From contig JAFDIS010000031.1 of NCBI GenBank assembly GCA_019307945.1, positions 1 through 32,645 on the forward strand: 32,645 nucleotides of DNA. Reading direction: 5' to 3'. The notes under the pieces were generated by a model. That model searched no databases and was not told the DNA's origin. It saw only the letters and a program-made list of their open reading frames with translations. A program made the translations under genes and the position numbers. This document shows positions 1 to 32,645 of the stretch, piece by piece. Numbering within the stretch: the stretch's first letter is position 1; every line of letters begins with the position of its first letter. The stretch is from Deltaproteobacteria bacterium (lineage in GTDB: Bacteria; Desulfobacterota; DSM-4660; Desulfatiglandales; Desulfatiglandaceae).

Positions 1-283
1 CTAGTCCGTCGCCCGGAGGCCTGTTCCGCCAACATGCTCTTTTCCTGTCTCGCACCTCGCATGCATTCGTGTCAACCCTCTTGAAGATTCTGACACCCAA
101 TCCCTGGAAAATCGGTTGACCTCGCCCCCCGGGGGCCGGTAAAAGCATTGAATGCATATTTCCCCGTGGAGATTCCGATCTTCCGGCGGCGGGACGGCTT
201 GCCTGTTCCCGCCGTCCGTCAAGAACTCCTTGAGGAAATACCGGGCCCCATGACCCGTCGACTTCCCTGGAGAGAGGAGCAAA
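1..283. other. 5' flank, no gene recognised
   Basis: I see no convincing coding sequence on either strand here. Frames open on both strands are GC-driven shadows of the downstream gene. A TTGACC hexamer at 116-121 could be a -35 box for the dehydrogenase gene, but no good -10 box follows at the right distance. A short inverted repeat (GGCGGG/CCCGCC) lies at about 187-223. Confidence 0.4.
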
Positions 284-1057
284 ATGAAACCCGAAACACT
301 GTTCAGTTTGAAGGATCGCGTGGCCGTAATCACCGGGGCCTCCTCGGGCCTCGGCGTGACCTTTGCAAAGGGCCTGGCCGAGGCCGGGGCGGCCGTGGTC
401 CTGGCAGCCCGGCGCAAAGAGCGCCTGGAGTCGGTGGCAGCACAGATCGAGGAACTGGGATCGGCGGCCCTTCCCGTGGAATGCGACGTAACCCGGGAGG
501 AAGATGTAGACCGGTTGGTCCAAACCACGGTAAATCGCTTCGGTCGGCTGGATGTGTTGGTGAACAACGCAGGCATCGCCGTGGTGGTCCCGGCGGAGAA
601 CGAAACCCCCGCCGATTTTCGCCGGGTCCTGGAGGTCAACGTCACGGCCGGCTTTCTCTGCGCCCGGTCCTGCGGCCGGGTGATGCTGGAGGCCGGGCGG
701 GGCAGCATCATCAACATTGCTTCCATCATGGGCGTGGTGGGTGTGGGGGCCCTTCCCCAACTCTCTTACAACACGTCCAAGGGCGCGGTGGTGAACATGA
801 CCCGGGAGCTTGCCGCCCAGTGGGCGAAGCGGGGCATACGGGTCAACGCCATCGCGCCCGGATTCTTCCCCAGCGAGATGACCGTGGGCCTCACCGACAC
901 GGAGGAGGGCCTTCGCTTCGTCCGACGGCGCACCCCCATGAGGCGAGCCGGCAGACCTGAGGAGCTCGTGGGCGCCCTGCTCCTGCTTGCCTCGGATGCG
1001 GGAAGTTACATCACCGGTCAAACGATCATCGTGGATGGGGGATGGACCTGCGTCTAG
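284..1057 (+). CDS. SDR family NAD(P)-dependent oxidoreductase
   Basis: A 257-residue classical short-chain dehydrogenase/reductase, the usual family length. The cofactor-binding motif TGASSGLG is at residues 17-24 and NNAG at 94-97. The catalytic triad is Ser147 (in NIASIMG) and Tyr162/Lys166 (YNTSK). The C-terminal segment carries the usual ASDAGSYITGQTIIVDGG. It should reduce a ketone or oxidise an alcohol in the cytosol; the substrate cannot be read from sequence, but 3-oxoacyl or cyclic alcohol substrates fit the acyl-CoA setting of the window. The ATG is preceded by GAGAGGAG. The next gene starts 87 bp downstream on the same strand, so the two may be co-transcribed. Family assignment is secure; substrate is unknown. 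Confidence 0.93.
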   Translation: MKPETLFSLKDRVAVITGASSGLGVTFAKGLAEAGAAVVLAARRKERLESVAAQIEELGSAALPVECDVTREEDVDRLVQTTVNRFGRLDVLVNNAGIAVVVPAENETPADFRRVLEVNVTAGFLCARSCGRVMLEAGRGSIINIASIMGVVGVGALPQLSYNTSKGAVVNMTRELAAQWAKRGIRVNAIAPGFFPSEMTVGLTDTEEGLRFVRRRTPMRRAGRPEELVGALLLLASDAGSYITGQTIIVDGGWTCV

Positions 1058-1144
1058 GGGGGAGGCCCGGCACCGGCCCTTGGATCGAATCGCCCCCCCA
1101 TCTGGCTCCATAAGACAAAAACCCGAACGGAGGTTTTACCCCGT

Positions 1145-2344
1145 ATGACCAAGCCACAGCACCAAGCACTCTTTGACCCCCTGGAAATAGGAAAACTTTC
1201 CATTGCAAACCGTATCGCCCTGGCCCCCACCCATGTGGGCATGGGGGATGAGCGGGGCATGGTGACCGACCAGTACCTTTGTTATTACTACGCCCGGGCC
1301 GCCGGGGGCGCGGGGCTCGTCATCGTGGAAATCACCGGTGTGACGGGTCGCTACGCCTTCGCCCCCGGCCGGGGGCTGGGCGCGGCTTCAGGCCGAAATC
1401 TTCCAGGTCTTCGGGACCTGGCGAGGGTGATCCACTGGGGAGGCGCCAGGGCCTTCATCCAATTGCTTCCCGGGCAGGGGGTTCAGGCCCTGGTCCCCCA
1501 CCAGGGCAGACCCCTCGTGGGCCCCTCGGACGTGCCCGCCCTCCTCCAGAAAGAAGACTTGCCCAAGGCCATGCGGGGGATTCTTCGGGAGATGCCCGAA
1601 CGGCCGCGACCCCTTGAAAGGGACGAAATCCACGGGTTGAGAGAAGCCATGGTCCGCGCAGGCGTGAGGGTCAAGCGGGCGGGCTTCGACGGCATCGAGG
1701 TGCACGGGGCCCACGGCTATCTCCTGGGCCAGTTCACCTCTCCCTACTTCAACCGCCGCAAGGACGAATATGGCGGCACACCCGAAAACCGGTGGCGGTT
1801 TTCCATGGAAATCATCAGGGATCTCAAGGAGGCCCTGGGAAAAGACTTCGTGGTGGGTTACCGATTCAGCGCGCGGGAAGGGATTGAGGGGGGCCTGGAG
1901 CTTCCAGAGGCTGTTGAAATGGCTCGAGCCCTTGAGGAGGCGGGGGCCGATTACCTTTCGGTGAGCAGGGGCTGCTACGGATCGGCGACCCATGTCTTCC
2001 CCCGAGGGGAAGACGAAATAACGGAGGACGCAGCCGCCGTGCGCAAGGCCGTATCCGTCCCCGTGATGTGTCCCAATTTCCAGAGCCCGGACCTGGCGGC
2101 AAAGGCCGTCTCCGAAGGCTCGGTGGATATGGTGGCCCTGTCCCGTGCCCTCCTGGCCGATCCCCTTTGGCCCACCAAGGTGAGGGAGGGAAGGCCCGAG
2201 CAGATCAGGCGCTGCAAGCGGTGTTACGGCTGTGTCAGGGACGCGGTCATCGACCACGTCCCCGTGCGTTGCCCGGTGAACCCCGCCCTAGGGTTCGAAC
2301 GTTTCGATCCGGGCTGTTTTCCCCGGCCGCCCGCTGAGTCGTAA
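1145..2344 (+). CDS. Old-yellow-enzyme / 2-enoate reductase-like FMN protein, short form
   Basis: A 399-residue TIM-barrel FMN oxidoreductase of the NADH:flavin oxidoreductase family. It has the N-terminal FDPLEIGKLSIANRIALAP segment, the HGAHGYLLGQFTSPYFNRR motif around residues 182-200 and DEYGG just after it. The C-terminus holds cysteines 357, 360, 363 and 376, placed like the 4Fe-4S ligands of 2,4-dienoyl-CoA reductase and 2-enoate reductase (normal spacing there is C-x2-C-x3-C-x11-C; here it is x2, x2, x12). The protein stops about 25 residues after the cluster, so the C-terminal FAD/NAD(P)H domain (about 270 residues) of those enzymes is absent. Either electrons come from a separate partner or this is a distinct short subfamily. 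It sits behind the SDR, and both could act on an unsaturated or cyclic acyl substrate. The ATG has CGGAGG upstream. Confidence 0.85.
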   Translation: MTKPQHQALFDPLEIGKLSIANRIALAPTHVGMGDERGMVTDQYLCYYYARAAGGAGLVIVEITGVTGRYAFAPGRGLGAASGRNLPGLRDLARVIHWGGARAFIQLLPGQGVQALVPHQGRPLVGPSDVPALLQKEDLPKAMRGILREMPERPRPLERDEIHGLREAMVRAGVRVKRAGFDGIEVHGAHGYLLGQFTSPYFNRRKDEYGGTPENRWRFSMEIIRDLKEALGKDFVVGYRFSAREGIEGGLELPEAVEMARALEEAGADYLSVSRGCYGSATHVFPRGEDEITEDAAAVRKAVSVPVMCPNFQSPDLAAKAVSEGSVDMVALSRALLADPLWPTKVREGRPEQIRRCKRCYGCVRDAVIDHVPVRCPVNPALGFERFDPGCFPRPPAES

Positions 2345-2358
2345 CGTACACACAGGGC

Positions 2359-4627
2359 CTACCGGCATACCCTGCCGAATTGCCGCGCAAGGGTCTCCAG
2401 GGAAGCGCCGGTGCCGCCGTCAGCAAAGGTTGCAAGGTCTTCGCCGTCGGTGTCGTCGTCCCGATCATAGTCCAGAGGACAGTCGTCGCAGACATCGCCC
2501 GCTCCGTCCCGGTCAGAATCGAGCTGGTCTTCGTTAGGGGTCCCGGGACAATTGTCCTCGTAGTCGCAAATTCTGTCGTAGTCGATGTCGGGCGCCTTCA
2601 CCACCATGTCCACCGTGGACGAGGTTCTTCCCGGACCGCAATCATTTATCGCCACCACCCGGTAGTAATAGACGCCGGGTTCGCACCCTCCGTTCAAGTG
2701 GCTGAAGGTCCTGGAGGTGCGATCCACGCTGTAGGTGGTGGGCCTGTCAAATTCCGGATTCGTTGCCTCCTGGATCATGTAGCCGGTGGCATCGGAAACG
2801 GCCGTCCAGCTCACCGTGTACTCCTGCCCCGGAAGTACGGATTTGCCCGGATCCGTGATGGAGGGAATCCCGGGCGCGACACAGCCTGGTTCCAGGCTTC
2901 GGGTGCCGGACCAAGCGCCGGACCCGCAGTCGTTGATTGCCCGCGCCTCCCACCAGTAGGTCTTTCCCTGGGTCAAGGCGGGGGTCACGGTCCAGGAGCT
3001 TTGGGTAGTGTTGGTGGAACGCGTGATCGTGGAGCAGTCGGAATCGAGGCATACTCGGACGTCATAGTCATCGGCTCCAGGGACCTCGTTCCACTCCAAG
3101 GTGGGTTCCGTGGGTTGACCTGTTGAGCCGTCTGCAGGCGACAAGAGTGTTGGTGCGGCAGGCCGTCCCGTCCCCCGGACCTCCATATCCACCGTATCGG
3201 ACCAGTCGCCGATGGTACAGTCGCTCTGGGCCTTGACCCTGTAGTAATAGGTGGTTCCCGTACACGCCACGTCCTGGTGGCTGAAGGTCATGGATGTTTC
3301 GGTCGTCGTATAGGTCGCGGTGGTGGCTTTTGTGAAGGCGGGGGTCGTGGACTCCTGTATCCAGTACTCGAGGGCGTCGGGAACCGAAATCCAGCTCACG
3401 GTATAGCCTTCTCCAGGATCCACGGAGATTCCTGGATCCGTGACATCCGGTGCGGTCAACTCCAGGCATTCTCCGGTGGTGAAGGTGTGTATGTCGCTCC
3501 AGGGGCCGAATCCGCAATTGTTTTCGTTCCGGATAAAGATCCCCTGCATCGGCCTGTCCCGTGCTCTCAATTTCCTCCAGACCGTCCGCCTCCATGAGCT
3601 TCAACAGCTTGTGCGTGGTGTAGGAATTGTCATAGGCAAACCCCGTGCCTTCGGCGTCCAGGGTGGCGTCCACGTGCCAGACGGCCAGGCCGTCCGGGGC
3701 AAAGTTGAGACTCTCGTCGTTGCCGGTGTCCTGGCGGTTTTGGACCAGGAAGAATTCGCTGAACATGTCGTCAAGACCGATCCCCGGCCACACAAGCACA
3801 CAGTCCGTGGTTGTGGTATCACCAAGGGTAATGGTGTGGACGCCTTCTGAAACGACCTGCGGTTCAATCCAGCCCAGGAGCCACTTGCTGAAGCAGTTGT
3901 GATCCCCGGTATTGGAATGCATCATGTCGAATCCGCCCACACCGCCTCCGGGGCCGATATATGGATTGTAATCATAGTAATCGGGCAACCCAAGGGCATG
4001 GCCCGTCTCGTGGATCACGACTTTTGGAAAGTCGGCCTCCCATTGCCAGGAATAGACCCCCGGGGTTTTCCCATCGATGGTATACGGGGCGCCTGTTTCC
4101 TCCCGCCATGAGGTTTCGTATGCCCACCAGAAAGACCCCCACCCGGTGTTTGGCCCGGTCCAGAAGACGACGAAATAGTCGATATCACCGTCGTTGTCGT
4201 TGTCGTACTGGCTGAAATCGTGTCCCTGGCCGTCAAGGTACTCCAGGACTTCCCGGATGAGGTCCTGTCGGCCTTGTCGGGTCTGCAGGACGTCGGAACG
4301 GGGATAGGGGGTTTGATACCAGGCGAACGTGGTCCCCCCGCTCAAATCGAGAAGGCCGTAAGATGATCGCAAGTAGTAATTTTTCAGGCTTTCACGGGGG
4401 TAGTCATCCGGATTTCCATCGCCGAACAACATCTCATCTATGACCGATCTCGGAATGGTATGGGGATAGTCGGCAAAGTTTATCAGAAGAGCGAAGATCT
4501 TGGGATTACCCGTGGTGGGAAGGCCCTCGGTGTCGTCCGCGGGCGGCACGAAATCATCGGACCCCTCACCCCCGCCGCTCGGCAAACCGCCTCCCTCGCC
4601 GGTCAAATCCCCCTCATCCTGGATCAA
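2359..4627 (-). pseudogene. M6-family metalloprotease with FN3 repeats, frameshifted and 5'-truncated
   Basis: The 5' part (frame 4627 to about 3533) encodes an M6/immune-inhibitor-A-like catalytic domain: zinc motif HETGH at residues 206-210, third ligand region LPDYYD, and FDMMHSNTGDHNCFSKWLLG behind it. At about 3535 the reading switches frame. The downstream frame (from about 3540 to 2359) encodes the last strand of one fibronectin-III repeat, then three FN3-like repeats and a calcium-binding thrombospondin-3-like tail ([21 protein letters not shown], then [11 protein letters not shown]). The sequence passes directly from the protease signature DAGDLY to the final FN3 strand NNCGFGPWS, so the start of the first FN3 repeat is missing as well as the frame: an out-of-frame internal deletion. 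At the 5' end the frame opens only from a TTG at 4627, with a stop five codons upstream and no signal peptide, unusual for a secreted protease. An intact homologue would be a secreted, surface-anchored peptidase. Confidence 0.82.
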
Positions 4628-4811
4628 GTTGTTTGCGTCTCACGTACCTGTCCCTTGCCTCTCCTCGAGTCTTTTCTTTCATTCGAGCAAACAACAAATA
4701 GAGGTTGCCAGGGCAGTCACATTTTGGCAAGATTAGACTTTAAGGCCACGCTCAAGGCATGGGGCCGCTTGAGCAAAAAGTCATTCGGGGGGGACAGGGA
4801 GGTGATGCGTT

Positions 4812-5393
4812 TTGAAAAAAAAGGAGGCGTTGGTCCGAACGGCGGCAAGGCTTTTCGCGGAGCGAGGTTACGAGGGGACCACCACGGCCGGCATCGCCAG
4901 GGAGGCCGGGGTCACGGAACCCCTGATCTACTACCACTTCACCGGAAAGGAGGATCTTTTCAACTACATCCTGGAGCGGGCGGCCGAAACCTACTCCGAA
5001 CGCCTTGAGACTCTGAAAGCCGATACCCGCACCCAGTTTGAAAAAATCGCCAAACTGATTCGACTTCACTTCCATATTGTGGAGGAGATGCCCCACGAGA
5101 CCTATCTGATCGCAAGCGCGTGCCCGGCCCGCCTGAGCGATCCGGACTCCGTCTGCACCAGGACGGTGACGAGTCAGCGGGCATGGCTCAAGGATTTTCT
5201 GAGCCGGTGCCTGAAGGCGGGCATCCGCAGCGGGGAATTCAAGAAGGTTCCTCTGGAGGCCACGGTGATCGTGCTCATCGCCCTGCTCAATGCGGTGCTC
5301 CGACAACGTGTCCTGGGCCTGGAAGATGTGGCCGGACTTCCCGCCGCCACCGTGGAGTTCTGCCGAAGAAGCCTGTTGAAGAATTCGGCCTGA
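4812..5393 (+). CDS. TetR/AcrR family transcriptional regulator
   Basis: A 193-residue TetR-type repressor. The N-terminal helix-turn-helix covers residues 5-50, with the family pattern RLFAERGYEGTTTAGIAREA followed by PLIYYHFTGKEDLF. The rest is a helical ligand-binding domain without recognisable ligand motifs. The start is a TTG at 4812: GGGAGGTGAT lies 6 bases upstream, and an ATG at 4805 is in another frame. The gene diverges from the broken protease and precedes the flavodoxin and BKACE genes by about 100 bp, so it probably controls itself and perhaps those genes. TetR proteins in such bacteria often sense acyl-CoAs, which fits the neighbourhood but is not shown by the sequence. Confidence 0.92.
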   Translation: MKKKEALVRTAARLFAERGYEGTTTAGIAREAGVTEPLIYYHFTGKEDLFNYILERAAETYSERLETLKADTRTQFEKIAKLIRLHFHIVEEMPHETYLIASACPARLSDPDSVCTRTVTSQRAWLKDFLSRCLKAGIRSGEFKKVPLEATVIVLIALLNAVLRQRVLGLEDVAGLPAATVEFCRRSLLKNSA

Positions 5394-5424
5394 GTAGGAC
5401 ATTACCGTTCTTCGGCCTTTTTTT
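5362..5424 (+). terminator. Possible long-loop terminator after tetR-like gene
   Basis: GCCGAAGAA (5362-5370, inside the end of the CDS) pairs perfectly with TTCTTCGGC (5408-5416). A run of seven Ts follows at 5418-5424. The loop of about 37 bases is long for an intrinsic terminator, so this is tentative. Confidence 0.35.
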
Positions 5425-5495
5425 GGGTGGAAGGCAGGAAGTCGTGAAGCCACGGGAATCATCCCGGCATCCGCCGGAGAGTGTGGAGGTACGCC

Positions 5496-6050
5496 ATGAA
5501 AGCGCTCGTTCTTTATGACTCGCTGGGAGGAAACACGTCCAAGGTGGCACAGAGGATTCACCGGACCCTCCAGGAGGCGGATTGGGTGGATTCACACCTC
5601 ATCAAGGTCGAAAAGGTGACCGAACTGGACTTTTACGAATATGACCTCCTGTTCCTGGGATCACCCGTCATCGCCTGGGGTCCCACCAATGCCATGAGAG
5701 ACCTGGTGATGGGAAGACTCCGGGCCTACCACGGAGACAGGATCCGCCCCTCGGCTCCCCTGAGGCCGGGCAAGTTCGGTGTGAGTTTCTGCACCTACTC
5801 CGGAACTCATATCGGAGTAGCGGAGGCGATCCCCCTCACCAAGTGGTTCAGCTCCTTTCTGGGCCATATCGGTTGCCAGATCCTGGACGAATGGCACATC
5901 CCCGGCGAATTTCACGGTCAGGAAGAAGCCAACGTGGCCGGAAGGCTGGGAGATATCCGGGGTCGTCCCAACGAGGCCGATCTGGCAGAGGTGGAAAACC
6001 GGGTAAAGGGTCTGCTGGCGGGGCTGGACGCCTGGCTGAAAAAAACGTAG
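5496..6050 (+). CDS. Flavodoxin-fold protein
   Basis: A 184-residue single-domain flavodoxin-like protein. The FMN phosphate-binding loop is at the N-terminus (YDSLGGNTSKVA, residues 7-18), a second flavin-contact loop is LGSPVIAWGP (about 54-63) and a third is FCTYSGTH (about 98-105). It is expected to carry electrons or reduce quinones in the cytosol. I chose the ATG at 5496, with GGAGGT five bases upstream, over an in-frame GTG at 5481 that lacks a ribosome-binding site. The BKACE gene follows 48 bp later in the same direction. A donor role for the neighbouring FMN enzyme or acyl-CoA dehydrogenases is possible but speculative. Confidence 0.85.
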   Translation: MKALVLYDSLGGNTSKVAQRIHRTLQEADWVDSHLIKVEKVTELDFYEYDLLFLGSPVIAWGPTNAMRDLVMGRLRAYHGDRIRPSAPLRPGKFGVSFCTYSGTHIGVAEAIPLTKWFSSFLGHIGCQILDEWHIPGEFHGQEEANVAGRLGDIRGRPNEADLAEVENRVKGLLAGLDAWLKKT

Positions 6051-6098
6051 CAGCCAACCACGGCTGTAGAAGAGGAAAGGGGTGTCAGGATCTCATCC

Positions 6099-6926
6099 AT
6101 GGAAAAACTGATCATTACGGTGGCTCCCACGGGTTCTCTTCCCACCAAGAAGATGACGCCCCATGTGCCCATCACCCCCGAGGAAATCATCGACACGGGT
6201 ATCCGATGCGAGGAGGCCGGGGCCTCGATCCTTCACATTCACGCCCGCAACCCGGTGGATGAATCAGCTTCCACCGACTATGCCCTGTTCCGGGAGATCT
6301 ATGAGGGACTGCGAGAGAAAACCCACATGATCCTTCAGATCTCCACCGGGGGCCGGGCGGGCATGGCCTACGAACAGCGCTGCGAACGCCTCCGACTCAA
6401 ACCGGAGATGGCCAGTCTCACCACCGGATCGGTAAACTTCCCGGATTCGGTGTATGAAAACAGCCCCGCCCTGATCGAAGCCCTGGCAAGCGACATGTCC
6501 CGGCTGGGCATCAAGCCGGAGATGGAAATCTTCGATGTGAGCATGATATCAAACGCCCTGGGCCTGGTGGACAAAGGCCTGGCCGAACCACCGCTCCATT
6601 TCGATTTCGTCATGGGGCTTCGGGGCGCCATCCCCGCCAGCATAGAAAACCTGGTCCTTCTGAAGAACACGATCCCGCCGGATGCCACCTGGACCGTTGC
6701 GGGCATCGGGCCGGCCCAGCTCACCATGGGAGTTCACGCCATCCTCATGGGCGGCCATGTACGCGTGGGGCTGGAGGACAACATCTATTATCGGAGAGGA
6801 GAACTTGCCACGAATGAGGGGCTCGTGGAACGAGTCGTGCGGTTGAGCAGGGAACTGGGCAGAGAGGTGGCCGACGCGGACGAGGCAAGGAAGATCCTCA
6901 ATCTGAGGAATCAGGATACCGGGTAG
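6099..6926 (+). CDS. BKACE family beta-keto acid cleavage enzyme (DUF849, Kce-like)
   Basis: A 275-residue member of the family founded by 3-keto-5-aminohexanoate cleavage enzyme of lysine fermentation. These zinc TIM-barrel enzymes condense a beta-keto acid with acetyl-CoA to give acetoacetate and a new acyl-CoA. Visible signatures are the start IITVAPTGSLP, the zinc-binding HIHAR (His46, His48), and GGHVRVGLEDN with Glu226, which matches the third zinc ligand. Length is typical. The exact beta-keto acid is not predictable; the family handles many. It is the last gene of the TetR-flavodoxin-BKACE run, and a terminator hairpin lies about 290 bp downstream. Confidence 0.9.
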   Translation: MEKLIITVAPTGSLPTKKMTPHVPITPEEIIDTGIRCEEAGASILHIHARNPVDESASTDYALFREIYEGLREKTHMILQISTGGRAGMAYEQRCERLRLKPEMASLTTGSVNFPDSVYENSPALIEALASDMSRLGIKPEMEIFDVSMISNALGLVDKGLAEPPLHFDFVMGLRGAIPASIENLVLLKNTIPPDATWTVAGIGPAQLTMGVHAILMGGHVRVGLEDNIYYRRGELATNEGLVERVVRLSRELGREVADADEARKILNLRNQDTG

Positions 6927-7415
6927 GGTCTTTTTATGATGCCGTCATCCTTCTTGACCAGGTGCTTGGAAGAGTTCTGTCCCGGAAATTGCCTTGACGG
7001 CAAGGGAGGAACGTAATAACCTGGGACATGATTAACCGCCGCACCTCGAGGGTCTTCCAGGCGGACCCCCCCGGGATGCAGCGGGTTCCCCAAGGACCAA
7101 GAGAGCCGCCAATCAATGCAGGCCCAGGGCAGGCAGGCGGGATCGGGCCCAGGGAAAAGGCCCCCCGGGGCCGTTCCCTTTCGAAGGGCGGACTCGCCAG
7201 TGTAATGAGTCGGGGACTTGCCGGAGACACGGCAGGTCCCGTATTTTTTTCCACCGAGACCCCCCGGGGAAATCACCGCCCCCCAGGCCCTCCGTATCGG
7301 GCCTTGGAGACCGGTTTGAGACCCGAGAGTGCCGCGATTCGGGACAACTCATCGCTGCGACCTCCCGTGAAGTCCAGGCTCCCGAGGAAATCGCGGCGGG
7401 AAAGGAAGACACCCG
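6927..7415. other. GC-rich intergenic region, no recognised gene
   Basis: About 490 bp without a supportable protein gene. Long open frames exist on both strands but their translations are Pro/Arg/Gly-rich and match nothing I know. The DNA is rich in short inverted G/C blocks (around 7060-7190) and ends in a good intrinsic terminator at 7213-7250. A structured RNA is possible; I could not match it to 6S, RNase P, tmRNA or SRP RNA features. Confidence 0.5.
7213..7250 (+). terminator. Intrinsic terminator
   Basis: GGGACTTGCCG (7213-7223) pairs with CGGCAGGTCCC (7230-7240) through 11 positions with one G-U pair and a six-base loop. The tract TATTTTTTT follows at 7242-7250. It would stop transcripts from the BKACE operon or from an RNA encoded in 6930-7250. 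Confidence 0.75.
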
Positions 7416-7562
7416 ATGGCCACCAGATGCAAGCACGGCATGCTCGCAGACCAATGCGGGGTCTGTGCGAAACGCACGGCCCGTCCGGAAGTGAACCCCA
7501 AGCGCGCCAAAGCGAAGAAAAGCAAAAAATCTTCGGGGAAGAAATCCAAGAAGAAAAGTTGA
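7416..7562 (+). CDS. Small zinc-knuckle protein with lysine-rich tail
   Basis: A 48-residue ORF that is easily missed. It starts at ATG 7416 with AAAGGAAG seven bases upstream and ends at TGA 7560-7562. The N-terminal part has Cys5, His7, Cys14 and Cys17 (RCKHGMLADQCGVC), a C-x-H-x6-C-x2-C pattern fitted to bind one zinc ion. The last 25 residues are almost only Lys, Ser, Ala and Arg, like the tails of histone H1-type or other nucleic-acid-binding proteins. I do not recognise a named family. The composition of the tail, the metal-ligand pattern and the ribosome-binding site support a real gene; no operon partner is visible, and it converges with the Hsp33/YcgN remnant. Confidence 0.6.
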   Translation: MATRCKHGMLADQCGVCAKRTARPEVNPKRAKAKKSKKSSGKKSKKKS

Positions 7563-7597
7563 TGGGCCGGACTAACCGGACTAATAGGTTCAGGGCC

Positions 7598-8199
7598 TCA
7601 CAGCCCTTCGTCCGGGTGAACGTAACTTCCCGAAACGGCCCGACCCCTTACGGAAACGCCCGCATCATGAACGGTCCCCGGATCCCCTGATACCAGCGGA
7701 TGCCATGGGGGCAGATCCTTGCCCTCGGACAACAGCCGATAGGCGCAGGTGGAGGGAAGCCACGTCAATTGCCTGATCCTGGCCGGCGAGAGCGCCGCAC
7801 AGTGCGGATTGACCATGGTCCTAATCCGGTACACCGTACACCTGCACGAGGAAAGATCCGTGTCCTCCAGGGGTTTTTCCAGAGGGATGGGCACTCGCAC
7901 GAGATAGCCTCTTACCTCTCCGAAGGCATTGCCCTCCACCACGAGGCCCTGCACTGGCCCGGAGCAGTCGATCTTTAGAGAGATCTTGTCCCTCCCCTTG
8001 AGATCAGAGGCCATGAGGCTGCACCCCAGGTATGCCCGCCCCAGGACCAGCGTCTCCAGGATCCCCAGATCGTGGGCTGCCCGCATCCGGTTTTGATCAT
8101 GGTGGAACCGTTCAAGATCACACCGCGAATCGAGCCGTCGTCCAGCAAAAATCGAACCAGCAGATCCCTCCGTCCCCCATTCTGGTCCATCCGCCCCAT
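7598..8199 (-). pseudogene. hslO: Hsp33 N-terminal half fused to YcgN-type C-terminal tail, with frameshift
   Basis: Starting at ATG 8199 the frame gives the Hsp33 N-terminus (LLVRFLLDDGSIRGVILNG). At the T-run 8091-8094 (AAAA in sense) the reading must shift; adding one A restores MRAAHDLGILETLVLGRAYLG, then SLKIDCSGPVQGLVVEGNAFG and GYLVRVPIPLEKPLEDTDLS, all typical of Hsp33. At about 7852 the Hsp33 sequence stops, and the frame continues as the C-terminal 80 residues of a different family, the YcgN/UPF0260 cysteine-cluster protein: CRCTVYRIR, LTWLPSTCAYRLL, WHPLVSGDP, VSVRGRAVS. The Hsp33 redox zinc domain and the YcgN N-terminal cysteines are both missing. The start overlaps the kinase stop (TAATG), so it was coupled to the kinase gene. 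It is non-functional as read, unless the shift and junction are assembly errors. Confidence 0.8.
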
Positions 8200-10580
8200 T
8201 ACGTCGACTCCCTGCCCGCCGTGTTACCGCCGCTCGGGGAATCACCCCGGGACAACCGGAGCGAATCGTCGTCCTCCCTTTCGGGTCTGCAGGCCTCGTC
8301 CCGAACAGCGGGGAAAAAGAACCGGAAGGCAGTACCGCCCGATCCGCGACAATCCACCTCGCTTTCGCAATGGGTGCAATCGGCGATCCTCCCGGGACAC
8401 AGGTCCGCATCCGTGGGAATGAAACGGCACCTCTCCGATTCCATGGAGATCTCAAACCCGTAACGCTCTGCAAAGATCTTCATACGAAGAAGATCCGCCC
8501 CCCTGCCCCCGGCGTTGAAATCAAAGGGTTTCTTAGAGGAATAGGACATGGTCTCATGAGTGGGGAAAAACCCTTCGAAAATCCGCCGCCGGTTCTCTTC
8601 CGTGATCCCCACGCCGTAGTCTCTCACCTCGAACCGGGTCCCGCTTCCCCGGCCCGCCACCTCCACCTCCACGAGGCCTTCGTCCGGCGTATTCTCCACG
8701 GCGTTCCGAATAACGCCGTCCACCACCTTCTCGAGCACATCGCGGGGGAGACAAACAGGGGGAGCGTCTCCGTAGGAGGGCCGGATCTTCACCCGGCGGT
8801 GCGAGAAGGCGGGGGCCAGGACCTCGAGACGACGGCGCACGAAACCGGCCAGGTCTATCCGTTCCATGGCTCTTGGCCGCGCCAGGAAAAGCTCATCGAT
8901 CTTTTCCCTGATGCGGGCCGTAATCCCGCCTTCGCCCGTCTCTTCCGCAACCAGGGCCTCCAGTGCGTCGGCACAGCATTCCAGGAGACCGGACATCATT
9001 CGATGCGCACTGTAGCGGCGATCCCGCATGATATCTTCCGCCTGGTACTGGATCTCCAGGAGGCGATTAAGGTTCCTCTCGGCCCTCTCCACCGTGGCGA
9101 GCCACTCCTTTTCAGGGATGTCCCGGAGCCTTCGCTTCAGGATCTTGAGGGAAGAGAGCAGAACCGAGAGCGGTGTCTTGAGTTCATGGGAGAGGTGGTT
9201 GATGACCCTGTCCTTGGCCCTGTTGAGCGAGGAGACCTCCTGATACGCGCGTTTGAGCTCGTCGGCGAATCGTGCGTTTTCGATGGAGAGCGCCACGGTC
9301 CCCGACAGGGTGCTGAGCAATTCGACGTCCCACTGGTCGAAAGGCCCGTGCTTTTTGTTCATGGCGCAAAGAACCCCCACGATCCGATCCCTGCTGCGAA
9401 GCGGCACTTCCAGGATGCTCCTTGTCTGGAAGCCCACCGCCTGATCCACCAGGTTCTCGAAGTCGGCTTCCCTGGAGGTATCGTTGGAGATGAGCGGCTC
9501 ACCGGTGGCCACCACCTTGCCTGCAAGACCCCTTGAGGAGGGAAACCGCATCTCTTTGATCCTTTTCTGGGTCATGTGGTCGTCGTAAGCCGCTCCCTTG
9601 AAAAAAAACTCTCCTTTCTCTTCGTCAAGGAGAATGACGACCACGCCTTCGGCCGTCACCAGGCCTTTCACTTCGGCGCTGATATAGTCCAGGAGTTCCT
9701 CCAGGTCCGGATGGGCCGGAAGGGACGTGCTGATTCGAAGCAGCGCTTCGTTGTTTCGGGCGATCCGCTTTTCCTCGGTGATGTCGCGTAGGATCACCAG
9801 CTCCCCCCGCGCCCCTATATCGTCGCGCGAGATCAACGCGGCGCGCATGTTCACGTCCAGAACGCGCCCGTCCTTGGTAAGACGTCGCGTCTCGATCCGC
9901 CGAATGAACTTCTCCTGTTTGAGTCGCGCCAAGTCCTCGCGAAAAGCCTCTTCGAGATCAGGGGGCACATAGGGGATGCGTTTCCCCTGCAGTTCGGAAA
10001 GCTCCCACCCGAAGGTCTCGGTAAAGGCAGGGTTCAGGTAGGTCACCTTGCCTTCCTCGCTGAAGACCACCATGGGATAGGGAACAAAGTCCAAGAGGCT
10101 CCTGGCCCATCGTTCCGCTCGCCGGCTTGCCTCGTAGGCCTTCTGGTACCGCTGTTCGGATTCTTTCAAGGCCTCCTGGGCCCTGATCTTCTCCGTGACA
10201 TCACGGGCCACCCCTCGAAAGCCGACCTTGCGGCCCTTCTTGTTTCGAATGAGGCTGGCGGAAAGCTCTATCACCCGGACCTTCTTATCCTTATCCACTA
10301 TCTCCCAGAGGATATCCGAGAAGCCCTGGTGCGTGATCCAGACTTTGCTGAAGGCGTCGTAGGCCTTCCTGGCGTTGGCCCGATCCATGAACTTGCTGAA
10401 GTTCTGGTGCAGAATCTCTTCGGGCGGGTATCCAAAAACCCGACAAAAGGCCTTATTGAAATAGATAAAATTGCCGTGCATATCGGTCTCATAGACGCCG
10501 TCGTGGATGGTTTCTATGAAAGTCCGATAGCGTTCGTCGGAAAAGGATTCCTTTTCCTGTTTGCCCTTCGACTGGGCCAT
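8199..10580 (-). CDS. PAS-PAS-GAF sensor histidine kinase
   Basis: A 793-residue cytoplasmic hybrid of sensor domains and a kinase core, with no membrane segment or receiver domain. Two PAS domains cover about 14-135 and 150-275 (each ending in a RDITEE/RDVTEK-type linker), and a GAF domain about 285-435. The dimerisation helix has His465 in NHLSHELKTPLS. The ATPase domain has N-box Asn626 (IRNAVEN), G1 DYGVGI (654-659) and G2 GGRGADLL (691-698). Between G2 and the last strand lies a cysteine-rich stretch (Cys718, 728, 735, 738, 744), unusual and possibly metal-binding or redox-sensing. The PAS domains could bind a cofactor or small ligand, and GAF a further one. No response regulator is adjacent, so the partner is elsewhere. 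The start has GGGAGG about 12 bases upstream. It shares its stop with the start of the Hsp33 remnant. Confidence 0.92.
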   Translation of the reverse strand: MAQSKGKQEKESFSDERYRTFIETIHDGVYETDMHGNFIYFNKAFCRVFGYPPEEILHQNFSKFMDRANARKAYDAFSKVWITHQGFSDILWEIVDKDKKVRVIELSASLIRNKKGRKVGFRGVARDVTEKIRAQEALKESEQRYQKAYEASRRAERWARSLLDFVPYPMVVFSEEGKVTYLNPAFTETFGWELSELQGKRIPYVPPDLEEAFREDLARLKQEKFIRRIETRRLTKDGRVLDVNMRAALISRDDIGARGELVILRDITEEKRIARNNEALLRISTSLPAHPDLEELLDYISAEVKGLVTAEGVVVILLDEEKGEFFFKGAAYDDHMTQKRIKEMRFPSSRGLAGKVVATGEPLISNDTSREADFENLVDQAVGFQTRSILEVPLRSRDRIVGVLCAMNKKHGPFDQWDVELLSTLSGTVALSIENARFADELKRAYQEVSSLNRAKDRVINHLSHELKTPLSVLLSSLKILKRRLRDIPEKEWLATVERAERNLNRLLEIQYQAEDIMRDRRYSAHRMMSGLLECCADALEALVAEETGEGGITARIREKIDELFLARPRAMERIDLAGFVRRRLEVLAPAFSHRRVKIRPSYGDAPPVCLPRDVLEKVVDGVIRNAVENTPDEGLVEVEVAGRGSGTRFEVRDYGVGITEENRRRIFEGFFPTHETMSYSSKKPFDFNAGGRGADLLRMKIFAERYGFEISMESERCRFIPTDADLCPGRIADCTHCESEVDCRGSGGTAFRFFFPAVRDEACRPEREDDDSLRLSRGDSPSGGNTAGREST

Positions 10581-10756
10581 GGGGTACCACCGCCTCCCTT
10601 TTCGAGACCCGTACCGGGCGCCTTACATCTTGTAGCCACTCATGATTTCAACGGCTCCGCGGCGTTGCCCGAGCCTGCGGTAAACACGGGGATCGGTAAG
10701 CCCAGACAAAGCCTCCCCCCGCGCCGTGTACATTTTACCGCGGCCGCTGAAAAACG

Positions 10757-10972
10757 CTACAGTGCCCGCTGGATCTTGAAGGATACGCTCAAGCGGGTCC
10801 TGAAGGCAGCCACCTTTCCGTTTTCCAGTTGAAGATCGAGCTTTGTGACCTCGGCCACACGAAGATCTCGAAGCGTCTCCGAGGCCGTCTCAATGGCCGT
10901 CCTGGCAGCCTCTTCCCACGATTCGTCGCTGGTGCCCACGAGTTCGATGATCTTATAGGTACTTCCAGCCAT
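10757..10972 (-). CDS. Dodecin (flavin-binding), copy 1
   Basis: A 71-residue dodecin, a small protein that forms hollow dodecamers storing flavins or CoA. It has the family start TYKIIELVGTS, the SWEEAA segment with the flavin-stacking Trp19, and the VTKLDLQLENGKV/ FRTRLSVSFK strands. ATG 10972 has AAGGAGG about six bases upstream; an in-frame upstream ATG extends the frame but has no ribosome-binding site. A second dodecin at 19766 shares nearly the same first 30 residues but differs at the C-terminus. The gene stands alone on the minus strand, upstream of the kinase. Confidence 0.94.
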   Translation of the reverse strand: MAGSTYKIIELVGTSDESWEEAARTAIETASETLRDLRVAEVTKLDLQLENGKVAAFRTRLSVSFKIQRAL

Positions 10973-11423
10973 AATCTTCCTCCTTGGCGAAATAAGAAAA
11001 AATTCCGCTCCGTTACGGTGCGTTTGCACTTTCTGCGCGTGCAGCGCTTATCCATCTATTTATATGGAATTCGTCAATAATCGGCCATCCCAAACCCTCC
11101 CGCCCGAGCCTGGGGCCCGGACCCACCGGGGACAGGTGACGGTACCCTCTCAAAATAACACGCTCGCCCGTTTGCGGGCTCACGGCCGGCTCAATCAGCC
11201 CGGGCGTGAGAACAGGCCTTTGAAAGTTCATGGTCCGGCGGCATCTTGCCAGGCCCTTGTGGATGAAAACCTATGTTCTACCTGTTCAAACCCGAGGCCG
11301 GATCGGTGCTCCCTGTAGGCCGTCCATATGTAGGGTCTTTCCTCAATTTTCGCGGGTTCTCTCCCAGGACGCGATACCTCCGACAGGGGCTTTCTCCTGC
11401 CGGAAAAGGTCCCTCGCTTTCCG
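10973..11423. other. Intergenic region with paired hairpins
   Basis: About 450 bp between the dodecin start and the acyl-CoA synthetase remnant. Besides the weak promoter, it holds two hairpins: a small one at about 11166-11179 (GCCCG/CGGGC) and a long imperfect one at 11179-11210 (CTCACG...CGTGAG arms, loop CAATC). No coding region is recognised. Confidence 0.45.
11049..11077 (-). promoter_or_regulatory. Possible sigma70-type promoter for dodecin copy 1
   Basis: On the minus strand TTGACG (11077-11072) is followed after 17 bases by TGGATA (11054-11049), about 75 bases before the dodecin start. The -10 box is weak, so this is a tentative call. Confidence 0.35.
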
Positions 11424-11563
11424 TCAAGAACCTCCCTTCTGTTCCCTCTTTTTCCTTTCTTCTTCCCGCAGTTCCTTTCTCAACACCTTGCCGATGATGG
11501 AGGTGGGCAACGAGTGTTGATGTAATGCTTCATGATGGGCGGGCCCTTGAGGATCAATTCGCC
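11424..11563 (-). pseudogene. Acyl-CoA synthetase C-terminal remnant with internal deletion
   Basis: The first 50 bases on the minus strand encode the AMP-ligase motif GELILKGPPIMKHYIN (core motif A8 region). They then jump, out of frame at about 11511, to LPTSIIGKVLRKELREEE and a basic tail ending at TGA 11426-11424, the normal C-terminus of long-chain acyl-CoA synthetases. About 100 residues that belong between these blocks are absent, as is everything upstream. The remnant overlaps the last codons of D-Ala-D-Ala ligase in another frame, so ligase and synthetase pieces are joined without any spacer. It cannot be functional. Confidence 0.75.
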
Positions 11564-12645
11564 TTCATCTTATCCCTCTCGTGACGCTCCAGCGCCAGGC
11601 GAATTAGCCTGTGGATCAGTTCGCCGTAAGGGATTCCACTCTCCTCCCACAGCATGGGATACATGCTGATCTTCGTGAACCCGGGAATCGTGTTGATCTC
11701 ATTGACCAGGACCTCTTCCTCTGGCGTCACAAAGGCGTCCACCCGGGCCATCCCCTCGCAGCACAGGGCCTGAAATGCGCGAACGGCAAGCTTCCGGACC
11801 CTGTCGGTCAGGTGCTCGGGCAGATCCGCGGGGATCTTCAAATCGGCGCCGTCTTCATCCAGGTATTTGGCCTCATAAGAGTAAAACGTCCTCTTGGGAA
11901 CGACTTCGCCGGGCACCGAGGCGACTGGGTCCTCGTTTCCCAGCACCGAGCATTCGATCTCCCGGCCCCGCACGAGGCTTTCCACCACCACCTTGTGATC
12001 GTATCGAAACGCCTCGGCCAGGGCCCGGGGATAGTCATCCGGGCCTTCCACCCGGCTGATACCTATTGAGGAGCCGTAGTTTGCCGGCTTGACGAAAAAG
12101 GGGCACCCCAGTTGCCTTGAAACACCAGCGAAATCCGGCATCTCGTCCCTTTCCCAGTGCAGCACCAAGAAGGAGGCGGTGGGGATGCCCGCATCCCGCA
12201 GGAGCCGTTTCATCACGTCTTTGTCCATACCCACGGCAGAACCCAAAACCCCCGCTCCCACGAAGGGAAGCCCGGTAAGTCTCAGCAGACCCTGGACCGT
12301 TCCGTCTTCCCCGAAAGGGCCGTGTAAAACCGGAAAAATCACGTCCAGGTCCGCGACGGCCTCAGATCCCCTTACCCGGACCAGCGCTCCCGACTTGCCC
12401 CCGGGCACCACCGCCAGGGCCTCGCCTGACTCTGCCAGCCGTATGCGCCCCGGGTCGTCCTCGTGGAGTAGGAAGGCCTCGGGAGGATAGAGGTGCCACT
12501 CGCCCGACTTGTGGATACCGATCACCACGGGTTCGTATTTTCGGCGATCCATCGCAGCAAGAACGTTCCTGGCCGACTGTAAGGAAACCTCGTGCTCACC
12601 GGACCTTCCTCCGCACAAGACGCCCACTCGTATCCTTTCCATCAT
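11554..12645 (-). CDS. ddl: D-alanine--D-alanine ligase
   Basis: A 363-residue ATP-grasp enzyme that joins two D-alanines for peptidoglycan. It shows GGRSGEHEVSLQSA (residues 12-25), the HGPFGEDGTVQG block, VKPANYGSSIGIS in the ATP-binding domain and NEINTIPGFTKISMYP with the magnesium-binding Asn/Glu. Length and motifs are those of the larger Ddl type. The ATG at 12645 (or 12642) has AAAGGAA upstream; the longer open frame to 12780 lacks a ribosome-binding site and homology. The last few residues may derive from the junction with the acyl-CoA synthetase remnant, because the stop lies inside that gene's GELIL motif. All catalytic motifs precede that point, so function is likely kept. Confidence 0.93.
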   Translation of the reverse strand: MMERIRVGVLCGGRSGEHEVSLQSARNVLAAMDRRKYEPVVIGIHKSGEWHLYPPEAFLLHEDDPGRIRLAESGEALAVVPGGKSGALVRVRGSEAVADLDVIFPVLHGPFGEDGTVQGLLRLTGLPFVGAGVLGSAVGMDKDVMKRLLRDAGIPTASFLVLHWERDEMPDFAGVSRQLGCPFFVKPANYGSSIGISRVEGPDDYPRALAEAFRYDHKVVVESLVRGREIECSVLGNEDPVASVPGEVVPKRTFYSYEAKYLDEDGADLKIPADLPEHLTDRVRKLAVRAFQALCCEGMARVDAFVTPEEEVLVNEINTIPGFTKISMYPMLWEESGIPYGELIHRLIRLALERHERDKMKAN

Positions 12646-12787
12646 TAAACGTTCCTTTTTCTTCGCATGGTCTTGAAGCTTCACGGACAAACCGGGGGCA
12701 CCACCCGGGGATTGGACCCCATTGCCTGGGTAGGGACAACACCTGACCCCGTGCTGCATCCCGCCCGTAATCGCATTCATACACGAG

Positions 12788-13441
12788 TCAAGCTCCCCCC
12801 CTTTTTGCGGGCCGGGTAAACGGATTGGTACTCATCTCCGCCGCCACCGTGGATTTGGGCTCGGGCCCGTAGTCATGGCCGGGCCAGACCACCGTATCTC
12901 CCGGCAGAGTATAAATTTTCTCTCGAATGGAGCGCAGGAGCACTTCCAGGGAACCTCCCCGGAGATCAGTCCGGCCCACCGCTGATACGAACAGGGTGTC
13001 CCCCGTGAAGAGGTGCCCGGGGGCATATATGCAGATACTGCCCGGGGTGTGACCCGGGGTATGGAGAACCGTCAACTCCGTCTCTCCCACCCTGATGCGA
13101 TCCCCGTCTTTCAGGAGAACATGGGGCGGGGGCGAGCCCTTCCCTCCCATGACCCTGGACAAGACCCGGTTCAGCCTCCCCTTGAGACGCGGGGCGTCCT
13201 TTTCATGGATGAAGAGTCTTGCGTGCGTGGCCTCCAGTACGGCCGCGTTTCCCGCCGTGTGGTCTGAATGCCCGTGAGTGTTGATCACATGCGTGGGCCG
13301 AAACCCCCTCCTGCTCGTCTCGGCCAGGATGCGTTTCGTATCAAATGCCGGATCGATCAATGCGCAGGTACCGGTGGCCTCGTCTCCCACCATGTAACAG
13401 AATATGGCCATCCTGTTGAGCCGGATCTGACGAATCTCCAA
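12788..13441 (-). CDS. Metallo-beta-lactamase fold hydrolase, glyoxalase II-like
   Basis: A 217-residue MBL-fold enzyme of the hydroxyacylglutathione-hydrolase-like type. The metal ligands are complete: THGHSDH (His56, His58, Asp60, His61), His131 in HTPGHTPG, Asp148 in FTGDTLF and His189 in PGHD. The substrate is probably a small thioester. It lacks the C-terminal glyoxalase II substrate domain, as is common for bacterial short forms. Its stop is about 140 bp before ddl, and the nitroreductase lies 15 bp upstream, so the nitroreductase and this gene may be one transcript. Confidence 0.92.
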   Translation of the reverse strand: MEIRQIRLNRMAIFCYMVGDEATGTCALIDPAFDTKRILAETSRRGFRPTHVINTHGHSDHTAGNAAVLEATHARLFIHEKDAPRLKGRLNRVLSRVMGGKGSPPPHVLLKDGDRIRVGETELTVLHTPGHTPGSICIYAPGHLFTGDTLFVSAVGRTDLRGGSLEVLLRSIREKIYTLPGDTVVWPGHDYGPEPKSTVAAEMSTNPFTRPAKRGGA

Positions 13442-13456
13442 GGTCTCCCCTCTGAT

Positions 13457-14023
13457 TCACGCGCCGATCTCTACGATTTGCGCCGGTTTTCTCCGGGGGG
13501 GACGGGGAATCTTCTTAGGATACCCCAGGGCCAAAGGCGCTACGATCTGGAAATCGTCCTCCATGCCCAATTCGCCCCGCAGTTCGGGATCCTTGAGATT
13601 GGCACCCAGCCCCACCCAGCAGGTCCCAAGGCCCCTGGCCGCCGCCCCCATCATGAAATAGCATGCCGCCAGAGTACAGTCAGCGATGTTCGTGGCCACC
13701 TCCCTGGATCCGCCCACGATGACCACGCAAGGCGCGCTGTAAAACACGTTGAAGGATGGATTTTCGAGGGTGCCTCTGTATCTGGCCATCCCGGAATCAG
13801 GGTTTCTCTCAAGGTGATCGAGGATGTTCCGCTTGCTTTCATCGGAAAGCCGATCGATCCAATCCCGGCCTCGAACCACCACGAAGCGCCAAGGCTGGCC
13901 GTTCCCGGAACTGGGCGCCAGGCACGCCTCTTCGATTAGTTCATGGATCGTTTCCAGGGGGACCGGCCGGTCATGAAAGTCCCGGATCGAACGTCTGCGC
14001 ATGATCAGATCTGTGAATTCCAC
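13457..14023 (-). CDS. Nitroreductase family protein
   Basis: A 188-residue FMN-dependent nitroreductase-fold protein. The N-terminus has MRRRSIRDFHDRPVP and the FMN-contact APSSGNGQPWRFVVV; the C-terminal half has the ACYFMMGAAARGLGTCWVG helix and PLALGYPKK. It would use NAD(P)H to reduce nitro-aromatics, quinones or enones. The GTG at 14023 is preferred: GAGGAGG sits nine bases upstream, and residues further upstream in the open frame show no family similarity. It is transcribed towards the MBL hydrolase and diverges from the leucine dehydrogenase gene. Confidence 0.88.
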   Translation of the reverse strand: MEFTDLIMRRRSIRDFHDRPVPLETIHELIEEACLAPSSGNGQPWRFVVVRGRDWIDRLSDESKRNILDHLERNPDSGMARYRGTLENPSFNVFYSAPCVVIVGGSREVATNIADCTLAACYFMMGAAARGLGTCWVGLGANLKDPELRGELGMEDDFQIVAPLALGYPKKIPRPPRRKPAQIVEIGA

Positions 14024-14155
14024 GCCTGAAAACCTCCTCGGGACGATTCTCCGGATCGCTTCGGCCCTGGGGCCCGCGGTACGGCAAGCACTTTTGTTCC
14101 GCTTGAAATAGCACACTACGATCTGCCTGTAAACAGATCGGGCCCGAGGCCATTA

Positions 14156-14185
14156 TTGACACCACCGGTGCTTTCTTCCTATACT
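14156..14185 (+). promoter_or_regulatory. Sigma70-type promoter for amino-acid dehydrogenase operon
   Basis: TTGACA (14156-14161), 18-base spacer, TATACT (14180-14185). This is a near-consensus match about 90 bases before the ATG at 14274. An 11-base G tract (14238-14248) lies between promoter and ribosome-binding site. Confidence 0.65.
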
Positions 14186-14273
14186 TCTGCAAGCCAAAAT
14201 CGGATCCTGGAAATTCCCCGGTGATTCAGCAGAGCCCGGGGGGGGGGGAACCGGAAACACGGAAAGGAAACTC

Positions 14274-15344
14274 ATGGACGAACTGATCAAAGCGTGGGAC
14301 GGCGAATGCGTCATCGTGAGTCACGACCGGCCGTCAGGGGCATGGATCTTCATCGCCATCCACTCCACGAAGCTCGGGCCCGCCATCGGCGGCACCCGCA
14401 TGAAGCATTACTCGGAACTGAAAGACGCCCTTGAGGATGCCCAGCGACTCGCGGCGGGCATGACCTACAAATGGGCCGCAGCGGGGCTGCGGGGAGGCGG
14501 CGGCAAGGCGGTCATCGCCCTCGACCATCCTCTGGATCAACAGGAAAGGGCCTCCTTGCTCAGGCGGTACGGCACCCTGGTCCGGAAACACCGCGGTCTT
14601 TTCCTGACGGGTCCCGATCTGGGCACCTCCTCGGAAGACATGGACATCATTGCACAGGAAGCCCCATCTCTGGTCTTCGGCCGGACGCTGGAAGCAGGGG
14701 GAGGGGGCAACCCGGCCCCGTTCACGGCCCGCGGAATCTTCACGGCCCTCGAAACAACGGCCCAACGCCTCTTCGGAAAGGGCGGGCTCTCCGGCAAGAA
14801 AATCCTCGTCCAGGGCGCCGGCAGCGTTGGCAGGGAACTGATTCACCTCCTTCAAGGATGCGGGTGCGAAGTGCTCTTCAGCGACATCGAGGAAGAAACG
14901 GTGCGCCTTCACCGCAACGAAAAGGGACTGTCCTTCGTACCGCCGGAGGCGGTCTATGAGACGGCCTGCGACATCTTCGCCCCGTGTGCGGTGGGTGGAG
15001 TCCTGAACGAAGAGTCGATCCCCAGGCTTAGGTGCCGGGCCGTTGTGGGAGGAGCCAACAACCAGCTTGCAGCACCTGAAGACGCCCGGAGACTCCAGGA
15101 TCGGGGCGTGCTGTACGCCCCGGATTTCGTGGCCAACAGCGGGGGCGCCATCGCCCTGATAGGTATAGAGACCAGGGGGTGGTCCCGTGAGGAGGCCATG
15201 AGACGAGTCGTAAAAGCCGTCAGGGACAACCTGGAGGCGATCTACCGGACCGCCGACCATGAAGGAATCAGTACGGACGAGGCGGCCCGCAGGCTGGCCC
15301 AGCGGCGTATTGACGAGGGCGCCCCGGAGAACGAAGATTCGTGA
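14274..15344 (+). CDS. Leucine/phenylalanine/valine dehydrogenase-like protein
   Basis: A 356-residue Glu/Leu/Phe/Val dehydrogenase that would convert a branched or aromatic amino acid to its 2-oxo acid with NAD+. It shows GGTRMKHY (39-46), TYK (Lys66), the catalytic GGGGKAVI (Lys78) and Asp115 in GPDLGTS. The Rossmann motif is GAGSVG (181-186), followed by the C-terminal VGGANNQLA and FVANSGGAI. Length matches leucine dehydrogenase. AAAGGAAA precedes the start. Two small genes follow, with spacing and overlap that suggest one operon. Confidence 0.9.
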   Translation: MDELIKAWDGECVIVSHDRPSGAWIFIAIHSTKLGPAIGGTRMKHYSELKDALEDAQRLAAGMTYKWAAAGLRGGGGKAVIALDHPLDQQERASLLRRYGTLVRKHRGLFLTGPDLGTSSEDMDIIAQEAPSLVFGRTLEAGGGGNPAPFTARGIFTALETTAQRLFGKGGLSGKKILVQGAGSVGRELIHLLQGCGCEVLFSDIEEETVRLHRNEKGLSFVPPEAVYETACDIFAPCAVGGVLNEESIPRLRCRAVVGGANNQLAAPEDARRLQDRGVLYAPDFVANSGGAIALIGIETRGWSREEAMRRVVKAVRDNLEAIYRTADHEGISTDEAARRLAQRRIDEGAPENEDS

Positions 15345-15386
15345 CAGGTAAGGGCGTTCTTGCGCCGTAATCGGAGAACACGCGCA

Positions 15387-15785
15387 ATGGGATCGGGGAT
15401 TATTCCTGAAAAATGGAAGAAGCTGGAGATCCAGGCCTATCAAAGGCCCAAGGACGTCCGCAGCCTCCTCGAGACGCATGTGCCGTTTTCGGGTTCCCCC
15501 CGCAGGCATCCGGTCGACCCTGAACGGGTGGTCCTGGTCACGGATCCCTTCAGCACCGCCACCTTTTATTACGAGTTCCAGGCCCGACATGTGGACTATG
15601 TGGAGGAGCTGCCCAGTTTGGTCACTCTAGAAGGGAAAACAGTGTCCATGGCCCGGCTCTGGGTGAAGAAGGGCAGTCTGGCCCTGCGCTCCACACCCTT
15701 CGTGGTGGAGGACACGAGTCCTGCCGGTGGAGATGTCGCCGGCGAGGAATCATCAAGGGATCAAGAGGAGGAAAATACGCCGTGA
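15387..15785 (+). CDS. Small conserved hypothetical protein
   Basis: A 132-residue protein with no signal peptide or membrane segment. It has a compact conserved-looking core (IQAYQRPKDV, VPFSGSPRRHP, TATFYYEFQA, YVEELPSL, LRSTPFVVEDT) and an acidic, probably disordered tail from about residue 110. I have seen similar proteins in Desulfobacterota, and my memory is that some are labelled inorganic pyrophosphatase, but I cannot find the canonical acidic signature of soluble pyrophosphatases here, so I do not use that name. The ATG at 15387 has CGGAG upstream; an earlier in-frame TTG is less likely. Its stop overlaps the next start (GTGA). Confidence 0.7.
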   Translation: MGSGIIPEKWKKLEIQAYQRPKDVRSLLETHVPFSGSPRRHPVDPERVVLVTDPFSTATFYYEFQARHVDYVEELPSLVTLEGKTVSMARLWVKKGSLALRSTPFVVEDTSPAGGDVAGEESSRDQEEENTP

Positions 15786-16141
15786 GGTGCGAAAGATGCG
15801 GAGAGGAGATCGCCTCCGGGGAGGAACGAGAACACCTGGGCAGAATGCTGTGCGAGGACTGCTACATGGATGTATTGTCCCCGGCGCGGACCTGTGATCC
15901 ATGGGCGGTACACAGTGCCAAGAGCCTGTCGCGGGAGAGGGGCGGAGACCTCGAAGTGAACGAGATCCAGGCCGAAATACTCCGCATTCTGCGGGAGCGC
16001 GGCCCCGTTGAACCCGCTCTCCTGCTGGAAAAGCTCCGTATCAAGCCCCCGGACCTGGAAAGGGAGATCGCCGCCCTCAGGCACATGGAAAAAGTGCGGG
16101 GGGAACTGCGGGAGGGCAAGAGATACCTGCGCCTGTGGTAA
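15782..16141 (+). CDS. Small protein with four-cysteine zinc site and winged-helix-like C-terminus
   Basis: A 119-residue protein starting at a GTG that overlaps the previous stop by four bases, so translation is probably coupled. The N-terminus has RCERCGEE and MLCEDCYMD, two CxxC knuckles (Cys3, Cys6, Cys24, Cys27) suited to one zinc. Residues from about 60 to 119 look like a winged-helix DNA-binding fold: an EIQAEILRILRERG helix, then LLLEKLRIKPPDLEREIAALR as the helix-turn-helix, then a wing with KRYLRLW at the end. It may be a small DNA-binding or regulatory protein. The function of this pair of small genes behind a leucine-dehydrogenase gene is unknown. Confidence 0.75.
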   Translation: MRCERCGEEIASGEEREHLGRMLCEDCYMDVLSPARTCDPWAVHSAKSLSRERGGDLEVNEIQAEILRILRERGPVEPALLLEKLRIKPPDLEREIAALRHMEKVRGELREGKRYLRLW

Positions 16142-16148
16142 CCCCTTT

Positions 16149-16949
16149 TCAGGCCTTCTTCCGGGACCGGAAGGCCTCCACGGCGGCCAGGAAATCCCCC
16201 GCGAAACAGCAGATGCTCTGGTTTCGGTTCTCCAGCTCCAGCGCCGCCTCCAGGGAAGGGGCGTTGAGGTTATAACGGATGACTTCCTTGGTCATTCGGA
16301 GGCCCGAAATGCTCTTGGCCAGGAGGAGTTCGGCCGTTTTCACGGCCTCTTCCCCGGCCATCCCTTCTTCCACCACCCGGCTCACCAGCCCGATCCTTCC
16401 CGCCTCTTCCGCGTAGACCGTGCGTCCCGTGAGCAGAATCTCCGAGGCCCGGGCGGTCCCCACCAGGCGCGGCAGGAAGTAGCTACTTCCCAGTTCGCCC
16501 CCGGATATCCCGATGTTGGCAAAGGAAGGGGTAAAGGCGGCGGTGGGGTCCGCGTAGATGATGTCCGAGGCCATGGCCAGGCACATGCCGCCCCCCGCCG
16601 CATGCCCGTGGACCGCCGCGATGACGGGCTGGGGCAGGTTTCGCATGCCGGAAATCACCCCTGCATATCGCTTCTGAATGTATACCAGGTGGGTGGAGGC
16701 GTCCCGGTAGTAGGTCTCGGCGTGCCGCCCCTTCCGCGTCTCCTTTAGGTCCGCCCCCGAGCAGAACGCACGGCCCTTTCCGGTTATCACCAGCACCCGT
16801 ACCTTCTCGTCCCTCTCCAGCCTGCTGAACAGGGCATAGAAATCGTCCAGCATGGCCAGATTGATGGCGTTCAAACGTTCGGGCCGGTTGAGGGTGACAA
16901 GGCCCACCCCCTCCACCGGCTCTTCGAACAGCATGGTTTCGAATTCCAA
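16149..16949 (-). CDS. Enoyl-CoA hydratase/isomerase family protein
   Basis: A 266-residue crotonase-fold protein. The oxyanion-hole segments are FCSGADLKE and VHGHAAGGGMCLA, and the catalytic-acid region is ANIGISGGELGSSYFLP. The C-terminal helix is typical. It would hydrate an enoyl-CoA in beta-oxidation. The likely start is TTG 16949, with GGAG seven bases upstream; ATG 16934 is the alternative. The gene converges on the small zinc gene with only seven bases between stops. The acyl-CoA dehydrogenases lie upstream on the same strand, separated by a hairpin, so the three genes probably serve one degradation pathway. Confidence 0.9.
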   Translation of the reverse strand: MEFETMLFEEPVEGVGLVTLNRPERLNAINLAMLDDFYALFSRLERDEKVRVLVITGKGRAFCSGADLKETRKGRHAETYYRDASTHLVYIQKRYAGVISGMRNLPQPVIAAVHGHAAGGGMCLAMASDIIYADPTAAFTPSFANIGISGGELGSSYFLPRLVGTARASEILLTGRTVYAEEAGRIGLVSRVVEEGMAGEEAVKTAELLLAKSISGLRMTKEVIRYNLNAPSLEAALELENRNQSICCFAGDFLAAVEAFRSRKKA

Positions 16950-16984
16950 TGAATCACTCCGATCTACGAGCGCATGGCAAACCC

Positions 16985-17025
16985 GCACCCCGTGACACTC
17001 CAGCCGGGACACGGGGTGCCTTTTT
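16985..17025 (+). terminator. Strong hairpin between acyl-CoA dehydrogenase and hydratase genes
   Basis: GCACCCCGTG (16985-16994) and CACGGGGTGC (17010-17019) are perfect 10-base arms. On the plus strand five Ts follow (17021-17025), the form of an intrinsic terminator. On the minus strand, the direction of the flanking genes, only a short TTT follows, so there it may act as a weak attenuator or an RNA-stability element. Confidence 0.5.
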
Positions 17026-18146
17026 CAACCCGCGAGCAGCCCCGCGATCCGCTCCCGATGATAGACCGGGTCTCCAAGGGCCGCTTCATTGGCTTTTGCC
17101 CGTTTGAGGTAAAAGTGTATGTCGTGCTCCCAGGAAAACCCCGTGCCCCCGAGCACCTGGATGGCACTGGCGGCCGTCCTCGTGAACATTTCGGAGCAGT
17201 AAGCCTTGGCCACGGATGCGGCCATGGCCGCCTCCTCTTCCGCATGATCCTGTGCCCACGCCGCCCAGTAAAGGATGGAACGCGCGCTTTCCACCTCCAC
17301 GTACATCTGGGCGCATCGGTGCTTTATGGCCTGAAAGGCCCCGATGGGCTGGTCGAACTGGATCCGCACCTGCGCGTATTCCGTAGCCACCTCCATGGCT
17401 TTCTGGGCCCCGCCCACGCATTCTGCGCAAAGGCCGACCTGAGCCCGCCGAAGGGCCCGGTCCAGGGGCGCGTTTCCCTGCCCCGGGGCGGCCAGGACCG
17501 CATCCCTGCCCACCTCGACCCCGCCGAATTCCACGACGCAGAGCTTCCGCGTCCCGTCCATGGTGGGCAGGGGGGAGACCGCAAGACCCGAGGCACCCGA
17601 CTCCACCAGGAAAAGGGTCAGACCATCCTTTGCGAGGGCCGGTACCACGAGAAAGTCCGAGACATGCGCATCGGGCACAAAAACCTTGGTGCCTTCGAGC
17701 ACGAAGCCTCCGCCTTCCGCCTTGGCCTCCATCCGGACGTAGTCCAGGTCGCCTCCTGCGTCGGGTTCGTGAAGCGCCAACGTCCCGCGGATTTCCCCCG
17801 CGGCCAGGCGGGGCAGGAATTCCTTTTTCTGGGCATCGGATCCGGCCTCCGCCAAGCCCCCTCCGCCCAGCATCACGGTGGAGAAGAAAGGACCCGGCAC
17901 CACGGCCCTTCCCATCTCTTCCAGCACCACCGCCAGATCCAGCAGTTCGAGCCCCAGCCCGTCGTAGGCCTCGGGGATACACATGGCCGTCCAGCCCAGC
18001 TCCGCCATCTTCCCCCAAATCTCGTCCGTGAAACCTTTCTCGTCCTCGAACATGGCCCGCACATATTCCATGGGGGTCTCGTTTTCGAAGAAGCGTCGCG
18101 CCTGTCTGGAAATCTCCAACTGGTCGTCGTTCAATTTGATGTCCAT
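17025..18146 (-). CDS. Acyl-CoA dehydrogenase, probable non-catalytic partner subunit
   Basis: A 373-residue acyl-CoA dehydrogenase-fold protein. It has the N-terminal helical domain with IPEAYDGLGLELLDLAVVLEEMG, a beta domain with LHEPDAGGD, and a C-terminal helical domain with RIQFDQPIGAFQAIKHR. The usual C-terminal catalytic-glutamate motif (YEGT-like) is absent: the end reads HFYLKRAKANEAALGDPVYHR. That form is typical of the smaller partner in heteromeric acyl-CoA dehydrogenases of the FadE/ChsE/IpdE type, in which the other subunit carries the catalytic residue. The ATG at 18146 has GGAGGAGG upstream. It lies 16 bases after the stop of the second dehydrogenase, so the two are certainly co-transcribed. 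Confidence 0.88.
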   Translation of the reverse strand: MDIKLNDDQLEISRQARRFFENETPMEYVRAMFEDEKGFTDEIWGKMAELGWTAMCIPEAYDGLGLELLDLAVVLEEMGRAVVPGPFFSTVMLGGGGLAEAGSDAQKKEFLPRLAAGEIRGTLALHEPDAGGDLDYVRMEAKAEGGGFVLEGTKVFVPDAHVSDFLVVPALAKDGLTLFLVESGASGLAVSPLPTMDGTRKLCVVEFGGVEVGRDAVLAAPGQGNAPLDRALRRAQVGLCAECVGGAQKAMEVATEYAQVRIQFDQPIGAFQAIKHRCAQMYVEVESARSILYWAAWAQDHAEEEAAMAASVAKAYCSEMFTRTAASAIQVLGGTGFSWEHDIHFYLKRAKANEAALGDPVYHRERIAGLLAG

Positions 18147-18162
18147 CTGTCGCCTCCTCCCT

Positions 18163-19380
18163 TTACTGCCTGGCCGCGCGGCTGCTGTCCTTGGGAAGCC
18201 CCAGGACCCGCTCTCCGATAATGTTGCGCTGAATCTCCGACGTGCCCGCCTCGATGGTGTTGCCCTTGGCGCGGAGAAAGGCATACTGCCAGAAGCCGTC
18301 CTGTATTGACCACGGGCTCCCTCGCATTACCTGTCCGCCGGGTCCCTGCATGGCGAGGGCGGCCTCCGTGATACGCTGGTTGGGTTCGCTCCAGAGGAGT
18401 TTCCCGATGGAACCCTCGGGCCCCGGGATGCCCCCTTGAAGCTGATGGCTGAGATTTCTCAGCCCGTGGTATTTCAGTACCATAACCTCCACGTAGGCCT
18501 GGGCGAGCTGCTGCCGGAAGACGGGATTCTCGATCACGGGCTTGCCCCCGCGCCGCACCCGGGAGGCCATTTGCGTCATCCGCTCGATGTTCCGCTCGTA
18601 GGCCGCCGCCATGGTGGCATCGCCCAGCACGCGCTCAAACATGAGGGTGGTAATGGCGATCCGCCAGCCGTCTCCCTCCTCACCGACACGCATGCTCACC
18701 GGAACACGCACGTCTTCCATGTACACTTCATTGAAATCGGCGTCTCCGGTGATCTGTTTGATGGGCCTTATTTCCACGCCCGGCAGTTTCATGTCCAGGA
18801 GGAGGTAGCTCAGGCCCCGGTGCTTCTTGGCGTCCGGATCCGTGCGCACCAGGAGGATGCAGTAGTCGGCCAGATGGGCATAGCTGGTCCAGACCTTTTG
18901 TCCGTTCACGATGTAGTGGTCTCCGTCCCGGACGGCCCTGGTTGATACATTCACTACGTCCGATCCCGCATTGGGCTCGCTGAAGCCCTGGCACCAGATG
19001 TGAGTGCCGTCCAGGATGCGCGGAATGTAGGTACTCTTCTGCTCCTCGTTGCCGCAGTAAAGGATCGTGGGTGCGGCCATCCCAAAGGTGATCACCCCGG
19101 GGATGCGGAGTTCAAGGCACTGGTTGGCCAGCGTCTGCATCACGATCACCTCGTGGACCAGGCCACGGCCCTGACCGCCATACTCCTTCGGGTAATGCAT
19201 CCCCGCATACCCGGCATCAAAGAGCCTCTTCTGGAAGGCCCTGTAAGCGGCGGCCAGTTCATCATCCCTCGGGTAGTTCTGGTATCGGGAAGGATCCCAT
19301 CCCTCCGGCAGATTGTCGTCAAGCCAAGAAATGAACTCTTGGCGGAAGGCCTCCTCTTCCGGTGAAAACCTATAGTCCAT
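18163..19380 (-). CDS. Acyl-CoA dehydrogenase, probable catalytic subunit
   Basis: A 405-residue full-length acyl-CoA dehydrogenase. Its motifs are AGMHYPKEYGGQG, the substrate/FAD segment GFSEPNAGSD, KVWTSYAHLADYCILLVRT, and the C-terminal IEAGTSEIQRNIIGERVLGLP, in which the glutamate of AGTSEIQ-type motifs lies near the active site. Together with the next gene it forms a probable heteromeric dehydrogenase of the kind known for steroid side-chain and ring degradation, where the two subunits share FAD sites. This suggests a bulky or cyclic acyl-CoA substrate, which is inference. GGAAAGGAG precedes the ATG. Confidence 0.92.
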   Translation of the reverse strand: MDYRFSPEEEAFRQEFISWLDDNLPEGWDPSRYQNYPRDDELAAAYRAFQKRLFDAGYAGMHYPKEYGGQGRGLVHEVIVMQTLANQCLELRIPGVITFGMAAPTILYCGNEEQKSTYIPRILDGTHIWCQGFSEPNAGSDVVNVSTRAVRDGDHYIVNGQKVWTSYAHLADYCILLVRTDPDAKKHRGLSYLLLDMKLPGVEIRPIKQITGDADFNEVYMEDVRVPVSMRVGEEGDGWRIAITTLMFERVLGDATMAAAYERNIERMTQMASRVRRGGKPVIENPVFRQQLAQAYVEVMVLKYHGLRNLSHQLQGGIPGPEGSIGKLLWSEPNQRITEAALAMQGPGGQVMRGSPWSIQDGFWQYAFLRAKGNTIEAGTSEIQRNIIGERVLGLPKDSSRAARQ

Positions 19381-19765
19381 TCATCCTCTCCTTTCCGCCA
19401 GGCGCCGCAGGAGCAGCGCCGTTGTGGTACTCTCGCACCTTGAGCCTTTGTCCCTGTCGCCCGAACGCCGTGAGCCCGCCCCCCTCCGGCGGCACCCAGG
19501 GGCTTTACGGGAGGGAGTCTACACGAAGGGCGTTACGAGCGCAACATGATTGCGAACAATATTGCGCAGTTTTTTGGCTTCTCTTACCCTATCCATGACC
19601 GGCGGAATCATTCCGGGCCATGCGACCATACCGCATACGCCCCGAGGATCGATTTCCCTCCGGGGAGCATCCCGGGAAAAACTTGACCTGCCGTACCGGG
19701 CCCCTTAAGATGGACCCGTTCGCTGTTTTCTTCTTAACCCTTTAACCCATGAAAGGAGGAGAGAG
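19381..19765. other. Divergent intergenic region, dehydrogenase/dodecin
   Basis: About 385 bp between the minus-strand dehydrogenase operon and the plus-strand dodecin. It holds a good plus-strand promoter at 19683-19711. An imperfect dyad TGCGAACAATATTGCGCA at about 19550-19567 could be an operator for the dehydrogenases. I see no coding region. Confidence 0.45.
19683..19711 (+). promoter_or_regulatory. Sigma70-type promoter for dodecin copy 2
   Basis: TTGACC (19683-19688), 17-base spacer, TAAGAT (19706-19711), about 54 bases upstream of the ATG at 19766. Confidence 0.6.
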
Positions 19766-19978
19766 ATGGCAGCGGGAAGCACTTACAAAATCATCGAGCT
19801 GGTGGGGACGAGCGACGATTCCTGGGAGGAGGCGGCCAAGACGGCCGTGGAGACGGCAGGGGAGTCGCTAAAGGACCTGAGGATCGCTGAAATCACCAAA
19901 CTGGACCTCGTGATCACGAACGCAAAAGTCACTTCATACAGGGCGCGGGTGAATGTTTCCTTCAAGTATCAGAAATAG
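19766..19978 (+). CDS. Dodecin (flavin-binding), copy 2
   Basis: A 70-residue dodecin with the same TYKIIELVGTSDDSWEEAAK start as copy 1, then AVETAGESLKDLRIAEITKL and the strand YRARVNVSFKYQK. AAAGGAGGAGAGAG precedes the ATG. The gene has its own promoter and a strong terminator, so it is a single-gene unit, probably well expressed. Two dodecins in one window suggest either two flavin/CoA buffers used under different conditions or mixed complexes. Confidence 0.95.
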   Translation: MAAGSTYKIIELVGTSDDSWEEAAKTAVETAGESLKDLRIAEITKLDLVITNAKVTSYRARVNVSFKYQK

Positions 19979-20008
19979 GGCCGGCGGCATACGAAACGCC
20001 GCTCACAG

Positions 20009-20039
20009 GCCCTCCCGCTTCGCCGCGGGAGGGCTTTTT
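20009..20039 (+). terminator. Intrinsic terminator of dodecin copy 2
   Basis: GCCCTCCCGC (20009-20018) pairs perfectly with GCGGGAGGGC (20025-20034) around a TTCGCC loop, and five Ts follow (20035-20039). This is a classic intrinsic terminator, facing the end of the convergent synthase gene. Confidence 0.9.
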
Positions 20040-20052
20040 CTTTGCCGGCGCT

Positions 20053-21084
20053 TCAATAGCGGGCCACCGCGGCACCCCACGTAAAGCCCGATCCGAATGC
20101 CACCATGAGGAGCACGTCTCCACGCTTGATTGTCCCGTCCCGCGTAAACTCGGTCAACAGTAACGGTATGGTCGCGGCTGTGGTATTGCCGTATTTGTGC
20201 ATGTTGTACAGGACCTTTTCACGGGGCACCTTTATGGTGTCGGCCACCATGCGGTTGATCCGAATATTGGCCTGATGAGGGACCACCCAGTCCACGTCAT
20301 CCACGCCCAGGCCCACCATGGAGAGGGCCTCCACGGCCACCTGGGACATCCTGCGGACCGCGTTTGCGAACAGGTTTTTGGGGGCCGGCATGCAGGGATA
20401 AAGATCGGTGTTTTCCTGGAAATCGGTCACGTCGTAATCGATGATGGGTTTTCTTGCAAAATCGAAGACTTTCATGTGAATCCCGTTGAGCGCGCCCTCT
20501 CCGTCCGCGTAGACCCTGGAGACCAGGATGCGGGAACGGTCGTCTCTGGCGGCCGAAATCACCGCCGCACCCGCTCCGTCACCGAAGAGCACCGTCACGG
20601 CCCGACCGCGGTCGCTGAAATCCAGGCCGTGGGAATGAAGTTCCGCCCCCACCAAGAGCACGTTGTGATACATCCCCGTCTCCACGAAGGCCTGGGCCAT
20701 CTGGAGACCATAGACGAAACCGCTGCATTGCTGACGGATATCGTAACAGGGAATGTTGCGGTCCGCCCAGCCCAGTTTCTGTTGAAGGAGGACGCCGGGA
20801 CCCGGGAAAAAAAAGTCCGGACTGAGCGTGGCGAAGATGATGCAATCGATCTCACCGGCTTCCACCTCTCCCTTTGCCAGGAGGTCCTGAACCGCACGCA
20901 CGGCCAGATCCGAAGTGCGAACGCCGGCTTCGGCGTACCGCCTCTCCCGGATCCCGGAACGCTGATGGATCCACTCGGCCGTGGTGTCCATCATCCGGGC
21001 CAGATCTTCGTTCCGCACCACCGTCTCAGGTACGTACATGCCGCAGCTTCTGATATAAGCATGGCGGGCGGCCTGTTCCATCAT
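20053..21084 (-). CDS. Beta-ketoacyl-ACP synthase III-like condensing enzyme
   Basis: A 343-residue thiolase-fold condensing enzyme of the FabH type. The catalytic triad is visible: Cys120 in RQQCSGFVYGL, His270 in VVPHQANIRI, Asn300 in YGNTTAATIP. It is about 20 residues longer than typical FabH, with an insert around 190-235. It would join an acyl starter with malonyl-ACP, or act as a specialised synthase outside primary fatty-acid synthesis; a single gene without fab neighbours favours a specialised role, which is inference. ATG 21084 follows AAGGGA; the open frame also starts at a GTG at 21108. It has its own promoter and diverges from the NUDIX gene. Confidence 0.88.
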   Translation of the reverse strand: MMEQAARHAYIRSCGMYVPETVVRNEDLARMMDTTAEWIHQRSGIRERRYAEAGVRTSDLAVRAVQDLLAKGEVEAGEIDCIIFATLSPDFFFPGPGVLLQQKLGWADRNIPCYDIRQQCSGFVYGLQMAQAFVETGMYHNVLLVGAELHSHGLDFSDRGRAVTVLFGDGAGAAVISAARDDRSRILVSRVYADGEGALNGIHMKVFDFARKPIIDYDVTDFQENTDLYPCMPAPKNLFANAVRRMSQVAVEALSMVGLGVDDVDWVVPHQANIRINRMVADTIKVPREKVLYNMHKYGNTTAATIPLLLTEFTRDGTIKRGDVLLMVAFGSGFTWGAAVARY

Positions 21085-21153
21085 CCCTTCCCTTTTCCAT
21101 TCTTCCACACGAATTTGCTCACTCCGCTCCTCGTGGTGCCTGCACGTGCATGG

Positions 21154-21182
21154 AGCATAAAAGAACCCGAAAACACTGTCAA
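21154..21182 (-). promoter_or_regulatory. Sigma70-type promoter for KAS III-like gene
   Basis: On the minus strand TTGACA (21182-21177), 17-base spacer, TATGCT (21159-21154), about 70 bases upstream of the start. It is divergent from the NUDIX promoter, with 23 bp between the two -35 boxes. Confidence 0.65.
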
Positions 21183-21205
21183 GTCGGAGGACACTTAACC
21201 TTTCT

Positions 21206-21234
21206 TTGACCTGCGAAGCCCAAAAGTATATAAC
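21206..21234 (+). promoter_or_regulatory. Sigma70-type promoter for NUDIX gene
   Basis: TTGACC (21206-21211), 17-base spacer, TATAAC (21229-21234). Transcription would begin near 21241, downstream of the in-frame ATG at 21236, which decides in favour of the start at 21266. Confidence 0.7.
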
Positions 21235-21265
21235 TATGAAAAAGAAAACTCAAGGAGTGCCGGTG

Positions 21266-21793
21266 ATGCAAGCGAAAGTCCGTGACAAGACGTCCCTTCA
21301 CCGGGGAAGGGTCTTCGAGTTGACTCTTGAACGCGTGATGCTGCCCAACGGACAGACAACCAACCTGGAAATCATTCGCCACCCAGGGGCCTCGGGCATC
21401 GTGGCGTTGCCGGGAGACGGATCCGTGCTTCTGGTCCGCCAATACCGTCACGCGGTAGGAGATTATCTCTGGGAGATACCCGCAGGCACCCTGGAGCCGG
21501 GCGAAACCCCTCTGGAATGCGCAAACCGGGAACTCCTTGAGGAAGGGGGCTACAGGGCGGGCTCATGGAAGGAACTGGGTGTGATTCATCCTGTACCCGC
21601 GTATTCGGACGAACGGATACACCTGTTTCTGGCCGAGGACCTTTCCCCGGGGGACCAGGACCTGGACCCGGACGAGGTACTGGAAGTCCATCGCGTCCCC
21701 TGGAAGGAGATCTCAGGAATGATCAGGAAGGGCGCTATCCGTGACTCCAAGACGATTTCCTCCCTGGCCCTGGCGCGGCTGGCCATGGATTGA
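21266..21793 (+). CDS. NUDIX hydrolase, ADP-ribose pyrophosphatase-like
   Basis: A 175-residue NUDIX protein. The NUDIX box is complete: GTLEPGETPLECANRELLEE followed by GGY, matching G-x5-E-x7-REUxEExGU. The upstream VLLVRQYRHAVGDYLWEIPAG and the downstream GVIHPVPAYSDERIHLFLAEDL are typical of ADP-ribose pyrophosphatases, which split ADP-ribose to AMP and ribose-5-phosphate. Start 21266 has AAGGAG eight bases upstream and lies after the predicted transcription start; two earlier in-frame starts (21206, 21236) do not. The stop abuts a transposase remnant. Confidence 0.92.
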   Translation: MQAKVRDKTSLHRGRVFELTLERVMLPNGQTTNLEIIRHPGASGIVALPGDGSVLLVRQYRHAVGDYLWEIPAGTLEPGETPLECANRELLEEGGYRAGSWKELGVIHPVPAYSDERIHLFLAEDLSPGDQDLDPDEVLEVHRVPWKEISGMIRKGAIRDSKTISSLALARLAMD

Positions 21794-22119
21794 AGGGGTT
21801 GGTGGGAAGGCTTGGAAGGCTTGATATGGACAGGGTACTGGAGGGGGCTTGTGCTGCTCTCAACTGGAATGTGGCTACCCTAAAAAAGAAAGGCAGAGTC
21901 CATGGAGAGGATCGGCAGAACCGGGATCTCCTGGTGTTTCTGCTGTGGGAGACAGGGGCGTACACAAACGCCGAAATCGGGGAAATATTCGGAATAGGCT
22001 ACACCACTGTGAGTCATATTGCCCGGAGGGTGAAAGAGCAAATTCCTGAAAATCAAATAGTTGAAGAGAAATATCATAGACGTAAATCACAAATCAAGAT
22101 GTGGCCCCCGCTGTACTGA
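21790..22119 (+). pseudogene. C-terminal remnant of REP-associated (Y1) transposase with DnaA-C-like domain
   Basis: An open frame of 109 codons directly after the NUDIX stop. From about 21826 it resembles the C-terminal part of RAYT/IS200-like transposases that end in a DnaA-C-like helix-turn-helix: RVLEGACAALNWNVATLKKKGR, then DRQNRDLLVFLLWETGAYTN, EIGEIFGIGYTTVSHIARRV and SQIKM. The catalytic Y1 domain (HUH and tyrosine motifs) is absent. The frame ends a few residues past SQIKM, where another gene tail begins. A freestanding DnaA-like HTH protein is possible, but truncation at both ends argues for a remnant. Confidence 0.7.
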
Positions 22120-22276
22120 GGCCGTGGCCAAGACCGTGTGGCGGGCCGCCCACGGAAAGGGCCTCCACTACAAGGTGGGGTTCAAGACCAGGCTCCTGTT
22201 TGCCCTCTTTCCTTTCATGCCCTTCGGGCGAAGGGCCCTGGTGCACTCCCTGACCATGGAAAAGGGCGGAAAGTAG
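22118..22276 (+). pseudogene. C-terminal tail of a short-chain dehydrogenase
   Basis: The last 52 residues read EAVAKTVWRAAHGKG, HYKVGFKTRLLFALFPFMPFG and a basic end, the usual C-terminus of SDR enzymes of the type with xxVAxxVxxAL and a membrane-leaning tail. No Rossmann fold, YxxxK or NNAG precedes it; upstream sequence is the transposase remnant in another frame. This is a 3' fragment of a lost gene, unrelated to the SDR at 284. Confidence 0.65.
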
Positions 22277-22308
22277 GGGGCTAGCACCCATCAGAATCCC
22301 CCTGCGTT

Positions 22309-23358
22309 TCAGTCCACGGCCCTTGGCTTCCTGCCGGGGACGGCCCATGGCCCCGCGGGCTGTTCGGCGAGCAGGGAGCCTTCGCCGTAGGCCTCTGCCA
22401 TGGCCAGGGCCTCGGCGCGGATTTCTTCCCGAAGGATTTCGGGCGCAAGGACCCGGGCGTGGGACCCCCACCCCATGATCCAGGATCGAATCTCGTCCGT
22501 GCCCGCCACCCGGGCCTCGAAAATCAATGAACCGTCCTCCCGGAGGGAGAGCACCTGCCCCTCCACCCACGTCTTTTCCTGGATGTAGCTCGCCGCCTCG
22601 GGCGAAAACCAGACCCTGACCCTCGTGGGCCTTCCCTGGAAGATCCCGAAACTGGGCCCCATGAATTCCTCGGGGTCGAAACCCTCGGGCACCTCGAAAT
22701 GCTGGTCGGTGCGGCGGAGCATCTTGATCCGGTCCAGGGCGAAGATCCGCACCTCGCCCCGCACGTGGCAGTGCCCGATGAGGTAGAAGGTCCCGTCAAA
22801 GAACCAGACCCGGTAAGGGTCCACCTTTCTGCGGGTTTCCTTCTTCCGGCTCATGGTGAAGTAGACCATCTCAACGGTCCTGCCCTCCACCGCGGCCTCG
22901 TTGACCTGATTGATGATCTCCTTGAACCGGGCGTAGTCCTTGTAGGGTTTGAACCCCACGTGGAGGGTTTGATGGAGCCGGTCGAGATATGCGATGGACT
23001 GGGCGGGCAGAGTCGCCTTGACCTTCTTGAACAGGGCGTCGAGGGCGTCGTGAAAGACCGTCCCGCGGAACACCCCCAGCATGTCCCTGCTGAAGTAGAG
23101 GGCCATGAGTTCCATCAGGGTGAAGGGCACGGGCAACTGATGCTTGACCGTGTCCAGGAGTGACCAGAGGTTCTTGCCCTCCACGCGCTCCGTGTAGATG
23201 GGAAAACCCGCCACGGAGATGGCTTCCAGGTCCCGGTACACGGTCCGGGGGTGGCAGTCCACGTGGTCTGCGATTTCCGCCGCCGATTTTCCGCGGCGGG
23301 AGTTGAGCAGGGTCTGTATGATGCGCCATTGCCTGGCAAGCTGTTCCCCTCGAGCCAT
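22309..23358 (-). CDS. WYL-domain transcriptional regulator
   Basis: A 349-residue HTH-WYL protein. The N-terminal helix-turn-helix is at about 12-55 (KSAAEIADHVDCHPRTVYRD), the WYL domain at about 150-235 (VDPYRVWFFDGTFYLIGHC, then RIFALDRIKML), followed by a WCX-type C-terminal domain (TRVRVWFSPEAASYI). WYL regulators commonly control phage-defence loci (BrxR, CapW) and respond to nucleic-acid ligands. It diverges from the ARPP-1 gene across a region with an operator-like dyad that covers its own -35 box, consistent with autorepression. The tail beyond about 325 is Ala/Pro-rich and looks unstructured. Confidence 0.92.
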   Translation of the reverse strand: MARGEQLARQWRIIQTLLNSRRGKSAAEIADHVDCHPRTVYRDLEAISVAGFPIYTERVEGKNLWSLLDTVKHQLPVPFTLMELMALYFSRDMLGVFRGTVFHDALDALFKKVKATLPAQSIAYLDRLHQTLHVGFKPYKDYARFKEIINQVNEAAVEGRTVEMVYFTMSRKKETRRKVDPYRVWFFDGTFYLIGHCHVRGEVRIFALDRIKMLRRTDQHFEVPEGFDPEEFMGPSFGIFQGRPTRVRVWFSPEAASYIQEKTWVEGQVLSLREDGSLIFEARVAGTDEIRSWIMGWGSHARVLAPEILREEIRAEALAMAEAYGEGSLLAEQPAGPWAVPGRKPRAVD

Positions 23359-23454
23359 TTCTCTGCCTCCCTTTTGCGCGCAGCGCGCATTGAAGCCCTC
23401 CTATCCCAGGGGCTGGTTTGAAGCCTTTACCCATAAATCGGCACTTCGTTCAAA

Positions 23455-23484
23455 AAAATATCCTCATTTGACCGTATCTGTCAA
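23455..23484 (-). promoter_or_regulatory. Predicted promoter of the WYL regulator
   Basis: On the minus strand a consensus TTGACA (23484-23479) is followed after 18 bases by TATTTT (23460-23455). The -35 box lies inside the right arm of the dyad at 23467-23485. Confidence 0.6.
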
Positions 23485-23485
23485 A
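23467..23485. promoter_or_regulatory. Operator-like inverted repeat between WYL and ARPP-1 genes
   Basis: TTTGAC (23467-23472), seven-base centre, GTCAAA (23480-23485): a perfect 6+6 dyad in the 189-bp divergent region. It overlaps the -35 box of the WYL promoter and lies about 60 bp upstream of ARPP-1, so a WYL dimer bound here could control both directions. Confidence 0.6.
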
Positions 23486-23547
23486 ACCAGGGGCTACCAT
23501 GGGGGTCAACAGAGCCCCGACCGGGGCATGAAAGGAGGACCCTGACC

Positions 23548-24540
23548 ATGAAAGACATCGTGCGACACTATCTCGAGGCACTGGAGGTGGGCCCCAGGCA
23601 GGCCTTTCGCAACCTGGCCCTGTTCCCGCTGCTTTCTGCAGCCACTGCTTCCCTGGATTACCTCCTTCTGGAAGACGCCCTGGCCCAGGGGCTGGTGGAG
23701 GTCCTGGAAAAGGATGAAGAAGGGGCGGTCCCGGAGCTCAAGGTCGTCAACCGCTCCCCCTCCATGGTCCTGATCCTGGACGGCGAGGAGCTGGTGGGGG
23801 CCAAGCAGAACCGGGTGGTGAACACCACCATCCTGATCATGGGCAAAACCACCACCGTGATCCCCGTGAGCTGCGTGGAGCAGGGCAGGTGGTCTTACCG
23901 CGCGCGGAACTTTGAAACCCAGGGCAGGATGCTGCCTCAGCGGCTCCGTGCCGGGAAGGCGCGGCAGGTGAACGAGTCGGTCAGGGCCTTTGGCAAGTTC
24001 CGTTCCGACCAGATCGCCCTGTGGGACGGCATCGCGGAGCAGGCCGAACGGCGCTCCGCCCATTCCCCCACGGGCGCCATGGCCTCCATCTATGAAAAGG
24101 AGCTGCCTAACCTGCAGGAGTTCACGCGGCACTTCAGCCCTGTGGAAGGCCAGGTGGGCGCGGTGTTCCTGATCAACGGGGAGGTGGCGGGACTGGATGC
24201 CTTTGGAAAGCAGGAGACCTTTTCCCGGGCGTTTTCAAAGCTCCTTCCAAGCTACGCCCTGGACGGCCTGGACCTGCTGGAGCCCGGGAAAAAGCACAGG
24301 GTGTTCAAGCGAAAGGTGTCAGCCTTCCTGCGCGCGTCCTGTGACGCCCCCCTCTACCCCCATCCATCCGTGGGGGTGGGGACGGACGTCCGCATGGAAT
24401 CCGAAGATATCGCGGGCTTTGCGTTGGTCCTTGGCAAGGAGCTGGTGCATGTGTCATCCTTTCCGCGGGAAACGAAAGGCGGTTTCATCCGGGCGGGCAT
24501 GAGGTCATATTCCCAGAGGAGGCGAAACCGTGGACTTTAA
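23548..24540 (+). CDS. ARPP-1 domain protein
   Basis: A 330-residue protein of the ARPP-1 family (ARG and rhodanese-phosphatase-associated protein), defined from comparative genomics of conflict systems and without known activity. Hallmarks are an N-terminal LFPLLSA, SLDYLLLEDALAQGLVEV, then PELKVVNRSPSMVLILDGEELVGAKQNR (about 66-93) and IPVSCVEQGRW (about 109-119). No signal peptide or membrane segment is present. AAAGGAGG lies 10 bases before the ATG. It overlaps the next gene by 11 bases and is divergent from the WYL gene, so regulator, ARPP-1 and SLOG-like genes form one module. The function is unknown; the family context points to NAD/ADP-ribose-linked conflict. Confidence 0.85.
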   Translation: MKDIVRHYLEALEVGPRQAFRNLALFPLLSAATASLDYLLLEDALAQGLVEVLEKDEEGAVPELKVVNRSPSMVLILDGEELVGAKQNRVVNTTILIMGKTTTVIPVSCVEQGRWSYRARNFETQGRMLPQRLRAGKARQVNESVRAFGKFRSDQIALWDGIAEQAERRSAHSPTGAMASIYEKELPNLQEFTRHFSPVEGQVGAVFLINGEVAGLDAFGKQETFSRAFSKLLPSYALDGLDLLEPGKKHRVFKRKVSAFLRASCDAPLYPHPSVGVGTDVRMESEDIAGFALVLGKELVHVSSFPRETKGGFIRAGMRSYSQRRRNRGL

Positions 24541-25171
24541 GGGCAGGGGTCACGGCCGCGAAGGACAGGGCAAAGGCACGGATGCCTTTTTAAGGCTCCT
24601 GGGCCGGGGTGATCCCGTGGTCCTCCTGGAAGGGACAAGGAATCTCCCTGAGGGGGACCGCGAAGCCCTGGTGCGCCTCGCGCAAAAGCTCGCTGCCCGC
24701 TATCCCCGCGCCCGGTTCCGGACCGGGAACGCCGCTGGCACGGACGAGGCCTTTGCCCGCGGCGTGGCGAAGGTGGATCCTGGTAGGCTGGAGTTCGTCT
24801 TGCCCTACAGGACCCTGGGGAAGGCCAGGATCCCCCGGGAATCCACCGTTTTTTCCCTCGAAGACATCCAGGGGGAGGAGTGGGACGAGGTCTGCCGCCA
24901 GACCCGGGAGGCAAGCCCGGGGATCGCCTCCCTGGTGGACTTTTATCTGAAGGTGGGTCCCAGGAGCCGGGCGGTCAAGGCGGCCTACCTGTTGCGCGAT
25001 GCCCTCAAGGTGGTGGGTGCGAGGTCCCTGGGGCTTGACCCTGCCTCCATCGGGTTCTTCTACGTGGACGCGGAAAAGCCCCTTTCGGGCGGAACGGGCC
25101 ACACGGTTCGCCTTTGCCGGCAGAACCGGGTGCCCGTGGTGGACCAGGGGAGCTGGATGGGCTGGGCTTGA
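24530..25171 (+). CDS. SLOG-like Rossmann-fold protein
   Basis: A 213-residue protein. The part VVLLEGTRNLPEGDR, then FRTGNAAGTDEAFARGVAKV and FVLPY, follows the SLOG/YspA/DUF2493 layout (strand, GxAxGTD nucleotide-binding loop, strand). The C-terminal GGTGHTVRLCRQNRVPVVD is also typical of SLOG superfamily proteins, which bind nucleotides or their derivatives. Start is GTG 24530 with GAGGAGG seven bases upstream, overlapping the ARPP-1 stop by 11 bases, so the two proteins are made together and may form one sensor or effector. The assignment is by motif pattern, less certain than its neighbours. After it comes a 146-bp gap with the repeated promoter-like element. Confidence 0.65.
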   Translation: MDFKGRGHGREGQGKGTDAFLRLLGRGDPVVLLEGTRNLPEGDREALVRLAQKLAARYPRARFRTGNAAGTDEAFARGVAKVDPGRLEFVLPYRTLGKARIPRESTVFSLEDIQGEEWDEVCRQTREASPGIASLVDFYLKVGPRSRAVKAAYLLRDALKVVGARSLGLDPASIGFFYVDAEKPLSGGTGHTVRLCRQNRVPVVDQGSWMGWA

Positions 25172-25243
25172 GGGTGGGGGGTAGCCGTCCGATCCCCGGT
25201 GTGCCGCCCCCCCCTCCAGATGGACGGATGCTTGCAGTCAGGC

Positions 25244-25288
25244 CGTTAGGCGGGCACCATTTTTTTTATAATTTTATGGGCGTCCCCA
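25244..25288 (+). promoter_or_regulatory. Repeated promoter-like element, copy A (before nuclease operon)
   Basis: This segment matches 30907-30952 at most positions (alignment by eye, one gap). It contains TATAAT (25267-25272) about 46 bases before the nuclease ATG, followed by TTTTATGGGCGTCCCCA, with an imperfect dyad TGGG/CCCA. No good -35 box is visible. Confidence 0.6.
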
Positions 25289-25317
25289 AGAATAAAGAGC
25301 GATGAAGGAGGTGCTCG

Positions 25318-26589
25318 ATGTTCAAATTCATCCACGCCGCGGACATTCACCTGGACAGTCCGTTGCGCAAGCTGGACGCATACGAGGGGGTCCCCGTTGA
25401 GGAACTCCGGAATGCCACCCGCCGTGCGTTCGAAAACCTCGTAGACCTTGCACTGCAAGAAGAGGTGGATTTCCTGGTGATAGCGGGAGACCTGTATGAC
25501 AGCGATTGGAAGGACTACAACACAGGTCTTTACCTTCTTTCCCAACTGGGAAAGCTGCGCGAAGCGAAAATCCCGGTCCTCGTCGTGACAGGGAACCACG
25601 ACGCTCTCAGCAAGATAACGAGGAAACTGAGGATTCCCGGGGGCATCACTCTGTTCCCGTCCAACAAGGCTTCTACAATGGTCCTCGAAGATCTCGGAGT
25701 TGCAGTGCATGGAAGGAGCTTCGGGACCTCTGTGATGAAAAAAAACCTCGCCGTGACCTATCGCGACAGACTCCCGGGTTTTTTCAATTTAGGGATTCTT
25801 CATACATCACTAAACGGGAGGGAGGGCCATGAAACCTATGCCCCGTGCAGCCTCGATGATCTGCTCAGCAAAGGCTACGACTACTGGGCCCTGGGCCACG
25901 CACACCGGCGGGAAATCGTGCACCCTCAGGATCCGGTCGTTGCCTTTTCCGGGAACACCCAGGGTCGGCACGTGAGGGAGACGGGGCCAAAGGGGTGCCT
26001 GCTTGTCAGCGTGGATGATGCGGGCAACCCCACCCTGGAATTCAAGAGCCTGGACGTGGTGCGGTGGGAAAAAGTCCGTGTGGACGCAACGGATCTGGAT
26101 AGCGGCCACGGTGTTGTGGAAAGGGTCACGGAAAACCTTGCGGCATTCATGGAGAACCATGGCGGGTTGCCGCTGATTGCCAGGGTGGAAGTCCATGGCC
26201 GTACACGGGCCCACGCCGAGCTTGCCGGGGACATGGACAGATGGGTCAACGAGGTGCGTTCCGCCGCAATCGACGCCTGCCACGGGAACGCGTGTGTAGA
26301 AAAAGTGCTATTTTTAACCACTGATCCGCCGCGGGAACACCACGGGGTCTTAGAAGAAGGGCCCATAGGCGAGCTTCATCAATACCTGGATGAAATGGAA
26401 TCAGACCCTGAGCAACTGCTCTCCCTCGGCAGCCACCTGGATGAGTTGATGAAAAAGCTCCCCCGTGAGCTCAAGGAAACGGGCGAAAGCATCCGGCCGG
26501 ACGACCCGGCATGGATCGCCGGGGTGGTGAGGGGAATTAGACCCATGTTGATACAAAGACTTCTAAAAAAGGAGGATTCCAGTAAATGA
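25318..26589 (+). CDS. Mre11/SbcD-like DNA repair nuclease (YhaO type)
   Basis: A 423-residue calcineurin-like phosphoesterase. Manganese-binding motifs are all present: DIH (Asp9, His11), GDLYD (Asp58), GNHD (Asn93, His94, Asp95), His162 in GILHTSLNG, and GHAH (His194, His196). The C-terminal region (about 260-423) is the capping and partner-binding part. It acts with the ATPase that follows to process DNA ends. The reading frame overlaps the ATPase start by four bases (ATGA), showing a tight two-subunit complex. AAGGAGGTG lies five bases before the ATG. The set resembles YhaO-YhaN of Firmicutes as well as SbcD-SbcC; here it sits within a defence-like island. Confidence 0.93.
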   Translation: MFKFIHAADIHLDSPLRKLDAYEGVPVEELRNATRRAFENLVDLALQEEVDFLVIAGDLYDSDWKDYNTGLYLLSQLGKLREAKIPVLVVTGNHDALSKITRKLRIPGGITLFPSNKASTMVLEDLGVAVHGRSFGTSVMKKNLAVTYRDRLPGFFNLGILHTSLNGREGHETYAPCSLDDLLSKGYDYWALGHAHRREIVHPQDPVVAFSGNTQGRHVRETGPKGCLLVSVDDAGNPTLEFKSLDVVRWEKVRVDATDLDSGHGVVERVTENLAAFMENHGGLPLIARVEVHGRTRAHAELAGDMDRWVNEVRSAAIDACHGNACVEKVLFLTTDPPREHHGVLEEGPIGELHQYLDEMESDPEQLLSLGSHLDELMKKLPRELKETGESIRPDDPAWIAGVVRGIRPMLIQRLLKKEDSSK

Positions 26590-29500
26590 GAATTCTTCAG
26601 CTCAAGCTCACGGCCTTCGGCCCCTTTACAAACGTGGTGATTGAGCTCGGCGAGCCGGAGAGGGATTTTCACCTGGTCTACGGGCGCAACGAGGCCGGAA
26701 AAAGCTCGGCACTCAGGGGGCTGAAGCAAGCGCTCTTCGGAATCCCCTTGCGCACAGCCGACAACTTTCTCCATCCCCACCTGCAAATGCGCGTCGGGTG
26801 TGTACTGGAGCACAGTGACGGCAGCAGAATCGACTTCGTCCGGCGCAAGGGGAGAAGCAATACCTTGCGGGCAGGCGACGACAAGGACGTGCTTGACGAC
26901 ACGGCCCTGGACAAGTTCCTGGGGGGCATCAGCGAGGAAGTCTTTGAGACCATGTTTGGTCTGGGACACGAAGACCTCGTTCGAGGCGGGCACGAAATCA
27001 TAAAGGGCAGCGGAAAGATAGGACAGGTCCTTTTTGCTGCGGCCTCCGGAATTTCAGATCTACGGCAGGTTCAGCTCCATTTACAAAAAGAAACCGAGGA
27101 ACTTTTTGCTCCATCCGCTTCCAAGAGGGCGATAAACCTGGCCTTTTCAGAGCTGGAGAGGAATCGAAAGAGGCTCAAGGAAGCCGAACTTCCCGCTGCG
27201 GAATGGCTCGAGCATAACCGTGCCTTGAAAGAAGCGCTTTACCAAAAAGAAGAGGCAAACCGGGAGTTTCAGGAAAAAACGAACGAGAAAAGCAGATTGG
27301 AGCGAATCCGGGACGGTTTGCCTCTGATTGGTAGAAGGAAGGAGCTGCTGGAGCAGATCAAGAGCTATGCGGACGCTCTCATTTTACCGGAGGACTTCGG
27401 GAAAAGACGCATTTCTCTTCTTTCAGAGCTCAGGAGCGCTCAGGGCTCGGTGGAGCGGTCTGTCGAAGCCCTCAAGGAGATCGAAAAAGAAACCGCGAGG
27501 CACACGCTTTCCGAACCCATACTGAGGAGCGGGGAGCTGATCGAACAGTTGCATCAACAACTGGGAAGCCACAGAAAGGCCGCCAGGGACCGTGTGGTGC
27601 TTGTGAGGGAAAAAGACCTTTTGCGAAGCGACGCCGGGGAAATCCTCTCCCGGCTGAGCGACGCCCTGTCTCTCGAGGAGGTGTCCAAACTCAGACCCAA
27701 AAGAGCGCAGATGGCTTACATCGAGGAACTCGGCAGCGAATATGAACGCCTCATGACAAAGCGGGAAGGTGTCGAAGAGGAGATCGCAAAGCTTACCAGC
27801 TCCCTTGCCCGTATTCAGGAGGAAATCAAGTCCCTGGGCACTGCGAAACCGGTCAGCGACCTGGTTGGGGTTGTGGATCAGGCACAGGAGTATGCCTCCC
27901 TGGAAACCCACCGCGATTCGGAGCAGCTGGACATCCACAACCTGGAGGAGGTGCTGAGGGAACGGCTGGCACAGCAGCCCCTGGGGCCGGATTCCATTGA
28001 AGAGGTCCCCTCTCTTTCCATTCCATCTTTCGAAAGTATGGACAAGTTCGAAAAGGAGATGGGCGATTTGGACTCGGAACTCAGGCGGGTGCGCGCTGCC
28101 ATGAGGGACGCGGAACAGGATCTGATCCGGATCCAACGGAACATCGAAAGCCTGCGTCTTGAGCAGGAGGTGCCTACTGAAGAAGACCTGGCCGAAGCGA
28201 GAAAATTGAGGGATAGGGGCTGGGCACAAGTGAGGCAAACCCTGCAAGGCGGTGTCCAGGATGCTGGTGAGGTCACAGATTTCATCCATGCCATGAAGCC
28301 GGCAGGCTCCCTGGCGGACGCCTACGAGGCGGCCGTTCAGCAGGCCGACGAGATCGGCGACAGGCTCAGGAGAGAAGCGGACCGGGTTGCCGCAATGGCA
28401 AAGCTCCTGGCAGATGAAAAGAGCAAAAAGGCCGAACTCGAACTCCTGGAAAAAGAACTCCAGGATGCCCGTGAGGCGATGAACCGACTGCGTGCCGAAT
28501 GGAAAGAGTCGTGGAAGCCTTCGGGAATAGAGCCCTTGAGCCCCAGGGAGATGCGCGCATGGGCTCAGGAGCACCTGGCGATTTCGCAGGATCTGCAGAG
28601 GCTCAAAGAGCGCAAGGCAAAACTGGAAGGATTGACGCAAAAAATTGAAAAGTACCGGAAAGACCTGGATCAACGTCTTCAGTCCCTGGGTGAGCCGCCC
28701 TCTGAAAGGGAATCGCTCTCAGCGCTCGTCAAGAAGACAAGCCGCCTCATCAAGGCGCAGGAGGAACGAACGGCCAAAAGAGAAAGTCTTCTTGCCCAGG
28801 AACGGGAAAAGAAAGCCGAGGTGAAGCGGGAACGGGACCGGGCCGGGCGCCTCGACGCGAGGTTCCAGGAGTGGAAGGATCAATGGAAAGAGGCCTTGAG
28901 GCCTTTTGGGCTGGACAGCGATGCCACTCCCACGCAGGCAAGGGCGTTTCTGGAGGGATTGAAGGATCTCTTTGAAAAACTGAAGGAGGCCGAGAACTTA
29001 CAAGAGCGAATCAACGGGATAGACAGGGACGCCGATCAATTTGCCGAAGAGCTGGCAGGTCTTGTAGAGCGGGTTGCCCCCGATCTCGTGGGACAGGCCC
29101 CCGAGCAACAGGCACTGGAGCTGAATGCCAGGCTCAAGCAGGCCCGCGAAGCCAGGGCCGCCCTGGATGGCCTGGAGAAGCAAGGAAAAGCCGAGAAGAA
29201 GAAGCTCGAGGACGCCTGGGGAAACGTCAAGGATGTCAAGGCGAGGCTGGAGACCATGTGTCAGGAGGCAGGCTGCTCCACACCTGAACAACTGGGGGAG
29301 GCCGAGAGGCGCTCGGAGGTCAAGAGAAAGCTTGTATCCGATCTGGAGGAGGTGGAGAAGCAACTCAGGAACCTTGCAAAGGGGGCAACGATCGATGCAT
29401 TTGCTGCCCAGGCGGAAGAAGTTGACCCGGACACGCTGGAAGGCAGGCTTGCGCGCCTGACAGAGAGTATAGAAGAGCTGCAGGAAAAGAGGTCGAGCCT

Positions 29501-30113
29501 TGATCAAACCATAGGGAGCGAAAGAGCAAAGCTCTCGAAATGGACCGGCAGTGCCTCTGCGGCGGAACTGGCCGAGGAGAGGCAGCAGATCCTGGCACGC
29601 CTTGAAGCAGGCGTGGAAAACTACGCCCGGCTCAGAATCGCCTCGGCCGTTCTCGCCCGGGCCATCGAGCGGTACCGGGAAAAACACCAGGGGCCGGTCC
29701 TTGAACTCACAAACAAGCTGTTTTCCAGGCTCACGCTGGGCTCTTTTCAGGGAATCAGGCCCGAATACGATGAACGTGGGGAACCGGTGCTCATGGGGGT
29801 GCGGCAAGGCGGGCAGCAACTGGTCACCGTTGAGGGAATGAGCGATGGTACCGTGGATCAGCTTTACCTGGCACTACGGCTGGCAAGCCTGGAGTCGTAC
29901 CTCGAGAGGAACGAACCCATGCCTTTCATCGTGGATGACATCCTGATCCGCTTTGACAACGACCGGGCCATGGCTGCCCTGGAGGTCCTGGCTGACCTTT
30001 CCAGGAAGACACAGGTGATCTTCTTTACGCATCACAGCCACCTGGTGGAGCTGGCGGAAAAGACCCTCGGGCCTATGATGCCCCGGCATTCATTAGGCCT
30101 GGACCCACATTGA
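26586..30113 (+). CDS. SbcC/YhaN-like AAA/SMC-type ATPase
   Basis: A 1175-residue ATPase. The N-terminus has LQLKLTAFGPF and Walker A GRNEAGKSS (33-41), and an SbcC/YhaN lid region follows with FETMFGLGHEDLVRGGHEII. Residues of about 190-1010 are rich in heptad-like Leu/Glu/Lys, giving a long coiled-coil arm. The C-terminus has the signature-like MSDGTVDQLYLALRLASLE and Walker B FIVDDILIRFDNDRA (Asp1117, Asp1118), then a D-loop/H-loop region FFTHHSHLVELA. It lacks an obvious zinc-hook CxxC in the arm. It should drive the Mre11-like nuclease on DNA ends. Coupled start (ATGA) with the nuclease. Confidence 0.92.
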   Translation: MRILQLKLTAFGPFTNVVIELGEPERDFHLVYGRNEAGKSSALRGLKQALFGIPLRTADNFLHPHLQMRVGCVLEHSDGSRIDFVRRKGRSNTLRAGDDKDVLDDTALDKFLGGISEEVFETMFGLGHEDLVRGGHEIIKGSGKIGQVLFAAASGISDLRQVQLHLQKETEELFAPSASKRAINLAFSELERNRKRLKEAELPAAEWLEHNRALKEALYQKEEANREFQEKTNEKSRLERIRDGLPLIGRRKELLEQIKSYADALILPEDFGKRRISLLSELRSAQGSVERSVEALKEIEKETARHTLSEPILRSGELIEQLHQQLGSHRKAARDRVVLVREKDLLRSDAGEILSRLSDALSLEEVSKLRPKRAQMAYIEELGSEYERLMTKREGVEEEIAKLTSSLARIQEEIKSLGTAKPVSDLVGVVDQAQEYASLETHRDSEQLDIHNLEEVLRERLAQQPLGPDSIEEVPSLSIPSFESMDKFEKEMGDLDSELRRVRAAMRDAEQDLIRIQRNIESLRLEQEVPTEEDLAEARKLRDRGWAQVRQTLQGGVQDAGEVTDFIHAMKPAGSLADAYEAAVQQADEIGDRLRREADRVAAMAKLLADEKSKKAELELLEKELQDAREAMNRLRAEWKESWKPSGIEPLSPREMRAWAQEHLAISQDLQRLKERKAKLEGLTQKIEKYRKDLDQRLQSLGEPPSERESLSALVKKTSRLIKAQEERTAKRESLLAQEREKKAEVKRERDRAGRLDARFQEWKDQWKEALRPFGLDSDATPTQARAFLEGLKDLFEKLKEAENLQERINGIDRDADQFAEELAGLVERVAPDLVGQAPEQQALELNARLKQAREARAALDGLEKQGKAEKKKLEDAWGNVKDVKARLETMCQEAGCSTPEQLGEAERRSEVKRKLVSDLEEVEKQLRNLAKGATIDAFAAQAEEVDPDTLEGRLARLTESIEELQEKRSSLDQTIGSERAKLSKWTGSASAAELAEERQQILARLEAGVENYARLRIASAVLARAIERYREKHQGPVLELTNKLFSRLTLGSFQGIRPEYDERGEPVLMGVRQGGQQLVTVEGMSDGTVDQLYLALRLASLESYLERNEPMPFIVDDILIRFDNDRAMAALEVLADLSRKTQVIFFTHHSHLVELAEKTLGPMMPRHSLGLDPH

Positions 30114-30158
30114 TCTTTTCAAAGGTCAAAACGCTTCATTTGGGAGGGATTCAACGGC

Positions 30159-30734
30159 ATGGGTAATCTTGTGGAAAAAGCGCTTGAGACCGCTGCCATT
30201 GCGCACAGGGACCAGGTCCGCAAGGGCACGAACATCCCTTACATCACGCACCCTTGCGCTGTGGCCCTGATCCTGGCCGCGGCAGGGTGCGGCGAAGAAG
30301 TGGTGGCCGCGGGGCTCCTGCACGACACGGTGGAGGACACGCCCATGAGCCTGGAGGAGATCCGGGAGGGTTTCGGCGAAGGGGTGGCACGGATCGTGGC
30401 GGCCAACACCGAGCCCCCCAAGTCCCTGCCGTGGGAGGAACGAAAAGAGCACACCATCGCTTCCCTTGCGTCCCTGCCCCTGGATGCGCGCCTGGTGATG
30501 TGCGCGGACAAACTCCACAACCTGCGCACCATTGCCGCGGAGCACCGGGAGCTGGGTGAAAAGGTGTGGGAAAGGTTCAAACGGGGCAGGAAGGAGCAGG
30601 AGTGGTATTACCGCGGCCTGGCCAGGGGCCTGTGCCACAGGCCCGACCTGGGCGATTACGCCCCGCTTTTCCGGAAATTCGAGGAGGAAGTGGATGCCCT
30701 GTTTTCCGCTGAACCCGAGGTTGCGCCGGGTTAG
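30159..30734 (+). CDS. HD-domain phosphohydrolase (RelA/SpoT, MESH1-like)
   Basis: A 191-residue HD protein. The metal-binding pattern H...HD...D is complete: His31 in ITHPCAVA, His55-Asp56 in AGLLHDTVEDT, Asp117 in CADKLHNLRT. The layout matches single-domain (p)ppGpp hydrolases such as MESH1 and the hydrolase half of SpoT, with Glu59/Asp60 behind the HD. It would remove a pyrophosphate or phosphate from a nucleotide such as (p)ppGpp. It follows the ATPase by 45 bp on the same strand and may serve as nucleotide effector or off-switch in the island; that role is inference. GGGAGG precedes the ATG. Confidence 0.85.
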   Translation: MGNLVEKALETAAIAHRDQVRKGTNIPYITHPCAVALILAAAGCGEEVVAAGLLHDTVEDTPMSLEEIREGFGEGVARIVAANTEPPKSLPWEERKEHTIASLASLPLDARLVMCADKLHNLRTIAAEHRELGEKVWERFKRGRKEQEWYYRGLARGLCHRPDLGDYAPLFRKFEEEVDALFSAEPEVAPG

Positions 30735-30799
30735 GCCCCTTCGCTTCTTGACTTCCAGGATCGGTTTTATTATGAATCAATTTATCATAACCATTCAAT

Positions 30800-30835
30800 A
30801 ATTGCCTAGGCTTTCGCTGCGCTATTCAGGCAATT
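30800..30835. repeat. Inverted repeat in intergenic region
   Basis: AATTGCCT (30800-30807) and AGGCAATT (30828-30835) are perfect 8-base arms around a 20-base loop, in an AT-rich 259-bp gap between the HD and helicase genes. It is not followed by a T run. It resembles a small palindromic element or the end of a mobile element. Confidence 0.55.
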
Positions 30836-30906
30836 GCGGCCTCAAAGTTCATGGCCAGGGGGCGGTGGCGGACCCTACCCAATTTGCGTTCGAGTCCTTC
30901 TGAGGG

Positions 30907-30952
30907 CGGCTTAGCGGCCACCATTGTTCTTTATGATTTTATGGGCGTGCCC
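30907..30952 (+). promoter_or_regulatory. Repeated promoter-like element, copy B (before helicase gene)
   Basis: Related to 25244-25288. It contains TATGAT (30932-30937), then TTTTATGGGCGTGCCCA, in which TGGGC-GT-GCCCA is a perfect dyad. The helicase ATG lies about 56 bases downstream, similar to the distance in copy A. Confidence 0.6.
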
Positions 30953-30993
30953 ATCTTTTGTCTGTGCATGCAGGGTGGGAGCGTACGAAGCCA

Positions 30994-32645
30994 ATGGATA
31001 AAACTCGATTACGCGAAGGTTGTGTCGTCATCGGCTCGCTTTTCAATGAGCCGATGCGCGTTGAGACTGTGCGGGTCGGTGGCCTGTCTGCGTGCGGTGA
31101 CGCACAGGCAGGCGACGCCACTTGGACTGTAGGCCTTGTCGGCACGCAGTCGGAGCGGTTCCGTAAGGTGACCCTCACCGACAGCGACATTAAAACTCTC
31201 ACTATCCTGGATTCCGCTTTCAGCTACGACGGGGACGGCCGTCTCCTGAGGCTGGGATTGCAGGCCTACTCCCTTGGCATCGCCTACGAGTTCGATCCTT
31301 ACTTTGGCCTCTCCATCTCGCGCGTTGACCCGCTGCCGCACCAGCTCGAGGCGGTATATGACTATCTCCTGAAGCTGGCGCGGGTACGGTTCCTGCTGGC
31401 CGACGACGCCGGAGCCGGAAAGACCATCATGGCCGGGCTTCTCATTCGGGAGCTTCAGCTTCGCGGCCTGGCAGAGCGCATCCTGGTCGTATGCCCGGCT
31501 AACCTGTCTTTCCAATGGCAGCGCGAGTTGAAAGAGAAATTCGACGAGAAGTTCCTTGTCCTCAAAGGCGGCGATATCCGCGACCAGTTCGGCGTCAACC
31601 AGTGGCTGGAACAAAACAAGGTCATCACGTCCCTCGACCTTGCCAAGCGGACGGAGATCTTGCCTGGCTTGAGGCAGGTCCACTGGGACCTTGTTATCGT
31701 GGATGAAGCCCACAGGATGTCCTGGACTCCGCCTGCACGCAAGACCGCACGGTACGCGCTCGGCGAGCTCATGCGAGATACATCAGACCACATGCTGCTG
31801 CTGACGGCAACGCCGCACAAGGGCGATCCGGACAACTTCACGCTGTTCCTGCAACTGCTCGACGCCGATGCTTACGCCGACGTACGTTCCATTAGGGAAG
31901 CCATGAATCGCCAACGCGCGCCGTTTTACCTGCGTCGTACCAAGGAGGCCATGGTCTACTTCCCTGCCTACCGCCCCGCTCCGCAGGACGGGGCAGGCAG
32001 GCCCGAGCGCAGACCTGACCTGTCTGCGTGCGGTGACGCACAGGCAGGCGGGACGTGGGTGGCTGAGAAGATATTCACCAAGCGCATTCCGCACACCGTC
32101 GATTTCCAGATGGACGGACCGGAGTTCGACCTCTACAGGGAGATTACCAGGTTCGTCAAGCGGCAGAGCGCCAAGGCCGCCAGGGCGGTCGGCTTCCTGA
32201 TGTCTCTTTATCAGCGTAGGCTGGCCTCCAGTACCTACGCCATGCGGCACAGCATGGAGAACCGCGCCCGGAGGCTCGAAGAAGGCCTTAAACGCGCTCA
32301 AGAGCTCGCCCGCATTGCCCCTGCCTGCGCCGCTGCCACCGGCGCGGCAGGCAGGCCACCTGACCTGCCTGATCCCGATGAACTCGAAGAGATGGAAGAG
32401 AGCGAACGCGAGCGATTGGAGCAGATGCTGGAGGCCATCACGCTTGCCGGGAATGCCGAGCAGGTGCGCGAAGAAATTGCAGAACTTCGCGGGCTCGCCG
32501 AGCAGGCCCGAGCTGTCGAGGAATCGGACTGCGAAGCTAAACTGTCCAAACTCCGGGACCTACTGCACAAGGAAGGGTTCTTTGATCATCAGGAACAACG
32601 TCTTCTTATTTTCACCGAGTTCAAGGATACGCTCGACTACCTGAT
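30994..32645 (+). CDS. SNF2-like DEAD/DEAH helicase of defence islands (partial, 3' end off window)
   Basis: The first 550 codons of a long SNF2-related helicase. The start ATG 30994 follows GGGTGGGAG. Walker A DDAGAGKT (Gly140-Thr144), DEAH box at 237-240 (IVDEAHRMS), LLTATPHKGDPDNF behind it, and an LLIFTEFKDTLDYL segment near the end mark the two RecA-like halves. Homologues I know of are helicases next to DUF1156 methylases or within DISARM-type systems; that partner would lie outside the window. Four palindromic insertions, all in frame, interrupt the protein at residues 31-40, about 324-336, 343-352 and about 443-454. Codon use (frequent CGC, TCG) and lower GC differ from the flanking chromosomal genes, fitting transfer. 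Confidence 0.88.
   Translation, partial: MDKTRLREGCVVIGSLFNEPMRVETVRVGGLSACGDAQAGDATWTVGLVGTQSERFRKVTLTDSDIKTLTILDSAFSYDGDGRLLRLGLQAYSLGIAYEFDPYFGLSISRVDPLPHQLEAVYDYLLKLARVRFLLADDAGAGKTIMAGLLIRELQLRGLAERILVVCPANLSFQWQRELKEKFDEKFLVLKGGDIRDQFGVNQWLEQNKVITSLDLAKRTEILPGLRQVHWDLVIVDEAHRMSWTPPARKTARYALGELMRDTSDHMLLLTATPHKGDPDNFTLFLQLLDADAYADVRSIREAMNRQRAPFYLRRTKEAMVYFPAYRPAPQDGAGRPERRPDLSACGDAQAGGTWVAEKIFTKRIPHTVDFQMDGPEFDLYREITRFVKRQSAKAARAVGFLMSLYQRRLASSTYAMRHSMENRARRLEEGLKRAQELARIAPACAAATGAAGRPPDLPDPDELEEMEESERERLEQMLEAITLAGNAEQVREEIAELRGLAEQARAVEESDCEAKLSKLRDLLHKEGFFDHQEQRLLIFTEFKDTLDYL
31083..31114 (+). repeat. In-frame palindromic insert 1 (helicase residues 31-40)
   Basis: Palindromic 30-base core encoding LSACGDAQAG. 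The 32 bases 31083-31114 are identical to 32019-32050, and bases on both sides differ, so the two copies are separate insertions of one element. Confidence 0.85.
31963..32001 (+). repeat. In-frame palindromic insert 2
   Basis: Hairpin with CCTGCCT/AGGCAGG outer arms (31963-31969, 31995-32001) and GCCCCG/CGGGGC inner arms (31973-31978, 31989-31994). It encodes part of PAYRPAPQDGAGR. Same outer arm sequence as insert 4 but a different loop. Confidence 0.75.
32019..32050 (+). repeat. In-frame palindromic insert 3 (helicase residues 343-352)
   Basis: Exact second copy of the 32 bases at 31083-31114, again read in frame as LSACGDAQAG. It lies 17 bases after insert 2. Confidence 0.85.
32320..32355 (+). 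repeat. In-frame palindromic insert 4
   Basis: CCTGCCTGC (32320-32328) and GCAGGCAGG (32347-32355) are 9-base arms. It encodes an Ala-rich block (ACAAATGAAGR) between RIAP and PDLPDPDELEE, in a spot where I expect homologues to run straight through. Confidence 0.75.

Follow-up and report, generated by a model that had tools for sequence, protein, structure and literature searches.

In-frame palindromic insertions in a candidate anti-phage helicase gene and their putative full-length relatives bearing a GIY-YIG nuclease

Introduction

What kind of DNA enters one helicase gene four times without breaking its reading frame? The question is raised by the end of the window, the whole stretch of 32,645 nucleotides analysed here from a deltaproteobacterial genome. 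The 5' part of hmaA lies at positions 30994–32645 of the forward strand (PADLOC HmaA, E=2e-96; Pfam SNF2-rel_dom); its frame is cut at 32645 by the end of contig C15, and its product is the N-terminal half of a helicase of the SNF2 type. The best match of this gene is HmaA, the helicase of the candidate anti-phage system Hma, a candidate defence system present in 26 phyla (PMC8565338). When the operon was checked, the HmaA model was matched, the contig was found to end within hmaA, and hmaB and hmaC were found at the start of contig C107 of the same genome.

Four insertions in hmaA

All four inserts are on the forward strand. Insert 1 (31083–31112) is a 30-bp palindrome of the T type, CCTGTCT(GC)GTGCG-GTGA-CGCACAGGCAGG, that adds the peptide LSACGDAQAG. 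Insert 2a (31963–32001) is a palindrome of 39 bp, CCTGCCT(ACC)GCCCCG...CGGGGCAGGCAGG, that adds the peptide AYRPAPQDGAGRP, and is followed by insert 2b (32019–32048), a 30-bp T-type copy identical to insert 1. Insert 3 (32320–32355) is a 36-bp palindrome of the C type, CCTGCCT(GC)GCCGC...GCGGCAGGCAGG, with the peptide PACAAATGAAGR. The reading frame of hmaA is kept by each of the four (30, 39, 30 and 36 bp). The initial annotation had described an exact 32-bp sequence occurring twice in the gene; the two copies are indeed identical, but the element itself is a 30-mer, and the last two bases (CG) of the shared run belong to the target that follows it. The sequence GCAGGCAGG occurs four times in the window, three of them inside hmaA, against 0.55 expected, and four occurrences were reached in none of 100 shuffles; thus, the hmaA inserts exceed chance. 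The predicted structure of the window's HmaA (pLDDT 53) is too uncertain for placing the inserts.

The same sites were observed to be empty in close homologues. In L025 (genome G053) and L026 (G018) all four inserts are missing and the sites are empty to the base; L027 (G048; ~96% nucleotide identity) and L032 (G005; ~95%), which span the first insert site only, are empty there. Insert 2a is also absent from L322 and L326, and the site of insert 2b, empty in L025 and L026, holds GIY-YIG elements in L322, L326 and L337. One empty site reads GGTGG^CGAC at the DNA level; at the protein level, FP^ERRPD^GTW in the window stands against FPERQPDGM in G018. The hmaA DNA of the window is 95–96% identical to that of L027 and L032 across different genera and families of the order, a sign of recent horizontal transfer.

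The claim of four in-frame palindromic insertions thus held in full: all were located, all keep the frame, and all are missing in the closest homologues. Homologues carrying the same segments at the same sites, named in advance as evidence against insertion, were looked for, and the nearest ones have empty sites. The palindromes are confirmed as true insertions that are in frame and repeated in the genome, and the proposal of a selfish repeat tolerating coding sequence was graded plausible.

Anatomy of the element

The element consists of CCTGYCT, a bulge (usually GC), a variable stem, a loop, the second stem strand and AGRCAGG. Over 14 types, 18 cells of the inner stem were found to have changed on both sides, with 100% of cells paired, a covariation as high as which was seen in 0 of 500 shuffles; the hairpin fold itself is therefore maintained, and not just the sequence. 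Insertion before C is preferred (65 of 80 sites), and the flanks are otherwise mostly unrelated. Comparison of empty with filled sites revealed no target-site duplication beyond chance end bases. A GTAG tag next to the hairpin was found at 1 of 124 copies, and CGTC near an end at 8 of 124 against 5.8 expected. In two loci (L055 and L129), the loop of one element contains a second element from the same palindrome family, and in an Opitutia MAG (L122, L125, L127) the element lies repeatedly between GGACAWTC and CTGTCC, as if within another repeat.

In a list of Pfam- or PADLOC-confirmed genes compiled by hand, 32 of 32 copies (27–42 bp) have a length that is a multiple of three. Genic and intergenic copies do not differ significantly in this respect (p 0.35), because the intergenic copies are mostly multiples of three too. 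Short copies sit mostly between genes, where no in-frame requirement acts, and their length there counts against the explanation preferred below.

Spread within the genome and across phyla

A search for the repeat in the whole genome and in related genomes had been suggested, and copies were found in both. The window's genome contains about 35–40 copies (35 covariance-model matches), with 22 perfect-arm palindromes against none for the backwards pattern. Among 61 relatives, 0–40 copies were found per genome in a patchy distribution, the element being present in 32. An exact 30-mer of the palindrome family was found in no fewer than 116 contigs of GTDB genomes, which by their record titles represent about 25 phyla and include archaea (Altarchaeum and ANME-1); nearly all carriers are MAGs, and single host assignments may be wrong. 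The 30-mer was found in nine IMG/VR contigs, and a search of IMG/VR for the GIY-YIG relative described below returned none. Phages and plasmids yielded no convincing copy of the 30-mer, and their GIY-YIG genes are ordinary ones only.

Host genes

Copies in confirmed genes lie mostly in restriction-modification, BREX or Hma genes. Further hosts in the window's genome are hmaB and hmaC (contig C107), a second hmaA-like gene (C119) and hsdS (C110), and the hmaB of G018 lacks the inserts found in the hmaB of G000. In loci picked by the element alone and not by gene, genic copies were found in hmaB/hmaC (L150), hsdR (L289), hsdM (L258), a type IIG enzyme (L099) and brxC (L302); the hsdS of L062 has a clean insertion of 10 residues relative to plasmid homologues. 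The few genic hosts outside defence are a dehydratase subunit, a phage portal, a TPR protein, a helicase and a transposase. Defence genes account for 6 of 11 genic copies (p ~3e-7, assuming a 3% share of defence genes, our own estimate). The initial annotation had pictured an element in a helicase of a phylum other than that of Rickettsia; the lineage is indeed different, but the spread is far wider, covering some 25 phyla and concentrated in anti-phage defence genes. PDB alignments of the host genes gave weak support.

The brxC of L302 belongs to a BREX system on a 59.5-kb IMG/VR contig classed as viral, and it carries two in-frame palindromes. Other insertions were noticed in hmaB genes. The hmaB of L150 (3708–7181, reverse strand) contains a complete in-frame Y1 (IS200-type) transposase with its own flanking repeat, GGCACAGGCTTCCAGCCTGTGG / ACACAGGCAAGATGCCTGTGCC; it is the second mobile gene inserted in frame in this hmaB. 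In the hmaB of the window's genome (L172, positions 1–3753), a DUF559 nuclease domain lies in frame between the peptides PSPSGRGWREAPGEG and PSPLTPLPKGEG, which resemble another repeat family; this insert is missing in the G018 homologue.

Full-length elements with a GIY-YIG nuclease

Is there a longer element from which the short palindromes could derive? In the first case, the hmaB of L150, an in-frame GIY-YIG domain was found between the two halves of a C-type palindrome. When 1.59 Mb of loci were searched for long palindromes bounded by such arms, seven were found, of which four (L062, L312, L324 and L326) are GIY-YIG elements of 282–297 bp, all multiples of three and open throughout; the reversed-sequence control gave none. 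Further full-length copies have the same ends (L315, equivalent to L150, and L337, L338, L367, L369, L370 and L377) or less clean ones (L322, L368, L371 and L372), and alignment-based searches added copies from Planctomycetota, Aminicenantes and the window's own phylum. The single-contig genome G225 contains one of the full-length copies (L367).

Full-length elements are 279–297 bp long and have the palindromic ends of the short copies; their whole length is one open frame that lacks start and stop codons of its own, and the nuclease domain is their only cargo. All are oriented like the host gene and read in its frame. They match Pfam GIY-YIG with E-values down to 3e-17, and the nuclease model has a GIY-YIG fold (pLDDT 87), its nearest structures being UPF0213 proteins and Slx1. 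Such palindromic ends were found in none of 79 control loci (Y1 transposase, HmaA homologues), and most stand-alone ordinary GIY-YIG genes are without them. The association of GIY-YIG genes with nearby short elements was weak at first and became meaningful only after the half-palindrome test. In the window's genome, such a GIY-YIG gene was not found, the sole GIY-YIG match being a 614-residue frame that resembles UvrC. For the most abundant short type (CCTGTCTGCGTGCGG...), no full-length version is known; its putative link to the nuclease rests on the shared arms, the bulge and one shared insertion base.

The hosts of the full-length copies are hsdM (one site in L312, L324 and L377, another in L062), hsdR (one site shared by L370 and L371), hsdS (L338), hmaB (one site shared by L150 and L367, another region in L222, L368 and L372), a PD-(D/E)XK gene (L369) and hmaA (L322, L326 and L337). 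In hmaA, the GIY-YIG elements of an acidobacterium (L326), a deltaproteobacterium (L322) and a planctomycete (L337, where the nuclease has an internal stop) lie at the exact base of insert 2b (...GA^CCTG...CAGG^CGG), a site that is empty in G018 and G053. The hmaA host proteins share 79–90% identity, without the filled ones forming a group; the nuclease tree separates the three hmaA copies, and a forced single clade was rejected (p-AU 0.00025). It follows that different lineages entered this one base of hmaA at least two times, and that a short palindrome entered it as well.

Alternative explanations

Could the short copies have been moved by another enzyme? They may be REP-like hairpins that a Y1 (RAYT/IS200-type) transposase moves in trans in single-stranded form, in which case the GIY-YIG domain would be a passenger. 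Much of the anatomy would suit such a mechanism, namely a hairpin with a conserved asymmetric bulge and a covarying stem, a size of 27–42 bp, the lack of target duplication and the insertion before C at 65 of 80 sites; Y1 genes are common in these genomes, and a complete one lies in frame within the L150 hmaB. However, a perfect-arm element was found within ~1.5 kb at 0 of 30 Y1 loci of element-carrying genomes, the GTAG tag stands at a single copy in 124, Y1 in the window's genome is limited to 30-residue fragments, and among the relatives its presence (55 of 61) fails to follow that of the element (32 of 61). The Y1 gene of L150, moreover, bears a different flanking repeat. A RAYT/Y1 helper was rejected for want of linkage to the palindromes, and this mobilisation is considered unlikely. 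Gene families recurring near elements in 116 loci form mainly housekeeping-type clusters with no common helper. A check for a helper transposase had been proposed; the candidate helper is instead a nuclease of the homing-endonuclease type. Alternatively, the inserts may be relics riding on the horizontal transfer of defence genes, each left once by the in-place deletion of a GIY-YIG element, without any short copy ever moving alone. Such relics would fit insert 2b, which lies on the very base that full-length elements occupy in further hmaA genes, and the ~96% DNA identity of the helicase between taxonomic families, which shows that the genes do travel. Against this origin, which we regard as improbable, stand the recurrence of the same 30-mer at two places in a single gene, the many intergenic copies, the copies nested in copies (L055, L129), and a 30-mer found unchanged, amid unrelated flanks, in no fewer than 116 contigs from many phyla.

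Two further readings were weighed. Peptide or RNA features conserved for a role would be consistent with a frame that is always kept and a hairpin that is maintained, but the same sites are empty in close homologues, the same DNA is also intergenic, and in different frames it yields unrelated peptides (LSACGDAQAG, CLRAGTHRQ, LPVRARTQTG) in unrelated proteins, which makes a conserved function extremely unlikely. An artefact of assembly or binning might be suspected where nearly all carriers are MAGs; against this stand base-precise in-frame inserts with orthologous empty sites, long contigs, a full-length copy in a single-contig genome and the same architecture in independent projects, and we give an artefact hardly any credence.

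A proposed origin and its significance

The four inserts of hmaA are probably short, non-autonomous members of a mobile family that crosses phyla and has a nuclease-bearing full-length form. The precise in-frame insertion, the shared ends, the nuclease-only cargo, the re-use of one hmaA base and the concentration in defence genes are evident at the sequence level, from which mobility is inferred. In the proposed mechanism, the family would be defined by its ends, CCTGYCT-(GC bulge)-stem palindromes, and a full-length element would be translated as an internal, unspliced GIY-YIG domain of any host protein that it enters in frame. The nuclease may cut empty target sites or the extruded hairpin, and repair would then copy the element into the cut. 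Short copies would arise by internal deletion of full-length elements and be moved in trans. Within genes, selection would retain only copies whose length is a multiple of three, which permit both translation of the nuclease and survival of the host protein. The preference for defence genes probably reflects their tolerance and their passage between phyla. Slx1 is a structure-selective nuclease acting on branched DNA (PMC8287910, PMC9071465), and an Slx1-like fold would, speculatively, fit the recognition of an extruded palindrome. Against the preferred explanation stand the absence of such a GIY-YIG gene from the window's genome and the most abundant short type, for which no full-length version is known; homing also accounts better for re-occupying one site than for spread to many sites.

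If this proposal is true, a self-propagating element would live in genes with neither introns nor inteins, as a tolerable insertion in proteins. A helper would be named for dispersed palindromes, which is still open for CGTC repeats such as Rickettsia palindromic elements (RPEs); recurrent Ala/Gly/Gln-rich peptides in metagenomic proteins would be explained; defence genes would prove to be preferred carriers by which selfish DNA crosses phyla; and compact nucleases of a new kind, each with a defined insertion site, would become available.

Comparison with known systems

What distinguishes these elements from described families? RPEs are palindromic in-frame insertions in unrelated protein genes, to which they add peptides (review PMC10969869). 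The likeness to RPEs put forward in the initial annotation was upheld as regards in-frame palindromes inside protein genes of another lineage, but not in size or tag: RPEs are ~150 bp long with a CGTC tag, whereas the present elements are 27–42 bp, have no CGTC/GTAG tag, occur in some 25 phyla with a preference for defence genes, and have nuclease-bearing full-length relatives. REP/RAYT REPtrons comprise GTAG/CGTC families (PMC3733652); REPs are likewise small hairpins with paired stem changes, and some lie in genes, a few of them at the same site in orthologues. Unlike REPs, the present elements have no GTAG/CGTC tag and no linked RAYT, are identical across phyla, and show an in-frame bias. 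MITEs are also short inverted-repeat elements that share ends with a longer protein-coding element, whose autonomy would here be presumed; they differ in that the present family shows neither target-site duplication nor a transposase from any known transposon family, and its longer element consists of a single reading frame. Slx1/UPF0213 GIY-YIG nucleases share the predicted fold and are the closest structural matches to the modelled domain, but are stand-alone proteins of repair or unknown function that are not known as mobile.

GIY-YIG homing endonuclease genes, introns and inteins (PMC3943268) offer another comparison. The nuclease of the full-length relatives, though not the window's short copies, belongs to a homing family, and the same hmaA site is filled in some orthologues, empty in others, and re-invaded by different lineages. 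In contrast to homing genes, introns and inteins, no intron or intein is involved, the domain, as far as can be judged from sequence, stays in the host protein, and the palindromic ends also exist as short dispersed copies. An intein, which needs Cys/Ser first, a His-Asn end and Cys/Ser/Thr after it, was rejected, since the elements have the form (D)LPAP...RQAG and the next residue is G, E, N or P.

A search of open-access PMC literature found neither a paper giving these DNA or peptide sequences for an element of this kind nor a description of a GIY-YIG domain with palindromic in-frame ends. By tests of their hallmarks, RPEs proper, REPs and inteins are excluded, and the testable features of homing endonucleases were found in the full-length relatives. 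The individual components, in-frame palindromes and homing nucleases, are already known; none of the families examined by their hallmarks accounts for the composite, and in-frame palindromes together with their GIY-YIG versions point to a hitherto undescribed kind of mobile element. It appears about as likely as not that they form a mobile DNA class of their own, made up of homing elements that are in frame and splice-less, each a palindrome-bounded GIY-YIG domain with neither start nor stop, which would be expressed only as a domain of the host protein, re-invade fixed sites in defence genes across phyla, and be the source of very many coding-compatible palindromes of 27–42 bp in Bacteria and Archaea.
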